Below, one piece after another: positions 1 through 64,000 of a stretch of 64,000 nucleotides of DNA. Numbering within the stretch: position 1 is the first letter of the stretch; each line of letters starts with the position of its first letter. A program made the position numbers and the translations under genes. The notes below the pieces were generated by a model. The model ran no database searches. It saw only the letters and a list, made by a program, of their open reading frames with translations, and was not told where the DNA came from. Origin of the DNA: Fusobacterium varium (GTDB lineage Bacteria; Fusobacteriota; Fusobacteriia; Fusobacteriales; Fusobacteriaceae); NCBI GenBank assembly GCA_002356455.1, contig AP017968.1, positions 3,224,001 through 3,288,000 on the forward strand. Reading direction: 5' to 3'.

Positions 1-675
1 ATGGAGAAAAAAGAAAAAGTTATCCTTAGTATATTTTGTATAATAGTTGCCTTATGGGTACTTCCCAGTATCTTAAAACCTTATTTTCCAATAATATGCA
101 AAAAAATTTCAGCTATGGGAACTGCTATGCCTCCAATGCTTGGAGTTATCTGTTATTCCATAATATCTTTTAATGAAAAACCTGTATTAAACTTTGCTGA
201 AGGAATGAGAAAAGGAGTTCAATGGTCAAGTATTATAATGGCTGCTGGAACCCTTGCTTTAGGCAGTGCTATGACAAATCAGCATGTAGGTCTAGCTAAA
301 TATCTTGTTGAAACTCTAAATCCTATTTTAAAAGAGGTAAGTCCTATGCTTCTTGTGTTTATATTCACACTTTGGGCTTGTATTCAAACAAATTTCTCAT
401 CTAATATGGTTACTGTTACAGTTGTTACCACTGTAGCTATTCCCTTAGTACAGGCTACTAATGGTGCAGTATCAGCTCCTGCAATAGTTTCTATTATTGG
501 AATGATGTCAGCCTTTGCTTTTGCCACTCCTCCAGCCATGCCGCATATAGCAATAGCTATTGGGTCAGAATGGGTAGAATCTTCTGATATGTTTAAATAT
601 GGATTTATTTTTATGTTTATTGCTGTTATTGTTACTATCTTTATAGGTTATCCAATAGCTTCAATAATCATGTAA
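1..675 (+). CDS. DASS/SLC13-family sodium:anion symporter, C-terminal part
   Basis: This is the C-terminal half of a membrane carrier for di- or tricarboxylates or another anion. The visible 224 residues contain about six hydrophobic segments. An SNT-like motif of the DASS family is present (TNFSSNMVTVTVV, near residue 130), followed by a Pro-containing segment AFATPPAMPH typical of the second substrate-binding hairpin. Family members are about 450-500 residues, so the gene very probably begins before the window and the ATG at base 1 is internal. It ends at a strong hairpin shared with the convergent MgtC-like gene. The family call is firm; the substrate is unknown. Confidence 0.8.
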   Translation: MEKKEKVILSIFCIIVALWVLPSILKPYFPIICKKISAMGTAMPPMLGVICYSIISFNEKPVLNFAEGMRKGVQWSSIIMAAGTLALGSAMTNQHVGLAKYLVETLNPILKEVSPMLLVFIFTLWACIQTNFSSNMVTVTVVTTVAIPLVQATNGAVSAPAIVSIIGMMSAFAFATPPAMPHIAIAIGSEWVESSDMFKYGFIFMFIAVIVTIFIGYPIASIIM

Positions 676-722
676 AAAAGGATGATACTAAGTTAGAATT
701 AACTTTAGTATCATCCTTTTTT
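675..722. terminator. bidirectional rho-independent terminator
   Basis: A perfect stem of about 16 bp (AAAAGGATGATACTAA pairing with TTAGTATCATCCTTTT) lies between two convergent genes. It has an A-run on one side and a T-run on the other, so it can end transcripts from both directions. Confidence 0.9.
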
Positions 723-1434
723 ATTTAATTATCTTAATTGATATTACCTCTTTATTTTTTGAAAATTCAGATGTAAGATCTAAAATACTGTACTGCCTAG
801 GAATAACAAGAGTATACAATATTCTATTCTCATTAGGATTTTTTTTCATACTTCTTACTCTTATACTAAATTCCTTAAATATCTCATTCGTGTTGGAATA
901 ATACATACCATTATTAATTTCTGAATCATATTCTATTTCTATTTTTGAAATTGTTCTGTCATCAATAAATCTTCTTTCTACTTTTTTTAATGTTATAAGA
1001 ACTAAAAGAACTGCTAGTCCTGAAAGAAAGGACATAGTATAAAATCCCCATCCTACTCCAAGACCTATACATCCTGTTACCCATATAGAGGCTGCTGTTG
1101 TTAACCCTCCAATAGTACCTTTATCTCTCATTATAGTTCCTGCACCTAAAAATCCTATTCCGCTGACTACTTGAGCCCCTATTCTTCCTAAGTCAGTTTT
1201 TATAACTTGTGCTACATTTCCATTTTCCATAGCAAATCTAACTATATTTATTCTTAAATGATCTTGTACCATAGAAACTACTGCTGCCCCTAGACATACA
1301 AGAATATGGGTTCTAAATCCAGCAGGTCTGTTATTATGACCTCTCTCATACCCTATCATCCCACCAATAATTATAGCCATTCCTATTCTTAAAACTATTT
1401 CGTACACACTAAGGTTCATAGTGAAATTATCCAT
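721..1434 (-). CDS. MgtC/SapB-family membrane protein
   Basis: MgtC-type inner-membrane protein. In other bacteria this family is tied to magnesium limitation and modulation of the F-ATPase; the role here is inferred. The N-terminal part has four to five membrane segments with the family motifs GGMIGYERG (residues 23-31), GFRTHILVCLGAA and GGLTTAASIWVTGCIG. A soluble C-terminal domain of about 80 residues follows, as in longer MgtC/YhiD proteins. A strong ribosome site (GGAGGG) lies about 7 bases before the ATG. The gene is monocistronic and ends at the shared bidirectional terminator. I see no obvious Mg2+ sensor in the 214-base upstream gap. Confidence 0.88.
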   Translation of the reverse strand: MDNFTMNLSVYEIVLRIGMAIIIGGMIGYERGHNNRPAGFRTHILVCLGAAVVSMVQDHLRINIVRFAMENGNVAQVIKTDLGRIGAQVVSGIGFLGAGTIMRDKGTIGGLTTAASIWVTGCIGLGVGWGFYTMSFLSGLAVLLVLITLKKVERRFIDDRTISKIEIEYDSEINNGMYYSNTNEIFKEFSIRVRSMKKNPNENRILYTLVIPRQYSILDLTSEFSKNKEVISIKIIK

Positions 1435-1572
1435 GAAGTATCCCTCCTTTTCTATGATTAAATTATTTTATTTGTGAATCTATTTTTAAAACATTAAACT
1501 ACATATTTTTACATAATAAAACATTTTTCTATAAAAATCAATATATAAATATTTCATTATAATTACCCCTGC

Positions 1573-1621
1573 TAAAAAAATAGAGAAAGATCATATTTAT
1601 TATATTTTTGATCCTTCTCTA
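1573..1621 (-). terminator. terminator of the 2-hydroxycarboxylate carrier gene
   Basis: A 13-bp stem (TAGAGAAAGATCA with TGATCCTTCTCTA, one G-T pair) is followed on the minus strand by a T-run. It sits just downstream of the carrier's stop codon. Confidence 0.8.
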
Positions 1622-1648
1622 TTATGCTAATTTTCAACTTTTTTATTT

Positions 1649-2920
1649 TTAAACAAATATGTTTATTAGAAGTGAAGTGAGTAAAAGCATAAAAGCTCCA
1701 CCTATTCTTGATGAAATTTGAGAAAAAGGCATAAGTTCCACTCTATGGGCTGCCGACATTACTGCCACATCTCCTGTCCCTCCCATATTTGCCATACATA
1801 AGCCAGCTGTTATAGACCCTTCCACTACATAAAACCCTATTAAATGACCAACAACAGCTGTTCCTATAATAGCTCCTATCACAGTTGCTGCAACCAATAG
1901 AAGGTATATAGGACTGAAAGCCTCTATTACTTCTTTTAAACTTGTATAAGCTACTCCTATTCCAACTAAAAGAGCTGATGTAAAATTTTTCATTATAAAA
2001 TTAAACCATTTAGCACAGCATTCTTCATAATACTCATTTACTAAACCTAATATTTTAGCAATTGCCACTGATATTATCATTAAAGCATACGCATGAATAG
2101 GTATAAATTTACTTAAAGTATTTCCAAAAATAAAAAATGAGGTTGCTATGAGAAGTCCCATTCCAAGTTCTTCATATTGAAGCGGAGTGTGCTTTCTTTC
2201 CTCAGTCATTTCTGCATCTTGAGCTTTTAAAAGTTTTCCATTTCCTGTAAGATTTGGAAATTTCTTTCCCAGTTTATCTAATAATCCAGCTGATACTATT
2301 GCTAAAGCATTTCCTAATGCTACTGCTGGAACCATAACTGCTAATAATTCTGTTGGCTGTTTATTAAGAGCCTGTCCAAAAATTTGTGATAATGGAACTG
2401 CTCCAGCTCCCATTCCTCCCCCCATTATAGGAATAGCAATATAGAATACTGCATTAACAAAACCATATCCAGAAATATATCCTATTATTCCAGTAAGAAC
2501 TATTGATACTACTACTCCACCAATAATAACAGGAAGATATCCCATCGCTGCTTTTATTAAAAGTTTTCTATTCATTCCCATAATACTTCCTACTATTAAT
2601 GCTGCTATATAAAAGTCCAAGAAACTTTGTGTTGTCATAAAGTCTTTAATTATTTTGGTTTCATTATTTGGTATAATATTATAATAGACCAGTGCTGCTG
2701 AAGCAAATATTATAACTATTGGCCCTCCCCCAAGGTAATCTTTTACTATTGGAGTTTTATTCCCAATATAGTCTAAAATAGCTCCAATTACTATCATAAC
2801 AGGAAAAGCTCCAAGCATTCCTTTTGGAAGCTTTCCTAATGATATTGCTGCCATAAGTACGATGACAATAGGAATAAAATATTTCATTTCCAAACCTGCA
2901 AGCTTAAACTTTTCTTTCAT
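1649..2920 (-). CDS. 2-hydroxycarboxylate transporter family protein (CitS/MaeN/CimH-like)
   Basis: Integral-membrane symporter for citrate, malate or a related hydroxy acid, usually coupled to Na+ or H+. Its 423 residues compare with about 440 for CitS. Two reentrant-loop motifs are clear: GGGMGAGAVPLSQIFG near residue 170 and GGTGDVAVMSAA near residue 380. The second is followed by the R-x-ELMPFSQISSRIGG segment that carries the conserved arginine of the family. A GGAGGG ribosome site precedes the ATG. The gene is monocistronic with its own terminator, and no citrate lyase genes are adjacent, so the substrate cannot be fixed from context. The family call is strong. Confidence 0.88.
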   Translation of the reverse strand: MKEKFKLAGLEMKYFIPIVIVLMAAISLGKLPKGMLGAFPVMIVIGAILDYIGNKTPIVKDYLGGGPIVIIFASAALVYYNIIPNNETKIIKDFMTTQSFLDFYIAALIVGSIMGMNRKLLIKAAMGYLPVIIGGVVVSIVLTGIIGYISGYGFVNAVFYIAIPIMGGGMGAGAVPLSQIFGQALNKQPTELLAVMVPAVALGNALAIVSAGLLDKLGKKFPNLTGNGKLLKAQDAEMTEERKHTPLQYEELGMGLLIATSFFIFGNTLSKFIPIHAYALMIISVAIAKILGLVNEYYEECCAKWFNFIMKNFTSALLVGIGVAYTSLKEVIEAFSPIYLLLVAATVIGAIIGTAVVGHLIGFYVVEGSITAGLCMANMGGTGDVAVMSAAHRVELMPFSQISSRIGGAFMLLLTSLLINIFV

Positions 2921-3075
2921 AAAAATCCCTCCCAGTATTAAAGTTTTTATAAATTTAAGTTAACTTTATACTATTCTTTTTATGTCTAAAAGTCAACTAT
3001 TTGAAATATTTTATTTTATAATAATTATTATTTTATAATTATATATACTCTTGGTTGTCTTAAAAGTTTTTTATA

Positions 3076-3142
3076 AAAATAAAAAACTTCCTCATTAATT
3101 AAATAGATTTAATTTTCTATCTACTTAATTTTTAGAGGAAGT
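3076..3142 (-). terminator. terminator of the lemA operon
   Basis: A long hairpin with a GC-richer base (ACTTCCTC pairing with GAGGAAGT) continues through an AT-rich stem and is followed on the minus strand by a T-run. It closes the operon that ends with lemA. Confidence 0.8.
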
Positions 3143-3155
3143 ATCTATTTTTTAA

Positions 3156-3698
3156 TTAAAATTTAACTTTAGGTACTTCTTTTGCTCCTTCATCTGCCTT
3201 GAATAGAGGTTCTTCTACAAATTTAAATATTCCTGCAAAAATACTTCCAGGTATCATTTTTATACTTTGATTATATGAAGTAACTGTATCATTATAAAAT
3301 TGGCGAGCATATCCAATCTTATCTTCTATATCTTTTAACTGCTTTTGTAAATCCATAAAATTTGTATTTGCTTTAAGATCAGGATAGCTCTCTGAAACCA
3401 TCATTAATTTGCTTAAAATTCCACTTAATTCTCCATTTGCCTTCATTTTTTCATCTATTGTAGAAGCAGTAGTATAACGAGTTCTGGCCGAAATTACAGC
3501 ATCTAGTGTTTCTTTTTCATGTGTAGCATATCCTTTCACAGTTTCCACTAAATTAGGTATTAAATCTATTCTTTTTTGAAGCTGAACATCTATTTGACTC
3601 CAAGAGTTTTTAACTCTTTCATGAAGCTTAACAAATTTATTTTGATAAGAAACAGTCAAAAGAATTAATAAAACAATAACAACTATAAGAATTATCAT
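3156..3698 (-). CDS. lemA: LemA family protein
   Basis: Small LemA-type protein (180 residues): an N-terminal membrane anchor (IILIVVIVLLILLTVSY) followed by a long helical bundle. The family signature is visible at residues 22-60 (NKFVKLHERVKNSWSQIDVQLQKRIDLIPNLVETVKGY in outline), as is the internal NELSGILSKL-like repeat. The biochemical role of LemA is not settled. It commonly sits beside a DUF2207/TPM-type membrane protein, as here, where it follows the DUF2207 gene after a 39-base gap. An AAGGAG site lies in front of the ATG. It is the last gene of the operon. Confidence 0.92.
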   Translation of the reverse strand: MIILIVVIVLLILLTVSYQNKFVKLHERVKNSWSQIDVQLQKRIDLIPNLVETVKGYATHEKETLDAVISARTRYTTASTIDEKMKANGELSGILSKLMMVSESYPDLKANTNFMDLQKQLKDIEDKIGYARQFYNDTVTSYNQSIKMIPGSIFAGIFKFVEEPLFKADEGAKEVPKVKF

Positions 3699-3737
3699 AT
3701 TTTTACTCCTTTAATATTTTTATTTTATAAAACTTAT

Positions 3738-5597
3738 TTAGAAGGCTCCGCCTCCACCACGGCCTCCGCCTCCACCTGAAGATCCCCTGCTAAATCCACC
3801 TCCACTACCACTTGAAGATGATCTTGTAGATTTTGCAACTTCGCTCATAGAACGAGATGCTGCTTTTACTGTTGAACTTTCCATAGTCCTAAAGGCTCTA
3901 GTATAAAGATATGTATTCATAAGAGTCATTCTATTTCTTCCAACTCTTAAATTAACATCCTCTTCTCCTCTTAATGCAGCTATTTTCTTATATCCTGCAG
4001 CTACTTTTTCAGCTACTCCCAACGCTATTGCATATACAAAATAATGTTCCCATAAATGTATTGATGCTAATTTAGCCTCTTCTAAATTACTGTAGTCAAC
4101 AAGAAATTTTTTAAAAGCTTTCCATCTGGAATACGCCTCTTCTTTTTCCTTACTTGGTCTGCTTATTACTGAAGCAAATATTATTAGTGGCATTCCTAAG
4201 AAGTTAAACAACATAAATTTAGGATCTTGGAATATAACTATGAGTACCATTCCTCCAATAAATAAAAGTATTCCTGTTATAACCCCAAGAGCTACAGCCA
4301 ATTTATTTCTTTTGTCCTGCTTTAATCCCTTAGAAAGCATATCAGTATACACAAAGGTTTTCCATTTCTCAAAATTAGCATTAAATTTTTTAGCATTTGT
4401 AAGATTTTTACTAACATATTTTTCTACATCTTCCAATACTACTTTTTCTCCATCTCCAAGTTCATTTATATACCATTTTAAAACTAATTTTTCATAATCT
4501 TTTAGCTCTGAAGTTCCTTCTCTTATTTTTTTCAATATAGTTTTTTTAACACTTTTTCCCTTTGAATTAACTTCATTTATTTCTTCCATTTCTAAATAAT
4601 CTTTTCTTACCAAGTCCATTACAGTGGCAAAAAGATGTGTTGGAGCTGGATACATTTTTCTTGATACTAATGTTCCTGCTACAGCTGGAGTATAATCATC
4701 TGGAAGCTCTCTGAAATATTTTCCATAAGGATTAGTTACTTTATATTTTTTACCATTTTTCAAGTAAATAAATATCACTAAAAACAGCCACCAAGCCACT
4801 CCTCCATAGAAAACACCTCTATTTAAAATCATTCCTCTTACTGCTCTATCTCTTTCTCTGTTTGACTCTTCAGCTAAGTTTTTTTCCATAGCCATTATAC
4901 TTTCATAACCTTTTGCTTTTTTTATATAGCTTGGATTTATTTTGCTGACTATCTCTTTTGGAAAAAGTATATTTGTTTCAACAAATTCTCCTGGTCTATA
5001 ATTTTTCAATGTAAAAAGTATTTCTTTCCCATTTAATATCTCTATATTTCCTGTAAGTGGTCCATGTCCAAAAGCATGTATTTTATCCTTATCTACCTCT
5101 TTAGGAAGTATCACTTTTACAGAAACGTCTTTTATACTGTTCTCCCAGCCTCTTCCTACCATTTTTCTGTTAAATTGAGCTATATCCTCATATACTGTTA
5201 CACCTCTTGGCAAAACATATCTGAATCCAAAATATCTTTTTTCATTTCTCATAGGAGAATAAAGTTTTATCTTGTAAAGATCATCACTTGTTGATACAGT
5301 ATACATTCCTGAAGCAGTTCCTCTGCTATTTACTGCTGAAACAAATTCTCCATTTTTTTCATAGAAAACCTCTAATGACTGTAATTTTCCATATCCTTTA
5401 GCATCAATATTATATAATACTCCATTTATTTCACTGGCATTATACAGAGCTATCTCTTCAATAATCACTGACCCATCTTCCTGTATTTTAGCTGTTATAT
5501 CCAGACTGTCTATTTTATATGATGGTGCTGAAAATATAACCGAAAAAATTGTGAAAAATACAGCTATAATCAAATAAATGTTCCTTAGTCTTTTCAA
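3738..5597 (-). CDS. DUF2207 domain-containing membrane protein with Gly-rich tail
   Basis: Predicted membrane protein of 619 residues. An N-terminal signal or anchor (RLRNIYLIIAVFFTIFSVIF) is followed by a beta-rich extracytoplasmic DUF2207 domain (to about residue 230). Membrane segments lie near residues 265 and 440-475, and the tail is rich in Ser and Gly (SGSGGGFSRGSS...GGGGAF). I placed the start at the TTG at 5597. It follows an AGGAGGGG sequence by a few bases, whereas the upstream ATG at 5630 has no ribosome site and would overlap the stop of the preceding peptidase gene. Such tails are typical of DUF2207 and TPM proteins paired with LemA. Function is unknown; a cell-envelope role is inference. 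Confidence 0.85.
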   Translation of the reverse strand: MKRLRNIYLIIAVFFTIFSVIFSAPSYKIDSLDITAKIQEDGSVIIEEIALYNASEINGVLYNIDAKGYGKLQSLEVFYEKNGEFVSAVNSRGTASGMYTVSTSDDLYKIKLYSPMRNEKRYFGFRYVLPRGVTVYEDIAQFNRKMVGRGWENSIKDVSVKVILPKEVDKDKIHAFGHGPLTGNIEILNGKEILFTLKNYRPGEFVETNILFPKEIVSKINPSYIKKAKGYESIMAMEKNLAEESNRERDRAVRGMILNRGVFYGGVAWWLFLVIFIYLKNGKKYKVTNPYGKYFRELPDDYTPAVAGTLVSRKMYPAPTHLFATVMDLVRKDYLEMEEINEVNSKGKSVKKTILKKIREGTSELKDYEKLVLKWYINELGDGEKVVLEDVEKYVSKNLTNAKKFNANFEKWKTFVYTDMLSKGLKQDKRNKLAVALGVITGILLFIGGMVLIVIFQDPKFMLFNFLGMPLIIFASVISRPSKEKEEAYSRWKAFKKFLVDYSNLEEAKLASIHLWEHYFVYAIALGVAEKVAAGYKKIAALRGEEDVNLRVGRNRMTLMNTYLYTRAFRTMESSTVKAASRSMSEVAKSTRSSSSGSGGGFSRGSSGGGGGRGGGGAF

Positions 5598-5616
5598 ATG
5601 TTTCCCCTCCTGTTGT

Positions 5617-7116
5617 TTAGTCGAGATCATATATTTTTGAATATTTTTCTTTTAAATATTCTATATAGTATTTTGGTTCAAGCTCTTCTCCAGTTATCTT
5701 TTGAATAAGTTCAGCTGTTTCTCTTAGTTTTCCATAAATATGTATTCTATCTCTCAGCCATCCTTTTATCCTGTCTAGTTTACCATTTTCAAGAAGAGAA
5801 CTTACATCCATATCTTTTTTCATAGTATTATATAATTGAGCAGCATATACATTTCCCAGTGCATAAGATGGAAAATATCCAATAAGCCCGCATGCCCAAT
5901 GCACATCCTGCAGTACTCCCTCTCTATCTGTTTCTGGTACTACTCCTAGATACTCTTTCATCTTTTCATTCCACACTTCTGGAAGATTATCTATCTCTAT
6001 CTCTCCATTAATTATTCCTTTTTCTATTTCATATCTAATCATTATATGAAGTGAATATGTAAGCTCATCTGCCTCTGTTCTTATAAAAGAAGGTTCTACT
6101 CTGTTTATCTCCCTGTATAGCTCATCTATTTTTATTTCTTTAAGAAGTGGAAATATATCTATGTTTTTATTATATATCCCCTTCCAGAAACTCATGCTTC
6201 TTCCTATCATATTTTCATAAAACCTTGACTGAGACTCATGAAGTCCCATAGAACCACCAGTAGCTAAAGTAGTTCCTTGTAAATCATCTCCCACCTGTTG
6301 TTCATATATTCCATGCCCTGTTTCATGAATAGTGCTGAATATTGAAGAAAAAGGCATATCATCTATATATTTAGTAGTAAGCCTTACATCATTCTTATCC
6401 AGATTCAGTGTGAAAGGATGTTCACTTTCAGCTGTTACCCCTCTGTCAAAATCAAACCCCAAATATTCACTTAAAAATCTATTGAATTTTTTCTGTTCAT
6501 TAATATTTACTTTTCTGTTTAAACTTGATATTTTACTATTTTTATTTTTTTCCATTATCTTTTTTAGAAGTGGAACTATCTCTGCTCTTAGTGCAGTAAA
6601 AAATTCATCTAATTTTTCTGTAGTCATTCCCTTTTCATATTCACCCAAAATTATATCATACACTTTTTTATCTTTTTTTCCTTGATACTCTGCAAACTTT
6701 ATGTTAAATTCAAATATTTTTTTCAAATTTTCTTTAAACATATTAAAATCATTTTTAGCCTTTGCCTCTTCCCACACACCTTGAGTTTTAGCAGTCAGTT
6801 CTGAATACTCTTGATATTCATGAGGAGGTATTTTACTTATTTTCTCTATCTCTTCAGCCATATCATCTATTTCTTTTCTTTGAATATCATCTAATTCCTT
6901 CTCATTTGCTTTTAAAAATTTCACAAGATTTAAAAATTCTTCTGAGGTAACTATATCATAGCTTTTCATACTTAGATATCCTACCATCTCAGAAAGAAGT
7001 TCCTTTCCTTTTCTTGGAGTAATTGTTTCTAAATCCCATTGCAATATTCCCAATGATGAATCTATCAGTTTCTTTTCTTTAATTAATTCTCTAAATCTTT
7101 TTATTTCTTTTTTCAT
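5617..7116 (-). CDS. M32-family zinc carboxypeptidase (Taq type)
   Basis: Cytoplasmic metallocarboxypeptidase that removes C-terminal residues from peptides. At 499 residues it has the normal M32 length. The zinc motif HETGH is intact near residue 264, preceded by PFSSIFSTI and followed by GIYEQQ. The M32 motif GLHESQSRFYEN and the later IRTEADELTYSLHIMIRYE segment are also present. It is the second large gene of a minus-strand run and begins 5 bases after the nuclease stop, so co-transcription with the nuclease and the downstream DUF2207 and lemA genes is likely. The call is firm. Confidence 0.94.
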   Translation of the reverse strand: MKKEIKRFRELIKEKKLIDSSLGILQWDLETITPRKGKELLSEMVGYLSMKSYDIVTSEEFLNLVKFLKANEKELDDIQRKEIDDMAEEIEKISKIPPHEYQEYSELTAKTQGVWEEAKAKNDFNMFKENLKKIFEFNIKFAEYQGKKDKKVYDIILGEYEKGMTTEKLDEFFTALRAEIVPLLKKIMEKNKNSKISSLNRKVNINEQKKFNRFLSEYLGFDFDRGVTAESEHPFTLNLDKNDVRLTTKYIDDMPFSSIFSTIHETGHGIYEQQVGDDLQGTTLATGGSMGLHESQSRFYENMIGRSMSFWKGIYNKNIDIFPLLKEIKIDELYREINRVEPSFIRTEADELTYSLHIMIRYEIEKGIINGEIEIDNLPEVWNEKMKEYLGVVPETDREGVLQDVHWACGLIGYFPSYALGNVYAAQLYNTMKKDMDVSSLLENGKLDRIKGWLRDRIHIYGKLRETAELIQKITGEELEPKYYIEYLKEKYSKIYDLD

Positions 7117-7121
7117 ACTAT

Positions 7122-7592
7122 TTAGTCCTCTCTCTTATTTTCTAATCTAAAATTCTTTGGATTCTGTGGATTTTTATCTTTCCATAATCCTAATTTCTGT
7201 TCCTGAGCATTTTTAAATGCTTTTCTATACTCTTTTTCCCTTTTAGCATGATATTCATAAAACCAAGCATTTCCTGTTTTCAGCATTTCTAAATTTATAT
7301 CTTTATTTTTATAAAATACCTTTCCTACTTTTCTTCCATATTTGTCTTCATTTATCACTTTTACATCAATATTTTTATTTAATATTCTTTTTTCTAAATA
7401 ACTTTTAGAATCTTCTCCATAACTTTGTTTTAGTTCAGGAGCATCTATTCCATACATTCTTACTTTTATTCTCTGGCTTCCAGATTGAAGTAAAAGGGTA
7501 TCTCCATCAGACACTCTTATTACTTTTCCACTAATAGCTACAGCCATTATACTCAAAGAAAATATGAATATTGAAAATAATATTTTTCTCAT
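7122..7592 (-). CDS. secreted thermonuclease-like (SNase domain) protein
   Basis: Probable exported Ca2+-dependent nuclease of the staphylococcal nuclease fold. Residues 1-20 form a signal peptide (KILFSIFIFSLSIMAVA). The SNase core follows with the expected landmarks: DGDT (calcium site), KVRMYGIDAPE (catalytic Arg and Glu) and EDKYGRKVGKVF (second catalytic Arg). Length (156) fits the family. It starts the gene pair with the M32 peptidase. The role, such as nucleotide scavenging, is inference. Confidence 0.9.
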   Translation of the reverse strand: MRKILFSIFIFSLSIMAVAISGKVIRVSDGDTLLLQSGSQRIKVRMYGIDAPELKQSYGEDSKSYLEKRILNKNIDVKVINEDKYGRKVGKVFYKNKDINLEMLKTGNAWFYEYHAKREKEYRKAFKNAQEQKLGLWKDKNPQNPKNFRLENKRED

Positions 7593-7706
7593 ATGTATCC
7601 CTCTTTTCTATAATTATAAAATCACTTTGAATATATTATACTTTATTTTAAATTATTTTAATAGCAAGTATAAAGTATTCTTCCCTGTCTTTTATTATAT
7701 TGAGAT

Positions 7707-7826
7707 TCATTTATATCTATAATGCATTATTATTATTGCTAATATTACCAACATCATAACAGCTATTTTTATTCTGAACATAATTTTCTTTCTATATACT
7801 TTTTCTATATGTATTTTTTTAATCAT
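7707..7826 (-). CDS. possible 39-residue single-pass membrane peptide
   Basis: A short ORF begins with ATG after an AGGGGGA ribosome-like site 8 bases upstream. It encodes a basic N-terminus (MIKKIHIEKVYRKK) followed by one hydrophobic helix rich in Ile, Met and Val, and a short basic end. It lies between the unknown gene at 7853-8557 and the nuclease gene, on the same strand. No family is recognised. Coding by chance in AT-rich DNA cannot be excluded. Confidence 0.35.
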   Translation of the reverse strand: MIKKIHIEKVYRKKIMFRIKIAVMMLVILAIIIMHYRYK

Positions 7827-7852
7827 CTAACTTCCCCCTATGTCATAACCCT

Positions 7853-8557
7853 TTACTTGAATAATCCCTTAAAAAAGCCCCAAAACAAGCTCCCTGAAAA
7901 AAACAAAGTTATTCCAGAAAATAATAATGCAACTATACCTTGAAGAATTTTTCCTGTTTTTAAAAGTGTTACTGTCATAAATAATATATAACTTCCCATT
8001 AAGAATATCATTCCAAACATTAACACAAAAATAAAAATTATTACTTTCCCTGATTTTTTTTCAGTTTCTTCTTTTTTCTTTCTTTCAATTATCTCTTCTT
8101 CTGTTTCCACATACGGAATAGATTTTTTCAAAGAATAAATTAAAGATTCTATGTGATTTCTCCATACTTCTGTCATTCCATCCTTTTTCCATTGAATACA
8201 AAACTCTCTTTCTCTCTCTTCTATTTTTCTTTCATTATAAATGTCATTAAGAACCTGCAAAAGAAATTCTTTACTTTCCTTATCTATAATAATTTCTTCA
8301 ACATCATCCATATTATATATCCAATTTGGAAACTTGCCATATTCTTGATACTCTGTAAAAAGTTCTGCCAGCATAACAGCAAAAGGATCAAAATAATCCA
8401 TATGTTGAGATTCCTCTATTAGAAATCCAATTTCTTTGCTCATTTCTAAAAGTTCTTTCATTTTTAATTTTTGATTTTTTGAAGCTGTCATTATAATACA
8501 TTCTCTAAATTGGTCTCCAGCCTCTGTTTCTACTGGATGTTTTTCTAATTCTATCAT
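7853..8557 (-). CDS. hypothetical protein with two C-terminal membrane helices
   Basis: I do not recognise a family for this protein. The first 160 residues are soluble, charged and mainly helical, with a WIYNMDDVEEIIID stretch and a lysine/glutamate-rich linker. Two long hydrophobic helices follow (about residues 173-195 and 200-225), so it is probably anchored with the N-domain in the cytoplasm. AAGGAG precedes the ATG. The short peptide ORF follows directly on the same strand. Confidence is high that it is a gene; function is unknown. Confidence 0.75.
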   Translation of the reverse strand: MIELEKHPVETEAGDQFRECIIMTASKNQKLKMKELLEMSKEIGFLIEESQHMDYFDPFAVMLAELFTEYQEYGKFPNWIYNMDDVEEIIIDKESKEFLLQVLNDIYNERKIEEREREFCIQWKKDGMTEVWRNHIESLIYSLKKSIPYVETEEEIIERKKKEETEKKSGKVIIFIFVLMFGMIFLMGSYILFMTVTLLKTGKILQGIVALLFSGITLFFSGSLFWGFFKGLFK

Positions 8558-8726
8558 ATTTCTCCTTTTTACATCATTTTACTCATCTTTTATAATTTTA
8601 TCATATTAAGATATATTATTCTACCAACCAAGAGTTGCTTTTACTGCAAATATCATTATTTCTTTATGCTATATTTATTGCTCCTAAACACCTATTTATG
8701 TACTAATTTCTCTATACAATAAAAAA

Positions 8727-8772
8727 AGCTGAGTAACATTTAAAAAAAATGTTTTACTCAGCTCTCTTTTTT
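8727..8772 (+). terminator. terminator-like hairpin at the left end of IS91 copy 1
   Basis: AGCTGAGTAA pairs with TTACTCAGCT and is followed by CTCTTTTTT. The same hairpin occurs in copy 2 (about 15151-15195). It can insulate the transposase gene from outside transcription and may also be part of the transposase recognition end; the latter is inference. Confidence 0.6.
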
Positions 8773-8814
8773 GTATAATATAGTTACCACCCTAATTATG
8801 CAAAGGAGACATTC

Positions 8815-10023
8815 ATGCAAATCAAACATATTATCTCTAAAATCAATATAACAAATCTTTTAGGTAAAATCAAGAAATATTTTAAAAATGAGCATTTTGA
8901 GGATGTTAAACAGACTATTCAAAAATTCTTAGCCTGTTCTATTGATAAATCTTTTCTCTCTCTTCAATGCCCTAATTGTCATGAGGCGCATAAAATTAAA
9001 GTTACTTGTAAATCTAGATTTTGTCCTTCCTGCGGTAAACGTTATTCTGCTGTTTGAACTGAAAAAACTTCCACTTCTCTTATTGATGTTAAACATAGAA
9101 GTGTCCTTTTTACTATTCCTGAAGAACTTAGAATGTTTTTCTTCTATGATAGAGACCTTTTAACTAAGCTTGCTTATGCTGTTAATGATGTTTTTAAATA
9201 TCAATTTCATAACATTAAAGCAAAAAATCAAAGAATTCATAAAATTTCAAAATATTCCTCTAAATACTTTACTAACTCAGATATCATTCATTATGGATTG
9301 ATTACTGTTATTCATACCTTTGGACGCGATCTTAAATGGAATCCTCATATTCATGCTATTGTTACTTTAGGTGGATTCAATAAAAACTACCAATTTCTTG
9401 AAAAAAAATATTTTCATGTCAATTCCATTGCTGGACAATGGAAAAAAATGGTTATTGATATTGTTAAATCTGGAAATTATGACAAGCCTGAAATTAAAGC
9501 TAAAGCTTATGCTGCTGCTAACTACCTTTATCGCAAAAATACAAGATTCTTTTTCAATGTTGCAAAAAATGATTTAAATAATAATATTTATGCAATTAAA
9601 TATATTGGCAGATACCTGTCAAGAGCTCCTATCGCAGAATATAAAATTATTGATTTCTATGATAATAAGGTTACTTTCTATTATGAAAGTCTTGCTGATG
9701 ATAAACAAAGAATTGAGCTTACTTTAGATGCAGAAACATTTCTTTCTAAATTAATTATTCACATTCCCCCTAAACATTTCAAAATGATTAGGCGCTTTGG
9801 AATCTATTCTAGAAATATTAAATCAGAACTTAAAAATATCATGAAATTCATGAGAAAATATGTCTCTAAATATTCCAATTCTACTTTTTATCAACTTGAA
9901 ATATGGAAAGCTTTTGGAGTAAATCCTTTTTATTGTTTTAAATGTAATGCCAGAATGAAAGTTAAAAAAATATCATATTTTAATATACATACAGGCTCCA
10001 TTTGCTGGAAAGAATATCGCTAA
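8815..10023 (+). pseudogene. IS91-family Y2 transposase with in-frame TGA
   Basis: HUH-type rolling-circle transposase. The reading frame runs 403 codons from an ATG behind AAAGGAGA but is broken by TGA at 9055-9057, with no frameshift. Before the stop is the zinc-binding region (CPNC...CKSRFCPSCGKRY). After it, in the same frame, come the HUH motif NPHIHAIV, the two-tyrosine motif KYIGRYLSR and a C-terminal CFKC knuckle. The TGA probably replaces TGG (Trp). The same TGA is present in copy 2, so it predates their divergence. Without readthrough or internal initiation (ATG at 9133), the zinc domain and catalytic domain are separate. Confidence 0.85.
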
Positions 10024-10149
10024 ACAGCTGATTAACAATCAGCTTTTTTGTGCTGTCAATTTTAATCTTATTCGATTAATATATCTAATATGAATACAAA
10101 ATAATTAACATTTTTTATTTTTTTAACAAATTTATCAAATTATAATTTC

Positions 10150-11337
10150 CTAAGAAATAAAAATTATTTTTGTATTTTCTCCGTAATATGAATACGGTAC
10201 ATTTAATAAAGTATGAAAAAATTGTTGAGAAACATTATAAATTTTATTTTCTGTTGGTTTAGTTCCTTGAGGAGTTGTTCCAGGAAATGCTTCAGCATCA
10301 TAATCCGTTACTCCTACACTATAATTTCCTGAATTTCCACTTATGATGTATTCTCCAGATTTTAAACTTATTTGAGATATTACTCCATTATTTCCATTCC
10401 ACCAAAAGTATTGTACACTTGGATTTGCTCCACTTCCTGCTATTGATGGGGATGAAACATTTATTGGAACTATTACTGGCAGCGAAGGTGCTGTTGGAAG
10501 AATTATCATTGTTGGTTCATATCCTTCAGGTGCTGTTGGGGCACTTACTGTTATATTTTTTTCTGCTGGTGTTGCTGGTGTTGTTACTGTTGGGGCACTC
10601 ACTGAGATTTTACCAACTGCTGATGGTGTTGACACATTTACACTCAAACTTCCTGGTGCTGTTGGTGGTGTTATTGATGGTGCTGTTACTGTTGATATTG
10701 ATGGCACTACAGGACTTACTGTTCCTGGCAATGCACCAAGATTCACCACTGGTGCTGATACATTTACTGATACATTTGGATTGATCGTTGGTAATACTGG
10801 TTCAACAGGTTTTATATTGGCTCCCACTTCTATTGTCTCTCTAAAGACTTCATTATCAACTACCACTCCATTTCCAGCCATCACTTTATCTTTTCCTATA
10901 TTTCCTGTAGCTTTCAGTAAACTGCTGCCGTTTGATGTTCCATAATATTTATTAACTGCATCAATAGTTTTTGCAAATTCCTTGTCTGTTACATCTTTCA
11001 TCTTTCCATTATCTAAATACTGATAACTGAAAAAAACTTGTGTACTTGGCATCAAGGGCTTAGAGTAAAAATCTCCCTTTCTTACAAGTTCTACAAAGTC
11101 CGAATTATATTCTTTTATTAATCTTTCATTTTCTGCTATTTTTCTTTTTATTTCTTCGCGCTCTGTCTGAATTCTAGTTAAAAGCTCATTTTTAGTTTCC
11201 TGTATCTCTTCTGCTGTTATTCCTGCACCTAAAGATATCCCGCCTGTTATCATAAAAGCTATTAAAAGCGATAAAGAATAACTTACCTTTCTCTTTAAAA
11301 ATCTTTTTAGAGATTTTTCAATATCATTTTTTTTCAT
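10150..11337 (-). CDS. autotransporter N-terminal fragment, 3' end cut by IS91
   Basis: The protein starts with the fusobacterial autotransporter-associated N-terminal domain: a basic stretch (EKSLKRFLKRKVSYSLSLL), a signal-like hydrophobic segment, a coiled coil (residues 40-75) and then a Pro/Val/Thr-rich repetitive region (residues 180-300). Full-length relatives are usually very large and end in an outer-membrane beta-barrel; here the ORF stops at residue 395 with no barrel. Its last four or so codons and stop lie inside the IS91 right end, so the IS has truncated it or sits at a natural early end. Upstream is a FadA-like gene only 13 bases away, the usual fusobacterial pairing. It is probably non-functional as an autotransporter. 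Confidence 0.7.
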   Translation of the reverse strand: MKKNDIEKSLKRFLKRKVSYSLSLLIAFMITGGISLGAGITAEEIQETKNELLTRIQTEREEIKRKIAENERLIKEYNSDFVELVRKGDFYSKPLMPSTQVFFSYQYLDNGKMKDVTDKEFAKTIDAVNKYYGTSNGSSLLKATGNIGKDKVMAGNGVVVDNEVFRETIEVGANIKPVEPVLPTINPNVSVNVSAPVVNLGALPGTVSPVVPSISTVTAPSITPPTAPGSLSVNVSTPSAVGKISVSAPTVTTPATPAEKNITVSAPTAPEGYEPTMIILPTAPSLPVIVPINVSSPSIAGSGANPSVQYFWWNGNNGVISQISLKSGEYIISGNSGNYSVGVTDYDAEAFPGTTPQGTKPTENKIYNVSQQFFHTLLNVPYSYYGENTKIIFIS

Positions 11338-11350
11338 ATATCTTCTCCCC

Positions 11351-11932
11351 TTAGTTTCCTACTTTTACCTTCTGTTCCATTCTATCTAGTCTACTCAAGT
11401 ATTCTTTAAGTTTTTCATTTTCAAGCAAAAGAAGTTCTACTTCATTATTATTTGAGTTAAACTTATCATTTACTTCATCAAATTTCTGACTTAAAAATGC
11501 TCTGTTTTCATCTGGCTCTATTCCTAAAACCTCTTCTAGCTTCATAATTTCCTCTTCTTCTGCCTTTAAAAATACCATTCTTTCCTTTCCTATTTTAAAA
11601 GCTTCTCCTGCTGCTGCCATTCTTGCTTCTGGATTGTTTTCACTTCTGAATACTTTTTCCTCAAGAGATTCATTCATATTTCTTCTAATGTCTTCAATTA
11701 TTTTCTTTCCTTTTTTCTCCTCTGCTTTTTCAGCAGCTATTCTGGCTTTTTCCTCTGCTGCTTTGATTTTTTCTGCTTCTTTAGCAGCTCTTTCCTTTTC
11801 TTTTTCTTCCATACGAATTTCTTTTCTTATTTCCTCAAGAACTTTCATTCCCTCTTTTTCACTTATTTCCTGTGAATAAAGAACTGTTCCTAAGTTAGCT
11901 AAAAGAAAAACACCTATAATTGCTTTCTTCAT
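11351..11932 (-). CDS. FadA-like secreted coiled-coil protein
   Basis: Small exported protein (193 residues): a signal peptide (KKAIIGVFLLANLGTVLYSQ) followed by almost continuous charged helix. The middle is rich in Glu, Lys and Ala (about residues 40-85, a strong coiled coil), and a C-terminal helix ends in EQKVKVGN, which resembles the ending of FadA-type adhesins. It directly precedes the autotransporter gene and is surely co-transcribed with it. Such small helical proteins commonly accompany large fusobacterial autotransporters. Adhesion or assembly help is inference from that pairing; length and sequence are not those of classical FadA (about 129 residues). Confidence 0.6.
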   Translation of the reverse strand: MKKAIIGVFLLANLGTVLYSQEISEKEGMKVLEEIRKEIRMEEKEKERAAKEAEKIKAAEEKARIAAEKAEEKKGKKIIEDIRRNMNESLEEKVFRSENNPEARMAAAGEAFKIGKERMVFLKAEEEEIMKLEEVLGIEPDENRAFLSQKFDEVNDKFNSNNNEVELLLLENEKLKEYLSRLDRMEQKVKVGN

Positions 11933-11993
11933 AAATCCTCCCTTTTATTAATATTGAAAATATATAAACCTTACTTTATGTTTTAAGGTATTT

Positions 11994-12494
11994 TTAATTT
12001 AAAATCTTTATTTCGCTCACATAATGATTATGTTTATTTATTTTTGCCATTAAATACCCTTTTTCCTCATCTATAAATATTTTTTCTACTTTCCCTTCAT
12101 ATATTTCTCCATTTGTACAAACTTTTAAACTTTTTTTATTTTTTTCAAAAGAGTTTATGCATATAATTTTTTCCCAAAATAAAATAGATTCTCTAACAAA
12201 TGGTTGAAGAACAGCATATTCAGAAAAAATTTTTCTGATTTTTTCTGAATCATTTTTTCCATCTATTTTTTTGCTCAATTCTTCATAGTAAATTTTATTT
12301 GTCTTATTTAAGTTAAATTGAAGATATTCATTTTTATTAAATTGAATATCACAATAACAATTTAAATTTTCTCTTGAGAATTTCAACAAAATTTCATTAC
12401 AAAGTTTTTCTTTTGTTATGTCAAAATGTTTTTGATCTTCCTTTAAAGTCTTTAATACGAACTCAGGAACTGCAACTTTAATTTTTTCTTTCAA
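11994..12494 (-). CDS. putative RHH/WYL-type regulator
   Basis: 166 residues in two parts. Residues 4-40 (KVAVPEFVLKTLKEDQKHF...KLCNEILLKF) have the strand-helix-helix pattern of a ribbon-helix-helix DNA-binding domain. Residues 90-166 (PFVRESILFWEKI...KSLKV...EKGYLMAKIN...YVSEIKIL) resemble a WYL ligand-sensing domain. The start is a TTG behind GGGAGGAAAA. It is transcribed toward the FadA-like/autotransporter pair 61 bases away. An ACCTTA/TAAGGT inverted repeat lies in that gap and could be its operator or a weak terminator. Both domain calls are from pattern only. Confidence 0.5.
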   Translation of the reverse strand: MKEKIKVAVPEFVLKTLKEDQKHFDITKEKLCNEILLKFSRENLNCYCDIQFNKNEYLQFNLNKTNKIYYEELSKKIDGKNDSEKIRKIFSEYAVLQPFVRESILFWEKIICINSFEKNKKSLKVCTNGEIYEGKVEKIFIDEEKGYLMAKINKHNHYVSEIKILN

Positions 12495-13237
12495 AATTTT
12501 CCTCCCAGATCATAAATTAAAACTTATATTCAGAATAAAACTTTTTAAGTTTTAATAGTATTATTATACTTTATTTTATCTTTTTTAATAATACAGGTAA
12601 ATTCTAATTTTTAAGTTCTATTTTATGGATATTTTTTTTATATTTTTATCTGTAAAAAATAGCTTGATATAAATTATTATTAATAATTTTAAAGAATATT
12701 ATCAAAAAAAATTATATTATTTTTTAGAATAAATTTCATAAAATTAGTTCTTGATTTTTCAAATGCTACATATTATATCAACATATAAAAAAACGATAAT
12801 TTCCTATAATTCTACAAAATTTTATCAATATAAATAGTATATTTTTATATTTCTTTTTATATATCTAATAAAATCCAATAAATATTATCATAATTAGAAC
12901 ACTTTTATAACATAATAAATTTATATTTATTCTTTATTTTTCAAGTAATAAAATAGTATCGACTGCGTTCAATATTTTTTTCTTCAAAAATATATAAATA
13001 AATTTTATTTTTTTATATAATTTCAATTTTCACTAAAATTAATCTAGTCCAATATATATGATAAAAATAAACTTGAATTTTTAATTTGAATATAGTAATA
13101 TTTAACTTAAGTTGTTTTATATTAAAAAAAAATATCCATGGAATTTTTAAAAATTTTCTTTAAATATTTAAGTAACTTTTCCAAAAGCTTTTGAAAGACT
13201 TTGACATAGAATACTGAATTTACTAAGGAGAGTTAAA
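12495..13237. other. 743-base AT-rich gap without a recognisable gene
   Basis: This stretch lies between the divergent regulator and recombinase genes. I see no ORF with a ribosome site, no RNA gene and no tandem array. It is extremely AT-rich with scattered short palindromes. The least AT-rich spot is around 12957-12980 (TATCGACTGCGTTCAATATT). It must hold both divergent promoters and could hold a recombination site for the adjacent recombinase, but no clear inverted pair was found. Confidence 0.6.
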
Positions 13238-13834
13238 ATGGATAAAAGAGGGCAAGAAGTTAGATACATAAATTCTGATGATTTAGTACAAATAAGAAAC
13301 TATTTTAAAAATAATAAAAAAGTAGTAATACTTTCTTTAATAAATATAGGAGTAAATGTTGGATTGAGAATTTCTGATCTTTCCAAATTAAAGTTTGAAA
13401 ATATAAACCCTGATTATACAATAAAATTAAGAGAGAAGAAAACAAAAAAAATACGAAAAATAAAATTTAATTTAGTCTGCCAAAAAGCAATTAGAGATTT
13501 AAAGGAATATTATGAAGGATTAGGTTATTCCTCAGAAAAAGGATTTTTATTTAAATCCTTAAATAGAAAATATGTAAAAGAATTATATGATAAACCTCTT
13601 TCTAATGTTGGCATTTCTAAATACCTAAACAAAGCAAAAAAAGATTTAAATATCAGTTATCCCATTGGAACTCATTCTCTAAGAAAGACTTGGGGACATA
13701 GGGTTTATAAAGGTACTCTTGATATAGCAGTAGTGATGTCTATTCTCAATCATTCTTCAGCAGAGCAAACATTAAAATATATTGGAATAGATGAAGACCG
13801 AACAAATGAAATTTATGAAAATTTTAAAATTTAA
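13238..13834 (+). CDS. small tyrosine recombinase (FimB/XerD-like)
   Basis: Catalytic domain of a tyrosine site-specific recombinase in a 198-residue protein without the usual N-terminal core-binding domain, the size of FimB/FimE. All active-site residues can be placed: Arg in GLRISDLSKL, Lys in the REKKTKK beta-hairpin, the H-x-x-R box HSLRKTWGH, His in LNHSS and the nucleophile Tyr in TLKYIGI. A ribosome site (AAGGAGAG) lies before the ATG, and a good terminator follows. It stands alone on the plus strand beside an AT-rich gap and the autotransporter pair, so a DNA-inversion role is possible but no invertible segment was identified. Confidence 0.88.
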   Translation: MDKRGQEVRYINSDDLVQIRNYFKNNKKVVILSLINIGVNVGLRISDLSKLKFENINPDYTIKLREKKTKKIRKIKFNLVCQKAIRDLKEYYEGLGYSSEKGFLFKSLNRKYVKELYDKPLSNVGISKYLNKAKKDLNISYPIGTHSLRKTWGHRVYKGTLDIAVVMSILNHSSAEQTLKYIGIDEDRTNEIYENFKI

Positions 13835-13877
13835 TATAGAACAGATATTAAATTAAAATTTTACAAAAATTATTTCA

Positions 13878-13925
13878 AGGCACACTTTTAATGATTAAGT
13901 ATTATTAAAAGTGTGTCTTTTTTTA
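13878..13925 (+). terminator. terminator of the recombinase gene
   Basis: The stem GCACACTTTTAAT pairs with ATTAAAAGTGTGT (G-T tolerated) and a T-run follows. It lies about 45 bases after the recombinase stop. Confidence 0.85.
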
Positions 13926-14010
13926 ATAATAAAAAAATGATATAATAAATATATTATTTTATACATTTTAATTATGAAAAATACTTTATAAATATATCAA
14001 GGAGGAAATT

Positions 14011-15114
14011 ATGAGAATAAGTATTGTAATACTTGGAATTATTTTTATGCTGATTTCTACATTTTCTTATGCCTGTACAGGAGTAACTATAAAAACTAAT
14101 ACTGATAAAATGATTCAAGCCAGAACAATAGAGTATGGAGAGGGAGATTTAAATAGTGAGATTGTCATATCACCTAAAGAAAAAGAGTTTCAATCTTTAA
14201 CTCCTGATGGAAAAATGAATGGGCACAAATGGAAAGCAAAATATGGTTTTGTTGGAATTGCCATTATCTCAGATTTATTTATAGGAGAAGGTATTAATGA
14301 AGCTGGACTCAATGCAGGACTTTTTTATTTTCCACATTATGGAAGCCTTACAAAATACAATGAAAAAATTTCAAAAGAATCTGTAACAGATATGCAGCTA
14401 GTGACTTGGATACTTTCTAATTTTTCAACTGTTGATGAAGTAAAAGAAGGACTAAAAAAAATTAAGGTGGTAAATATAGGAAATGATAAAAATGGTCTTC
14501 CTTTACCTACAGCACACTGGAGAATTGCAGATGCTTCTGGAAAAAATATAGTTCTTGAAATAATTAATAATGGAGAGGTTAAGATATATGATAACGAAAT
14601 AGGAGTTTTAACAAATTCCCCTGATTATGAGTGGCATTTAAAAAATTTAAATAATTATATTAATCTTTATTCAGGAAATGCAAAAGATTATACTATGAAC
14701 AATCACAAAATATTTTCATTTGGAGCTGGAACTGGAGCTTTAGGCCTGCCAGGAGACATAACACCTCCTTCAAGATTCATCAGAGCTTTTTATTATTTAA
14801 ATACAATGAAACCTGCAAATACTTCCTTAGAAGGAATACAAGAGGCTTTCCATATTCTAAATAATTTTGATATCCCTATTGGAGCTGAATATCCTTTGGA
14901 GCACAAAGAAAACATACCTGATAATCTCTTAAGTGCAACTCAATGGACATCAGTATGTAATATAAATGATAAAGAATTTTATTATAAAACTATGCACAAT
15001 AGCCAAATAAGAAAAATAGATTTAAAAAAAATAGATTTTTCAAAGACAAAATATCAGATACTTCCTTTAGATAAAAGCTTTGAAGAAAGTATTTCAGAAA
15101 TAGATATAAAATAA
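14011..15114 (+). CDS. secreted choloylglycine hydrolase-family (BSH/PVA) amidase
   Basis: N-terminal-nucleophile hydrolase of the linear amide C-N hydrolase family, which includes bile salt hydrolases and penicillin V acylases. The first 22 residues form a signal peptide ending SYA. The very next residue is the catalytic Cys (CTGVTIK), so export cleavage would expose the nucleophile. Other expected residues are present: Arg in QARTIEYG, Asn in LTNSPDY and Arg in PPSRFIRAFYY. The RTIEYG version (not RNMD) suggests the Gram-negative-type PVA/BSH cluster. Length is 367. Bile salt or acyl-homoserine/penicillin substrates cannot be told apart here. AAGGAGG precedes the ATG; IS91 copy 2 begins 28 bases after the stop. 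Confidence 0.88.
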   Translation: MRISIVILGIIFMLISTFSYACTGVTIKTNTDKMIQARTIEYGEGDLNSEIVISPKEKEFQSLTPDGKMNGHKWKAKYGFVGIAIISDLFIGEGINEAGLNAGLFYFPHYGSLTKYNEKISKESVTDMQLVTWILSNFSTVDEVKEGLKKIKVVNIGNDKNGLPLPTAHWRIADASGKNIVLEIINNGEVKIYDNEIGVLTNSPDYEWHLKNLNNYINLYSGNAKDYTMNNHKIFSFGAGTGALGLPGDITPPSRFIRAFYYLNTMKPANTSLEGIQEAFHILNNFDIPIGAEYPLEHKENIPDNLLSATQWTSVCNINDKEFYYKTMHNSQIRKIDLKKIDFSKTKYQILPLDKSFEESISEIDIK

Positions 15115-15142
15115 TTTTTAAATAAAAAATATTTTAATTTAT

Positions 15143-16586
15143 ATAAAAAAAGCTGAGTAACATTTAAAAAAATGTTTTACTCAGCTCTCTTTTTTGTATA
15201 ATATAGTTACCACCCTAATTATACAAAGGAGACATTCATGCAAATCAAACATATTATCTCTAAAATCAATATAACAAATCTTTTAGGTAAAATCAAGAAA
15301 TATTTTAAAAATGAACATTTTGAGGATGTTAAACAGACTATTCAAAAATTCTTAGCTTGTTCTATTGATAAATCTTTTCTCTCTCTTCAATGCCCTAATT
15401 GTCATGAGGCGCATAAAATTAAAGTTACTTGTAAATCTAGATTTTGTCCTTCCTGCGGTAAACGTTATTCTGCTGTTTGAACTGAAAAAACTTCCACTTC
15501 TCTTATTGATGTTAAACATAGAAGTGTCCTTTTTACTATTCCTGAAGAACTTAGAATGTTTTTCTTCTATGATAGAGACCTTTTAACTAAGCTTGCTTAT
15601 GCTGTTAATGATGTTTTTAAATATCAATTTCATAACATTAAAGCAAAAAATCAAAGAATTCATAAAATTTCAAAATATTCCTCTAAATACTTTACTAACT
15701 CAGATATCATTCATTATGGATTGATTACTGTTATTCATACCTTTGGACGCGATCTTAAATGGAATCCTCATATTCATGCTATTGTTACTTTAGGTGGATT
15801 CAATAAAAACTACCAATTTCTTGAAAAAAAATATTTTCATGTCAATTCCATTGCTGGACAATGGAAAAAAATGGTTATTGATATTGTTAAATCTGGAAAT
15901 TATGACAAGCCTGAAATTAAAGCTAAAGCTTATGCTGCTGCTAACTACCTTTATCGCAAAAATACAAGATTCTTTTTCAATGTTGCAAAAAATGATTTAA
16001 ATAATAATATTCATGCAATTAAATATATTGGCAGATATCTATCAAGAGCTCCTATCGCAGAATATAAAATTATTGATTTCTATGATAATAAGGTTACTTT
16101 CTATTATGAAAGTCTTGCTGATGATAAACAAAGAATTGAACTTACTTTAGATGCGGAAACATTTCTTTCCAAATTAATTATTCACATTCCCCCTAAACAT
16201 TTCAAAATGATTAGGCGCTTTGGAATCTATTCTAGAAATATTAAATCAGAACTTAAAAACATCATGAAATTCATGAGAAAATATGTCTCTAAATATTCCA
16301 ATTTTACTTTTTATCAACTTGAAATATGGAAAACTTTTGGAGTAAATCCTTTTTATTGTTTTAAATGTAATACCAGAATGAAAGTTAAAAAAATATCATA
16401 TTTTAATATACATACAGGCTCCATTTGCTGGAAAGAATATCGCTAAAAAGCTGATTAACAATCAGCTTTTTTGTGCTGTCAATTTTAATCTTATTCAATT
16501 AATATATCTAATATGAATACAAAATAATTAACATTTTTTATTTTTTTAACAAATTTATCAAATTATAATTTCCTAAGAAATAAAAA
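15143..16586 (+). mobile_element. IS91-family insertion sequence, copy 2
   Basis: Second copy (1,444 bp, one A fewer in the left hairpin), in the same orientation as copy 1 and differing by only scattered substitutions. The left end starts just after the choloylglycine hydrolase gene. The right end (AAATAAAAA) abuts the terminator stem of the AbgT gene, so the element sits in that terminator's U-tract. The two copies form a 6.4-kb spaced direct repeat. Confidence 0.85.
15238..16446 (+). pseudogene. IS91-family Y2 transposase with in-frame TGA (copy 2)
   Basis: Same 403-codon frame as copy 1, with TGA at 15478-15480 between the zinc-binding part and the HUH/Y2 catalytic part. Relative to copy 1 the catalytic part has four residue changes (Tyr to His, Ser to Phe and two Ala to Thr). 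The zinc part is unchanged in protein. Shared TGA plus later changes show that the interrupted form was itself duplicated. Confidence 0.85.
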
Positions 16587-16618
16587 AAACCGTAAATATA
16601 TTTCTATATTTACAGTTT
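16587..16618 (-). terminator. terminator of the AbgT transporter gene
   Basis: The hairpin AAACCGTAAATATA with TATATTTACAGTTT (one mismatch) lies just beyond the transporter stop. On the minus strand the following T-run is partly made of the inserted IS91 end. Confidence 0.75.
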
Positions 16619-16634
16619 ATAATTATTATAGTAT

Positions 16635-18188
16635 TTACAAAATCATATTTGTTAAATGAATAACACCATCTGGCCCTAATGGTAAATTTAACATATACCA
16701 CACTATCAGTAATATAGTCCATAAAATCATAAATAAAATTGTATATGGAAGCATCATAGATATAAGTGTTCCTATTCCAAGTTTATCATTATATCTTTGT
16801 CCAAAGGCTATTACTGTTGCAAAGTTTGACATCAAAGGAGTAATAATATTAGTTGTAGAATCCCCTATTCTGTATACCACTTGTGTAAATTCTGGAGCAA
16901 ACCCTATTCCCATAAACATAGGTACAAATATTGGAGCCATAATAGTCCATTTTGCTGAAGCTGATCCCATAAATAAATTCATGAATGCAGATAAAAGAAT
17001 AAATGCAATTACTAAAGGGAGTCCTGTAAACCCTGTTTCTTTTAAAAAATCTGCTCCATTAACTGCAAGTATAGTCCCCAAATTAGAGTATTTAAAATAT
17101 GCAATAAACTGACTGGCAAAAAATACAATACTGATATATCCAGACATTGAAGCCATTGAATTTTTCATACCTTTAATAATATCTTTATCACTTTTTATTT
17201 TTTTAGAAAATATTCCATAAAAAATTCCTGGTATCATGAATCCTAAACTAATTATTGCTACCATACTATCCATTAACGGTGAATGATCTGTTAAAGAATG
17301 ATTTACTGGGTTTCTTAAAATTCCGTTTTCTGGAACAGTTAGACATCCTATGAATATGAGAAAGACTAACAATGATAACCCTGCTGCCCTCAATCCTCTT
17401 TGCTCTATTGAAGTTATTTCAATAATTTCTACTTTCTGATCTCCCTCATATTTCCCCAATCTTGGTTCTACTATTTTTTCTGTTATTACAGTTCCTACTA
17501 TTGTAATTAAAATACATGATACTGCCATAAAATAGTAGTTAGCTGTTGGAAATACAGTATAATTAGGATCTAGTAACCTTGCAGCTTCTGTACTTATTCC
17601 TCCTAGTAATGGGTCAAGTGTTCCAATCAACAGATTTGCTGAAAATCCACCAGATACTCCTGCAAACCCTGCTGCCAATCCTGCTAATGGATGGCGACCA
17701 AAACTCAAAAATATCAATGCACCTAATGGTACAAGTACAACATATCCTGCATCTGCAGCTATATTTGACATTACCCCTGCAAAAACTATTACTGCAGTTA
17801 TTATTGATTTAGGAGCACTTAATACAAGTTTCCTTAATAATACTGTCAATAACCCTGTTTCTTCCGCCACTCCTACTCCAAACATGGCTACCAAAACCAT
17901 TCCCAATGGTGTAAACCCTGTAAAATTTTTCACGATAGATTTGAACATCCATCTTATTCCATCTGGTGTCAGCAAACTAACAACTTTAACAGTTTTATCT
18001 ACCAATTGATGATCTTTATTTATTGCTTTAAAAGTTACTTCAACCCCACCTAAAAATGCAAAATGTGAAATTATAACTACCATTACTGCAAAAATAAAAA
18101 ATATCGTTGCAGGATGAGGCAGTTTATTTCCAACCCTTTCTACTCTGTCTAAAAATTTATTGAATAACCCTTTACTTTTTCCTTCCAT
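16635..18188 (-). CDS. AbgT-family transporter
   Basis: Membrane carrier of the AbgT family (p-aminobenzoyl-glutamate uptake in E. coli; sulfonamide/antimetabolite export for some relatives). Its 517 residues hold about 11-13 hydrophobic segments. Family motifs are visible: GNKLPHPATIFFIFA near the N-terminus, SNIAADAGYVVLVPLGALIF and HPLAGLAAGFAGVSGGFSANL in the middle, and RIGDSTTNIITPLMSNFATV near the end. GGGAGG precedes the ATG. It is the second gene of a pair: the M20 peptidase gene ends 21 bases before it, the same partnership as abgA/abgB with abgT. Uptake and hydrolysis of an acyl-glutamate such as p-aminobenzoyl-glutamate is a reasonable inference. Confidence 0.92.
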   Translation of the reverse strand: MEGKSKGLFNKFLDRVERVGNKLPHPATIFFIFAVMVVIISHFAFLGGVEVTFKAINKDHQLVDKTVKVVSLLTPDGIRWMFKSIVKNFTGFTPLGMVLVAMFGVGVAEETGLLTVLLRKLVLSAPKSIITAVIVFAGVMSNIAADAGYVVLVPLGALIFLSFGRHPLAGLAAGFAGVSGGFSANLLIGTLDPLLGGISTEAARLLDPNYTVFPTANYYFMAVSCILITIVGTVITEKIVEPRLGKYEGDQKVEIIEITSIEQRGLRAAGLSLLVFLIFIGCLTVPENGILRNPVNHSLTDHSPLMDSMVAIISLGFMIPGIFYGIFSKKIKSDKDIIKGMKNSMASMSGYISIVFFASQFIAYFKYSNLGTILAVNGADFLKETGFTGLPLVIAFILLSAFMNLFMGSASAKWTIMAPIFVPMFMGIGFAPEFTQVVYRIGDSTTNIITPLMSNFATVIAFGQRYNDKLGIGTLISMMLPYTILFMILWTILLIVWYMLNLPLGPDGVIHLTNMIL

Positions 18189-18209
18189 ATATTATCCTCC
18201 CAATATGTT

Positions 18210-19331
18210 TCAATCTAATTTTTCTATTATTTTTATTATTAAATCTATTCTTTCCTCAATAGAATCTAACTCTAAATATTCATCTATACTATGTTGACCT
18301 CCACCAACAGGTCCTAATCCATCTATGGTAGGACTTCCAACACTTGATGTGATATTTCCATCTGAACCTCCACCACTTGAAATCCCTTTTATTCTGATTC
18401 CTAATTCTTCCCCAGCTTCTTTTATTATCTCAAATAATCTTTTACTTTCCTCAGTAAAAACCATTGGACCCTTATTCAACCCACCTGTAATATCTGCTTT
18501 TATTTCCTTTTTTTCAGCATGTTCTTTTAAATTCTCTATTTTTTTTGTTACTTCTTCAGCACCTTCACTTTTTTTCACTCTAAACTCTATTTCAAGATAC
18601 GCTTTTTCTGGTACTACATTTTTTACTGTTCCTCCACTTGCTACTCCACAATTTATAGTAGTACCTTTTTTAAAATCAGTAATCTTATCCAATTCATTTA
18701 TCCAGTATGCCATCTCACTTACAGCACTTCTTCCTTTTTCAGGTGCACTTCCTGCATGTGAAGCTTTTCCTGTAAACTCTATATTGTATCCCCCTGAACC
18801 TTTTCTTTCTATTACCAATGAGCCATCAGGTCTTGCATGTTCCATTACTAGAGTGTACTTACTTTTTTTTGCTGTTCTTTCTATTAATTCTCCATAATGT
18901 TTTGAACCAATCTCTTCTTCACTATTCAATAAAATACAAAACTTTTTTGGATTTTTTTTACTAGTTAATTCTTTTACAACATAGTATAATGACAGCAATG
19001 GCCCTTTCATATCTATTACTCCTGGACCAAATACTTTATTTCCTTCCCTTTTAAAAGGTCTTTCTTTTATTGTTCCTTTTGGAAAAACGGTATCCATATG
19101 TCCTAAAAAAAGTACATCATAATTTTCTTCATTTGTATTTGTTATTTTTAAACATGGACCTACCTCAAAATATTTTTGAATTTTTTCTGTATTTAAATGT
19201 AATTTTTCATATTTATTATAAAAATACTCTACAACTTCAGCAACACCTTCTATATTTTTACTATCACTTTCTATATTTACTATTTTTTCAAGTTCAGTAA
19301 TATATTCCTCCACATTAAAATTTTTCACCAT
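18210..19331 (-). CDS. M20-family metallopeptidase (glutamate carboxypeptidase type)
   Basis: Cytosolic zinc aminoacylase/carboxypeptidase of the M20 family, closest in layout to carboxypeptidase G2. Metal ligands can be read along the protein: GHMDTV (His, Asp), GVIDMKG (bridging Asp), NSEEEIGS (catalytic Glu pair), the EHARPDG segment and the late GGGQHSIDE (His). A dimerisation domain lies between. The start is set at the ATG at 19331 (or the GTG three bases on) because AGGAGG lies immediately upstream. The in-frame ATG at 19376 has no ribosome site. It precedes the AbgT gene, suggesting cleavage of an imported N-acyl-glutamate. Confidence 0.88.
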   Translation of the reverse strand: MVKNFNVEEYITELEKIVNIESDSKNIEGVAEVVEYFYNKYEKLHLNTEKIQKYFEVGPCLKITNTNEENYDVLFLGHMDTVFPKGTIKERPFKREGNKVFGPGVIDMKGPLLSLYYVVKELTSKKNPKKFCILLNSEEEIGSKHYGELIERTAKKSKYTLVMEHARPDGSLVIERKGSGGYNIEFTGKASHAGSAPEKGRSAVSEMAYWINELDKITDFKKGTTINCGVASGGTVKNVVPEKAYLEIEFRVKKSEGAEEVTKKIENLKEHAEKKEIKADITGGLNKGPMVFTEESKRLFEIIKEAGEELGIRIKGISSGGGSDGNITSSVGSPTIDGLGPVGGGQHSIDEYLELDSIEERIDLIIKIIEKLD

Positions 19332-19932
19332 ATTCCTCCTATCTGGATATTTTATTTTTTCAATGAAACTATGCAAGATAGCAGAGAAAATACTGCTGAT
19401 CTTAAATTATCAGTTTTCCATTTTTAATATTACTGCTCCATTTATTTGTTAGTTTTTACCCCAATATTTACTTCTGCTATTATTTTACTTGCTTTAACTT
19501 CTAATTTTTTTATAACTTTTTTTCTAAAAAATTTATATATTCTATAGAATGTATTATATTTAAAATTTACTATTTTTTCTTCTAAAAGTCAATACCTTTT
19601 TATTTACTTCTTTTTTTCTAGAATATTTAATCCCTATATTTTAATTATAAATTATAAAACAAATCCTTTAAAATATACCCTTATTGATAATTTTTTAATT
19701 TAAAAAAATTTATAATAATAAATTTCTGTTACCTTATATAATTTTATTTTCTAAATATGATTAAATTGCTATTCTATGATAATATTAATTTCAAATTCTC
19801 TAAACTCATTTATTTTTATTAAAAATTTAAACTGGAAATTAAATATAAAATTATTTTTTCTATTTATGCTTTATTAAATAAAATATTCTTCTTAATATTT
19901 CCTTCTTTTAATTTTAAAACTCCAATATAAAA
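19332..19932. other. intergenic region upstream of the M20 gene
   Basis: About 600 AT-rich bases between the peptidase gene and IS1182 copy A. I see no ORF with a ribosome site and no structured RNA. It must contain the promoter of the peptidase-transporter pair. TTAATTTTAAA near 19909 is roughly complementary to sequence on the other side of the IS, which may be part of the target. Confidence 0.55.
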
Positions 19933-21703
19933 GGGGCTGTTGCAAATTTAAAACAGCCCAATTATCAAAAAAGCTGACTTGAAGTTTTCTTCTTGTCAGC
20001 TTTTTCTTTTTAAATAAAAAAAGGTATAAAATACTAAAAATTTTTTCAAATTTCTAATATAATATACCTATGCAAAAACCAACTAATAATAACATTTTTT
20101 TTCAATTAAATCAACCTAAACTTTTTAACTTTTTACAATATGAAATTTCTGATAATGATCCTGTAAGAAAACTTAGCTCAATATTGGAGGGATTAGATTT
20201 TAGTAGTTTAATGCAAGTATTTTCTTACAAAACAAAGGTACATCCTATCAGAATGTTTTCTATCATTGTTTATGCCTATTCGCGCAATTTAACTTCTACT
20301 AGAGATATAGAAATGGCTTGCCATGAAAATATTAAATTTAGGTTTCTTTTACAAGATTCTAAAATTCCTGATCACTCTACTATTTCTAGATTCTTAGTAA
20401 AAACTGAAGATATTCTTCCAGATCTATTTGAACAATTCGTTGAAAAAATTTTTGAAATGGAAAATATTTCCACTGAAACAATATATATTGATGGCACTAA
20501 AATTGAAGCATATGCTAATAAATATTCATTTGTTTGGAAAAAATCTATTGAGAAATACAGAGATAGATTAGATGAAAAAATTCTTGAACTAATTTCAAAT
20601 TTTAATGATGATTTCAACTTACAATATGACAACTTCCTTGAAATATATTCATATCTTTCTAATTTGAATTTTCAAATAGTCAAAGGTAGAGGAAAGAGAA
20701 AATCTAAAGAGCAAAAGTATTTAGAATTATGCGCAGAATACTTAGAAAAGTATCAAAAATATTCTAATCATTTTAAAAATCTTAATGGTAGAAATAGCTA
20801 TTCAAAAACTGATATAGATGCTACTTTTATGAGAATGAAAGATGACCATATGAGAAATGGTCAATTAAAACCTGGATATAATCTACAAATAGGAGTGATT
20901 AGTGAATATATTTCTTCATATGAAATTTTTTCTAACCCTTCTGATTCTAAAACTTTGATTCCATTTTTAGAGAAAATTTCATCTCAAAATTTAGAAATTA
21001 AAAATATTGTAGCTGATGCAGGATATGAAAGTATTTCAAATTATGAATATTTGGAAAAAATGGACTATACTTCATACATAAAACCAATATATTTTGAAAA
21101 ATCTAAAATCAGAAAGTTTAAAAATGATTTAAACAGAGTAGAAAATTTAATATATAATCATTCTGAAAATAAGCTATTTAGAAAAGATGGATTAGAATTA
21201 GAATTTCTATACTCTAACAAAAATAATACAGTTCAATATTTTTGGAATCCTGAAACTAACAAAAAAATTAAGTACAATGCGAGATTTAGAATTTTATCAA
21301 ATAAATCAAAAGAGAATGTATCAAGCAATTATGGAAAACAATTAAGAATGAACAGAAGTATTCAAGTAGAAGGTGCTTTTGCAGTTTTGAAAGAAGATAT
21401 GAAATTGCGAAAATTAAAAGTTCGAAGTAAAAAAAGTGTTTTAAGAGAAATATGTTTGTTTTGTATCGCTTACAACTTCAACAGATATCTAAGCAGAAAT
21501 ATAAATAATCGCTTAGGAACAACACTTCACTCATTAAAAGTAGCTTAGATAAATAAAAAATCATCTACTTCTTTTTTTGATACTTAAAAATAAATATAAA
21601 AATATAAATTAGCAGAAATCTATAAAATAGATTTCTATTTTTTTATAAAAAATAAGAGAAGCTGCACAAATTAGTTTATCAATCACTAATTTGCAACAGC
21701 CCC
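19933..21703 (+). mobile_element. IS1182-family insertion sequence, copy A
   Basis: 1,771-bp element with terminal inverted repeats GGGGCTGTTGCAAATT / AATTTGCAACAGCCCC. The left end also carries an internal hairpin (AAAGCTGAC...GTCAGCTTT plus T-run) that can block readthrough into the transposase gene. Copy B (28817-30587) has exactly the same length in the opposite orientation. No direct target duplication is apparent. It is inserted 39 bases beyond the nusB stop. Confidence 0.92.
20070..21548 (+). CDS. IS1182-family DDE transposase (copy A)
   Basis: Intact 492-residue transposase. An N-terminal IS5/IS1182-type domain (DPVRKLSSILEGLDF, IVYAYSRNLTSTRDIE, DHSTISRF) is followed by the DDE core: Asp in YIDGTKIEAYANKY, Asp in VADAGYESISNYE and Glu in RSIQVEGAFAVLKED. 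A C-terminal basic region closes it. There is no Shine-Dalgarno sequence. A TATAAT at 20058-20063 would place the transcript start at or next to the ATG, hinting at a leaderless message. It differs from copy B at four residues. Confidence 0.95.
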   Translation: MQKPTNNNIFFQLNQPKLFNFLQYEISDNDPVRKLSSILEGLDFSSLMQVFSYKTKVHPIRMFSIIVYAYSRNLTSTRDIEMACHENIKFRFLLQDSKIPDHSTISRFLVKTEDILPDLFEQFVEKIFEMENISTETIYIDGTKIEAYANKYSFVWKKSIEKYRDRLDEKILELISNFNDDFNLQYDNFLEIYSYLSNLNFQIVKGRGKRKSKEQKYLELCAEYLEKYQKYSNHFKNLNGRNSYSKTDIDATFMRMKDDHMRNGQLKPGYNLQIGVISEYISSYEIFSNPSDSKTLIPFLEKISSQNLEIKNIVADAGYESISNYEYLEKMDYTSYIKPIYFEKSKIRKFKNDLNRVENLIYNHSENKLFRKDGLELEFLYSNKNNTVQYFWNPETNKKIKYNARFRILSNKSKENVSSNYGKQLRMNRSIQVEGAFAVLKEDMKLRKLKVRSKKSVLREICLFCIAYNFNRYLSRNINNRLGTTLHSLKVA

Positions 21704-21742
21704 TTAAAAAATTTAAATACTTATAAAATTAATTTTCTAATA

Positions 21743-22141
21743 TTAATTATTTACTATTTTTGCTAAAACTCCATTTATAAACTCAGATGTCTTTTCATCT
21801 CCATATATCTTAGCAAGTTCTACTGCTTCATTTATGACTATTTCATATGGAGTATCTTCACACAAGATTTCATATACAGAAATTTTTAAAAGAGACTTTT
21901 CTACATTTCCAATTCTTTCAAAGCTCCATCCTGTTATTTTTTCTTCTATTATTTTTAAAATCTTGTCATTATTTTCAGCTATTCCATTCATATATTTTTT
22001 TATAAAAGCTATTTCATTTTCATTTTTAAGAATATCATCTCTTTTTAAATAGCTTTCTAATATATCATTAGTATTTTCTTCTTTTATTTCTCCTTCAAAT
22101 ACTAATTTAAATAACTCTTCCCTTGCTAATCTTCTACTCAT
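21743..22141 (-). CDS. nusB: transcription antitermination factor NusB
   Basis: All-helical RNA-binding protein that with NusE/S10 binds boxA in rRNA leaders to prevent premature termination. Its 132 residues show the family start SRRLAREELFKLVFEGE, the central FIKKYMNGIAEN, and the signature LLKISVYEIL..DTPYEIVINEAVELAKIYGDEKTSEFINGVLAKI. AAGGAAAG precedes the ATG. It is the last gene of the dnaE-to-nusB cluster and follows the DUF2273 gene by 12 bases. IS1182 copy A lies just past its stop and probably disturbs its terminator. Confidence 0.95.
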   Translation of the reverse strand: MSRRLAREELFKLVFEGEIKEENTNDILESYLKRDDILKNENEIAFIKKYMNGIAENNDKILKIIEEKITGWSFERIGNVEKSLLKISVYEILCEDTPYEIVINEAVELAKIYGDEKTSEFINGVLAKIVNN

Positions 22142-22153
22142 TAACTTTCCTTT

Positions 22154-22378
22154 CTAATCTTCTTTTATTTTCTCTAATATAAATTTTTTAATTCTTTTTA
22201 TAAATGTTATATCTCCAGCCTTATAACCTACAATACTTAAAACTACTATAAAAACTGTTTTAGGCAGACCATATTCTACAAGAAGAACTCCTAAAACAAA
22301 TCCTATAAAGCATCCTAAATATTTTCTCCAGTTATTTACAAGGGATACCATCACTTTTTCAAGCATCTCAGCTAACAT
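22154..22378 (-). CDS. DUF2273 family small membrane protein
   Basis: 74-residue protein with two hydrophobic helices separated by a short turn (KYLGCFIGFVLGVLLVEYGLPKTVFIVVLSIVGYKAGD), matching DUF2273 proteins found beside amaP and Asp23 genes in Firmicutes and Fusobacteria. It is thought to be a membrane partner in the Asp23/AmaP complex; that role is inferred from the neighbourhood. It starts 12 bases after the amaP stop. Confidence 0.82.
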   Translation of the reverse strand: MLAEMLEKVMVSLVNNWRKYLGCFIGFVLGVLLVEYGLPKTVFIVVLSIVGYKAGDITFIKRIKKFILEKIKED

Positions 22379-22390
22379 ATATGATCACCT

Positions 22391-22909
22391 CTATTCTTCT
22401 GAAGTATTTGAAGATTTTATTGATAACTTAGAAATCTGTACTTCAACAGTATCAACATCTAATCCCATTTTATCAGATAATCTGTTCTTTATTCCATCTT
22501 GAATAGAAGCAGTCTTCTCTGCAATATTTCCATCTGTAAGCATATCAAGTTTTATTTTTACAAAGAATTTTTTTCCTTTTTTTCCTGTAAAAACTTTTAT
22601 TCCTTCTACATCTTTATCTCTAGAAAGCATTTCTTTTACAAAATTAGTAACAGAAGCTGCTGATATAGTAACTTTTCCATTTTCTGTTTTTATTTCATAA
22701 TCACCTGTTTTTTCAAACATAGAGAAAAATTTTAAAATACACAATAAAAAATATGCCACACATATGATAACTATCGCAACATTAGTTTTTGTTGAATCTA
22801 ATGGATTAAATTTTACAATAAAATCCGGCATTACAATACATACTATTCCAGTAATTGATAGTATAAATATTCCTACCCATCCTAGAAAAAATAGAAATTT
22901 ATTAGTCAT
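22391..22909 (-). CDS. amaP: alkaline shock response membrane-anchor protein (AmaP-like)
   Basis: Two N-terminal membrane helices (residues 4-30 and 43-63) are followed by a cytoplasmic Asp23-like domain with KTENGKVTISAASVTNFVKEML and the GIKVFTGKKGKKFFVKIKLDM strand. In Staphylococcus AmaP anchors Asp23 at the membrane. At 172 residues it has the usual size. It lies between the Asp23-family gene and the DUF2273 gene, the standard order, and an intercistronic hairpin precedes it. Confidence 0.82.
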   Translation of the reverse strand: MTNKFLFFLGWVGIFILSITGIVCIVMPDFIVKFNPLDSTKTNVAIVIICVAYFLLCILKFFSMFEKTGDYEIKTENGKVTISAASVTNFVKEMLSRDKDVEGIKVFTGKKGKKFFVKIKLDMLTDGNIAEKTASIQDGIKNRLSDKMGLDVDTVEVQISKLSIKSSNTSEE

Positions 22910-22934
22910 AATAATACCACCTTTAATAAAAGTT

Positions 22935-22957
22935 TAGAGGCGCTTTGAGACGCCTCT
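22935..22957 (-). terminator. intercistronic hairpin between Asp23 and amaP genes
   Basis: AGAGGCG pairs with CGCCTCT around an 8-base loop. On the minus strand only a broken T-rich tract follows, so it may be a partial terminator or an mRNA-stabilising structure that raises Asp23 expression above amaP. Confidence 0.55.
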
Positions 22958-22962
22958 TTATA

Positions 22963-23343
22963 TTATAATCCTTCTTCTGTCTCTTCCTCTTCTTCAGAAG
23001 CTTCCTCTGTTCTGATTTTTACATCTTGAACATATACATTTACTTCAACAACTTTTAGTCCACTCAATTCAGATACTGCTTTCAATACAGATTTTTGAAC
23101 TTCATGAGCTACTTCTGAAATTGGATATCCAAATTCTACGATTACAAATACTTCAATGCTGCACTCTTTTTCTCCGACTTCTACTTTAACTCCATTAGTT
23201 GGTCTTTTCTTTCCTAGCATTTTGCTAACTTCATCTACTACTCCACCAGCAAGTTTATAAATACCTTCTACATCCCCTGCGGCTTTCGCAGCTATTGTTT
23301 TCACTACATCATCAGCTATTCTTATATTTCCTAATTCATTCAT
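22963..23343 (-). CDS. Asp23/Gls24 family envelope stress protein
   Basis: Cytoplasmic Asp23-type protein (126 residues): NIRIADDVVKTIAAKAAGDVEGIYKLAGGVVDEVS, then VEVGEKECSIEVFVIVEFGYPISEVAHEVQKSV and the terminal strand VVEVNVYVQDVKI, ending in a Glu-rich tail. The start is taken at the ATG at 23343. The upstream in-frame ATG at 23358 overlaps the Shine-Dalgarno sequence GGAGGTG that serves this one. It sits between accC and amaP, an order conserved in Gram-positives. Expected to be recruited to the membrane by the AmaP-like protein. Confidence 0.9.
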   Translation of the reverse strand: MNELGNIRIADDVVKTIAAKAAGDVEGIYKLAGGVVDEVSKMLGKKRPTNGVKVEVGEKECSIEVFVIVEFGYPISEVAHEVQKSVLKAVSELSGLKVVEVNVYVQDVKIRTEEASEEEEETEEGL

Positions 23344-23405
23344 TGAAAACACCTCCATGTATTATGTAACACTATTATATCTAATTTTGTTGAAAAAAAC
23401 TACAT

Positions 23406-24758
23406 TTAATTATTTTTTTTAGAAAAATTTTCTTCTATAAAGTTAGTTGAAGTCTTTCCTTCAAGATATAATTCATTATTAAAAACTTCTAAGTGAAATG
23501 GAATAGTAGTATCTATTCCTTCAATAATATATTCACTTAATGCTCTCTTCATTTTTGCAATAGCTTCTTCTCTGTTTATTCCAAAAGCTATCAATTTTCC
23601 TATCATTGAGTCATAATAAGGACTTATTTCATATCCTTGATATGAATGGGAATCCACCCTTATCCCATTTCCTCCTGGAACAATATATTTTGTAAGTACG
23701 CCTGGTGATGGCAGAAAATCATTTTCAGGGTCTTCTGCATTAATTCTACATTCAATAGCATGTCCGTATAGAATAACATCATCTTGTGCTATATTTAATT
23801 TTTCTCCTGCTGCCACTTTTATTTGAAGTTTTATGATATCAACACCTGTTACCATTTCAGTTACAGTATGCTCTACCTGTACTCTTGTATTCATTTCCAT
23901 AAAAAAGAAATCATTATTTTTATCCACAAGAAACTCTAAAGTTCCTGCTGAGTCATAATTTATTGCTTTAGCAAGAGTTACAGCTGCTTCACCCATGGCT
24001 TTTCTGATATTGTAAGGTAATGAAAATGATGGAGCTTCTTCTATAAGCTTTTGATGTCTTCTCTGAATAGAGCAATCTCTCTCTCCTAAATAAATAACAT
24101 TTCCATGTTGATCTCCCATTATCTGAATTTCTATATGCCTAGGATCTTCCACAAATTTTTCTATATATACATCTGGATTTCCAAATGCTGACTCTGCCTC
24201 ATTTTGAGCTGCTACTATATTTGCAGCTAATTCTTCATCATTTCTGGCAATTCTCATACCTTTTCCTCCACCACCAGCAGTGGCTTTGATCATTACAGGA
24301 TATGATATTCTCTCATTTACTTCTTTTTTAGCTTCTGCAATACTTTTAATTATTCCAGTTCCATTAGTTACTGGAACTCCATTTTCTATGGCAGTTGCTC
24401 TAGCAGTTGCCTTATCTCCCATTTTTATTATACATTCAGGTCTAGGTCCAATAAACGCTATATTATGCATTTCACAAATCTTTCCAAATCTTGCATTTTC
24501 AGAAAGAAACCCATAACCTGGATGGATAGCATCTGCACCTGTAATCTCTGCTGCTGCTATTATATTAGGTATCTTCAGATATGACTCTGAACTTGAGATT
24601 CCTCCTATACATACAGCCTCATCTGCAAGAGTTACATGAAGACTTTCTTTATCAGCCTCTGAATATACAGCAACTGTTTTTATTCCTAGTTCCTTTGCTG
24701 CTCTTATGATTCTGACTGCTATCTCTCCTCTATTAGCGATAAGTATTTTTTTAAACAT
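23406..24758 (-). CDS. accC: biotin carboxylase
   Basis: Biotin carboxylase subunit of acetyl-CoA carboxylase: ATP- and bicarbonate-dependent carboxylation of biotin on a carrier protein. The ATP-grasp enzyme is complete: [16 protein letters not shown] start, MGDKATAR, glycine loop [42 protein letters not shown] and catalytic [18 protein letters not shown]. The start is put at 24758 because AGGAGG lies 9 bases upstream; the longer ORF start at 24788 has none. It follows the AccB-like gene. The oddity is that this neighbour lacks the biotinyl lysine, so AccC must use another carrier for catalysis. Confidence 0.95.
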
Positions 24759-24797
24759 ATTTTCTTTCCTCCTGGTAATCCAAATCATTTCAGATTA

Positions 24798-25211
24798 TTA
24801 AATTTTGATCTTTAATAGTGGTCTTCCATAATCTACTGGATTACCATTTTCGATATATATTTCCTCTATAGTTCCAGAATAACTAGAAGTAATAGTAGTA
24901 TTTACTCCAACTGTTGAAATATATCCAATTTCCTGTCCAGCTTTTATTTTCTGCCCCACTTCTATTACAGGCTCTCCATTCTTTTTCATATAAAAATATC
25001 TTCCTATATGATCAGACAGCACCTCTTTAAAATTTACTGCTTCTTTATTTTCTATAACTTTAGTTTCTTTTACTATTTCTTTTTTTACTGCTGCAGTAAG
25101 GGGTCCTTTAATTGTAACCTTAAAATTAGAATCCTCATATGATATCTCTGTAAGTTTCTGCTCATGCAGAACTTTCATTAATTCTTCAACTGCCTTTATA
25201 TCTCCCCTCAT
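24798..25211 (-). CDS. AccB/BCCP-like protein lacking the biotin-acceptor lysine
   Basis: The N-terminal part (KAVEELMKVLHEQKLTEISYEDSNFKVTIKG) and C-terminal barrel (GQKIKAGQEIGYI...SGTIEEIYIENGNPVDYGRPLLKIKI) match biotin carboxyl carrier proteins. Aligned without gaps to a standard BCCP, the hairpin E-A-M-K-M is S-T-V-G-V here: the modified lysine is glycine. No other lysine occurs in that turn. The DNA codes this plainly, in a good frame with AAGGAGG before the ATG, so it is not a reading error that I can see. It lies 39 bases before accC. It may regulate or scaffold the carboxylase like plant BADC proteins; this is inference. The true carrier must be elsewhere. Confidence 0.88.
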   Translation of the reverse strand: MRGDIKAVEELMKVLHEQKLTEISYEDSNFKVTIKGPLTAAVKKEIVKETKVIENKEAVNFKEVLSDHIGRYFYMKKNGEPVIEVGQKIKAGQEIGYISTVGVNTTITSSYSGTIEEIYIENGNPVDYGRPLLKIKI

Positions 25212-25277
25212 AAAAACCTCCTTATTTTTTTATATTCTACCACTACAAGACTTTTATTTCAACAAAAATTACATATG

Positions 25278-28200
25278 TTATTTTATAGTAAGCTTATCAA
25301 TTCCGATCAAATCTATGATTTCATCTATAAACATTCTTGATGGAGCTATCTTATATTTAGTTGCTCTTATCTCTTTAACTGTTTTTGTTTTTATTGCAAA
25401 ATTTAGCTTAGTATCTCCAGGATAAGAAAGAATTATTTTTTTCAATCTGCTGAATTTATCTTTATCTTCTTCTTTTAAAAGTATATAAGCAGTAAATTTC
25501 CTATCTCTCACTATATCATCTAAAAATTTTATATTTTTTACAATTAGTTTTTTAGTTTCTGCTCCTTTGAAATAATCTGCCTGTACAGTTCCTTCAATAT
25601 ACACAATTTTTCCTTCCATAAATATATGGGCATTTTCTATATAATCTCTAGGAAAAATCACACAATTTATTTTATCGAAATAATCCTCTAATTCAAATAA
25701 ACACATAATTTGTCCAGTTTTTTTTGTAACTATTTTTTTTATCTCTCTAAGTATACCACATGTTCTGAAAATCTGCACACTTTTTTCCTCTTTTAGTTCT
25801 GCTATCTTAGAAAGTCTGTATACTTCTATCAGTCTTCTATAATTATCCAATGGATGTGCACTGAAATAAAATCCAAGATATTCTTTTTCTCTTGCTAAAA
25901 GTTCTTCTAAGGAATATTCTGGTACTTGTGGAAGAGTAAAAACGCCAAGAGAAGATTTAGCTTCTCCAAAAAGATTCATTTGTTGTATCTCATCTTCTTT
26001 TATTTTCCTTGTTGCATAGTCTAATATTTTATCTACTGACTCAAATTTCTGTCTTCTATTTCCTGGAAGACCATCTAATGCTCCAGCCAGTATGAGAGAC
26101 TCCAAGGCTTTTTTATTTAAACCATGCTTTCTTGTACGAACTACAAAATCCTCAAAATTTTTATATTCTCCATTTTCATTATATTCTTCCAGTATTTTTC
26201 CTGATACTCCCTCTCCCACATTTTTTATAGCTGCAAGAGAAAAAATTATTCCTTCTTTATCTACTATGAACTTTGGACTTGCTCTATTTATATCTGGTAA
26301 ATGTAACTTCATATTATGTGCTTTTGCATCTTCCATATAAAAAGCTATGTCTTCCACATGACTCATTTCAGAAGTCATAAGAGAAGCATAGTAATGTTTC
26401 ATATAATAAGCTTTAAAGTATGCTGTCCAATAAGCTATAAGAGCATATGCTGCTGAATGAGACTTATTAAATCCATATCCAGCAAACTTATCTATCAACT
26501 CAAACATCTCTATTGCTTTTTCTTTTGTATAACCATTTGCTATTGATCTTTCTACAAATTTTTCCCTGTTTTCCTCCATAATCTGGATATTTTTTTTCCC
26601 CATAGCTCTTCTTAACAAATCTGCTTCTCCGAGAGAATAATTTGCCATTATATTAGCTATTTTCATTACCTGCTCTTGGTAAAGTATTACTCCATAAGTT
26701 TCTTTTAATGTGGCTTCAAGAGATGAATGAGGATATTTTATCTCTGATATCCCATTTTTTCCATTTATAAAATCATCTACCATACCTGAACCTAAAGGTC
26801 CTGGTCTATATAAAGCCAAAAGAGCTATTATATCTTCAAATCTATCTGGTTTTAACTTCAGCAATATTTTTCTTATTCCTTGAGATTCTAACTGAAAAAC
26901 TCCAGAAGTATCTCCCCTGGAAAGCATTTCATATACTTTTTTAGAATTAAGAGGTACATCTGATAATGTTATATCTTCTCCTAAGTCTTCTTTTATATAA
27001 TCTATTGTTCTCTGTAAATTAGTCAGATTTCTAAGTCCAAGAAAATCCATCTTCAGTAATCCTAGATCTTCTAATTCCTTCATCTGATACTGTGTAGACA
27101 CAACTTTATTTTTGTTATCACTATACAATGGAACTGTATCTGTCAAAGGATCTTTTGTAATAACTATTCCAGCAGCATGAACAGAAGCATGTCTTACTTT
27201 ATTTTCCAATCTTGCAGATATATCTATTACTTTTTGTATCTCAGTATCATTGAGATACATATTTTTAAATTCTTCTACATTATTAAGAGTCTGTTGGATA
27301 GTTGCATTAAATGGAACTAACTTGGCAACACTGTCTATCTTAGAAAGTGGTATATCCATAACTCTTCCTACATCTCTTATTGCTGCTCTTGCTTTCATTG
27401 TTCCAAAAGTTATAATTTGAGCTACTTTATCTTCCCCATATTTTCTAATAACATATTCTATTAGTTCTTGTCTTCTTTCTTGACAAATATCTATATCTAT
27501 ATCTGGCATAGATATTCTTTCAGGATTTAAAAATCTTTCAAAGATAAGATTGTAATTCAATGGATCAAGTTCTGTTATTCCAAGAGCATATGCTACAAGA
27601 CTTCCAGCAGCTGATCCCCTTCCAGGTCCTATTGGAATCCTGTTCCTTTTTGCATAATCTATAAAATCCCATACTACTACAAAATATGCAGCATATCCCA
27701 TTTTTTCTATAACTGAAAGTTCATATTCTACTCTTTCTAAAACTGATATTGTCAAACCATGAGGGTATCTTTTAGAAAGACCAAAATATACAAGTTTTTT
27801 CAAAAATTCCTCTATTGTTTTTACACAAGATGGTATTTCATAATTTGGAAACTTAAACTTTCCAAACTCTATATCTACATTACATCTTTCAGCTATTTCA
27901 ACAGTATTATTTACTGCTTCCAGATATCTTGCTCCTAGTCCATCTATTATCTGCTCCCTGCTTTTAAGAAAAAGTTCATCTGTTTCTATCCTCATTCTTT
28001 TTTCATCAGACACTTTTGCCCCTGTTTGAACACATATAAGAATATCTTGAAGAGTATGTTCTCCTTCATTTACATAGTGAGTATCATTTGTTGCTATCAT
28101 TTTCAAATGATGTTTTTGAGCTAAATCATAAAGTTTTTCGTTAAGGGCTGTTTGACCTTTTACTCCATTTGCCTGCACTTCTATATAGAAATTATCTTTA

Positions 28201-28694
28201 CCAAAAATATCTATATACTCATTTACTGTTTCATCCACTTTTTCTTCACTCTCATTATCCAGAATTCGTCGTGGAATTTCTCCCTGCATACATGCTGAAA
28301 GAGCTATTATTCCTTCATTATGAGTCTTTAAAAATTCTTTATCAATTCTTGGTTTATAATAGAATCCCTTTATATAACTTTCAGAACTTATTTTAAGAAG
28401 ATTTTGATATCCTTTATTGTTTTCAGCAAGAAGTACCAGATGAAATATTCTTCCCTCTTTCTCAAGCATTGAAAATTCAGATACATATGCTTCCAATCCA
28501 ATTACTGGTTTTATTCCTTTTTTTATTGCCTTCTTATAAAATTCCAGTACCCCAAAAAGATTTCCATGATCTGTTATAGCAATTGCCTGCATTCCAAGTG
28601 CTTTCACTCTATCTAAATAATCATCTATTTTTCCTACTCCATCAAGGAGGCTGTACTCAGTATGAAGATGAAGATGAACAAAGTTTTTTATCAT
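25278..28694 (-). CDS. dnaE: DNA polymerase III alpha subunit
   Basis: Replicative polymerase of the C family. Its 1,138 residues comprise an N-terminal PHP domain (HLHLHTEYSLLDG, ITDHGNLFG), a palm with the catalytic aspartates in MPDIDIDICQERR, the GPGRGSAAGSLVAY loop, the thumb/fingers region (GGVFQLESQGIR type, YQEQVMKIA, GYGFNKSHSAAYA) and a C-terminal OB fold. AGGAGGAGA precedes the ATG. It heads the dnaE-accB-accC-Asp23-amaP-DUF2273-nusB series on the minus strand. IS1182 copy B is inserted 122 bases upstream of the start but leaves a plausible extended -10 promoter intact. Confidence 0.96.
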   Translation of the reverse strand: MIKNFVHLHLHTEYSLLDGVGKIDDYLDRVKALGMQAIAITDHGNLFGVLEFYKKAIKKGIKPVIGLEAYVSEFSMLEKEGRIFHLVLLAENNKGYQNLLKISSESYIKGFYYKPRIDKEFLKTHNEGIIALSACMQGEIPRRILDNESEEKVDETVNEYIDIFGKDNFYIEVQANGVKGQTALNEKLYDLAQKHHLKMIATNDTHYVNEGEHTLQDILICVQTGAKVSDEKRMRIETDELFLKSREQIIDGLGARYLEAVNNTVEIAERCNVDIEFGKFKFPNYEIPSCVKTIEEFLKKLVYFGLSKRYPHGLTISVLERVEYELSVIEKMGYAAYFVVVWDFIDYAKRNRIPIGPGRGSAAGSLVAYALGITELDPLNYNLIFERFLNPERISMPDIDIDICQERRQELIEYVIRKYGEDKVAQIITFGTMKARAAIRDVGRVMDIPLSKIDSVAKLVPFNATIQQTLNNVEEFKNMYLNDTEIQKVIDISARLENKVRHASVHAAGIVITKDPLTDTVPLYSDNKNKVVSTQYQMKELEDLGLLKMDFLGLRNLTNLQRTIDYIKEDLGEDITLSDVPLNSKKVYEMLSRGDTSGVFQLESQGIRKILLKLKPDRFEDIIALLALYRPGPLGSGMVDDFINGKNGISEIKYPHSSLEATLKETYGVILYQEQVMKIANIMANYSLGEADLLRRAMGKKNIQIMEENREKFVERSIANGYTKEKAIEMFELIDKFAGYGFNKSHSAAYALIAYWTAYFKAYYMKHYYASLMTSEMSHVEDIAFYMEDAKAHNMKLHLPDINRASPKFIVDKEGIIFSLAAIKNVGEGVSGKILEEYNENGEYKNFEDFVVRTRKHGLNKKALESLILAGALDGLPGNRRQKFESVDKILDYATRKIKEDEIQQMNLFGEAKSSLGVFTLPQVPEYSLEELLAREKEYLGFYFSAHPLDNYRRLIEVYRLSKIAELKEEKSVQIFRTCGILREIKKIVTKKTGQIMCLFELEDYFDKINCVIFPRDYIENAHIFMEGKIVYIEGTVQADYFKGAETKKLIVKNIKFLDDIVRDRKFTAYILLKEEDKDKFSRLKKIILSYPGDTKLNFAIKTKTVKEIRATKYKIAPSRMFIDEIIDLIGIDKLTIK

Positions 28695-28740
28695 AAAAAT
28701 ATCTCCTCCTTTTTTAGAGTTTATTTTTCCTCAATGATAT

Positions 28741-28749
28741 ATTATACCA
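28741..28749 (-). promoter_or_regulatory. extended -10 promoter element for dnaE
   Basis: On the minus strand TGGTATAAT (TG-n-TATAAT) lies about 47 bases before the dnaE start. No good -35 is seen at 17 bases, consistent with an extended -10 promoter. IS copy B ends about 68 bases further upstream. Confidence 0.5.
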
Positions 28750-28816
28750 TAAATTTTATTAATTTTTGTTAAATTCTATCTAAAACTATATTTTATCATT
28801 AAAATGAAACTAAAGA

Positions 28817-30587
28817 GGGGCTGTTGCAAATTAGTGATTGATAAACTAATTTGTGCAGCCTCTCTTATTTTACATAAAAAAATAGAAATCTATTTTATAG
28901 ATTTCTGCTAATTTATATTTTTATATTTATTTTTAAGTATCAAAAAAAGAAGTAGATGATTTTTTATTTATCTAAGCTACTTTTAATGAGTGAAGTGTTG
29001 TTCCTAAGCGATTATTTATATTTCTGCTTAGATATCTGTTGAAGTTGTAAGCGATACAAAACAAACATATTTCTCTTAAAACACTTTTTTTACTTCGAAC
29101 TTTTAATTTTCGCAATTTCATATCTTCTTTCAAAACTGCAAAAGCACCTTCTACTTGAATACTTCTGTTCATTCTTAATTGTTTTCCATAATTGCTTGAT
29201 ACATTCTCTTTTGATTTATTTGATAAAATTCTAAATCTCGCATTGTACTTAATTTTTTTGTTAGTTTCAGGATTCCAAAAATATTGAACTGTATTATTTT
29301 TGTTAGAGTATAGAAATTCTAATTCTAATCCATCTTTTCTAAATAGCTTATTTTCAGAATTATTATATATTAAATTTTCTACTCTGTTTAAATCATTTTT
29401 AAACTTTCTGATTTTAGATTTTTCAAAATATATTGGTTTTATGTATGAAGTATAGTCCATTTTTTCCAAATATTCATAATTTGAAATACTTTCATATCCT
29501 GCATCAGCTACAATATTTTTAATTTCTAAATTTTGAGATGAAATTTTCTCTAAAAATGGAATCAAAGTTTTAGAATCAGAAGGGTTAGAAAAAATTTCAT
29601 ATGAAGAAATATATTCACTAATCACTCCTATTTGTAGATTATATCCAGGTTTTAATTGACCATTTCTCATATGGTCATCTTTCATTCTCATAAAAGTAGC
29701 ATCTATATCAGTTTTTGAATAGCTATTTCTACCATTAAGATTTTTAAAATGATTAGAATATTTTTGATACTTTTCTAAGTATTCTGCGCATAATTCTAAA
29801 TACTTTTGCTCTTTAGATTTTCTCTTTCCTCTACCTTTGACTATTTGAAAATTCAAATTAGAAAGATATGAATATATTTCAAGGAAGTTGTCATATTGTA
29901 AGTTGAAATCATCATTAAAATTTGAAATTAATTCAAGAATTTTTTCATCTAATCTAGTTCTATATTTCTCAATAGATTTTTTCCAAACAAATGTATATTT
30001 ATTAGCATATGCTTCAATTTTAGTGCCATCAATATATATTGTTTCAGTGGAAATATTTTCCATTTCAAAAATTTTTTCAACGAATTGTTCAAATAGATCT
30101 GGAAGAATATCTTCAGTTTTTACTAAGAATCTAGAAATAGTAGAGTGATCAGGAATTTTAGAATCTTGTAAAAGAAACCTAAATTTAATATTTTCATGGC
30201 AAGCCATTTCTATATCTCTAGTAGAAGTTAAATTGCGCGAATAGGCATAAACAATGATAGAAAACATTCTGATAGGATGTACCTTTGTTTTGTAAGAAAA
30301 TACTTGCATTAAACTACTAAAATCTAATCCCTCCAATATTGAGCTAAGTTTTCTTACAGGATCATTATCAGAAATTTCATATTGTAAAAAGTTAAAAAGT
30401 TTAGGTTGATTTAATTGAAAAAAAATGTTATTATTAATTGGTTTTTGCATAGGTATATTATATTAGAAATTTGAAAAAATTTTTAGTATTTTATACCTTT
30501 TTTTATTTTAAAAGAAAAAGCTGACAGGAAGAAAACTTCAAGTCAGCTTTTTGGGTAATTGGGCTATTTTGAATTTGCAACAGCCTC
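28817..30587 (-). mobile_element. IS1182-family insertion sequence, copy B
   Basis: 1,771 bp, inverted relative to copy A. The end near dnaE carries the perfect GGGGCTGTTGCAAATT form; the far end reads GAGGCTGTTGCAAATT on the element strand, as in the MITE. Flanks TAAAATGAAACTAAAGAG and CTCTTTTCTTTCCCCATTTTA are roughly complementary, so the element probably jumped into the loop of the terminator after the HAD gene, which ends 18 bases away. Confidence 0.92.
28972..30450 (-). CDS. IS1182-family DDE transposase (copy B)
   Basis: Intact 492-residue transposase with the same DDE residues as copy A (DGTKIEA, ADAGY, RSIQVEGAF). Differences from copy A are Thr to Ile near residue 4, Ser to Thr and Asp to Thr around residues 150-165, and His to Asn near residue 362. 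The same TATAAT just before the ATG and the same lack of a Shine-Dalgarno sequence are seen. Confidence 0.95.
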   Translation of the reverse strand: MQKPINNNIFFQLNQPKLFNFLQYEISDNDPVRKLSSILEGLDFSSLMQVFSYKTKVHPIRMFSIIVYAYSRNLTSTRDIEMACHENIKFRFLLQDSKIPDHSTISRFLVKTEDILPDLFEQFVEKIFEMENISTETIYIDGTKIEAYANKYTFVWKKSIEKYRTRLDEKILELISNFNDDFNLQYDNFLEIYSYLSNLNFQIVKGRGKRKSKEQKYLELCAEYLEKYQKYSNHFKNLNGRNSYSKTDIDATFMRMKDDHMRNGQLKPGYNLQIGVISEYISSYEIFSNPSDSKTLIPFLEKISSQNLEIKNIVADAGYESISNYEYLEKMDYTSYIKPIYFEKSKIRKFKNDLNRVENLIYNNSENKLFRKDGLELEFLYSNKNNTVQYFWNPETNKKIKYNARFRILSNKSKENVSSNYGKQLRMNRSIQVEGAFAVLKEDMKLRKLKVRSKKSVLREICLFCIAYNFNRYLSRNINNRLGTTLHSLKVA

Positions 30588-30605
30588 CTCTTTTCTTTCC
30601 CCATT

Positions 30606-31271
30606 TTATATTACTTCTTTAAATAAATCTCTCACTTCCAGCAGACTTTCACACTTCCTATATGGCAGTCTATTTTCCTCTTTAGTAAGCTGTACAGTAT
30701 CTTCTACCACTATACATTTTATTCCTCCTGAAGCAGCTGCTTTCAATCCTAACACAGAATCCTCAAGAACAACTGCATTTTCTGGAACAACATCAAATTT
30801 TTTACAAGCTGCCAAAAATGTCTCTGGATTTGGTTTCCCATTCTTCACTTCGTCCCCAAAAACAAATCCATCAAAATATTTATATATACCTGTATCCTGT
30901 AATTCCCTTGTTGCCAGCTCTTTTCCTGTAGAGGTTGCCACTGTTATTTTTATTTCTTTTTCTTTTAAAAAAGTCAATAATTCTAATACTCCCTTTTTTA
31001 ACCTTATCCCTTCTTTTTCAACAACTCTTACTTGTATTCTATTCTTTTCTTCAATAAGTTTTTTACATTTTTCTTCATCTAAAAAACTCATCAAAACATT
31101 AACTGTATTTTTAAAATTACCACCTTTTATTCTCCTCAAAATATTATAGGTGATATCTATTTCCATATTTTTTCCTGCTTCTATCCAGGCAATATTAGAA
31201 AGTCTTTCTGTGTCTAAAAGCAGTCCATCCATATCAAAGATTATCAGCTTTATCTCTTTCATATTAATCAA
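30606..31271 (-). CDS. HAD-superfamily phosphatase/phosphomutase-like protein
   Basis: HAD subfamily IA hydrolase of 221 residues: motif I IIFDMDGLLLDTE, a helical cap, motif II VATSTGK, motif III Lys in EVKNGKPNPETF, and motif IV VLEDSVLGLKAA. The overall pattern resembles beta-phosphoglucomutase and small sugar phosphatases. The start is a TTG at 31271 that overlaps the stop codon of the aldolase gene and sits 5 bases behind AAGGA, so translation is coupled. It is probably the last gene of the amino-sugar-acid operon; the substrate could be a phosphorylated intermediate of that pathway (inference). IS copy B lies right behind it. Confidence 0.85.
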   Translation of the reverse strand: MINMKEIKLIIFDMDGLLLDTERLSNIAWIEAGKNMEIDITYNILRRIKGGNFKNTVNVLMSFLDEEKCKKLIEEKNRIQVRVVEKEGIRLKKGVLELLTFLKEKEIKITVATSTGKELATRELQDTGIYKYFDGFVFGDEVKNGKPNPETFLAACKKFDVVPENAVVLEDSVLGLKAAASGGIKCIVVEDTVQLTKEENRLPYRKCESLLEVRDLFKEVI

Positions 31272-32013
31272 GAAGTTCCTTAACCATTTGATATACTGCT
31301 TTTACATCTTCAATTTTTGTATTTCCGCTCTCTTTATCTATCACTGCTCCATAGATATGAGGCATAACTCTTTCTACTCCTGCATCCAAACATATTTTAG
31401 TAATTTCTTTGAAGTTACTTAAATCTACTCCACCTGATGGCTCCATCATTGGCACTCCATGTCTTACACATGCTTCTGCTACTGCTTTTAACTCATCTTT
31501 TGATTTTAGACCTCCCATCGGAAAATATTTTATTCCCTGAGCTCTCATATCTAATACCATTGCCATTGCTGTATCCACATCTATTATTGCTGGTTCCTCT
31601 TTTGAACTTAACTCCCCAGTTGAAATTTTTACTTTTCCTACTATTCCTGTTGGGCTCATCAATACATTTACTGCTGTATTCTCTGCTTTCATTGCTTTTA
31701 ATGCTCCAGCTGCATATGCTGCCCCTGTAAATACTTGATTTACATGTCCTGGATCAGTTGCTGCTGCTATTAAGGCTGCTTTCTGAAATTGAGCTGGATC
31801 CCCTGCTCCAAGTCCTACCGATACAACTGGTACATCTTTCATGTAATCTTTTACATATTCAATTCCCTCTTCTACTGTATCAAATTGTTTCGATAATACT
31901 CCAATAGCTGTATATCCATCTATAGCATTAAATACATCTGCTCCATTTTTTTTATCTTTAGCTAAAAAATTTACTGCTACTCTATCTTTATAAAATTTGA
32001 TTTTTGTCTGCAT
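31264..32013 (-). CDS. dgaF: 2-dehydro-3-deoxy-phosphogluconate aldolase (DgaF/EF_0839 family)
   Basis: Class I-type aldolase expected to split 2-keto-3-deoxy-6-phosphogluconate (or a related keto-deoxy acid) into pyruvate and an aldehyde phosphate. The sequence carries the family segments FYKDRVAVNFLAKD, VSVGLGAGDPAQF, TDPGHVNQVFTGA, VLMSPTGIVGKVKISTG and MEPSGGVDLSN. At 249 residues it matches DgaF of the Salmonella glucosaminate pathway and EF_0839. It starts behind AGGAGG, 13 bases after the DgaE-like gene. The pairing of these two enzymes strongly supports an aminosugar-acid pathway. Confidence 0.88.
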   Translation of the reverse strand: MQTKIKFYKDRVAVNFLAKDKKNGADVFNAIDGYTAIGVLSKQFDTVEEGIEYVKDYMKDVPVVSVGLGAGDPAQFQKAALIAAATDPGHVNQVFTGAAYAAGALKAMKAENTAVNVLMSPTGIVGKVKISTGELSSKEEPAIIDVDTAMAMVLDMRAQGIKYFPMGGLKSKDELKAVAEACVRHGVPMMEPSGGVDLSNFKEITKICLDAGVERVMPHIYGAVIDKESGNTKIEDVKAVYQMVKELLD

Positions 32014-32026
32014 TTGTTCCTCCTGA

Positions 32027-33130
32027 TTATTTTAAAATCTCTTTTATCCTTTTTCCTATAAACTTGATATCATTTTCTGTAAGAGCTCTCATATCAACAT
32101 TTACTATTCCAAGATTAGCATAATGTTTTCTCACATGAATTTCTGCATCTCCCTCTCTCAAATGTTTCATAAAATCTTTTCCTGACATATCAGTAAGTTT
32201 TTCATTTAATTTTATCTGTACTCTGTATATCTCTCTTCCAGCTTCATCTTGTACTATAGATGTTTCTACTTTTGGCTCATCTTTTAATTCTTCCATTAAA
32301 AGTCCTGCCAATCTCATCTGCTCATCTACAACTGCTTTTTCATCTCTTTTTGAATATTCTTCTACAGCTTTTACCAGACCCATCATACATACTTTTCCTA
32401 TTTTCATGGCTCTTCCAATACCTTTATACTGCATTTTTATTGCATCTATATATTGTTTTTTTCCAGTAACAAATCCAGAAGCTGGTCCACATAATGCCTT
32501 TGCTCCAGAATAAATTACCAGATCTCCACCTAATTTAAGATATCTATGTATATCCTCTTCAGCTGCTGCGTCTATTATCAAAGGAAGGGAATGTTTTTTA
32601 GCTATCTCTGACATCTCTTCTATAGAAAGCATTCCTTTTTGTACTGCATGGTGTGATTTTACATATAGAAGAGCTATTGTATTTTCATCTATTGCCTCTT
32701 CCACATGTTCAGGCTTTACTTCATTGCTGCTCCCTGCTTCTACTGGTATTCCTCCACCTAATCTTATCATTGTAGTGATTGGAGCTCCATAGTTTACAGC
32801 ATGTCCTTTTTGAAGAACTACTTTATTTTTCAATCCAGTTGTATCTGGAAGTCTTTCTATAAGAGTAAGGCTTTTTCCAGTTATCAATCCTGCTACTGAA
32901 AGAGCAATAGCTGCTGAAGCACTAGATGTAACACAAGTATCTTCTCCTCCTGTAACTTCAGATATCATCTCTCCCACTCTGTCAATAAGGTCATCTATGA
33001 CTACAAAGTTTTGTCCTGCTTCCTTCATTGTTTCAGCTACAGTATCACTTATTTTCGATACCCCCAAAGCTGTCATCTTTCCACTTCCATTGATAACTCT
33101 TTTCAATCCTATTTTTTCATATATATTCAT
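32027..33130 (-). CDS. dgaE: DgaE-like PLP-dependent ammonia lyase (SelA-like fold)
   Basis: PLP enzyme of the SelA-like/DgaE group. In Salmonella DgaE converts D-glucosaminate-6-phosphate into 2-keto-3-deoxy-6-phosphogluconate and ammonia. Its 367 residues show the N-terminal YEKIGLKRVINGSGKMT..LGVS, TSSASAAIALSVAGLITG, IIDAAAEEDIHRYL (PLP-ring Asp) and the Schiff-base lysine in VIYSGAKALCGPASG. It lies between the DUF4310 membrane protein and the aldolase. Whether the substrate is phosphorylated here is not known, because the transporter genes are not a standard PTS. Confidence 0.85.
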   Translation of the reverse strand: MNIYEKIGLKRVINGSGKMTALGVSKISDTVAETMKEAGQNFVVIDDLIDRVGEMISEVTGGEDTCVTSSASAAIALSVAGLITGKSLTLIERLPDTTGLKNKVVLQKGHAVNYGAPITTMIRLGGGIPVEAGSSNEVKPEHVEEAIDENTIALLYVKSHHAVQKGMLSIEEMSEIAKKHSLPLIIDAAAEEDIHRYLKLGGDLVIYSGAKALCGPASGFVTGKKQYIDAIKMQYKGIGRAMKIGKVCMMGLVKAVEEYSKRDEKAVVDEQMRLAGLLMEELKDEPKVETSIVQDEAGREIYRVQIKLNEKLTDMSGKDFMKHLREGDAEIHVRKHYANLGIVNVDMRALTENDIKFIGKRIKEILK

Positions 33131-33152
33131 AACTATTTCATCTCCATGTCAT

Positions 33153-33791
33153 TTAGAAAAGTAAAGCTAATCCTCCAATAAGCATAGCTCCTATTATTGC
33201 TCCTCCTGCTATGTGTCTGTCAAATTTATAAAAAAGAGCTGCTCCTAAAAATGACCCTACTCCTGCGGGAATATTATATTGAATAGCAGATAATATGATA
33301 AGAGGACCAAGGAATCTTCCAGTAGCATTTCCAGCTCCCATCATTATTCCTGTACCACCAGCTGACATTCCATCAGGAACAGCCTTTCTAATAGCAATAA
33401 TAATAATTCCTATAATTAACCCTATTACTAATCCTACTAATAAAGCTAAAGGAAAACTTTTTACAGGGCTTTCTATTCCAGAAGCTAATAACATAGCAGG
33501 TATCCCGATTCCTACTCCAGTCATTAGAGATCCTCCAATATCTAGCAATCCTACCAATGGTCCTTCCAATACTCTAGCAATAAGGAATCCAGCTGCATAT
33601 CCTGCTGCTGCTGCATAATCCCCACTAGTTATTCCTTGTTCCAAAAGTTTTACAGTAAATATTTCATTAAAAGCTCCTACCCCATGAACAACAAACATAT
33701 GAGTTCCTGCAAATATTGCTGCACATGCCATTCCTACTAATATTGGAAATGACATATCTGCTAGTAAAAAATTACTTTTTTTATTTTCCAT
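33153..33791 (-). CDS. DUF4310 (EF_0833-type) membrane protein
   Basis: 212-residue integral-membrane protein with about six hydrophobic segments and many Gly/Ala-rich turns (GMACAAIFAGTHMFVVHGVGAFNEIF, GGSLMTGVGIGIPAML, GGTGIMMGAGNATGRFLGPLIIL). It belongs to the set of uncharacterised families conserved together as EF_0829 to EF_0839. With DUF4311 and DUF4312 it is thought to form a transporter; this rests on context only. It is encoded 15 bases after the DUF4311 gene. Confidence 0.85.
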   Translation of the reverse strand: MENKKSNFLLADMSFPILVGMACAAIFAGTHMFVVHGVGAFNEIFTVKLLEQGITSGDYAAAAGYAAGFLIARVLEGPLVGLLDIGGSLMTGVGIGIPAMLLASGIESPVKSFPLALLVGLVIGLIIGIIIIAIRKAVPDGMSAGGTGIMMGAGNATGRFLGPLIILSAIQYNIPAGVGSFLGAALFYKFDRHIAGGAIIGAMLIGGLALLF

Positions 33792-33806
33792 AATTATCCC
33801 TCCAGT

Positions 33807-34526
33807 TTATATAACCAATCCAAGTTTTGCAAAGAATCCTCTAAAGTAAGCAATTACTACAAATAGAACTATTACTATAACTCCCATTATTTTTACAGAT
33901 TTATTATATCCATTTTCATCAATAGTTTGTCCTATAAGAATACCTAAAACTATTCCTGGAACAGCATTTCCCATAATCATATGAGCCATTCCACCTAGAA
34001 CTGTTGCCCATACTCCTGTTATCTTCCCTGCATCTAAAGCTGCAAGCCAGAATACTATTGGCATTACTGGATTAATCATTAAAGCTGCTGCAGGAGATAA
34101 TATTTCTTTAGCTATTTGAGATAACGCTGTTGGTATAAGAGATGCAACAGTATTTAAAAAAGTTACTACTATAGCTCCTATAAATCCTCCCATTATTCCC
34201 ATCTTTAATGGATCATGCATTGTTTCTTCCACATTTTTATTTTTTATCAGCAGACTTGCTGCTGCAAAGTTAGGAACTATTCTATGGAAAACATCTTGAG
34301 TAAGTGCCCCTGCTGCCATTACTGCTGCAGCTGCATTAAATAAGAAACCTAAACCAAATGAAAAATGTGCCATTGGATCTCCCTGACACGCGTTAAGTTC
34401 TCCTAGTGTACGAAACGCTCCCATTGATTGTGAATTAGGAGTGTGAAACATTCTAGCTGCCCCTGCTGCTACTGCTGCTCCCCCTATAAATCCAATAATT
34501 AATGACTTTATAACTATAACTATCAT
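33807..34526 (-). CDS. DUF4311 (EF_0832-type) membrane protein
   Basis: 239-residue integral-membrane protein. It starts with a hydrophobic helix (IVIKSLIIGFIGGAAVAAGAARMFH) and the striking conserved stretch SQSMGAFRTLGELNACQGDPMAHFSFG, then carries several further helices. The polar NACQGDP segment between membrane helices may line a substrate path (inference). It follows DUF4312 by 13 bases and precedes DUF4310 in the usual order of the EF_0829-type cluster. Confidence 0.85.
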   Translation of the reverse strand: MIVIVIKSLIIGFIGGAAVAAGAARMFHTPNSQSMGAFRTLGELNACQGDPMAHFSFGLGFLFNAAAAVMAAGALTQDVFHRIVPNFAAASLLIKNKNVEETMHDPLKMGIMGGFIGAIVVTFLNTVASLIPTALSQIAKEILSPAAALMINPVMPIVFWLAALDAGKITGVWATVLGGMAHMIMGNAVPGIVLGILIGQTIDENGYNKSVKIMGVIVIVLFVVIAYFRGFFAKLGLVI

Positions 34527-34539
34527 ATTTTCCTCCCTC

Positions 34540-34824
34540 TTAGAGTTTTATATACTTGATTTCATACTCAATTTCCATTTCAATAAAATAAGTAGTTTTT
34601 TCTCTTGGCATAAAAAGTTCAAGAAATCTTTCTGTTTTCTTTTCTTCTTTTATATTAATTAAATATGTTTCTAAAGGTTCTAATTTTACTATGACTCCAT
34701 CTGTTTCGTTCTGAACTTTCTTTCTGAATAGGGCAAAGACTTTCCCCAAAGCTTCCTCCTTTGTTTTTCCAGTTCCTTCTATACTCAAAGTTTTTACTTC
34801 TTTCTGTAACTTTGCCTCTTTCAT
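34540..34824 (-). CDS. DUF4312 (EF_0831-type) small protein
   Basis: 94-residue soluble protein of alternating strands and helices (VKTLSIEGTGKTKEEALGKVFALFRKKV ... KTTYFIEMEIEYEIKYIKL). It is found only in the DUF4310/4311/SFCGS gene set as far as I know, and is probably a cytoplasmic partner of the predicted transporter. A strong site (AGGAGG) lies before the ATG. Function is unknown. Confidence 0.82.
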   Translation of the reverse strand: MKEAKLQKEVKTLSIEGTGKTKEEALGKVFALFRKKVQNETDGVIVKLEPLETYLINIKEEKKTERFLELFMPREKTTYFIEMEIEYEIKYIKL

Positions 34825-34847
34825 AATTTTATGCCTCCTATTTTATC

Positions 34848-35213
34848 CTATAAGCCATTTACTCTTTTATATTCTTCTACTAATCTTCTTCCTAATTCTT
34901 CTGTATCTAAAAATCCAAATCCTACCACTTGGTATCCTTGTTTAATAGCTGTAACTCCAGCATCAACTGATCTTAAATGTGAAGTTGCTTTATACCCATA
35001 TTTTGTTTGTGCCATTATTGCTCCAGCTCCTCCACTTCCACAAAAAGAAATTCCAAATGTTGCATTATTTTCTTTCATTACATCTCCAAGCTTCATGTCT
35101 GCCGCCATACCAGGTACAACTATTGCCTTTCCTCCAGCTGCTTCTACTCCCTTTGCTACATTTTGACCTTTCCCAAGTCTGTGTGCTATTACTACTACGA
35201 TTTCTTTTTCCAT
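34848..35213 (-). CDS. glycine-rich SFCGS family protein (EF_0830 type)
   Basis: 121-residue soluble alpha/beta protein named for its motif: GISFCGSGGAGAIMAQTKYGYKA near residue 55. Size and the Cys-containing loop recall PTS EIIB domains, but I see no firm match and the resemblance is inference. The N-terminus EIVVVIAHRLGKGQNVAKGVEAAGGKAIVVPG has a Rossmann-like rhythm. It is encoded between the PRD protein and DUF4312 on the same operon. Confidence 0.85.
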   Translation of the reverse strand: MEKEIVVVIAHRLGKGQNVAKGVEAAGGKAIVVPGMAADMKLGDVMKENNATFGISFCGSGGAGAIMAQTKYGYKATSHLRSVDAGVTAIKQGYQVVGFGFLDTEELGRRLVEEYKRVNGL

Positions 35214-35247
35214 CTTTTTTACCTCCTAAAGTATATTATATCATCAA

Positions 35248-35613
35248 TTAATTTTCTTGCTGCATTTCCATAGCTAACTGTAATTGAATAGCTGCAAGAA
35301 CTATTTCCATTCTGTTTAAATCTCTCTTATATTTTTCTGCCAAAGGCATAATTATTTTTTCTGAAACCTCTATTGCTTCTCTTTCCACTTCATCCTCTGG
35401 ACAGTCATCTCCACAATCTAATCCAATATCTTCTTTTAATCTCTTTGCCAAACTTACCATATGTGCATAAAATACAAGTTTAAAATCTGGAAGAAATTCT
35501 ATTTTTTCTTCTGCCAATATCTTAGTTGTATGGTCAGCATCAGGAAGATACATTTCAAATTCCTCATCTGTCATTTTTAATCTTGTTTGAACATCTTTCA
35601 ATAAATCTTTCAC
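35248..35613 (-). CDS. stand-alone PRD-domain protein (EF_0829 type)
   Basis: A single PTS-regulation-domain-like helical bundle of 121 residues without any DNA- or RNA-binding part. One conserved His is present (FKLVFYAHMVSLAKRL); the second PRD His position near EIVLAAIQLQLA is Gln. In antiterminators and activators PRDs sense sugar flux through phosphorylation. A free one in a transport operon may modulate another protein. The start is a GTG that overlaps the stop of the amidohydrolase gene (TAGTG) behind AAGGAGG, implying coupling. Confidence 0.78.
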   Translation of the reverse strand: MKDLLKDVQTRLKMTDEEFEMYLPDADHTTKILAEEKIEFLPDFKLVFYAHMVSLAKRLKEDIGLDCGDDCPEDEVEREAIEVSEKIIMPLAEKYKRDLNRMEIVLAAIQLQLAMEMQQEN

Positions 35614-36740
35614 TAAATATCCTCCTTTTTAATTAATTCATCTTTTATAAATACATACTTTGTCTTTATATATTTTTCTGCTGTTATTACTTTATTTACA
35701 CTGTCTTTTAATTCTAACTTCCCATTTTCCACTATATCAAATATAGTAAGATCTCCCATATAACCCTCTTTAAGTTCTCCAAGTCCTTTTAATTTAAAAG
35801 CTCTTGCTGGTTCATATGTAACTTTTTCTACACATTTTTCCACTGACCATCCAAGATATATCATTTTATTTATTGTATTCTCTAGGCTTCCCACTGGTGT
35901 AATTATATTTTTAGAATAAATATCAGTACTTATTGTGTTTGCTTCAAACCCTTCTTTTATTCCCACTTCTGCTGTATCCAGAGAGAAGCTTTCTGAACCA
36001 TGTCCTATATCAAAAAGAACTCCACGTTTTATTGCTTCTCTAACTTCAGGAATAACTTTCCCTTCTCTTACCAATCCATTTACTTTATTATTGTAACAGT
36101 GAGTAGCTATATCTCCTTTTCCTAATAATTCTAACACTTCTTCTATTTTGGGAGGAGCATTACCTATATGTACAACTAGTGGAACTTCTAATTCAGAAGC
36201 TATTTTCTTTCCTTCTGCTATTGGTTTTATTCCATTTTCTTTTACTACTGATGCACTGGCTCTAGCTTTTAATCCTACTATTATTTCTAGATATTTATTT
36301 AATGCTTCTTTTATTTTTTCTTTATCTATATTTTTCATATCACTAAGTTCACTTTTTATTTTCAATCCCATAGATGAAATATTTAATAATGAATATACTC
36401 TTGTTTTAGACTTTTTTATTATATTTTCAACAAAGTCTTCTATTGTTTCTTCACCAGCTGTTCCTGCATCAACTACTGTTGTAACTCCTTTTTTTACTCC
36501 TATTTCATCTGGAAATACTCCATTTGTATCCTCAGAAGGATAGCAATGTACATGTATATCAATAAATCCTGGTGCTATTATGCTATCTTTTACATCTATT
36601 ACTTCACTGCCCTCTTCATTGATATTTTCCCCAATCCTTTTTATTATTCCATCTTCTATTAATATATCTACTCTTGTCATATGAAAATTATTCTTACCAT
36701 CTAAAAGTCTTCCATTTTTTATAAGAGTTTTCATTTTCAA
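35613..36740 (-). CDS. amidohydrolase/deacetylase-like metalloenzyme (EF_0837 family)
   Basis: Dihydroorotase-like metal-dependent amidohydrolase, first gene of the operon. Ligands are visible in order: GFIDIHVHCYPS (His-x-His), a probable carbamylated Lys in IVGLKARASAS, VVHIGNAP (His), THCYNN (His) and STDIYSKN (Asp). The start is taken as TTG at 36740, five bases after AGGAGG; ATG at 36734 is an alternative. The ATG at 36764 overlaps the ribosome site. A deacylation step that frees an amino-sugar acid for the DgaE-like lyase is inference from the neighbours. Confidence 0.88.
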   Translation of the reverse strand: MKMKTLIKNGRLLDGKNNFHMTRVDILIEDGIIKRIGENINEEGSEVIDVKDSIIAPGFIDIHVHCYPSEDTNGVFPDEIGVKKGVTTVVDAGTAGEETIEDFVENIIKKSKTRVYSLLNISSMGLKIKSELSDMKNIDKEKIKEALNKYLEIIVGLKARASASVVKENGIKPIAEGKKIASELEVPLVVHIGNAPPKIEEVLELLGKGDIATHCYNNKVNGLVREGKVIPEVREAIKRGVLFDIGHGSESFSLDTAEVGIKEGFEANTISTDIYSKNIITPVGSLENTINKMIYLGWSVEKCVEKVTYEPARAFKLKGLGELKEGYMGDLTIFDIVENGKLELKDSVNKVITAEKYIKTKYVFIKDELIKKEDI

Positions 36741-36809
36741 TTTTACCTCCTGTTTTTGTATCATTTTAAAACAATAATTCTTTTTACCAACCTCATCATC
36801 TTGATATCA

Positions 36810-36838
36810 GTTATACATTTTTTATTTTACTTTGTCAA
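36810..36838 (-). promoter_or_regulatory. sigma-70 type promoter of the EF_0829-type operon
   Basis: On the minus strand TTGACA (36838-36833), a 17-base spacer and TATAAC (36815-36810) give a near-consensus promoter about 70 bases before the amidohydrolase start. I saw no sigma-54 (GG-N10-GC) site, unlike the Salmonella dga operon. Confidence 0.7.
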
Positions 36839-36945
36839 ATTTTCAATTTTCGTCGTTATTTTTCATATAACACTATATTTGTCTAAGTAATTTCTTAAAC
36901 TATATGTTTATTTTATTGAATTTTTATGCTATTATTTCTTTATAG

Positions 36946-37002
36946 ACGATTTTTAATTTTAAATTTTATCGTTTATAAAATAGAAAAAATATAAAATATC
37001 GT
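36946..37002 (+). repeat. ACGAT/ATCGT repeats before the Rep_3 gene
   Basis: Three copies of a short motif lie within 57 bases: ACGAT (36946-36950), ATCGTTTATAAAAT (from 36968) and ATCGTATAAAATAAT (from 36998). The first two face each other as an imperfect palindrome, the last two are direct repeats. They lie 30-90 bases before the initiator start and could be its binding or autoregulatory sites. Confidence 0.4.
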
Positions 37003-37032
37003 ATAAAATAATTTTGAAAAGGGGGAATTTTT

Positions 37033-38211
37033 TTGAAGAAAAGTTTTAACGATTACATCAGTTTAAGTGAAAAAGAGATAGATATCAAATTTAATAAAGT
37101 TTTTTCAAAAAAAGAAAAAATTCTCTTTGATTTTCTGTTAAAAGATAAAGAAGATATCTTAAATAATAATATTCTAGTTCCAATATTAAAAATAAAAAAA
37201 CTTTTACTCTTGGGAGAATTAGAAAATATTCTTAAAATATTTCAAAAGCTCACTGAAAAAATAATTATCTATACAGTTTTTAAGCTGGAATTAATTGAAA
37301 AAAAGGGAGCTTTCTCTATTATTTCTTCTTACCACATAGAAAAAAATAATATTAAAGTAATCTTTACTGAAGAATTTAGATCTATTTTTCAAAAAAATTC
37401 TTATTTTCAAAAAAATGATTTTGATATATTACTTTTTTTTCAAAATGATTATGCTATTGCTCTATATAATTTTCTTAAATTTAATATATCTATGAATAAA
37501 TCCATTGAGATTTCTATATATAAATTGAAAAGTTTATTGGGATTGGAAGAATCATATGATAGATTTTTTGATTTTGAAAAAATGATACTTAGACCAGCAT
37601 TTCAAGAAATATCAAAAGTAACTAAAAAAAATATTGAGTATACAAAAATTAAGAATAGAGATTCTTCTAACTCTAAAATTATAGGATTACTTCTTGAAAT
37701 AAAAGATATAAATGAACAAGAGAAAGTAACTCTTACTAATAATATTATAGAAAAAATAGAAACAGTAATTTCAGCCACAGATATAAAAAAAGACCTTTGG
37801 GCAAAAATCTTCAAATCTCTGGATGATAAAAGTTATGATTATATAATAAAAAATGTAAATTACAGTATAGCCCATTATCCTAAAAATGGTTTTAAACTTT
37901 TCTTTGAAGAGGCTCTTGATCTAAATTATGCTGAAAATAGATTTAAAAATAAAATTACTAAATTTTCTGAAACATTTAAATGTATTGAGAATATTGAAAA
38001 AAAGTATACTTCTCTCGCTCAACTTCATTCTGATTTATTTAAAATACTGGCAAATTTAAAATTCAATTATCTTACTTTAAATCCTCAATTTTTAAAATCT
38101 CTCCAGTCTTTAAAAGTGAGAAAAGAATTGGAATATTTTGATAATGATTTTATAATATTTGCTGAGTATAATGATAATGAAATAAGCTATATCTCTTTGT
38201 TTGAAAATTAA
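37033..38211 (+). CDS. RepB/Rep_3-family replication initiator-like protein
   Basis: 392-residue protein with the two-winged-helix organisation of plasmid Rep_3 initiators. The family-typical second wing is clear near residues 175-205 (SYDRFFDFEKMILRPAFQEISKVTKKNIEYTKIK). A first winged helix lies around residues 60-120. The C-terminal 130 residues are unrecognised. The start is a TTG behind AAGGGGG. It is divergent from the EF_0829-type operon and has no plasmid partition or mobilisation neighbours, so it looks like a chromosomal relic or a domesticated initiator. A MITE follows directly. Confidence 0.72.
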   Translation: MKKSFNDYISLSEKEIDIKFNKVFSKKEKILFDFLLKDKEDILNNNILVPILKIKKLLLLGELENILKIFQKLTEKIIIYTVFKLELIEKKGAFSIISSYHIEKNNIKVIFTEEFRSIFQKNSYFQKNDFDILLFFQNDYAIALYNFLKFNISMNKSIEISIYKLKSLLGLEESYDRFFDFEKMILRPAFQEISKVTKKNIEYTKIKNRDSSNSKIIGLLLEIKDINEQEKVTLTNNIIEKIETVISATDIKKDLWAKIFKSLDDKSYDYIIKNVNYSIAHYPKNGFKLFFEEALDLNYAENRFKNKITKFSETFKCIENIEKKYTSLAQLHSDLFKILANLKFNYLTLNPQFLKSLQSLKVRKELEYFDNDFIIFAEYNDNEISYISLFEN

Positions 38212-38225
38212 ATATAAAAATAAAA

Positions 38226-38363
38226 GAGGCTGTTGCAAATTCTAAATAACCCAATTACCAAAAAAGCTGACTTGAAGTTTTCCTTCATGACAGCTTTTTC
38301 TTTTTAAATAAAATGAAAGAGGCTACACAAATTAGTTTATAAATCACTAATTTGCAATAGCCC
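38226..38363 (+). mobile_element. 138-bp MITE derived from the IS1182-family element
   Basis: Starts GAGGCTGTTGCAAATT and ends AATTTGCAATAGCCCC. The first 90 bases match the left end of the full IS copies, including the AAAGCTGAC hairpin. The last 50 match the right end (CACAAATTAGTTTAT...). The whole transposase gene is missing. It lies between two convergent genes and could be moved in trans by the intact copies. Confidence 0.88.
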
Positions 38364-38372
38364 CTTAATTAT

Positions 38373-40139
38373 TTAAAAATTTACATAATATCCATATTCT
38401 TTAAAAAGATCAACTACCTGTCCTACATTTTCACTTTTTACAAGAACATGGAAATCTTCTCCTTTTAATAAAAGAGATTTAAATCTTTCATCTCTTGTTA
38501 TTGTACTGATAAGTTCTCTATCATTTTTAAGCTTTAATACAACAAATTGATGTTCTGCCCTTATAGCACTGCTTTTTTCTACCAAATCGTCAAAAAATCC
38601 CTGCCATAACTCATTAAGATTATCAGATATTTTGGCTTTAAATTCAGTTATTCTCTCTTCAAGTTCCTGATATCCATTCAGCCCTCTAAGAAAATTTTCT
38701 TTTGTAAATTTATACTTGTTAATAGCTATTTTTTGAGATACTCTCTCTAAAAACATAGTTTTTACTGGAACATCTCCTATTATTGTAGCTATAAGCCTAT
38801 CTTCATCCAGAATTACTTCACCTTCATCTTTTGTACATGCAAAATCAAAATCATCTATTCTTCCCAAACAATATTTTCCTAAAGCTGTTATTTTTATATA
38901 TTTAAGTCCGTCATATTTACTCAAATAACCATTTTTAAGATACAAGCAATTATTAATAGATGGATAATCATAATACAATTCTAATACTCCCATAGTTCCA
39001 AGAATAAATAATACTGATTTTATAAATGGAATAACAACATATGCAAGATATCTTTCATAATTTAATATTTTTGTTCTTTCATAGTTGGCCTCATTTATAT
39101 AAATATAGTCATATGCATCTTTTATATCTATTATTTCTATAAATTCATCTCTATATAATATAGCTTTTATTATATTATCTACACTTACAATTTTATCATT
39201 AGGCACTTCATCAATTATTTTTTTGATAGTAATAAGTCCTCTTTTTATTTCTTCCTTAGATTTCCATATATTTTTTACACCCTTTAGATAATTTAAATAT
39301 AAAGAAGTATAATGATAGTTTTCTTCTTGTATCAATTCTCCCTCAAGGAAATCCTTCACTATTTTTTTTATATTAGAAACCCTAAAATAATCTTCATTCA
39401 TATACTTTTCTTTTACTAAAAAGAAAAATAATGCTATGGTTTCAGTTTTTAAAAAATCCAAGTCCTTTGAATTTTCATAATATTCATTAATATTACAATA
39501 TTTTTTCATATTAACTTTTGATTCTTTTAATATTTTTCCACTATTAGATAAAATTATCCCACCCTGTTTATAAAAGTCAAAATAAATTTTCAGATTTTCT
39601 GCCAATTCCTTTTCATTATTATTTACAAGGCATTCTTCTATTTTAGTTAGAGGAATTATATCATATTCAGGAGGTTTTATCATAAATTGTCTTATAACTC
39701 TTATCAAGTCATAATCCATATATAAATATTCACCTCTTTTATTATCTTTATCTGCTTTAAAAAATAAATACTCTTCTTTTAAATCTTTGTTTAAATCATA
39801 ATTATTTTCCAATTTCAGATATTTTTCTCTATCTTTAGATGGAATGAAAAATTTCTCATTCCACATTATTTCCTCAAAAACTTTTTTCACATCAGTATCT
39901 AATGTTTCAAACACAGAACAAAATATTTCCTCTTTTAGATATATCTGCTCTATTAAATCCATAAAAGTTTGTTTGTTGCTATTTTCACAAATTAAAGATA
40001 TTTCAAAAAGTCCTAAATTACTTCCTATATATCCTTCGGCTATCCAGTCCAGAAAATATCTGTTATATAATCTAAACAAAATATCTTTAGGGTAGAACTC
40101 ATTTAGTGCTTCTCTAAATCTGTCTTTACTTATTCCCAT
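38373..40139 (-). CDS. helicase-associated partner protein of the SNF2 gene
   Basis: 588-residue protein encoded 19 bases after the SNF2 helicase. Most of it is helical and unrecognised. The last 150 residues (LERVSQKIAINKYKFTKENFLRG ... ELWQGFFDDLVEKSS ... FHVLVKSENVGQVVDLFKEYGYYV) resemble the helicase-associated domain found next to XPB/Ssl2-like helicases (PF13625 type), by pattern only. The start is set at the ATG at 40139, behind AGGGAGA. The longer ORF start at 40181 would overlap the helicase gene and has no ribosome site. It may be an adaptor or regulator of the helicase. Confidence 0.72.
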   Translation of the reverse strand: MGISKDRFREALNEFYPKDILFRLYNRYFLDWIAEGYIGSNLGLFEISLICENSNKQTFMDLIEQIYLKEEIFCSVFETLDTDVKKVFEEIMWNEKFFIPSKDREKYLKLENNYDLNKDLKEEYLFFKADKDNKRGEYLYMDYDLIRVIRQFMIKPPEYDIIPLTKIEECLVNNNEKELAENLKIYFDFYKQGGIILSNSGKILKESKVNMKKYCNINEYYENSKDLDFLKTETIALFFFLVKEKYMNEDYFRVSNIKKIVKDFLEGELIQEENYHYTSLYLNYLKGVKNIWKSKEEIKRGLITIKKIIDEVPNDKIVSVDNIIKAILYRDEFIEIIDIKDAYDYIYINEANYERTKILNYERYLAYVVIPFIKSVLFILGTMGVLELYYDYPSINNCLYLKNGYLSKYDGLKYIKITALGKYCLGRIDDFDFACTKDEGEVILDEDRLIATIIGDVPVKTMFLERVSQKIAINKYKFTKENFLRGLNGYQELEERITEFKAKISDNLNELWQGFFDDLVEKSSAIRAEHQFVVLKLKNDRELISTITRDERFKSLLLKGEDFHVLVKSENVGQVVDLFKEYGYYVNF

Positions 40140-40158
40140 TTTATTTTCTCCCTGTAAT

Positions 40159-42906
40159 CTATTCTCCAAGTATAAATTCAATATCTTTTTCTGTAAGAAC
40201 TTTCATAGATGAGCTGTCTTCAGATATTAAATTATCTAATAACTTGCTTTTTGTATCTTGCAGCTGTAATATTTTTTCCTCTATTGTATCCTTTAATATT
40301 AACTTATATGAAAACACTGTTCTGTCCTGTCCTAATCTATAAGCTCTGTCTATTGCCTGATTTTCTACTGTTTTATTCCACCATGGATCATATATAAATA
40401 TTGTGTCAGCAGCAGTAAGATTTAAACCTACTCCTCCTGTTTTTAATGTCATAATGAAAACTTTATATTTACTGTCTTTTTGAAATCTATCAACTAAAGA
40501 CTGCCTATCCTTTGTGCTCCCAGTCATTGAAAGATAATTTATTCCATATTTCTTTAAATCTTCACATATGTTCTCTATAGAATTTATATAATTTGTAAAT
40601 ACAAGTACCTTATGTCCATTCTCCACAGCTTCTACTATATTATTTACCAAAACTTCTCTTTTACTTGAAGTAACTCCATTACTTTTAGCTTCGGGACAGC
40701 TTGTTATTTGTCTGAGTTCATTAAGAGCTTGAAGAATAAAAAATTGTGTTTTCCCTATTCCATTTTCTTTTATCTGGTTATTTACCATTTTGTAATAGTA
40801 ACTTCTTCTTTCCTCATAAAGCTTTTTCTGCTCTGTATTCATTTCTATAAACATAGTTTTTTCTATTTTATCTGGTAAATCTTTAAGTACCTCTTTTTTC
40901 ACCCTTCTTAATATAAAAGGATAAATTTTCTTTTTTAATTCCTCAATTGCTTCCTGATCATTTTCTTTTTGTATAGGTATAGCATAATAATTATTAAACT
41001 CCTCTGCAGTTCCAAACATTGCTGGATTTAAAAATCTAAATAGAGAATACAACTCTCCTAGATTATTTTCAATAGGAGTTCCACTTAATGCTATTCTATT
41101 TTTCGAATTAAGAAGCATTATTGCTTTTGTTGTCTGTGCATTTATATTCTTTATATTTTGAGATTCGTCAAGAATTATTGTATCAAATTTCATTTCTTTT
41201 AAAGTTTCAATATCATTTCTTATTGTGCCATATGTAGTAAGTATTACACAATTTTTTTTAATTATGTCTATACTTCTAAAGTTGCCATAATAAATTCCTA
41301 CTTTTAATTTAGGACTGAATCTTTTTATTTCCCCTTCCCAGTTATATATCAAACTTTTAGGCATTATAACAAGACTTTTTTTACCTCTTTCTTCATGAAG
41401 TCTTGTCAATACTGCTATTGCTTGGAGCGTTTTTCCAAGCCCCATATCATCAGCCAAACATCCTCCTAAATTATTATCCATAAGATATGCCAACCATTTA
41501 AATCCATATTCCTGATATTCTCTAAGTTGAGCTTTTACATTAGGTGGATCTATTTGATAATTTTTTACATTATTTATTCCTTTGAAAAAATCTCTGCTTC
41601 TATTCATTTCTTGTGAAAATATTTTATCTTCTATTAATTCTTCAACTAATGGTAAGTCAAAGAATGATAATTTCACTTTTTTCTTATCACTATCTTTAAA
41701 AAGTCTTTCTAATTTTTCTATATATTTTCTATTAATAAGAGCACTTGTCCCATCACTAAGCATTATATAAGAGTCTTTTCTATATGATGAAAGTACATCT
41801 AATATAGAAAATTTTTCTCCTTCTATTTCCAGTTCTATCTCGCCTTCAAGAAAATCTATAGAATGGCTGAAATTTCCAACTACTTTAGGTTTTACTGCTT
41901 TTATATTGTACTTCCTTAATTTATCTGTTCCAACTACCTTATATTTTGATGCAAGCTGCAAAAGTTCCTTCATTATAAATTCTTTAGCAAGTTTTTCCTG
42001 CAATATAATAAGATTATCCTCATCTACATAAAATCCAGTTTTTATTTTTATATTTTTCTGCAGTCTAGCCAATACTTTAGCTATATCCTCCATAGCTTCT
42101 GGCAGTCTGCTTAAATCAACTTCGCTTATAAATATTTTTTTTTCAAGATTATTTACTACTGCTGTATATTCTATTTCATTTTTCTTTAAAAATTCATAGT
42201 CCATTGTAGATATCATAAGGGTTACTTGAAGGTATAGACTATTATCCTGAGATATTTTTTCTATTATTATCTGTGGAACTGGAGTATTTTTTTCTCCTTG
42301 TACTACTTTATAATCCTGATACTCTATTTCTATATTTTTAAAATATTTCATAGTTATTGTTATAAAATTTTCAAGTTCTTTTTTATAAATATTTCCTACT
42401 AATTCTTTTATAGTATGAAGCCCATTATCTTCATTTTCTAAAATATAAAAAATATTATCTCTTACAACTAATTCTTCATTTATTATTTCAAAATCACTAA
42501 AACTACCATTCAACAGAAGTTCAGTATATAATATATTTTCATCTTCTTCTTTTTCTTTTATTATCAAAGAAAGAGTATTATTTTCCTTTACCCACTGTAT
42601 TTTATCCATGTTTTCATCAACAAACTTATCATTATCAATGAGTTGTGAAATAAGATTTGAATGCTCACTTAAATAAGCTTCCTGATACTCTTTTTCCCAA
42701 TCAATAAAAAAACTGTCTTCTTTTATTCCTTTTATATACGAAAGAATTGATTGTGTTTTATTTGTATAATCATCTATTTCAACAAAATCTAAACTATTTA
42801 ATACTGCTCCATCAGAAAAAACTGGCACTATATATTTTCCTTTTTTATCTGTTTTCAGCATAAAGTAGATACTGTCTAATCTGTAATCCATTTTTTCCCA
42901 ATTCAT
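40159..42906 (-). CDS. SNF2-family DEAD/DEAH-box helicase
   Basis: Large bacterial SNF2 ATPase, about 915 residues. The N-terminal half holds a SNF2-associated (PF08455-like) region. The ATPase begins with Walker A in ADDMGLGKTLQAIAVL, then TTYGTIRND, the DExx box ILDESQNIKN, ALSGTPIENNLGELYSL, and the C-lobe GGVGLNLTAADTIFIYDPWWN and AIDRAYRLGQDRTV (arginine finger). No zinc SWIM cysteines are seen. The start is uncertain: a TATAAT at 42942-42947 would put the transcript start after the first ATG (42939), and AAGG suits the ATG at 42906. A DNA repair or chromatin-like role is inference. Confidence 0.9.
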   Translation of the reverse strand: MNWEKMDYRLDSIYFMLKTDKKGKYIVPVFSDGAVLNSLDFVEIDDYTNKTQSILSYIKGIKEDSFFIDWEKEYQEAYLSEHSNLISQLIDNDKFVDENMDKIQWVKENNTLSLIIKEKEEDENILYTELLLNGSFSDFEIINEELVVRDNIFYILENEDNGLHTIKELVGNIYKKELENFITITMKYFKNIEIEYQDYKVVQGEKNTPVPQIIIEKISQDNSLYLQVTLMISTMDYEFLKKNEIEYTAVVNNLEKKIFISEVDLSRLPEAMEDIAKVLARLQKNIKIKTGFYVDEDNLIILQEKLAKEFIMKELLQLASKYKVVGTDKLRKYNIKAVKPKVVGNFSHSIDFLEGEIELEIEGEKFSILDVLSSYRKDSYIMLSDGTSALINRKYIEKLERLFKDSDKKKVKLSFFDLPLVEELIEDKIFSQEMNRSRDFFKGINNVKNYQIDPPNVKAQLREYQEYGFKWLAYLMDNNLGGCLADDMGLGKTLQAIAVLTRLHEERGKKSLVIMPKSLIYNWEGEIKRFSPKLKVGIYYGNFRSIDIIKKNCVILTTYGTIRNDIETLKEMKFDTIILDESQNIKNINAQTTKAIMLLNSKNRIALSGTPIENNLGELYSLFRFLNPAMFGTAEEFNNYYAIPIQKENDQEAIEELKKKIYPFILRRVKKEVLKDLPDKIEKTMFIEMNTEQKKLYEERRSYYYKMVNNQIKENGIGKTQFFILQALNELRQITSCPEAKSNGVTSSKREVLVNNIVEAVENGHKVLVFTNYINSIENICEDLKKYGINYLSMTGSTKDRQSLVDRFQKDSKYKVFIMTLKTGGVGLNLTAADTIFIYDPWWNKTVENQAIDRAYRLGQDRTVFSYKLILKDTIEEKILQLQDTKSKLLDNLISEDSSSMKVLTEKDIEFILGE

Positions 42907-43015
42907 ACCCATTTTCCTTATCATAATTTTATTTAACATATATTATATCAAATAATATATGGTTTATCAATGTTTAAATTTTTTCTAATTCCTATTTAGC
43001 GCTTTTTTTAAGAGA

Positions 43016-43729
43016 TTATATCTGTAATTTCTCTAAACATTCATTTATCACTATGCCTTTTGTTCCTGTTTCTTTCAAATCATTACAAAATTCTTTTATT
43101 ATATTATAACTTTTTCCAAAATGCATTGGAATAATATTATCAGGTTGAAGTTCCTGAACAAAATATTTTCCTCCTAAAAAAGCATTATCCTCTAAACGTG
43201 GATCAACAGGAAAGAAAGCTATATTTATTTTTTCATTATTTTCCTTTATATCTTCTATTATTTTTTGAAAGGACTTTTTCATAAATTCCTCTTCTTCTTT
43301 TGTATCATCTGCCCAACACCACCAGTTGAGATCTCCTGCATGAAATATAACCTTATCCCCCATTTTTATCCAAAAAGATACTCCAGCATCAGTAGATCCA
43401 TACATTTTTATATCTAATCCTTCTACCTTGATTTTATCTCCTTCTGAAACTGTGTAGTATCTTTCAGGTATTGTTTTCAATTTTATATCACTGCTAAGTA
43501 CATAAGATACCTGCGGATTTTTCTCCTGCCATTTCAATATTTCAGAATTAAAATGATCAGCATGTATGTGAGAAGAAAAAACTATTACTTTTTTATCCAT
43601 CTCCATAACAAAATCTTCTATATTAATTAAAGCTTTTTTCTTTCTTGGAGTCTTGTAATAATCAAAAATTAAAACATACTCTGAATTTTCAACTACAAAA
43701 CAGCTGTGATAGATATAATAAATATTCAT
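43016..43729 (-). CDS. MBL-fold metallohydrolase
   Basis: Metallo-beta-lactamase fold protein of 237 residues. The signature SSHIHADHFN supplies the H-x-H-x-D-H metal ligands, IFHAGDLNWW provides a His/Asp, and PMHFGKS the final His. The overall pattern recalls UlaG-like/YycJ-like phosphodiesterases or lactonases; the substrate is not predictable. The gene stands alone with an extended -10 (TGGTATAAT) about 30 bases before the ATG. Confidence 0.9.
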   Translation of the reverse strand: MNIYYIYHSCFVVENSEYVLIFDYYKTPRKKKALINIEDFVMEMDKKVIVFSSHIHADHFNSEILKWQEKNPQVSYVLSSDIKLKTIPERYYTVSEGDKIKVEGLDIKMYGSTDAGVSFWIKMGDKVIFHAGDLNWWCWADDTKEEEEFMKKSFQKIIEDIKENNEKINIAFFPVDPRLEDNAFLGGKYFVQELQPDNIIPMHFGKSYNIIKEFCNDLKETGTKGIVINECLEKLQI

Positions 43730-44096
43730 ATTTTTCCTCCTTTTAAATTTAGACTATATATTATACCATCTTTCTTAAAAATCTAAAATCAAAATTTTTT
43801 AGTTTTTATTTTTAATAAATTTTCAAAATTTTGAAAAGTAAATTCATTTTAATATTATAAATAACAAGAATTTAATAAAATACTTTTTTCATTAAAATTT
43901 TAAAGATGAAGTGAAGCTATTTAAAAAATCTTATTCTCTATTTTTATATAATGTCATAATTATTTTAATTTTTAATTAAGTTGATAGATAATAAAAAAAA
44001 TGCTACAATAATTTGTAATAACACTATAGAACTATTTTAGATTTCACTTAAAATAACTTTGATTTATAGAACTAAAAAAATTTTTATAAAAACAAA
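43730..44096. other. intergenic region between MBL and GntR genes
   Basis: About 370 AT-rich bases between divergent genes. Apart from the MBL-gene -10 (43760-43765) and one perfect 18-bp palindrome, I see no gene or structured RNA. A -10-like TATAAT at about 43950 and TATAAA at 44085 are possible promoters for the regulator. Confidence 0.5.
43820..43837. repeat. 18-bp perfect palindrome
   Basis: TTTTCAAAATTTTGAAAA is self-complementary over 18 bases. It lies upstream of the MBL-fold gene and could be a regulator-binding site, though AT-rich palindromes arise easily in such DNA. Confidence 0.35.
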
Positions 44097-44111
44097 TGTC
44101 GACTTTCAACA
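44097..44111 (+). promoter_or_regulatory. putative FadR/GntR operator 1
   Basis: TGTCGACTTTCAACA lies about 50 bases before the regulator's start. It matches the site at 45016-45030 at 13 of 15 positions and includes the GTCGAC core, which is rare in this AT-rich DNA. Probably autoregulation (inference). Confidence 0.6.
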
Positions 44112-44159
44112 AACAACAAAATAATAATATTATTATATATACTAAGGATGGAGAGGAAT

Positions 44160-44840
44160 ATGGGTATTTTTAAACCAATAACAAATACAAATTTATATGT
44201 TGAAGTAATAAATTCTATTATTACAGCTATTGCAACAGGTGAACTCAAATCAGGAGAAAAAATAATTGAACAAACTATTGCTACTGAAATGAATATCAGC
44301 AGGGCTCCAATAAGGGAAGCTATAAGAGAACTTGCAGCTCAGGGAATTGTTGAATATATTCCTAAAAAAGGGGCAACAGTTGCCACACTGAATAAAAAAA
44401 GTATAGAAGAAACTTATTCTCTTCGTGCTCTTTTAGAAGGAATGGCAGTAAGCCTTGCTATAGATAATTTTACACCAGAAGATATAAAGACCATGGTATC
44501 TCTTTCTAAGACTATGACAGAAAGCTTGAAAAAACAAGATGTCGAAAACTTCATTAATTGTGATGTAGCTTTCCATAATCTTATCTGCCAGAGATCAAAC
44601 CATACAAAACTTCAAAAATTAATAGAGAATTTTGTTCTCCAAACACAGCTTTATATGAGAATGTCAAAGTATAATATGTTGATAAACTCAAGCCTTTCTA
44701 TTGAATATGGGGTACATGACAACCTCATAGAATTAATTAAAGAAAAGGATAAAGAAAAGGCAGAAAAAGAAATGAAAAATCATATAATGACTTCTGGAGA
44801 AGTTCTTATTAATTATCTTTTAAAAAGTGATGAAATATAA
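44160..44840 (+). CDS. GntR-family (FadR subfamily) transcriptional regulator
   Basis: 226-residue regulator. The N-terminal winged helix spans about residues 5-70 (NLYVEVINSIITAIATGELKSGEKIIEQTIATEMNISRAPIREAIREL, wing GIVEYIPKKGATVA). The all-helical FCD ligand domain follows, with metal-site residues in NCDVAFHNLICQRSNH and EYGVHDNLIELI. The start is taken at 44160, with GGAGAGG just upstream; the ATG at 44148 is itself inside that region. It faces the catabolic operon and has its own terminator. A shared operator motif before both implies it controls that operon, released by a pathway acid. Confidence 0.92.
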   Translation: MGIFKPITNTNLYVEVINSIITAIATGELKSGEKIIEQTIATEMNISRAPIREAIRELAAQGIVEYIPKKGATVATLNKKSIEETYSLRALLEGMAVSLAIDNFTPEDIKTMVSLSKTMTESLKKQDVENFINCDVAFHNLICQRSNHTKLQKLIENFVLQTQLYMRMSKYNMLINSSLSIEYGVHDNLIELIKEKDKEKAEKEMKNHIMTSGEVLINYLLKSDEI

Positions 44841-44853
44841 TCGTTATACTATC

Positions 44854-44895
44854 AAGGACTAAGTCTTGTATTTTACAAGGTTCAGTCCTTTTTAT
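44854..44895 (+). terminator. terminator of the GntR gene
   Basis: AAGGACTAAGTCTTGTA pairs with TACAAGGTTCAGTCCTT (one mismatch) around a short loop and is followed by TTTTTATATT. Confidence 0.88.
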
Positions 44896-44969
44896 ATTCA
44901 TTTTTAAATACAAACATACTGATAAAAAACCGTTTTGTAATTTTTCAGAATATTTTTTAATTTTTTCTA

Positions 44970-44998
44970 TTGACAAATTAAAAATTTGGGGGTATCAT
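44970..44998 (+). promoter_or_regulatory. sigma-70 promoter of the acid-sugar operon
   Basis: TTGACA (44970-44975), a 17-base spacer and TATCAT (44993-44998). The predicted start near 45005 lies about 10 bases before operator 2, so a bound repressor would block the polymerase. Confidence 0.75.
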
Positions 44999-45015
44999 TC
45001 AAGTAGAAAGTTGAT

Positions 45016-45030
45016 TGTCGACATTTAACA
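45016..45030 (+). promoter_or_regulatory. putative FadR/GntR operator 2
   Basis: TGTCGACATTTAACA, with a perfect TGTCGACA palindrome, sits between the promoter and the Fe-ADH start. It is the partner of the site in front of the regulator gene. Confidence 0.62.
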
Positions 45031-45065
45031 AAAAGTATTTTCTTTGAAAGTTACAAGGGGGAAAA

Positions 45066-46223
45066 ATGAAATTATACAATATGAATATCCCTTCTAATGT
45101 CTATGGAGGGTTTGGAAGTCTAGAACACATTGAAACTATTTTAAATAAAGAAAAAGTTTCTAATGTTATAGTATTTACCGATAAAGGTGTTAGAGGAAGC
45201 AGTTTCTTTTCTGCAATAATTGAAAAGATTAAAAACACAAAAGTAAATTATAACATAATAGATGATCTAGCTACTGAACCAAGCTACCATGATGTAGAAA
45301 AGGTTATGGAAGAACTGGACAAATATAAAAGCGATTTTATCATAGCAGTAGGTGGAGGAAGTGTAATGGACATTGCAAAATTATGTTCAATCTTAAAAGA
45401 TGCTTCTTATGCAGTAAAAGATCTTTTAAAAAATCCATCACAAGGAAGCAAACAGATAAAATCATTAATGATTCCAACAACTTGTGGAACTGGTTCAGAA
45501 GCAACATGCAACTCAATAGTTGCTGTTCCTGAAGAAGGACTTAAAGTGGGAATTGTAAATAATGGTCTTATTCCTGACTATGTGATATTGGACCCAGCAA
45601 TGATAGAAAAACTTCCTAAGAAGCTTATAGCTTCTACTGGAGTAGATGCTCTTGCTCACTGTGTAGAATGTCTTACTTCTAAAAAAGCTAATCCTTTCAG
45701 TGACTTATATGCACTGGCTGGAGGAGAACTTATATTTAATAATATAAGGAAAGCTTATCTGAATCCAGACGATATGGAAGCAAAAACTAATATGCTTATG
45801 GGAGCCTTTTATGGAGGAATAGCAATAACTTCATCAGGAACTACAGCAGTCCATGCACTTTCTTACCCACTAGGAGGAAAATATCATATCCCTCATGGAA
45901 TCTCTAATGCAATAATGATGAGCCCAGTAATGGAATTTAATAAAGATGCCTGCTTAGAGCAATTTTCAAGAATGTGCGACCGTTTAAGACCAGATATGAG
46001 TAAAAATACTCCTGAGGAAAAAGCTCAATACATTATAGATGAAATAAAAAATATTGTTGAAGTTACAGAAATACCTGTTAATTTAAAAGAATTTGGAGTA
46101 ACTATGAATGATCTTGATTTCTTAGTTGATGCTGGAAGTAAAGTAACTAGACTACTTTCAAATAATTTAAAGGAACTTAGCCTAGATGATATTAAAAATA
46201 TTTATTTAAAAGTTTTAAATTAG
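45066..46223 (+). CDS. iron-containing alcohol dehydrogenase
   Basis: Group III (Fe-type) NAD(P)-dependent alcohol dehydrogenase of 385 residues. The nucleotide site GGGSVMDIAK (about residue 97), PTTCGTGSEAT, and the metal ligands are visible: Asp and His in GVDALAHCVE, His in TAVHALSYPLGG and His in HIPHGISNA. It is the first gene of the operon, behind AAGGGGG. It presumably oxidises or reduces a hydroxy group of the sugar acid or its aldehyde; the substrate is not deducible. Confidence 0.92.
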   Translation: MKLYNMNIPSNVYGGFGSLEHIETILNKEKVSNVIVFTDKGVRGSSFFSAIIEKIKNTKVNYNIIDDLATEPSYHDVEKVMEELDKYKSDFIIAVGGGSVMDIAKLCSILKDASYAVKDLLKNPSQGSKQIKSLMIPTTCGTGSEATCNSIVAVPEEGLKVGIVNNGLIPDYVILDPAMIEKLPKKLIASTGVDALAHCVECLTSKKANPFSDLYALAGGELIFNNIRKAYLNPDDMEAKTNMLMGAFYGGIAITSSGTTAVHALSYPLGGKYHIPHGISNAIMMSPVMEFNKDACLEQFSRMCDRLRPDMSKNTPEEKAQYIIDEIKNIVEVTEIPVNLKEFGVTMNDLDFLVDAGSKVTRLLSNNLKELSLDDIKNIYLKVLN

Positions 46224-46236
46224 GAAGGTGAAGAAA

Positions 46237-47274
46237 TTGAATAAACTGCCTATAATAGGAATCACTATGGGAGATCCAGCAAGTATAGGTCCTGAAATAT
46301 CTCTTAAAGCTTTAAATAACAAAGACATATATGACAGATGCAGACCTGTTGTCATAGGAGATGCTTCAGTGATGAAGAAAGCTATTGAGTACACAGGATT
46401 AACTAATCTAAAGATTCATTCTATCAAAAATATATCAGAAGCTCTATTCCAGCATGGAACTGTAGATGTCTATGATATGGGAATTGTAAATCCTGAAGAC
46501 TTTGAAATCGGAAAAGTTTCAAAGTCAGCTGGAAATGCAGCTTTCCAATATGTAAAAAAAGTAATAGAATTAGCACAAAACAATGAAATAGATGCTACTA
46601 TTACAAATGCTCTCAATAAGGAATCTATAAATCTTGCTGGGCATCACTACTCTGGGCATACTGAAATCTATGCTGAATTCACAAAAACAAAGAAATATAC
46701 AATGATGCTTGCTCATGAAAATTTAAGAGTTGTACATGTAAGTACTCATGTATCTTTAAGAGAAGCTTGTGACAGATGTAAAAAAGAAAGAGTATATGAT
46801 GTTATAAAAATAGCTGATGATGCTTGTAAAAAACTTGGAATAAAAAATCCTAAAATTGGAGTGGCAGGACTTAATCCCCACTGTGGTGAAAATGGTCTTT
46901 TTGGTACAGAAGAAGTAGATGAAATCATCCCTGCAATAGAAAAAGCTCAGCAGGAAGGTATCAATGTAATTGGTCCTATCCCTCCTGACACTATCTTTTC
47001 TAAAGCTCGTGGAGGATGGTATGACATTGTTGTAGCTATGTATCATGATCAGGGACACATTCCTTTGAAAGTTATAGGATTTGTATATAATCAAAAAGAG
47101 CAGAAGTGGGAAGCAGTTGCTGGTGTAAATATAACTTTAGGCCTTCCTATAATAAGAAGCTCTGTAGATCATGGAACAGCCTTTGATCAATCAGGAACTG
47201 GAACAGCAAATGAATTGAGTCTTATAAATGCAATAGATTATGGAATCAAGTTAGCAGAAAACAACATAAAATAA
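46237..47274 (+). CDS. PdxA-family dehydrogenase (4-phospho-threonate/erythronate type)
   Basis: Metal- and NAD-dependent dehydrogenase of the PdxA family, 345 residues. Motifs: GITMGDPASIGPE at the start, SGHTEIYAE, HVSTHVSLREAC (metal His), GLNPHCGENGLFG, YHDQGHIPLKVIGF (metal His) and RSSVDHGTAFDQSGTG. PdxA2 enzymes paired with DUF1537 kinases oxidise and decarboxylate 4-phosphorylated four-carbon acids to DHAP. A DUF1537 kinase is encoded at the operon end, so that role is more likely than vitamin B6 synthesis. The start is TTG at 46237, 8 bases after AGGAAGG; a GTG at 46228 overlaps that site. Confidence 0.9.
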   Translation: MNKLPIIGITMGDPASIGPEISLKALNNKDIYDRCRPVVIGDASVMKKAIEYTGLTNLKIHSIKNISEALFQHGTVDVYDMGIVNPEDFEIGKVSKSAGNAAFQYVKKVIELAQNNEIDATITNALNKESINLAGHHYSGHTEIYAEFTKTKKYTMMLAHENLRVVHVSTHVSLREACDRCKKERVYDVIKIADDACKKLGIKNPKIGVAGLNPHCGENGLFGTEEVDEIIPAIEKAQQEGINVIGPIPPDTIFSKARGGWYDIVVAMYHDQGHIPLKVIGFVYNQKEQKWEAVAGVNITLGLPIIRSSVDHGTAFDQSGTGTANELSLINAIDYGIKLAENNIK

Positions 47275-47295
47275 AAATAAAATTGGGGGTAAATC

Positions 47296-48315
47296 ATGAA
47301 AAAATTGTTATTAATGTTATGTTTATGCGGAACATTTGTAGCTTGTGGTGAGAAAAAATCTGAAGATGCAGCAACAGCAGCTGGAAAAAAAGTCCACTTA
47401 ACATTTGCAACTCAAGAAGTAGGGACAGGAGCATATCAATATGCATCTGCTATATCTAATATCTTCTTAAAAGGACTTCCTGAAGGCTCAAATATTGACC
47501 TTACTACTGAATCTCCTGGTGGAGTTGGAGCTCCAATAGTTTTGGAAAATGAACAATGTGACATTATAATGAGTAATGCAGGACCTGCAAAATGGTCTGA
47601 AGAATCTGGAATATTAGGAAAAGAACCTACAAAATCTACAACAGCTATTGCTGGTGGATTAGGACATGACTTCTTAAACGTTTTATTTACAAAAGAGTTT
47701 GTTGATAAAACTGGAATCACAACAGTAGAAGAATTAGTAGAGAAAAAATATCCAGTAAGAATAGCTATCAAAAAAATAGGTACTCTTGGAAACCTAGCTG
47801 GAGTTAAACTTTTTGAAACTTTTGGTGTTACATTTGATGATATCAGATCTTGGGGTGGAAGTGTTGATTTATTAGGTGGAGATGCTATAAAGATTTATCT
47901 TCAAGATGGTAAAGCAGATATGACTATTGACCATGTTGCTGCTGGCCAAGCAAATACTACTGAACTTTGTATGACTAAAGCTATGTATTTCCCTCAATTG
48001 AGCCAAGATACTTTGAATAAACTTGCAAATGCAGGATTTGATTATATTGATATTGATGCTAATACATGGAATGGACAAACAAATGTTATTAAATCTGTTG
48101 GTTCTCAACAAGTTATCCTTGTTCATAAAAATATGGATGATGATACAGCTTACAGTCTAGCTAAATCTCTTTGTGAAGGAAAAGATGAACTTGCTTCTCA
48201 ACTTGCAGCTTTATCTTATTTCAATCCTGCAACAGCAGGAACTCCTGCTCAAACTGGAGTTAAATTACATCCAGGTGCAGAAAAATACTACAAAGAAAAA
48301 GGATACTTAAAATAA
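47296..48315 (+). CDS. TAXI-family TRAP transporter substrate-binding protein
   Basis: Periplasmic binding protein of a TAXI-type TRAP transporter, 339 residues. A signal peptide ends at a lipobox-like FVACG, so it is probably a lipoprotein. The mature part shows TFATQEVGTGAYQYASAISNI, TESPGGVGAPIVLENEQCDI and TAIAGGLGHDFLNVLF, as in TAXI proteins. Its permease gene follows after an intercistronic hairpin. The ligand is probably the acid handled by the operon. Confidence 0.9.
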   Translation: MKKLLLMLCLCGTFVACGEKKSEDAATAAGKKVHLTFATQEVGTGAYQYASAISNIFLKGLPEGSNIDLTTESPGGVGAPIVLENEQCDIIMSNAGPAKWSEESGILGKEPTKSTTAIAGGLGHDFLNVLFTKEFVDKTGITTVEELVEKKYPVRIAIKKIGTLGNLAGVKLFETFGVTFDDIRSWGGSVDLLGGDAIKIYLQDGKADMTIDHVAAGQANTTELCMTKAMYFPQLSQDTLNKLANAGFDYIDIDANTWNGQTNVIKSVGSQQVILVHKNMDDDTAYSLAKSLCEGKDELASQLAALSYFNPATAGTPAQTGVKLHPGAEKYYKEKGYLK

Positions 48316-48343
48316 AATTAACTTTAACTGAATGTGATAATAC

Positions 48344-48368
48344 TAAGGGTGATCTTTGATCACCCTTA
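48344..48368 (+). terminator. intercistronic hairpin after the TAXI binding-protein gene
   Basis: TAAGGGTGATC pairs perfectly with GATCACCCTTA around a 3-base loop. It is followed by TATAAAAAGGAG rather than a T-run. It more likely protects the abundant binding-protein mRNA from decay or gives partial termination. Confidence 0.65.
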
Positions 48369-48385
48369 TATAAAAAGGAGATAAA

Positions 48386-50275
48386 ATGGAAAAAAGTTCT
48401 AATAGTATACGAAATTATATTCTGAATACAATTGTTGTCATTTTCATTGGATTCCAATTGTATTTAGCTTTGATAAAACCATTGGATCCTATGCTTCAAA
48501 ATCCAATGCACTTGATTTTGGCTCTTTTGGTTATTTTTATAGTAAATCCTGCTGATAAAAATTCAGGAAAAAAATGGATGAAATTGTTGGACATCCCATT
48601 TTTTGTAGGTATCATTTTTCTGCTTTATTATACAATAGTTGAGTTTCCTCGTCTTAGTATCAGAGTACAATATGTAGATATTGTTACTTCTATGGATAAA
48701 ATGGCAACTATTATCTGTATACTGGTTCTGCTTGAAGCTGTTCGTAGAACTCTTGGAAAAATACTTTTCATATTTATACTTCTGTTTATAATATATGACT
48801 GGCTTGGAATGTATTGTCCAGGAATATTGTACTTTAAAGGTACAAATATGAGAAGCTTTACTGAAACAATGATGCTTGGTTCAGGAGGAATTTTTGGAAC
48901 ACCTCTATATACTTCTGCAACAAGTTTATTCTACTTTATTCTATTTGGAGCATTCTTCTCTCAATGCGGTGGAGGTCAGCTGCTTATAGACTTTGGTATG
49001 AAATTTTCCAATAAAAGTGCTGGTGGACCAGCAAAAGCTGCCATCATCTCTTCTGGTCTTATGGGAATGATATCTGGAAGTGCTGTTGCCAATGTATCAA
49101 CTACTGGGGTAATGACTATCCCTATGATGAAAAAAGTAGGGTATGAGCCTCATCAGGCTGGAGCTATTGAAGCTGTTGCTTCTACAGGTGGACAGATTAT
49201 GCCTCCAATCATGGGAGTAGGAGCTTTCATCATGGCAGAAATGCTTGGAGTTCCATATAAGACAGTAGCTTTTGCAGCAATTATTCCAGCTCTTGCATAT
49301 TATGGTTCAGTATTCTTCCTTGTTACATTCATGGCTAAAAAAGAAGCTATAGTATCTGACAAAGAAGCTGTAACTATTGAAATAAAAGATCCTCTTCTTG
49401 AAAGAGTTTATATGATAATTCCTGCAATCGTTCTGGTTATATATATCATTTCAGGAAAATCATTGATGAGAAGTGGAATGGTTGGTATATTTGCAGTTCT
49501 CCTTTGCAACTTATTCAGTAAATTCTACAAAGGGGGAAAATATTATCAATCTCTTAGAACAACAGCTGATACTGCTGTAGATGGCGTTAAACAAGCTTCT
49601 AACATCGCTATACCCACTGCTGCCTGTGGAATAATCATTGGTGTTGTTATTCAGTCAGGACTTGCTACAAGATTCTCTAATATAATTGCTAAAATAGGTA
49701 CTTCTCATTTAAGTATAGCTCTTATAATAGCAATGTTTGGATGTATGCTTCTTGGTATGGCTCTTCCTACAGTTGCTGCTTACCTGGTATCAAATATACT
49801 TTTTGTACCTGTATTGATAAAACTTAATGTAAATCCATTATCTGCAAATATGTTTGTATTCTACTTTGGAATAATGGCTCAAATTACTCCTCCAGTATGT
49901 CTTGCTTCTTATACTGCAGCAGGAATAGCTGGTGCAGATTCCTTGAAAACAGGGTTCACAGGCTTTATGTATGCACTGGTTGCTTTCTTAGTACCATTTG
50001 TATTTGTTTACAATCCAGAACTTCTGTTAATGGGAACTCCAGGAGAAATTGCTAAAGCTACAGTTATTCTGTTCTTTGGAACATATCTTCTTGCAGGAGC
50101 AATATCAGGATATATGGTAGCACCACTCAATAAATTCAACAGGGCTATCCTCTTTATTGGTGCACTTTGTATGATTGCTCCAGAAACTATAACAGATATA
50201 ATTGGATTGGTTATTGGAGTATATATAATTGCTGCTGGTCTTCTTAAAAAGAAAAAAGTTCCAGTAGAAGCATAA
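48386..50275 (+). CDS. TRAP transporter fused permease (4TM/12TM) subunit
   Basis: 629-residue membrane protein that fuses the small (DctQ-like) and large (DctM-like) TRAP subunits, the form found with TAXI binding proteins. About 16 or more hydrophobic segments are seen. DctM-type motifs include SGLMGMISGSAVANVSTTGVMTIPMMKKVGY, EAVASTGGQIMPPIMGVGAFIMAE, GMALPTVAAYLV and GIMAQITPPVCLASYTAAGIAGA. AAGGAG precedes the ATG. Uptake would be driven by an ion gradient, usually Na+. Confidence 0.93.
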   Translation: MEKSSNSIRNYILNTIVVIFIGFQLYLALIKPLDPMLQNPMHLILALLVIFIVNPADKNSGKKWMKLLDIPFFVGIIFLLYYTIVEFPRLSIRVQYVDIVTSMDKMATIICILVLLEAVRRTLGKILFIFILLFIIYDWLGMYCPGILYFKGTNMRSFTETMMLGSGGIFGTPLYTSATSLFYFILFGAFFSQCGGGQLLIDFGMKFSNKSAGGPAKAAIISSGLMGMISGSAVANVSTTGVMTIPMMKKVGYEPHQAGAIEAVASTGGQIMPPIMGVGAFIMAEMLGVPYKTVAFAAIIPALAYYGSVFFLVTFMAKKEAIVSDKEAVTIEIKDPLLERVYMIIPAIVLVIYIISGKSLMRSGMVGIFAVLLCNLFSKFYKGGKYYQSLRTTADTAVDGVKQASNIAIPTAACGIIIGVVIQSGLATRFSNIIAKIGTSHLSIALIIAMFGCMLLGMALPTVAAYLVSNILFVPVLIKLNVNPLSANMFVFYFGIMAQITPPVCLASYTAAGIAGADSLKTGFTGFMYALVAFLVPFVFVYNPELLLMGTPGEIAKATVILFFGTYLLAGAISGYMVAPLNKFNRAILFIGALCMIAPETITDIIGLVIGVYIIAAGLLKKKKVPVEA

Positions 50276-50286
50276 GGAGCAGTTAA

Positions 50287-50730
50287 ATGATAATAGATAA
50301 AATAGAAAATATATCATTTTATGAAGGAATAGTAAAAAATCTTTCTGCAGCAGTTAAAACATTAAGAGAATTTAAAACTTTTGAAACTGGAAGATATGAA
50401 TATGACTGGGGATTCTTCATGGTTCAAGAGGGAGTTACTAAAGGAATTGCAGAAGGAAATTTTGAAACTCATGACAAGTATATAGATATTCAGATCCTCT
50501 TAGAAGGGTCTGAAATTCTTGTTTGGGCTGAGCATAAAGAATTATTTGATCCAGAACCATATAATGAAATAAAAGATGCTACTTATTATAAGAACGGCAG
50601 TCTTGAAAACAGAATTAAAATAACTCCTGGAATGTTCTATATATGCTTTCCACATGATGGGCATAAAGCAGTAAGACATACAGAATTCTCAACAAGATAT
50701 AAAAAACTTGTTTTAAAATTACCAAAATAA
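50287..50730 (+). CDS. YhcH/YjgK/YiaL family protein
   Basis: 147-residue cupin-like DUF386 protein. Relatives are encoded in sialic acid (nan) and diketogulonate (yia) operons and are thought to act on sugar anomers or lactones. Family residues are present: GRYEYDWGFFMVQEG, ETHDKYIDIQILLEGSE (His, Asp, Gln), and the C-terminal FPHDGHKAVRH. Its presence suggests the operon's substrate is a sugar or sugar acid that can cyclise. It overlaps closely with the TRAP gene (11-base gap). Confidence 0.88.
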   Translation: MIIDKIENISFYEGIVKNLSAAVKTLREFKTFETGRYEYDWGFFMVQEGVTKGIAEGNFETHDKYIDIQILLEGSEILVWAEHKELFDPEPYNEIKDATYYKNGSLENRIKITPGMFYICFPHDGHKAVRHTEFSTRYKKLVLKLPK

Positions 50731-50749
50731 TAAAAAAGGGGATATAAAT

Positions 50750-52276
50750 ATGGATTATACACACCACAAAGTCGTTATTGCTGGAATGGGATTAGCAGCT
50801 CTGGCATCAGCAGCAAGAATGTATGAACTTGGTATAAGGGATATTGCAATTTATACTAAAGGTTATGGCGGAAGTCCAGTTATAGCTGCAATAAATTTTG
50901 TTTTGCCGGACAATCCTTATGGAGATACCATAGAAAAATATGCAGAAGATATGTTCAATGCAGGCTATAGAATAGCCAATAGAAAGCTTGTAAATGAAAT
51001 GGCTGAAAATACAATGAACGGATATGACCTTCTCACTAGATGGGGAATCGAATTTGCTAAAAATCCTGACGGAACTACAAAGCTCAGACACGTATCTGGA
51101 CATACTTTTCCAAGATCTCTATGCTCTACTAAAGAGTTAATAGGAGTGGAAATTGTTGATAAATTAATAGCTTCTTTAAAAGAAAAAGGAGTTAAATTCT
51201 ATGAAGGATATGAATGTGTAAAAGTTCTAAGTGATAAAAATAAAGTCTATGGAATCACAGTTAAAGATAAAAATGGAAATTTAGAAAATGTTTATTCTGA
51301 AATTGTCATAGCTGCATGGGGTGGAGTAGGAAATCTGTTTGGTTCTTCTACTTATCCAATGGATATCAAAGGAAATACTCTCTCAATAGCTAAAGAAGCT
51401 GGAGCAGATTTAATAGATGTAGAATTTTTAGAATATGAGCCTATGGTTGTAGCATATCCTCCTGGAGCAGTTGGAGAACCTTGTCCTACTGCTATGCTTG
51501 GAGAGGGAGCTCATTTACTTAATTCAAAAGGAGAAAGATTCCTTCTTAAAGTAAGACCCCAGGGAGAAGCTGGCTCACCTAAGACATTGCTGAACAAACA
51601 AATATGGAAAGAAGTTAATCTAGGAAATGGAACTGAGCATGGAGGAGTTTATGTTGATTTAAGACATATAGACAGAGAAGTGTTGAAAGCTTATCCATGG
51701 TTCTTTGATCGTTTGATGGAAAATGGAGTAGATCTTAATGAGCAATTACTAGAGGTAAGTCCTATGGCTCACAGCTTCTCTGGAGGAATCAAAGTGGACA
51801 GCAATTATGAATCTACAGTTAAAGGACTATATGCTATTGGTGAAGCTTGCGGTGGAATCCATGGAGCCTGCCGTTGTGCTGGAAATGCAGCTAGTCAGGC
51901 AGTTCTTTCAGGATTGCTTTGCGGACAGGCAGTTGCTGAAGCTGCTGCAAATAAAACTGAAGAAAAGAAAGAATTTTCTATTGAATATAACACAGACAAA
52001 GAAATATACAATAAATATGTTCCTCAAATAAAAGAAATAGCTGTTAAAGCTTTAGGAATATACAGAGATGGAAAATTACTAGAAGATGCAAAGAAAATCA
52101 TTGCTGATATCTTGGAAAAAGATGAATTAGCCAAAGATACAGAAACTTTACAAATAGCAGAGTCTATTTACTTCATGCTGAAAGCTGCTTCTGAACGTAA
52201 AGAGAGCAGAGGAACTCACATGAGATTGGATTATCCAGAAGAATCTAAAGAATTTGAAAAAGAAATCACTATTTAA
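50750..52276 (+). CDS. FAD-binding oxidoreductase (fumarate reductase flavoprotein-like)
   Basis: 508-residue flavoprotein of the succinate dehydrogenase/fumarate reductase/aspartate oxidase type. It has the N-terminal dinucleotide fold VVIAGMGLAALASAARMYELG, RHVSGHTFPRSLCST, a capping domain with EGAHLLNSKGERFLLK, and the FAD-binding end PMAHSFSGGIKVDSNYES ... GLYAIGEACGGIHGACRCAGNAASQAVLSG. No signal peptide or heme site is seen, so it is probably cytosolic. It may oxidise a hydroxy or amino acid intermediate of the pathway; electron partners are unknown. It is an unusual member of a PdxA2/DUF1537 operon. Confidence 0.85.
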   Translation: MDYTHHKVVIAGMGLAALASAARMYELGIRDIAIYTKGYGGSPVIAAINFVLPDNPYGDTIEKYAEDMFNAGYRIANRKLVNEMAENTMNGYDLLTRWGIEFAKNPDGTTKLRHVSGHTFPRSLCSTKELIGVEIVDKLIASLKEKGVKFYEGYECVKVLSDKNKVYGITVKDKNGNLENVYSEIVIAAWGGVGNLFGSSTYPMDIKGNTLSIAKEAGADLIDVEFLEYEPMVVAYPPGAVGEPCPTAMLGEGAHLLNSKGERFLLKVRPQGEAGSPKTLLNKQIWKEVNLGNGTEHGGVYVDLRHIDREVLKAYPWFFDRLMENGVDLNEQLLEVSPMAHSFSGGIKVDSNYESTVKGLYAIGEACGGIHGACRCAGNAASQAVLSGLLCGQAVAEAAANKTEEKKEFSIEYNTDKEIYNKYVPQIKEIAVKALGIYRDGKLLEDAKKIIADILEKDELAKDTETLQIAESIYFMLKAASERKESRGTHMRLDYPEESKEFEKEITI

Positions 52277-52294
52277 TTGAGGGGGAAAATATAA

Positions 52295-53197
52295 ATGAAA
52301 AATATAGAAATAAAAGGAGTTATAGTACCTCTATTAACTCCTATGAATGCTGACGAAACAATAAATGAAAAAGAATTGAGAAATCAGGTAAATCACCAAA
52401 TTGAATCAGGAATACATGCATTATTTCCTCTTGGAACAAATGGAGAAGCTTACATATTAAGTAGCAAAGAAAAAGAGCAGGTTTTAAAAATAGTAGTAGA
52501 TGAGGCAAAAGGAAGAGTTCCAGTTTATGGTGGAACTGGTTGTGTAAGTACAAAAGAAACAATAGAATTATCTCTAAAAGCTAAAGAGATAGGAATAGAT
52601 GTCCTTTCTATCATCACTCCATCATTTGCTGCTGCATCTCAAGATGAACTTTATGAACACTATAAAGAAGTGGCTGAAGCTGTAGATCTTCCAATAGTTC
52701 TATACAATATACCAGCAAGAACTGGAAATGCCCTAGCTCCTGCTACAGTTGAAAAATTAAGTAAAATTCCTAATATAGTTGGAGTAAAAGACAGCAGTGG
52801 AAACTTTGATAATATGCTTCAATATATAGAAAAAACAAGATATAGAAAAGACTTTGCTGTACTATCAGGAAATGACTCTCTTATCTTATGGTGTCTTTTA
52901 GCTGGAGGAAGAGGAGGAATAGCTGGTTGTGCCAACGTTTTTCCTTCTACAATGGCTTCTATCTATGATACTTTTGTAGCTGGAGATTTAGAAAAAGCTA
53001 GAGAAATTCAAGACAGTATCCGTTCTTTCAGAGATTGCTTTAAATTTGGAAACCCAAATACAATTGTAAAAACTGCTGTATCTCTTCTTGGATATCCTGT
53101 TGGAAAATGCAGAAAACCTTTCTGTCAAGTTCCAGAAGCTGGGATAGAAGCTATCAAAAAAGTTCTTGAAGCAAATGCTGCAAAAGGAATGAAATAA
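52295..53197 (+). CDS. dihydrodipicolinate synthase/NAL-family lyase
   Basis: Class I pyruvate-dependent aldolase or dehydratase of the DapA/NanA family (300 residues). Visible marks are GVIVPLLTPMNADETIN, the substrate loop FPLGTNGEAYILSS, VYGGTGCVSTKETIELS, the Tyr in IVLYNIPARTGN, the Schiff-base lysine in IVGVKDSSGNF, and VLSGNDSLILWCLLAGGRGGIAGCANV. In this operon it is more likely an aldolase or dehydratase for a keto-deoxy acid than a lysine-synthesis enzyme. GAGGGGG precedes the ATG. Confidence 0.9.
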   Translation: MKNIEIKGVIVPLLTPMNADETINEKELRNQVNHQIESGIHALFPLGTNGEAYILSSKEKEQVLKIVVDEAKGRVPVYGGTGCVSTKETIELSLKAKEIGIDVLSIITPSFAAASQDELYEHYKEVAEAVDLPIVLYNIPARTGNALAPATVEKLSKIPNIVGVKDSSGNFDNMLQYIEKTRYRKDFAVLSGNDSLILWCLLAGGRGGIAGCANVFPSTMASIYDTFVAGDLEKAREIQDSIRSFRDCFKFGNPNTIVKTAVSLLGYPVGKCRKPFCQVPEAGIEAIKKVLEANAAKGMK

Positions 53198-53213
53198 TCA
53201 ATAAGGAGTTCTT

Positions 53214-54482
53214 ATGATAAAGCTTGTAATTATTGCTGATGATTTAACTGGAGCTCTGGATACAGGAGTTCAATTTTCTAAAAAAAATATGTCTGTTATT
53301 GTTACAACTGATTTAAACTTTAATTTTGAAGAAATTTCTAAAGAAACAGATGTAATAGTTATTGATACTGAAAGCAGACATATTCCTGCTGATGAAGCCA
53401 AGGAAAGAGTAAAATCTACCCTTTCTAAATTTGATAAAAAAGAAACAAAATTCTTCTACAAGAAAACTGATTCCACTTTAAGAGGGAATATAGGAAGCGA
53501 AGTAGAAGGGTTCATGGAAGGTTTGAATATAGATGAAGTTTCATTTATTCCAGCTTTCCCATTAGGAAAAAGAACTGTAAAAGATGGAATACTTTATGTA
53601 GATAATATAAAATTAGCAAATACTCAATTTGCTATGGATATATTAAATCCAGTAACTGACAGTTTTATTCCTGATATAATAAATAAGCAGTCAGATATAA
53701 ATGTAAAATTAAAAGATATCAATGAAGAATTTTCTCCATTAAATGATAAAGAAAAACATATCTATATTTTTGATTCTGAAAATATGGAGGATATGGAAAA
53801 TATTGGAAAAGTTCTGCATAATAAAAACAGATTGAACTACACTATCGGAAATGCTGGATTTGCAGAAGTCCTTACACACTACATCAAGAGTGATGCTAAA
53901 AAAGAGGATATCATTTTAGAAGATGACAGAATTCTTTTTGTTTGTGGAAGTGTAAACATTACATCTCTTAAACAGTGTAAATATGCAGAAAAAATAGGAT
54001 ATTGTTCAGATAGTTTGAAGTTTGGAAATATAATTTCAAAGGATTACAAAAATTCTGCCAATTATATAACTGATAAAGAATATTTTAAGGAAAAGATTAA
54101 CAATAATAAAAAGTTCCTTTTAAGAACTTCTGACTCAGAAGATGTAATAAAAAAAGCTATTGAATATACAGAGAAAAATAGTATTTCTATGGAAGATTTA
54201 ACCTCTAACATAGCAAACAGTACAGGACAGCTTGTTTCTGATTTAATAAAAGAGCAAAATATAAATAACTTAATAATTTTTGGTGGAGATACTCTCATGG
54301 GTATCCTAAAAAATATAGGATGTCACTATATAATCCCCATCAGTGAAATTTTTCCAGGTGTTGTATTTACAAAAGCTGTAGGAAAGAATATTTCTGTAAA
54401 TGTTATTACTAAAGCTGGGGGATTTGGAGAAGAGAGTATTATAGAGAGAATCAATGAATTTTTAGAAAATCATAGTATTTAA
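53214..54482 (+). CDS. four-carbon acid sugar kinase family protein (DUF1537)
   Basis: 422-residue kinase of the DUF1537 group, members of which phosphorylate D-threonate, L-threonate or erythronate at O4. The N-domain begins LVIIADDLTGALDTGVQFSKK and contains FFYKKTDSTLRGNIGSE and FIPAFPLGKRTVKDG. The C-terminal nucleotide domain has IIFGGDTLMGILKNIG and ITKAGGFGEES. It is the last gene of the operon. Together with the PdxA-like dehydrogenase it predicts conversion of a four-carbon acid to DHAP. Confidence 0.92.
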   Translation: MIKLVIIADDLTGALDTGVQFSKKNMSVIVTTDLNFNFEEISKETDVIVIDTESRHIPADEAKERVKSTLSKFDKKETKFFYKKTDSTLRGNIGSEVEGFMEGLNIDEVSFIPAFPLGKRTVKDGILYVDNIKLANTQFAMDILNPVTDSFIPDIINKQSDINVKLKDINEEFSPLNDKEKHIYIFDSENMEDMENIGKVLHNKNRLNYTIGNAGFAEVLTHYIKSDAKKEDIILEDDRILFVCGSVNITSLKQCKYAEKIGYCSDSLKFGNIISKDYKNSANYITDKEYFKEKINNNKKFLLRTSDSEDVIKKAIEYTEKNSISMEDLTSNIANSTGQLVSDLIKEQNINNLIIFGGDTLMGILKNIGCHYIIPISEIFPGVVFTKAVGKNISVNVITKAGGFGEESIIERINEFLENHSI

Positions 54483-54487
54483 AACTT

Positions 54488-54693
54488 AAAGAGAATGAAT
54501 AAAAAGTTAGATTATATTTTAGAAATTTGGAAATTATAAAAATTTGTGTAATTAATGAAGAGAATAAAACATGAAAAATAGTATGTCTGAACGAAGTGAG
54601 TTTACTATTTTTAGTTTTAAGATCGAAATTAATAACAAATATTTATACTGGAAAAGTTCTAAAATTATATTTCAACTAGAAGTCATTCTCTTT
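54488..54693. repeat. 206-bp imperfect palindrome
   Basis: AAAGAGAATGA (54488-54498) is exactly complementary to TCATTCTCTTT (54683-54693). Moving inward, further blocks pair: the ATTTTAGAA region with its counterpart around 54655-54670, TATAAA-ATTTG with CAAAT-TTTATA, and the inner AAAAATAGTA (54574-54583) with TACTATTTTT (54603-54612). The centre holds GTCTGAACGAAGTGAG. It follows the kinase gene, can act as a terminator and has the form of a palindromic interspersed element. Confidence 0.65.
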
Positions 54694-54697
54694 TTAA

Positions 54698-54726
54698 TTG
54701 ACAATACTGTTCATTTGAGATACTCT
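54698..54726 (+). promoter_or_regulatory. possible promoter of the VOC gene
   Basis: A perfect TTGACA (54698-54703) follows the palindrome. With a 17-base spacer the -10 would be TACTCT, a weak match; TATGAT at 54734 is too far. About 35 bases separate it from the ATG. Confidence 0.4.
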
Positions 54727-54760
54727 AAATATATATGATAATTTTCTCAGGAGGTAATAT

Positions 54761-55129
54761 ATGAACTTTACATTTAACCATTTTAATTTTAATATTTTTA
54801 ATCTGCCTAGAAGTTTAAAATTCTATGAAGAAGCTCTTGGACTTAAAGAAGTAAGAAGAAAAGAAGCAGAAGATGGAAACTTTATCCTTGTATATTTAGG
54901 AGATGGAAAAACTAACTTCTCTTTGGAACTGACTTGGATGAGAGACAGAGAAGAGCCTTATGACCTTGGAGATGAGGAATTTCACTTAGCTTTAGTTACT
55001 GATGATTATGATGCTGCCTATAAAAAACATAAAGAAATGGGATGTATAGCTTTTGAAAATCCTGCTATGGGAATCTATTTTGTAACTGATCCTGATGGAT
55101 ACTGGATAGAAATAGTGCCTAAGAGATAA
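54761..55129 (+). CDS. VOC-family protein (glyoxalase I-like)
   Basis: 122-residue vicinal oxygen chelate protein closest to lactoylglutathione lyase: NHFNFNIFNLPRSLKFYEEALGLKEVRR (His metal ligand), FSLELTWM (Glu), EFHLALVTDDYDAAYKKHKEMG (His) and DPDGYWIEIVP (Glu). All four metal ligands are present. It probably detoxifies methylglyoxal or a similar ketoaldehyde; a thiol other than glutathione may be used. AGGAGG precedes the ATG. Confidence 0.85.
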   Translation: MNFTFNHFNFNIFNLPRSLKFYEEALGLKEVRRKEAEDGNFILVYLGDGKTNFSLELTWMRDREEPYDLGDEEFHLALVTDDYDAAYKKHKEMGCIAFENPAMGIYFVTDPDGYWIEIVPKR

Positions 55130-55132
55130 TAG

Positions 55133-55167
55133 AAAAGCTCCTTTGAATGAACCAAGGGAGCTTTTTT
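55133..55167. terminator. bidirectional terminator between VOC and der genes
   Basis: AAAAGCTCC pairs with GGGAGCTTTT and is flanked by A- and T-runs between two convergent genes. Confidence 0.88.
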
Positions 55168-55171
55168 TATT

Positions 55172-56497
55172 CTAGTCTTTTTCTGCATTTTTCTTTTCAA
55201 AACTAATAAGAATAGGTGATCCATCAAATCCAAATGCCTCTCTGAATTTATTTTCAATATATCTAGCATATGAGAAATGTATAAGTTCTGGATAGTTACA
55301 GAATAATACAAATTTTGGTGGTGCAGTTGAAACTTGTGTAGCATAATTAATTTTTACTACTCTACCTTTTCTAGTAGGTGGATTATTCATTAATACTGCT
55401 TCTTTCAATACTGTATTTAGAATACCTGTAGATATTCTCTTAGTATATTCTTCATAGATTGTATCTGATATTTCAAGTATTTTTGTAGTTCTCTGCCCTG
55501 TAAGAGCTGAAACAAACTCTATAGGAGCATATGATAAAAATGGAAGTTCAGCATAAAGTTCCTCTTTCATACTCTTCATAGACACTTTATTCTTATCTAC
55601 CAAGTCCCATTTGTTGACTACTACAACTATTGGTTTCAATTCTTCAGCAGCTATTCCTGCTATTCTCTTGTCCTGCTCAGTAAGTCCCTCTTTACCATCA
55701 AGCATAAGGATGCATACATCTGCTCTCTTTATAGTCTTGATAGCTCTCAATACAGAATAGTATTCAAGACTTTCTTCTACTTTTGATTTTCTTCTGATAC
55801 CAGCAGTATCTATTATCATGTATTTGTTATCTTTGTATTGAACAATAGTATCAATAGCATCTCTTGTAGTTCCTGCTATATCACTTACAATAGTTCTCTC
55901 TTCTCCTGACAATCTGTTTACCAGTGAAGATTTTCCAGCATTTGGTTTTCCTATGATAGCAAGTTTCAATACATCTTCTTCCTCTTCTGGCAAGTCGATT
56001 TTTTCTATCATTTCAGTTACCATGTCCAGCATATCTCCAAGGTTTACCTTGTGTGCTCCTGAAACTGGGATAAGATGTTCAAATCCAAGTCCCCAGAAAT
56101 CATAAACATCATCTTGCTGCTGAAGGAAATTATCTATCTTGTTTACACATAAGATGATAGGCTTCTGTTTTTTTCTAAGGATATACGCTATCTCTTCATC
56201 AAGAGGATTAACTCCTGACTTTCCATCAACTACAAAAAGGATAACATCAGCTTCATTCATAGCAACTTCTGCCTGTTCCTTTATTTTTGTCATCATAAAT
56301 TCGTTGTTTCTTGGCTCAAGACCTCCAGTATCTACTACAACAAATTCCACTCCATTCCATTCTGTTTCTCTATATAGTCTGTCTCTTGTAACACCTGGCA
56401 TGTCATCAACTATAGCTATTCTGTCTCCTATCAGATTATTGAAAAGTGTCGATTTTCCAACATTTGGTCTTCCAACGATTGCAACAATAGGCTTCAT
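55172..56497 (-). CDS. der: ribosome biogenesis GTPase Der (EngA)
   Basis: Essential tandem GTPase for 50S ribosome assembly, 441 residues. The first G domain shows GRPNVGKSTLFN, DMPGVTRDR, DTGG and NKID; the second shows GKPNAGKSSLVN, DIAGTTRDAID, DTAGIRRKSKVEE and NKWD. A C-terminal KH-like domain ends the protein (PPTRKGRVVKINYATQVSTAPPKFVLFCNYPELIHFSYARYIENKFREAFGFDGSPI in outline). GGGAGG precedes the ATG. The call is certain. Confidence 0.97.
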   Translation of the reverse strand: MKPIVAIVGRPNVGKSTLFNNLIGDRIAIVDDMPGVTRDRLYRETEWNGVEFVVVDTGGLEPRNNEFMMTKIKEQAEVAMNEADVILFVVDGKSGVNPLDEEIAYILRKKQKPIILCVNKIDNFLQQQDDVYDFWGLGFEHLIPVSGAHKVNLGDMLDMVTEMIEKIDLPEEEEDVLKLAIIGKPNAGKSSLVNRLSGEERTIVSDIAGTTRDAIDTIVQYKDNKYMIIDTAGIRRKSKVEESLEYYSVLRAIKTIKRADVCILMLDGKEGLTEQDKRIAGIAAEELKPIVVVVNKWDLVDKNKVSMKSMKEELYAELPFLSYAPIEFVSALTGQRTTKILEISDTIYEEYTKRISTGILNTVLKEAVLMNNPPTRKGRVVKINYATQVSTAPPKFVLFCNYPELIHFSYARYIENKFREAFGFDGSPILISFEKKNAEKD

Positions 56498-56526
56498 TAT
56501 ATACCTCCCTATTTAATTAAAATTAT

Positions 56527-58236
56527 TTATCTTCTCTTATTATTATTTTCTCTAGGAATTAAAATATCCTTTTGTTTTTGCTTCTTTCCATTATCTTTTT
56601 CTACAAAAAGTTTCTTATTTGTAAAAGGATCCATTTCTGTATAATACATAAGTGTAGAATATGTAGACGGTGTAGGGGTAAATACCTGTACCTGTTCTGG
56701 ATTTATCCTTAGTTCAGATGAGGCAAATCTTCTCAGATCAAGCATATCTTTTTCATCACACCCTGGATGAGCCGCTATCAAATAATAAGTTAAAAACTGT
56801 TTTTTTCCTAATTTACTGTTTATCTTATAAAATTTTTCCTTGAATTCCTTCAAAGGAGCTTTACCCTGTTTTCCCATAAGAGCTAAAACTTTATCCTCTG
56901 TATGTTCAGGAGCTATTTTCATCTGTCCAGATACATGATCTTTAATTATTTCTTCAAGATATATCTGTCCATTTCTTTTATCATCTAAAATCATATCATA
57001 TCTTATTCCAGATGCAATGAATATTTTTTTGATTTTATCAATATTTTTTAATTTATCTAAAAGTTCTATCTGACTGTTATGATCTATTTTCAATGCTGGA
57101 CATTTATGAGGATAAAGACATCTTTTATCCTGACAAGCTCCCAGCTTTAATTTCTTGCTGCATTCCACATCATACATATTAGCAGTAGGTCCTCCTACAT
57201 CTGCTATGTATCCTTTAAATTTAGAAGCAGAGGCAATCTCTTTTACCTCTTCTACAATAGAATCCTGACTTCTTGATATAACTGTTCTTCCTTGATGAAT
57301 AGCTATTGCACAGAAATTACACTCTCCATAGCAGCCTCTATGAGTAGTCACAGAAGTTCTAATCGTGTCTAAAGCTCTCACTTCTCCCATAGCTTTGTAA
57401 TAAGGATGTACATCTCTTTCAAAATCCATAGAGTAAATATCGTCCAGTTCCTCTGATGTAAAATTTTCACTTGGAGGATTCTGTATCAAATATCTGTCCC
57501 CACAAGGCTGACATAATCCCTTAGCCGTAATTGGATCACAGTTGTGATAGAATATATCAAAAGCTTTTGCAAACACCTTCTTGTCCTTCACACACTCCTC
57601 AAAAGACGGCAGCTCCAAATAGCTGTCTTTTTTTTCTTTAGCTATATAACTTAACCCTCTTATGTTTCTCCATTCTCTTCCACCTTTCAGTGCCTGAGCC
57701 AGAGCCAGCATAGATTTTTCTCCCATTCCATAAGAAAGAATATCTGCCTTTGCATCGAATATCAAAGGTCTTCTCAAATTATTACTCCAGTAATCATAAT
57801 GAGTTATTCTTCTCAAACTTGCTTCAATTCCTCCTAAAACTACAAGAGCATTTCCATTTTTAAAAAATCTTTTTATAAGGTTGGTATACATAATAGAAGC
57901 CCTGTCTGGTCTTCTTGTATTTTCTCCCCCTGGAGTAAAATCATCACTTTTCCTTTTCTTTTTTGTTGCTGTATAGTTAGCTACCATGGAATCTACACAC
58001 CCTGCTGAAACTGCCCAGTATAAATTAGGCTCTCCCAGTCTTGTAATATCTTTATCACTATTGATATCCGGCTGAGATATTATTCCAACTTTAAATCCAT
58101 GCTTATATAACCATTTTCCTATCAGTGCACTTCCGTTATAGGAAGAATCTATATATGTATCTCCAGATATTAATATTATATCTAAAGAATCCCATCCTAA
58201 TTTCTTTACCTCTTCCATCGTTGTAGGCAAAAACAT
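56527..58236 (-). CDS. YgiQ-family radical SAM protein
   Basis: Radical SAM enzyme of the YgiQ family, 569 residues. The N-terminal part has FLPTTMEEVKKLGWDSLDIILISGDTYIDSSY, as in YgiQ. The 4Fe-4S motif is THRGCYGECNFCAIAIHQGR. Later segments DVGGPTANMYDVEC, KIAPEHTEDKVLALMGK and QVQVFTPTPSTYSTLMYYTEMDPF complete the family pattern. The reaction is unknown for the family. It follows der's neighbourhood on the same strand, 29 bases upstream of der. Confidence 0.92.
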   Translation of the reverse strand: MFLPTTMEEVKKLGWDSLDIILISGDTYIDSSYNGSALIGKWLYKHGFKVGIISQPDINSDKDITRLGEPNLYWAVSAGCVDSMVANYTATKKKRKSDDFTPGGENTRRPDRASIMYTNLIKRFFKNGNALVVLGGIEASLRRITHYDYWSNNLRRPLIFDAKADILSYGMGEKSMLALAQALKGGREWRNIRGLSYIAKEKKDSYLELPSFEECVKDKKVFAKAFDIFYHNCDPITAKGLCQPCGDRYLIQNPPSENFTSEELDDIYSMDFERDVHPYYKAMGEVRALDTIRTSVTTHRGCYGECNFCAIAIHQGRTVISRSQDSIVEEVKEIASASKFKGYIADVGGPTANMYDVECSKKLKLGACQDKRCLYPHKCPALKIDHNSQIELLDKLKNIDKIKKIFIASGIRYDMILDDKRNGQIYLEEIIKDHVSGQMKIAPEHTEDKVLALMGKQGKAPLKEFKEKFYKINSKLGKKQFLTYYLIAAHPGCDEKDMLDLRRFASSELRINPEQVQVFTPTPSTYSTLMYYTEMDPFTNKKLFVEKDNGKKQKQKDILIPRENNNKRR

Positions 58237-58341
58237 ATTTAATCACCTGTTCTTTAAGACTTCCCTTTATTTTATCATAAAATACTGATATTAGCTATAT
58301 TTTCTTTACAAAGTATAATCCTAAAATCAGAACCATTTCAT

Positions 58342-58401
58342 AAAAAAAACTATCAAATAAGCAGATAAAATTTTTAAAACATTCTTCTGCTTATGAGATA
58401 G
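58342..58401 (-). terminator. terminator of pyrG
   Basis: CTATCAAATAAGCAGA (58350-58365) pairs with TCTGCTTATGAGATAG (58386-58401). On the minus strand a run of eight T follows. Confidence 0.85.
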
Positions 58402-58423
58402 CCTCCTAATATGTTTATATTTT

Positions 58424-60031
58424 TTATTTGTTATATTGTTTTTTATATATCGCCTCTACAAATCCCTTGAATAATGGATGAGGATTATTTGGTCTTGTTT
58501 TAAATTCTGGATGAAATTGCCCTGCTATAAAGAATGGATGAACTTCTTTTGAAAGCTCCACTATCTCTGCAAGTGTTCCATCAGGAGAATTCCCTGATAT
58601 TAAAAGCCCTGCCTTTTGTATCTCATCTTTAAATTTATTATTAAATTCAAATCTGTGTCTATGTCTTTCATATATCAGCTCTTCATTGTAAAGTTCCCTT
58701 GCAAGTGTTCCTTCTTTAAGTACACATGGATATGCACCTAATCTCATTGTTCCACCCATGTTCTCTATATTTTTTTGATCAATCATAATATCTATCACTG
58801 GATACTTAGTATCCTTATCAAATTCTGTAGAATTTGCTCCAGACATTCCCATTACATTTCTGGCAAACTCAATTACTGCAAGCTGCATTCCAAGACATAT
58901 TCCAAGGAAAGGAATCTTATTCTCTCTAGCAAATTTTATTGCCTCCATTTTCCCTTCAATACCTCTGTTCCCAAATCCTCCTGGCACAAGTATTCCATTA
59001 TATCCTTCAAGTCTTTTTACATCAAGATTCTCTGCCTGAATATAGTCAATTTCAGCTTTGTACCCTTGAGCATATGCTGCATTTTCTATAGCTTCATTTA
59101 CACTGATATAGGCATCCTTTAATTCAACATATTTTCCTACTACTGCTAATTTTATTCTTTCCTTTGGATTTTTTATTTTATCTACAACTTCTTTCCAAGG
59201 TGTAAGATCAATCTCTCTGTCTTCTATCCCAAGTTTTTTACAAGCTGTTTTTGCCAGCCCGTTTTCTTCCATCACAAGAGGAAGTTCATATATAGTTCCA
59301 GCATCTTGTGCTTCTATTACTGCATCTATATCTATGTCACAGAACATTGAAAGCTTTCTTCTTATATCATCACTGATAGGATGCTCTGTTCTGCACACAA
59401 GAATATCAGGTCTTATTCCAAGTCCCATAAGTTCTTTTACTGAGTGTTGAGATGGTTTAGTTTTTAATTCTCCTGCTGCTTTTAAGTAAGGAAGAAGGGT
59501 CACATGAATATAGATAACATTTTCTCGTCCTACATCATATCTGAATTGTCTTATTGCTTCCAGAAATGGAGTAGATTCAATATCTCCTACTGTTCCTCCG
59601 ATTTCTGTTATAACTATATCTGAACCATTAGCTTTTCCTACTATCTCTATTTTTGATTTTATCTCATTTGTAATATGAGGAATTATCTGAACTGTTTTAC
59701 CTAAATATTCCCCTTTTCTCTCTTTGTTTATAACTGACTGATATATTTTTCCTGTTGTTATATTATTATATTTTGTAAGATTCTGATCAATAAATCTTTC
59801 GTAATGTCCTAAATCTAAGTCTGTTTCAGCTCCATCATCAGTTACAAAAACCTCTCCATGTTCATATGGATTCATTGTTCCTGGATCAATATTAATATAT
59901 GGATCAAATTTTTGAATAGTTACATTATATCCTCTTTCTCTAAGCAGTCTACCTAATGAAGATGCTGTTATCCCTTTTCCTAATGATGATACTACTCCGC
60001 CTGTTACAAATATGTACTTAGTTTCTTTCAT
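58424..60031 (-). CDS. pyrG: CTP synthase
   Basis: Glutamine-dependent amination of UTP to CTP. The 535-residue enzyme has the synthetase domain ([64 protein letters not shown]) and a class I glutamine amidotransferase domain (GGFGNRG, nucleophile Cys in FLGICLGMQ, terminal GQFHPEF). The start is placed at 60031 with GGAGG six bases upstream; the longer ORF start at 60070 lies inside the leader hairpin. A promoter and terminator-like leader precede it, suggesting attenuation by CTP. Confidence 0.97.
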
Positions 60032-60070
60032 AAATATCCTCCATAAAGTAATTTTATTTTCAATAATCAA

Positions 60071-60098
60071 AAAAAGACGAAAAAAAAATCGTCTTTTA
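60071..60098 (-). terminator. attenuator-like terminator in the pyrG leader
   Basis: On the minus strand AAAAGACGA pairs with TCGTCTTTT and a T-run follows, about 40 bases before the pyrG start and some 60 after the predicted transcript start. A second hairpin (AAAGAAAAA with TTTTTCTTT, around 60103-60127) precedes it. Gram-positive pyrG leaders are attenuated by CTP through slippage; a similar role here is inference, as no G-run start is visible. Confidence 0.6.
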
Positions 60099-60165
60099 TT
60101 TTAAAGAAAAATTGCACGTTTTTCTTTGGATATTTTTTTTATTTGTAAATATTTTTTACTTAATG

Positions 60166-60194
60166 AGTATATCATATTTTTTTTTAAAGCACAA
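60166..60194 (-). promoter_or_regulatory. sigma-70 promoter of pyrG
   Basis: TTGTGC (60194-60189), a 17-base spacer and TATACT (60171-60166) on the minus strand, starting just after the stop codon of the AraC-family gene. The leader is about 130 bases. Confidence 0.68.
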
Positions 60195-60202
60195 TATTTT
60201 TT

Positions 60203-61039
60203 TTATTTTATAGAAAACCATATTTCCATATCCTTTTCATTGCTGTCAGGATAAATTTCTATATCTGCAGTCTCAGCATAAGTATATCCTGAATATGGAA
60301 GCCACTCAGTATAGAATCTTCTGTAAATTTTTTGTGAATTTTCTAAAAAAGGAGATGAACATCTAAAAACTGCCCATGTTCCTCCAGGTATTTTATGCCT
60401 TTCCATACCATCTTCACCTTCTCTATCATTAAAGACAGCTATATAGTACCAAACTTCCTTATTCTTATATAATGAAACTCCAAGGATATTTTTATCCTTT
60501 TCATTATATTTTAATAATTTTTCTATATTTCCATTTTCTATATTTTCATTCCAGAAATCAGGAATTTCAGAAAAATTTTTCTCCATATTCAATTCAATCT
60601 TTTTTCCAATTCCTAATATATCAAGAGAATCTTTTTCAGTTATATAGTACTCTAATTCCTCTTCTCCTTTAACTGAAAGTGAAAATGTTAATTTAGGATA
60701 TGTTTTTAATGTTATATTTTTATTTCTAGCAATAGAGGGAGAAATTTTATGTATACTTTGAAAAGCTCTACTGAAAGAAGTTGGTGAATCATATCCATAT
60801 TTAGCTGAAAGTTCCAGTATCTTTATATCACTTCTTTGGAGCTCAAAAGCAGCTTTTGTCATTTTTCTTCTTCTGATATATTCTCCCAATGTTACCCCTG
60901 CAATATATGAAAACATTCTCTGAAAATGATAGACAGAACAGCAGGCTATTTTAGAAGCTTTAGTATAATCTATTTTATTTTCAAGATTCATTTCTATATA
61001 TTCAACAGCTTCATTGAGTCTTTCTATCCATTCCATCAT
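60203..61039 (-). CDS. AraC-family regulator with GyrI-like effector domain
   Basis: 278-residue regulator. The two helix-turn-helix motifs are N-terminal (residues 5-105: ASKIACCSVYHFQRMFSYIAGVTLGEYIRRRKMTKAAFELQ and SAKYGYDSPTSFSRAFQSIHKISPS in outline). A GyrI/SoxS-Rob-type small-molecule-binding domain follows (residues 120-278), ending with the typical YTEWLPYSGYTY..ADIEIYPDS and EIWFSIK. Such proteins often control drug efflux. It lies just downstream of an ABC-2 exporter pair on the same strand and may regulate it (inference). Confidence 0.9.
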   Translation of the reverse strand: MMEWIERLNEAVEYIEMNLENKIDYTKASKIACCSVYHFQRMFSYIAGVTLGEYIRRRKMTKAAFELQRSDIKILELSAKYGYDSPTSFSRAFQSIHKISPSIARNKNITLKTYPKLTFSLSVKGEEELEYYITEKDSLDILGIGKKIELNMEKNFSEIPDFWNENIENGNIEKLLKYNEKDKNILGVSLYKNKEVWYYIAVFNDREGEDGMERHKIPGGTWAVFRCSSPFLENSQKIYRRFYTEWLPYSGYTYAETADIEIYPDSNEKDMEIWFSIK

Positions 61040-61082
61040 ATTTCTCCTTTCTTTCTATCATAACATTATAAAAAAATTCTCC

Positions 61083-61838
61083 CTATACTTTTTTATCACC
61101 TTTTAGTTTACTCAATATTGCTCCAAAAATTATACAGCACAGTATAAAAAATATTCCTCCTGTAAATATTACTTCTTTCCAGCAAATATATTGATTCATC
61201 ATAAGATTTCTTATATTTTCTATTATATGAGTAAATGGATTCATAAGTACTGCCGTTCTAAAATTTCCTGTCATATTTTTTAATGGAAAAAGTGCTGTAC
61301 TTATAAAAAATACTGGAAGAACTAAAGTATTGATTACTGTAAAAAAAGCATCTTCATTTGGGAGAAGAAGACTTAAAAAATATGATACCCCTGCTGTAAA
61401 GAAAGCAGTTAAAAAGAGAAGAATTATAATTACAATTATTCCTTTTATTCCACTTCTTATATAGATAGATGAAAAAGCTGAAATTGCAATCAATATCCCA
61501 ATTTCTAAAAAAGAAACAGTAATAGTTTCAAGAAGATATCCTAAAATAATATCACTTCTTTTTACAGGTGATATTAATATTCTGTAAAAACTTCCATTCT
61601 TTTTAGTTATATAGTTACTTATCCCACTACTCCCTGAACTTGAAAAAATAACAAGCACTAATATTCCTGGAAGTATAAATTCAATATAATTTCCTCCTGT
61701 CTCTCCTTTCATGGTCATTTCAGCTGCTTTACTATAAAAAATAAGCCATAACATAGGTTGTAGGATACTCATTATTATAGTTATTGGATTCTGGATACGC
61801 CACTTTAAATTTCTTCTGAAAATTGTTCCTAGAGCCAT
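61083..61838 (-). CDS. ABC-2 type transporter permease
   Basis: 251-residue membrane protein of the ABC-2 family with six hydrophobic helices (NPITIIMSILQPMLWLIFYSKA, IEFILPGILVLVIFSSSGSSG, ISPVKRSDIILGYLLETITVSFLEIGILIAI and others). Its gene overlaps the ATPase gene by 10 bases and has GAGGGTG before the ATG, so the two are translated together. It probably exports a drug, lipid or peptide. Confidence 0.9.
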   Translation of the reverse strand: MALGTIFRRNLKWRIQNPITIIMSILQPMLWLIFYSKAAEMTMKGETGGNYIEFILPGILVLVIFSSSGSSGISNYITKKNGSFYRILISPVKRSDIILGYLLETITVSFLEIGILIAISAFSSIYIRSGIKGIIVIIILLFLTAFFTAGVSYFLSLLLPNEDAFFTVINTLVLPVFFISTALFPLKNMTGNFRTAVLMNPFTHIIENIRNLMMNQYICWKEVIFTGGIFFILCCIIFGAILSKLKGDKKV

Positions 61839-62776
61839 ATTTTTTCACCCTCTTTACTTTCCTTCATAATATTCAAAAAAATTTCTTCTAAATCTGGTTT
61901 TAATAACCCAAAATATACAAAGTTTATTTTGTTATCTAATAAAATCTTATTTAAATGGGTAATTTCACTCTGATTATTTATTTTTAAATAAAGTTCATCT
62001 TTTTTTAACTCTATATCATCTCTCTCAAAAATTTTTTCTTTTACATATTCAGCAATTTCTTCATTTTCAAATCCTATCTTTACAATCTTTTGATTTATGT
62101 ATTTTCCTAAACTATCAATAGTTCCCTGAGCTGCTATATTTCCATTTTTTAATATACATATATAATCACTTAATTCCTGAGCTTCTTCAAGGTAATGTGT
62201 CGTTAAAAAAATAGTTGCACCATATTTTTCTTTTATTTTTCTCATCATTTTCCATATAGATTTTCTTGAATGTATATCTATTCCCACTGTTGGTTCATCT
62301 AAAAATAATATTTTAGGATATGATATCATATTCACAGCAATATCCAATCTTCTTTTTACCCCTCCTGAATATGTAGAAACTGGATATTCTCTATATTCTT
62401 CCAAGTCAAATTCATGTATGAATATTTCTGCTCTTTTTTTAAGTTCATTTTTTGCTATTCCATACAATTCCCCTTGAAAAATTAAATTTTCCTCTAAAGA
62501 AAGATGTTCATCAATAGATATATTTTGTGCTACACAAGCTATTTCTTTTCTTATTTCCTGACTCTCTTTTCTTAAATCTTTTCCTGATATTTTCACTTCA
62601 CCACCATTATAATTTAAATAAGTGGTCAATATATTTATCAAAGTTGATTTCCCAGCTCCATTAGGTCCTAAAAGTGAAAAAATTTCTCCCTGTTTAATTA
62701 TAAGTTTTTCTATATCTAATACTTTCTCTCTATTTTTATAATTTTTTATAAGATTATTTATCTGAATTATTTCCAT
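61829..62776 (-). CDS. ABC-2 type transporter ATP-binding protein
   Basis: ABC ATPase of 315 residues (DrrA/NatA-like). Walker A LLGPNGAGKSTLIN, the Q-loop region CVAQNISIDEHLSLEENL, ABC signature STYSGGVKRRLDIA, Walker B ILFLDEPTVGID and H-loop IFLTTHYLEEA are all intact. A C-terminal extension with ferredoxin-like strands follows. It pairs with the permease gene that overlaps its end. AAAGGAG precedes the ATG. Confidence 0.93.
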   Translation of the reverse strand: MEIIQINNLIKNYKNREKVLDIEKLIIKQGEIFSLLGPNGAGKSTLINILTTYLNYNGGEVKISGKDLRKESQEIRKEIACVAQNISIDEHLSLEENLIFQGELYGIAKNELKKRAEIFIHEFDLEEYREYPVSTYSGGVKRRLDIAVNMISYPKILFLDEPTVGIDIHSRKSIWKMMRKIKEKYGATIFLTTHYLEEAQELSDYICILKNGNIAAQGTIDSLGKYINQKIVKIGFENEEIAEYVKEKIFERDDIELKKDELYLKINNQSEITHLNKILLDNKINFVYFGLLKPDLEEIFLNIMKESKEGEKIWL

Positions 62777-62868
62777 AGATTGCTCCTTTAACTAATTTCT
62801 ATTGATAGTAAATAAAGTTTAGCATAATATAAATTATAATTCCTCTCAATCTCTGCACAAAAATGGCA

Positions 62869-62919
62869 TAAAAAAATATACCTCAATCTGCTATTCACAT
62901 TCAACAGATAAGGTATATT
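62869..62919 (-). terminator. terminator of the cupin-AraC regulator gene
   Basis: AATATACCT and ATCTG pair with CAGAT and AGGTATATT, and on the minus strand a run of seven T follows. It lies just beyond the regulator's stop codon. Confidence 0.82.
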
Positions 62920-62932
62920 CAATAAAAATTAT

Positions 62933-63853
62933 TTATTTGTCATCTAATAAAAAAATCTTGTTTTTTATATCTAAATTTAACTTATTTTTTCTGTATTCTC
63001 TTGGAGTCATTCCCAGCATTCTACAAAATATTTTTGAAAAGTAGCTTGGACTATTAAATCCAGCCTGCAAGCATATCTCTGTTACTGGAAGTTCACTTTT
63101 TCTAAGGAGTTCTGCTGCTGTATATATCCGATATTTCTGTAGATATTCTATTGGTGATGTTCCTATTGTTCTTGCAAAACATCTCAATGCTTCCCTTTCT
63201 CCTATAAATGCTTCCTTTGCTATATCTCCAAGACTTATATCTTCAGAGTAATTTTTATGTATAAAAGTCAGCATATACTTCATTCGTTCTCTGTCTGTAT
63301 TATTACTCCCATTGGATTTTTCTAAAAGCTCCTGATTTTCTCTCACTATATTCAATAGTATTTCACTTAGTACATTTCTTATTACTATTTCATAGCCTAA
63401 TATTTCATCAGCATGGGAAAAATATCCTTGTATGAGTTTCTGAGAATCCTCTTCTGTTAGCTCCAATGCTGAAAGCTCCTTACAGTTAATAAGAGGTATT
63501 ATGTATTTCTGATCTATCTTACTCCCCTTTTCTCCACATATCAGCACTTTATCAAATACAAAAGATATTATTCTACATTCCTCTCTTGCATCCATTCTCA
63601 TAAAATGCATCTCTTCTGAATTTATAAAAAGACTTTCTCCCTTTTTAAGAGTAAACTTTTTATTTTCTATCTCAATATAGAGTGTCCCTTTGTATATAGT
63701 TATTATCTCTATTTCTTTATGCCAGTGCCATGCTATCTCTCCAGCTGTATATTTAGATACATCTGAAAAATACACAGCACAGGGAAATTCATAATTTCCA
63801 TGTACAGCAAGTTCTTCATTATTTTTATCAGTTAGTATCTTAGTACACTGCAT
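62933..63853 (-). CDS. AraC-family regulator with N-terminal cupin domain
   Basis: 306-residue regulator. The N-terminal cupin (EIAWHWHKEIEIITIYKGTLYIEI...LKKGESLFINSEEMHFM, residues 35-95) suggests sugar or small-metabolite sensing. The C-terminal double helix-turn-helix (DISLGDIAKEAFIGEREALRCFARTIGTSPIEYLQKYRI and VTEICLQAGFNSPSYFSKIFCRMLGMTPREYRK in outline) is complete. The start is taken at ATG 63853, behind AAGGAG; the GTG at 63859 overlaps that site. Its target may lie beyond the window's end. Confidence 0.92.
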   Translation of the reverse strand: MQCTKILTDKNNEELAVHGNYEFPCAVYFSDVSKYTAGEIAWHWHKEIEIITIYKGTLYIEIENKKFTLKKGESLFINSEEMHFMRMDAREECRIISFVFDKVLICGEKGSKIDQKYIIPLINCKELSALELTEEDSQKLIQGYFSHADEILGYEIVIRNVLSEILLNIVRENQELLEKSNGSNNTDRERMKYMLTFIHKNYSEDISLGDIAKEAFIGEREALRCFARTIGTSPIEYLQKYRIYTAAELLRKSELPVTEICLQAGFNSPSYFSKIFCRMLGMTPREYRKNKLNLDIKNKIFLLDDK

Positions 63854-64000
63854 TTTCACTCCTTAGTCGTTATAGTTATATTATTAGTCTATATACTTGT
63901 TGATTATATGCTTTTATGTCTATATAATTATATTGTAGATTCGACATTTTGTCAATGTGAGGATGGAAGATATCTGTAAAAAAAGCCTGACTTCTACAAG

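What the first reader, a model, noticed from the sequence alone, without database searches (positions are those of the whole stretch)
24798..25211. AccB-like protein in an acc locus with Gly in place of the biotinyl lysine
The C-terminal barrel aligns with biotin carboxyl carrier proteins without gaps, yet the A-M-K-M turn reads T-V-G-V and contains no lysine. It is still encoded directly before an intact accC. In plants, BADC proteins are BCCP relatives without the lysine that inhibit acetyl-CoA carboxylase. A bacterial counterpart here would be a new form of control, or the protein may be a structural subunit beside another BCCP.
Basis: partly seen in the sequence, partly recalled or inferred. 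Interest (0 to 1): 0.75.

Follow-up and report, generated by a model that had tools for sequence, protein, structure and literature searches.

The report
Biotin-less twin of acetyl-CoA carboxylase carrier
In fusobacteria the gene just before the biotin carboxylase gene makes a carrier-protein look-alike that can no longer carry biotin, while the working carrier is made elsewhere; the look-alike has been kept in every genome of the phylum examined that still has the enzyme, which suggests that it is a non-catalytic part of the machinery that starts fatty-acid synthesis.

Summary
The protein at 24798-25211 (-) is a full-length AccB homologue (N-terminal helix and hairpin, linker, biotinyl-type barrel). 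The E-A-M-K-(L/M)-M-N motif is gone; Gly102 sits where biotinyl-lysine should be. Of 98 genomes of the phylum, all 81 with the orthologous accC also have this protein; in the 80 loci where both genes were recovered they are neighbours on one strand. Glycine is present in 81 of 81 readable copies. Genomes without accC lack the protein too. A separate, unlinked AccB with EAMK is present in 79 of the 81, including this genome (C1:2543583-2544035). The gene is under purifying selection. So it is neither error nor decay nor a failing carboxylase. Most likely it is an obligate non-catalytic subunit of the fusobacterial carboxylase that binds AccC and/or the true AccB, working like plant BADC. Whether it assembles or inhibits the enzyme cannot be told from sequence. 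Common ancestry with BADC was not tested. A second lineage of lysine-less BCCP-like proteins, beside a true BCCP and accC, turned up in rhizobial Pxp operons. I found no earlier report in the searchable literature.

The parts
24798..25211 (-). accB-like gene without biotinyl lysine (lysine-less AccB), 137 aa
25107..25205 (-). N-terminal helix plus beta-hairpin (residues 3-35), the AccB N-terminal region
   Evidence: AlphaFold model; profile alignment to the N-terminus of E. coli AccB
24801..25031 (-). biotinyl/lipoyl-type barrel (residues 61-137)
   Evidence: model matches E. coli BCCP 4hr7_G at TM 0.92 (target-normalised), rmsd 1.1
24903..24914 (-). hairpin turn T-V-G-V in place of A-M-K-M; Gly102 invariant
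   Evidence: turn between strands 94-100 and 103-108
25217..25223 (-). ribosome-binding site AAGGAGG of the lysine-less accB
   Evidence: sequence
25234..25262 (-). promoter-like TTGAAA-17-TAGAAT with TG before the -10, in the dnaE/accB-like gap (consensus match only)
   Evidence: such sites are not more numerous than in shuffles
23406..24758 (-). accC, the only biotin carboxylase of the genome (likely ATG at 24758 behind AGGAGG; longer ORF from 24788)
22963..23358 (-). Asp23-family gene at the yqhY position
   Evidence: PF03780; accBC-yqhY order noted for Fusobacteria in PMC5437119
22936..22957 (-). terminator-like hairpin after the asp23 gene
22391..22909 (-). amaP, membrane anchor of Asp23
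   Evidence: NF033218
22154..22378 (-). DUF2273 small membrane protein
21743..22141 (-). nusB
25278..28694 (-). dnaE, conserved upstream neighbour

Best explanation
[quoted passage not shown] SHOWN: AccB-type fold (predicted) and homology, Gly fixed at the lysine position, strict pairing with accC, a second intact AccB, purifying selection. INFERRED: through its retained AccB N-terminal region and barrel it binds AccC and/or the true AccB (encoded elsewhere) and fills part of the AccB positions in the AccC-AccB subcomplex; it helps assemble or hold that subcomplex, and by its proportion to true AccB can tune how much biotin reaches AccC. This is how plant BADC is thought to work. Assembly/structural action is somewhat more likely than mainly inhibitory action, which is listed as a rival.
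For: Own genome: exactly two Biotin_lipoyl proteins, one with EAMKLMN and this one; one accC, one accD-accA pair, one biotin-ligase homologue. Phylum: the protein is in all 81 genomes with orthologous accC; neighbouring and same strand in 80 of 80 loci with both genes recovered, median gap 29 nt, 77 within 100 nt, mostly in the order dnaE - lysine-less accB - accC - asp23. Of the 17 genomes without this accC only one has the protein, on a contig that ends inside the gene. True AccB in 79 of the 81. Gly 81/81 and the whole EAMKxMN motif replaced; Lys 47/47 in the paralogue. One clan in the tree, support 99, motif columns left out. dN/dS 0.08-0.21 in close pairs. Best structure and profile matches are E. 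coli AccB, N-terminal region included.
Against: No interaction or activity data. BADC is a plant protein and no BADC sequence was at hand to test relatedness. Co-retention could also come from another essential AccC-linked role. One same-genus genome (G028) has a 1-base shorter poly-A run that breaks the frame, either a sequencing error or a true loss. The thumb is shortened to 9-12 residues in 39 of 82 copies, so contacts may differ between lineages.
Confidence: 0.62

Rival explanations
1. It is mainly an inhibitor: a decoy AccB that competes with true AccB for AccC and lowers flux when fatty acids are plentiful.
For: No biotin site but AccB fold, encoded in the same unit as accC; in vivo work on plant BADC was read as inhibition (as reported in PMC11926652).
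Against: Never lost while accC is kept, and encoded beside accC; a pure brake should be lost now and then and be separately regulated.
Confidence: 0.22
2. It is an adaptor that ties AccC to the Asp23/AmaP membrane proteins encoded next to it, placing malonyl-CoA synthesis at the membrane.
For: asp23, amaP and DUF2273 follow accC in this window; YqhY (Asp23 family) is genetically linked to acetyl-CoA carboxylase in B. subtilis (PMC5437119).
Against: Firmicutes have accBC-yqhY with a normal AccB, so the Asp23 link does not need a lysine-less one; no membrane feature in the protein.
Confidence: 0.08
3. It is a decaying relic of the original operon accB after a second accB took over.
For: It sits at the usual accB place; the second copy carries the lysine; one genome has a frameshift.
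Against: Retained in 81/81 accC genomes over five putative families, Gly invariant, dN/dS 0.08-0.21.
Confidence: 0.03
4. Sequencing or assembly artefact, or a lysine moved nearby that still takes biotin.
For: None found.
Against: Same state in 81 genomes, with the flanking E, A, M, M and N gone as well; no lysine at the hairpin turn here.
Confidence: 0.01

Closest known systems
Plant BADC proteins (biotin attachment domain-containing; Arabidopsis BADC1-3)
   Same: BCCP relatives lacking the biotinylation motif, kept beside true BCCP and biotin carboxylase; BADC aids assembly of the BC-BCCP subcomplex and was first read as an inhibitor (PMC11926652)
   Different: Nuclear genes of plants; here bacterial, beside accC, fixed in a phylum. 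Common ancestry not tested. That BADC also has Gly at this turn is my recollection only.
Bacterial AccB / BCCP (TIGR00531; E. coli 4hr7)
   Same: N-terminal region, linker, barrel, place in front of accC
   Different: No lysine and no EAMKM motif; below the family cut-off; thumb shortened
Rhizobial lysine-less BCCP-like protein in Pxp operons (found here)
   Same: Lysine-less BCCP-like protein beside a true BCCP and accC
   Different: Turn reads V-G-P or V-G-H with P/H in the lysine column; belongs to a 5-oxoprolinase-type carboxylase operon; not specially close to the fusobacterial family by profile comparison
Non-catalytic AccE/epsilon subunit of actinobacterial acyl-CoA carboxylases
   Same: Small non-catalytic subunit that promotes holoenzyme assembly and activity (PMC7835884)
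   Different: Not described there as BCCP-derived; binds the carboxyltransferase subunit
B. subtilis accBC-yqhY operon
   Same: Gene order accB-accC-asp23; this order was reported as conserved in Fusobacteria (PMC5437119)
   Different: Its accB is the biotinylated subunit; the loss of lysine in Fusobacteria was not mentioned in the passages read

Membership tests
AccB / BCCP of acetyl-CoA carboxylase | biotinyl lysine in E-A-M-K-M | tested here: not met
   Gly in 81/81, motif replaced
AccB / BCCP of acetyl-CoA carboxylase | AccB N-terminal region plus biotinyl barrel fold | tested here: met
AccB / BCCP of acetyl-CoA carboxylase | score over curated cut-off TIGR00531 (115.2) | tested here: not met
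   56 bits; the paralogue scores 132.5
AccB / BCCP of acetyl-CoA carboxylase | thumb segment | tested here: inconclusive
   15 residues here against 16 in all true AccB; 9-12 in 39 of 82 copies
BADC | BCCP paralogue without biotinylation motif that coexists with true BCCP and BC | tested here: met
BADC | descent from the plant BADC lineage | not tested
   no BADC sequence in the collections at hand
BADC | binds BCCP and BC and changes holoenzyme assembly or activity | not testable with these tools
   needs biochemistry

The most novel reading that the evidence does not exclude
Heteromeric acetyl-CoA carboxylase of a whole bacterial phylum has a fifth, obligate, non-catalytic subunit made from a biotin-less AccB. 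The same trick, a lysine-less carrier twin beside a true carrier, arose more than once (Fusobacteriota, rhizobial Pxp-type carboxylases, plants), so BADC would be one case of a general design.
Probability: 0.5. Interest if true: 0.82.

Novelty: new variant of a known kind. Interest (0 to 1): 0.72.

Why it matters
Acetyl-CoA carboxylase is the committed step of fatty-acid synthesis and a drug target. It is normally described in bacteria as four subunits. A fifth, inactive AccB twin kept throughout a phylum would change how this enzyme is drawn in fusobacteria, offer a small bacterial system in which the disputed role of BADC (glue or brake) can be tested by simple reconstitution, and correct any annotation of these genes as a biotin carboxyl carrier protein.

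Tried and rejected
Artefact, decay and a missing true AccB were rejected. Looking for the same state in other phyla: 111 AccB-like ORFs in loci from ten named phyla and from Bacillota searches (some loci overlap) all had lysine, but sensitivity is limited. A profile from one family scores lysine-less proteins of other families at 73-121 bits, overlapping true AccB of other phyla (up to 105), so only fetched loci could be judged. Genomes with two AccB hits were inspected: none lysine-less, though five in the cyanobacterial sample have ETIK in the operon copy. The search re-covered mostly the genomes and added little. Origin (old operon accB, or duplicate of the unlinked AccB) is unresolved: a joint clade of the two is not rejected, p-AU 0.65. 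Papers on lysine-less BCCP in bacteria: none found. No essentiality data for fusobacteria. Cronan's 2021 review and the 2020 BADC paper are not held.

Full report
WHAT IS THERE. The ORF at 24798-25211 (-) encodes 137 aa with a good ribosome-binding site (AAGGAGG, 25217-25223) and ends 39 nt before the likely start of accC (ATG 24758, behind AGGAGG). Pfam finds the biotin/lipoyl domain and NCBIfam finds AccB, but at 56 bits against a cut-off of 115.2. The turn that should read A-M-K-M reads T-V-G-V (24903-24914; Gly102 at 24906-24908). An AlphaFold model from 51 orthologues (mean pLDDT 78.5; 89-92 over the barrel) gives an N-terminal helix (3-17), a short hairpin (22-35), a disordered linker and the barrel, with Gly102 between two strands. 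Foldseek's best matches are E. coli BCCP structures (4hr7_G: TM 0.92 by target length, rmsd 1.1). The family profile hits full-length E. coli AccB at E 7.7e-18, N-terminal region included.

REST OF THE ENZYME. The same genome has one other protein that passes the biotin/lipoyl family, a normal AccB with EAMKLMN at C1:2543583-2544035, far from this locus; it passes the AccB cut-off (132.5 bits). The genome has one biotin carboxylase, the accC here, one accD-accA pair at C1:805619-807236 and one biotin-ligase homologue. So the catalytic set is complete without the lysine-less protein.

PHYLUM-WIDE PATTERN. In 98 genomes of the same phylum, 81 have the orthologous accC, and all 81 have the lysine-less protein. 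Sixteen have neither; most of these look like small genomes that lost the whole carboxylase, while G051 and G060 keep a true AccB, probably an assembly gap. One (G025) has the lysine-less gene on a contig that ends inside it. A true AccB is found in 79 of the 81; the two exceptions are 82% complete. In the 80 loci where both genes were recovered they lie on one strand with a median gap of 29 nt, normally in the order dnaE - lysine-less accB - accC - asp23. The aligned column is Gly in 81 of 81 readable lysine-less proteins and Lys in 47 of 47 fetched true AccB. The neighbours E, A, M and N of the motif are also gone. The thumb segment is 16 residues in all 47 true AccB; in the lysine-less set it is 15 in 43 copies (this one included) and 9-12 in 39, with 9 in all 24 members read of one family.

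NOT DECAY. Pairwise dN/dS is 0.08-0.21, no higher than in the true AccB (0.20-0.28). In a tree without the motif columns the lysine-less proteins form one clan (SH-aLRT 99) apart from the main group of true AccB (98), so both are old in the phylum. Whether they are each other's closest relatives is unresolved. One same-genus genome, G028, has a one-base shorter poly-A run that shifts the frame in the linker; this may be a read error.

OUTSIDE THE PHYLUM. AccB-like proteins in accC-motif loci of ten named phyla and in Bacillota searches all had lysine (111 ORFs, some from overlapping loci). This is a sample, not proof of absence, because a profile score alone cannot separate the two kinds across phyla. 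Two related states did turn up. First, five genomes of the cyanobacterial sample have an accC-linked AccB with E-T-I-K and a second canonical AccB elsewhere. Second, rhizobial plasmids carry BCCP(K) - accC - lysine-less BCCP-like - pxpB - pxpC-like - pxpA operons. In ten such loci examined the lysine column is P in eight and H in two (with a Gly one residue earlier in the ungapped alignment), and tblastn finds relatives in 183 plasmid records, not all of which were inspected. Profile comparison does not place them nearer to the fusobacterial family than to true BCCP, so they look like a separate origin.

HOW IT PROBABLY WORKS. Shown: AccB homology, no biotin site at the turn, strict pairing with accC, a separate true AccB, selection to keep it. 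Inferred: it binds AccC and/or the true AccB and acts as a non-catalytic subunit, as reported for plant BADC, which lacks the AMKL motif and helps assemble the BC-BCCP complex, after first being seen as an inhibitor (PMC11926652). Strict co-retention favours a standing subunit over an optional brake, but sequence cannot decide. The neighbour asp23 matches B. subtilis yqhY, which is genetically tied to acetyl-CoA carboxylase. That paper noted the accBC-yqhY order in Fusobacteria; the passages read did not mention the lost lysine (PMC5437119).

STATUS. By membership it fails the defining test of AccB (biotinyl lysine), and it is not shown to be a BADC. By function it most likely works like BADC. 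The glycine of plant BADC is recalled from memory and not used as evidence.

Noticed in passing
L347 4912-5325; L353 5813-6277; L355 3941-4384; L356 3941-4384; L357 3489-3923; L358 3495-3962; L359 3498-3923; L360 3501-3944; L361 3501-3947; L362 3501-3932: Lysine-less BCCP-like proteins (turn V-G-P or V-G-H) next to a true BCCP and accC in rhizobial pxpB/pxpC/pxpA operons; relatives in 183 plasmid records. Annotated as 'biotin/lipoyl-containing protein', 'acetyl-CoA carboxylase' or hypothetical.
   Followed up: partly
L330, L332, L334, L336, L338 (operon copy) and L331, L333, L335, L337, L339 (second copy): In five genomes of the cyanobacterial sample the accC-linked AccB reads E-T-I-K (lysine kept, A-M lost) while a canonical EAMKLMNE AccB lies elsewhere: a parallel to the fusobacterial arrangement, perhaps an earlier stage.
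   Followed up: partly
window 20070-21548 (+) and 28972-30450 (-): Two near-identical IS1182-family transposases in opposite orientation flank the block nusB - amaP - asp23 - accC - accB-like - dnaE.
   Followed up: no
L057 about 2125-2140 (G028:C1): One base fewer in a poly-A run breaks the frame of the lysine-less accB in a close relative: read error, real loss or slippage.
   Followed up: partly
L063, L064, L067, L069: Four genomes of one genus (g21) in the phylum have a further true AccB that groups with a Lachnospiraceae AccB in the tree, and a second accC about 54% identical to the window's: probably a second carboxylase gained by transfer.
   Followed up: partly
G016-G018, G064, G082-G083, G091-G096, G001: Several lineages of the phylum seem to have lost accC, true AccB and the lysine-less AccB together, so may depend on outside fatty acids.
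   Followed up: no
L281-L292, L194, L313: Many clostridial genomes have a 600-660 aa ORF ending in an AccB domain, in several cases directly upstream of accC: a fusion of AccB to another protein.
   Followed up: no

What the first reader, a model, noticed from the sequence alone, without database searches (positions are those of the whole stretch)
44097..45030. Matching TGTCGAC operators before the FadR-type regulator and its operon
TGTCGACTTTCAACA and TGTCGACATTTAACA differ at two positions and share a GC-rich core that is rare in this DNA. One lies before the regulator and the other just after the operon promoter. This predicts autorepression and a roadblock on the operon.
Basis: partly seen in the sequence, partly recalled or inferred. 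Interest (0 to 1): 0.5.

Follow-up and report, generated by a model that had tools for sequence, protein, structure and literature searches.

The report
FadR-type repressor's two conserved operators
A Fusobacteriaceae genome carries two copies of a rare palindromic DNA site, one before a regulator gene and one at the start of the sugar-acid-type operon beside it, and the operon copy is kept in the six relatives found to carry the regulator; it is very probably a real but ordinary repressor switch.

Summary
TGTCGACWTTYAACA has exactly two perfect matches in the 4.12-Mb genome, at the stated places (expectation about 0.005). The real unit is a 20-bp pseudo-palindrome around GTCGAC: 44091-44110 (weak, 5/10 arm symmetry) and 45010-45029 (8/10). 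Of 61 Fusobacteriaceae genomes, 7 carry an orthologue of the FCD-GntR regulator, and only those 7 carry the operon-site pattern, each 20-22 bp after the -10 of a TTGACA-17-bp promoter. The regulator's own site is in 5 of 7. The motif fits the published FadR-subfamily form and is one letter from ATTGTCGACAAT, the motif of the Pseudomonas PrpR repressor. Best reading: the regulator represses the operon (Fe-ADH, PdxA, TAXI-TRAP, YhcH, FAD enzyme, DapA-like, DUF1537 kinase) and, more weakly, itself. 'Roadblock' needs correction: at the operon the site lies within the initiating polymerase's reach (occlusion, inferred); only the self site, about 91 bp past its conserved -10, is placed for a true roadblock. 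Binding, sign and inducer are untested. New member of a known kind.

The parts
43981..44009 (+). Putative regulator promoter, TTGATA-17-TACAAT with TG before the -10
   Evidence: 10 of 12 matches; TTGATA or TTGATT with TACAAT in 4 of 4 genomes of the genus (spacing 17, in G001 16), TTGAGA/TATGAT in G049
44091..44110 (+). Operator O1 before the regulator, AACAAATGTCGACTTTCAAC (5/10 arm symmetry)
   Evidence: a GTCGAC site there in 5 of 7 genomes with the regulator
44148..44840 (+). GntR-family regulator with FCD domain, 230 aa (226 aa if it starts at ATG 44160)
   Evidence: PF00392 and PF07729 above cut-off; 7 of 61 family genomes have it at E<=1e-40
44854..44890 (+). Probable intrinsic terminator hairpin between regulator and operon, followed by a T-rich tract
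   Evidence: -14.7 kcal/mol, z -4.6, 0 of 200 shuffles as good; not listed by the simple scan
44970..44998 (+). Operon promoter TTGACA-17-TATCAT
   Evidence: 11 of 12 matches; TTGACA and 17-bp spacing in 7 of 7 genomes
45010..45029 (+). Operator O2, GTTGATTGTCGACATTTAAC (8/10 arm symmetry), centre 21.5 bp after the -10
   Evidence: one place in each of the 7 genomes with the regulator, none in the other 54
45066..46223 (+). Iron-containing alcohol dehydrogenase
   Evidence: PF00465/PF25137
46228..47274 (+). PdxA-family dehydrogenase; over the cut-off of the general PdxA model, below that of the D-threonate 4-phosphate dehydrogenase model
   Evidence: PF04166; TIGR00557 348.8 bits (cut-off 290.35), NF002891 349.1 (cut-off 583)
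47296..48315 (+). TAXI-type TRAP solute-binding protein
   Evidence: PF16868; TIGR02122 at 84.5 bits, cut-off 84.35
48386..50275 (+). Fused TRAP permease
   Evidence: PF06808; TIGR02123 over cut-off
50287..50730 (+). YhcH/YjgK/YiaL (DUF386) protein
   Evidence: PF04074; no tblastn hit at E<=1e-15 at the locus in G001, G049, G033
50750..52276 (+). FAD-dependent oxidoreductase, fumarate reductase / aspartate oxidase-like
   Evidence: PF00890; none of the 25 shown of 30 NCBIfam models is over its cut-off
52295..53197 (+). DapA-family lyase or aldolase
   Evidence: PF00701; TIGR00674 240.6 bits, cut-off 206.15
53214..54482 (+). DUF1537 acid-sugar kinase; best model D-threonate kinase, below its cut-off
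   Evidence: PF07005/PF17042; NF047819 214.3 bits, cut-off 450

Best explanation
The two sites are operators of the adjacent FCD-GntR regulator. A dimer binds the palindrome (about GTNNATTGTCGACAWTNNAC) just downstream of the operon start point and stops RNA polymerase from initiating or escaping. It also binds a weaker copy in the leader of its own gene, giving mild autorepression. A carboxylate inducer, probably the imported acid or a product of it, held through the FCD metal site, releases it. Shown here: the sites, their rarity, the palindrome, conservation and co-occurrence with the regulator, promoter geometry, a probable terminator between the two units. Inferred: binding, dimer, sign of regulation, start points, inducer.
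For: Only two perfect matches in the own genome, expectation 0.005. The regulator is in 7 of 61 Fusobacteriaceae genomes and the 20-bp pattern in exactly those 7, one place each, 0 of 54 others, 0 reversed-control matches (the pattern was written to fit sites already seen, so the informative part is the 0 of 54 and the single place per genome; expectation 9e-5 per genome of this composition). In 7 of 7 the site is centred 20-22 bp after the -10 of a TTGACA-17-bp promoter, although the rest of the intergenic DNA has diverged in G049, G033 and G040; their regulators are 75, 64 and 62% identical to the window's. Arm symmetry is 9/10 in G033 and 10/10 in G040. The core fits the published FadR-subfamily form NyGTM-N0-1-KACNy and the 2-nt spacing of the PrpR/UxuR groups (PMC4494728: passages, one section). 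Pseudomonas aeruginosa PrpR, a GntR-FCD repressor with predicted motif ATTGTCGACAAT, shifts the DNA upstream of prpR that holds it (passages of PMC9765439). D135, H139, H186 and H208 (counted from ATG 44160) are invariant in 7 of 7; the three His align with His of chain 3sxy that, by their spacing, are the metal ligands of TM0439 (ligands named in PMC7674646).
Against: No binding, transcript or expression data. Position does not fix the sign: some FCD regulators activate (CitO, start of abstract of PMC4746285). O1 has only 5/10 arm symmetry and is missing in G033 and G040. In 5 of 7 genomes the operon site has a full TKGT box on one side only. Four of the seven genomes are one genus, so not independent. 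The genome holds nine FCD-domain genes, at least one of which probably uses the same GTCGAC core.
Confidence: 0.85

Rival explanations
1. The sites are bound by this regulator, but it acts as an activator or as a dual regulator, not as a simple repressor.
For: Some FCD regulators activate, e.g. CitO (start of abstract, PMC4746285).
Against: The operon site lies 20-22 bp downstream of the -10 in 7 of 7 genomes, and the window's promoter is near consensus (11 of 12) and should need no activator; activator sites normally lie upstream of the -35 (general knowledge).
Confidence: 0.07
2. Another of the nine FCD-domain proteins of the genome, above all the one encoded at the end of the CitMHS operon, binds these sites, alone or by cross-talk.
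For: Nine FCD matches in the own genome. A GTCGAC palindrome, ACTTGTCGACAAG, lies before the CitMHS operon in G000, G007 and G001 at a similar place after a -10.
Against: That regulator is found at E<=1e-40 in 4 of 61 genomes (G000, G007, G001, G022), not in G002, G049, G033 and G040, which keep the operon site studied here; the flanks of the two motifs differ. The other seven paralogues were not tested this way.
Confidence: 0.06
3. Chance: two unrelated AT-rich intergenic stretches share a short word.
For: AT-rich stretches share 13/15 words easily (972 of 1000 shuffled pairs).
Against: Six matched G/C letters in 0 of 1000 shuffled pairs; two exact copies in 4.12 Mb; conservation in other genera at fixed spacing.
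Confidence: 0.01
4. The element acts in the transcript (5' leader RNA) and not as DNA.
For: Both sites lie downstream of predicted promoters.
Against: No Rfam match at E<=1 in 43700-45100; a palindrome without a loop is a poor RNA hairpin but a normal dimer site (general knowledge).
Confidence: 0.01

Closest known systems
Pseudomonas aeruginosa PrpR (PA0797), GntR-FCD repressor of the 2-methylcitrate operon
   Same: Motif ATTGTCGACAAT, identical to the 12-bp core of the operon site in G033 and G040 and one letter from the window's; GntR and FCD domains; binds DNA upstream of its own gene (passages of PMC9765439)
   Different: Different operon and organism; PrpR is counted among the proteins of the prp operon it represses, while here regulator and operon have separate promoters with a probable terminator between
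[quoted passage not shown]
   Same: AT-rich palindrome with GT and AC two nt apart
   Different: Extended outer arms GT...AC conserved here; the word Fusobacter- does not occur in that paper's main text
Escherichia coli DgoR
   Same: FCD-domain repressor of a sugar-acid operon with inverted-repeat operators and a metal-dependent ligand pocket; Asp and His four residues apart as here (PMC7674646: start of abstract, passages)
   Different: Two inverted repeats overlapping one promoter; metal ligands D146, H150, H195 only
D-threonate pathway (DtnK DUF1537 kinase and PdxA2)
   Same: PdxA-family dehydrogenase and DUF1537 kinase in one operon; DtnK as a DUF1537 D-threonate kinase is in a passage of PMC10971088; the PdxA2 step is recalled
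   Different: Both proteins are below the cut-offs of the D-threonate models, and the dehydrogenase is over that of the general PdxA model; Fe-ADH, FAD enzyme, DapA-like lyase and YhcH are unexplained

Membership tests
GntR family, FadR/FCD subfamily | N-terminal GntR winged helix and C-terminal FCD domain over curated cut-offs | tested here: met
   PF00392 55.1 bits (cut-off 27), PF07729 74.9 bits (cut-off 24.3)
GntR family, FadR/FCD subfamily | Metal-binding Asp/His set of the FCD pocket | tested here: met
   D135, H139, H186, H208 invariant in 7 of 7; the His align with His of 3sxy/TM0439; roles from passages of PMC7674646. Metal binding itself not tested
FadR-subfamily operator | Core form NyGTM-N0-1-KACNy (here GTC-GAC) | tested here: met
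   O1 and O2 in the window, O2 in 7 of 7 genomes; form from PMC4494728
FadR-subfamily operator | Flanking TKGT/ACMA boxes on both sides | tested here: inconclusive
   O2 has both boxes in G033 and G040 and one (TTGT) in G000, G001, G002, G007, G049; O1 of the window (ATGTCGACTT) has neither in full (boxes)
FadR-subfamily operator | Bound by the cognate regulator in vitro | not testable with these tools
   Needs gel shift or footprint
Autorepressed regulator | Operator in its own promoter or leader, conserved with the gene | tested here: inconclusive
   Site in 5 of 7 genomes, absent in G033 and G040
Elongation roadblock at the operon | Operator clear of the initiating polymerase, well downstream of the start | tested here: not met
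   Centre 21.5 bp after the -10, about +15 if the start is 7 nt after the -10, which is assumed
D-threonate catabolic operon (DtnK/PdxA2) | Kinase and dehydrogenase over the curated D-threonate cut-offs | tested here: not met
   NF047819 214.3 of 450; NF002891 349.1 of 583

The most novel reading that the evidence does not exclude
In this genus the operator of the regulator gene sits 91-111 bp past the conserved -10, against 15 bp in G049: autorepression may have changed from occlusion to a true transcription roadblock, while a second FCD regulator of the same cell uses the same GTCGAC core and is kept apart only by the flanks (ATT..AWT against CTT..AAG).
Probability: 0.3. Interest if true: 0.35.

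Novelty: new member of a known kind. Interest (0 to 1): 0.22.

Why it matters
It gives a testable small regulon for a Fusobacteriaceae operon that looks like sugar-acid use: regulator, operator consensus, promoter and a two-site design with a more symmetric operon site and a less symmetric self site. It may also give a natural pair of paralogous FCD regulators with one core and different flanks, useful for mapping what decides operator choice. In itself it is a standard bacterial repressor circuit.

Tried and rejected
Loose matching of the 15-mer (up to 3 mismatches in the window, 2 in the genome) gave no clear excess and was not used as evidence. The symmetric pattern GTWRAWWGTCGACWWTYWAC with up to 3 mismatches gave 15 places in the own genome (48 for the backward control), only two of which hold GTCGAC, namely the two operators; no wider regulon was found. 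GTT-N4-GTCGAC-N4-AAC with up to one mismatch over 120 genomes was mostly noise, and its list was cut short. WWWGTCGACWWW over 61 relatives was too unspecific to use.

Of the four WWGTCGACWW places in the own genome, two are the operators, one (3340718) lies at the start of a coding sequence that looks IclR-like (that name is by eye) and was set aside, and one (3057692) leads to the CitMHS operon. That motif, with up to 2 mismatches, matched 25 of 61 genomes, mostly noise without an intact GTCGAC palindrome; it is exact before CitMHS in G000, G007 and G001; G022, which has the paralogous regulator, holds ACTTGTCGACAAG too, but before an unrelated gene, so that case is inconclusive. Upstream and downstream DNA of eight FCD paralogues was scanned for GT-N2-3-AC sites with the TKGT/ACMA letters next to them; few and unconvincing matches.

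Avoidance of GTCGAC as a restriction site was considered; the low counts are near what the dinucleotide and trinucleotide make-up predicts, so it was dropped. A proximal promoter for the regulator was looked for by eye; none seemed conserved in the genus. Rfam: nothing at E<=1. Structure prediction was not run. Literature: searches (10 of 18 papers listed; 1 paper) listed none on this regulator or operon in Fusobacteria by title or start of abstract; two searches were about the pathway; only the held open-access library was searched. The search for TGTCGACA with GntR (4 papers) led to PrpR; the other three were not opened.

Full report
What is there. The window lies in a 4.12-Mb genome. The regulator (44148-44840) has GntR and FCD domains over cut-off. 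The genes at 45066-54482 code for an iron alcohol dehydrogenase, a PdxA-family dehydrogenase, a TAXI-type TRAP binding protein and fused permease, a YhcH-family protein, a FAD enzyme, a DapA-family lyase and a DUF1537 kinase.

Is it more than chance? In the own genome the degenerate 15-mer has exactly two perfect matches, against an expectation of 0.0047 or 0.0016 under order-1 or order-2 models of the window's composition. Two non-coding stretches this AT-rich nearly always share a 13/15 word (972 of 1000 shuffles), but one with six matched G/C letters came up in 0 of 1000. Looser matching shows no clear excess (8 against 4.9; 14 against 89 for the backward pattern, which lacks the CpG).

The proper unit. 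Both sites are centred on GTCGAC. The operon site is a 20-bp pseudo-palindrome, GTTGATTGTCGACATTTAAC (45010-45029), 8 of 10 arm positions symmetric; the regulator site AACAAATGTCGACTTTCAAC (44091-44110) has 5 of 10.

Conservation. Of 61 Fusobacteriaceae genomes searched, 7 hold an orthologue of the regulator at E<=1e-40: four of the window's genus, G049 (75% identity), G033 (64%) and G040 (62%). The pattern GTWDATTGTCGACAWTHWAC occurs at one place in each of those 7 and in none of the other 54; the reversed control gives none. Because the pattern was written to fit sites already seen, the 7 of 7 is by construction; the 0 of 54 and the single place per genome are not. The operon site is centred 20-22 bp after the -10 of a TTGACA-17-bp promoter in 7 of 7, and its symmetry is 7/10 in G049, 9/10 in G033 and 10/10 in G040. 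The regulator's own site is in 5 of 7; the fetched stretches of G033 and G040 hold no GTCGAC there. Gene order of the operon is kept in 5 of the 6 relatives (G007, G002, G001, G049, G033), apart from YhcH, without a hit at E<=1e-15 at the locus in G001, G049 and G033; the sixth, G040, is cut off by its contig end inside the PdxA gene.

Separate units. A hairpin at 44854-44890 (-14.7 kcal/mol, z -4.6) followed by a T-rich tract separates regulator and operon; similar hairpins are visible by eye in G049, G033 and G040. So each site probably serves its own promoter.

Mechanism. With a start point assumed about 7 nt after the -10, the operon operator covers about +6 to +25, within reach of an initiating polymerase: occlusion or blocked escape, much like a lac-type downstream operator (recalled), is more likely than an elongation roadblock. 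The only conserved promoter found for the regulator in this genus (TTGATA or TTGATT, TACAAT) ends 91-111 bp before the centre of its site, but 15 bp before it in G049; if that promoter is the one used, a roadblock is the likely mode in the window's genus. The weaker symmetry of the self site predicts milder autorepression. The FCD metal ligands are invariant, so a carboxylate ligand is likely. The operon content suggests a four-carbon sugar acid, but the kinase and PdxA proteins are below the curated D-threonate cut-offs and the PdxA protein is over the general PdxA cut-off, so the substrate is open.

Compared with what is known. PMC4494728 (passages, its FadR section) gives the FadR-subfamily form NyGTM-N0-1-KACNy with TKGT/ACMA boxes and names groups with 2-nt spacing, PrpR among them. 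The core form is met by both sites; the boxes are complete on both sides only in the operon sites of G033 and G040, on one side in the other five, and in neither arm of the window's self site. In PMC9765439 (passages) the predicted motif of P. aeruginosa PrpR is ATTGTCGACAAT, and purified PrpR binds the region upstream of prpR that holds it. That 12-mer is identical to the core in G033 and G040 and one letter from the window's. The finding is thus a new member of a known kind.

A neighbouring case. The own genome has nine FCD-domain genes. ACTTGTCGACAAG lies after a TATAAT box before a CitMHS / CoA-transferase / HMGL-like / oxidoreductase operon that ends in one of them. It is exact in G000, G007 and G001 before the same gene; that regulator is found at E<=1e-40 in G000, G007, G001 and G022 only, of 61; in G022 the palindrome lies before an unrelated gene. 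That the two regulators share a core and differ in flanks is inference.

Limits.

Noticed in passing
G000:C1:3057690-3057707 (L098 about 5691-5708): Further GTCGAC palindrome, ACTTGTCGACAAG, just after a TATAAT box and before a CitMHS / CoA-transferase III / HMGL-like / 2-oxoacid oxidoreductase operon that ends in its own FCD-GntR gene; kept in G007 and G001.
   Followed up: partly
L070 (G001), TAXI, TRAP and DUF1537 genes: The tblastn hits of three operon genes break into two pieces each in G001: frame breaks or sequencing errors.
   Followed up: no
window:50287-50730: The YhcH-family gene is present in G000, G007 and G002 but gave no hit at the locus in G001, G049 and G033, so it may be an optional part of the pathway.
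   Followed up: no
window:50750-53197: The FAD enzyme and DapA-like lyase sit in a PdxA/DUF1537 operon without an assigned step; the pathway may not be plain D-threonate use.
   Followed up: no
window:44010-44090: The distance from the regulator's conserved -10 to its operator is 76-96 bp longer in this genus than in G049; no Rfam match in the window's stretch.
   Followed up: partly
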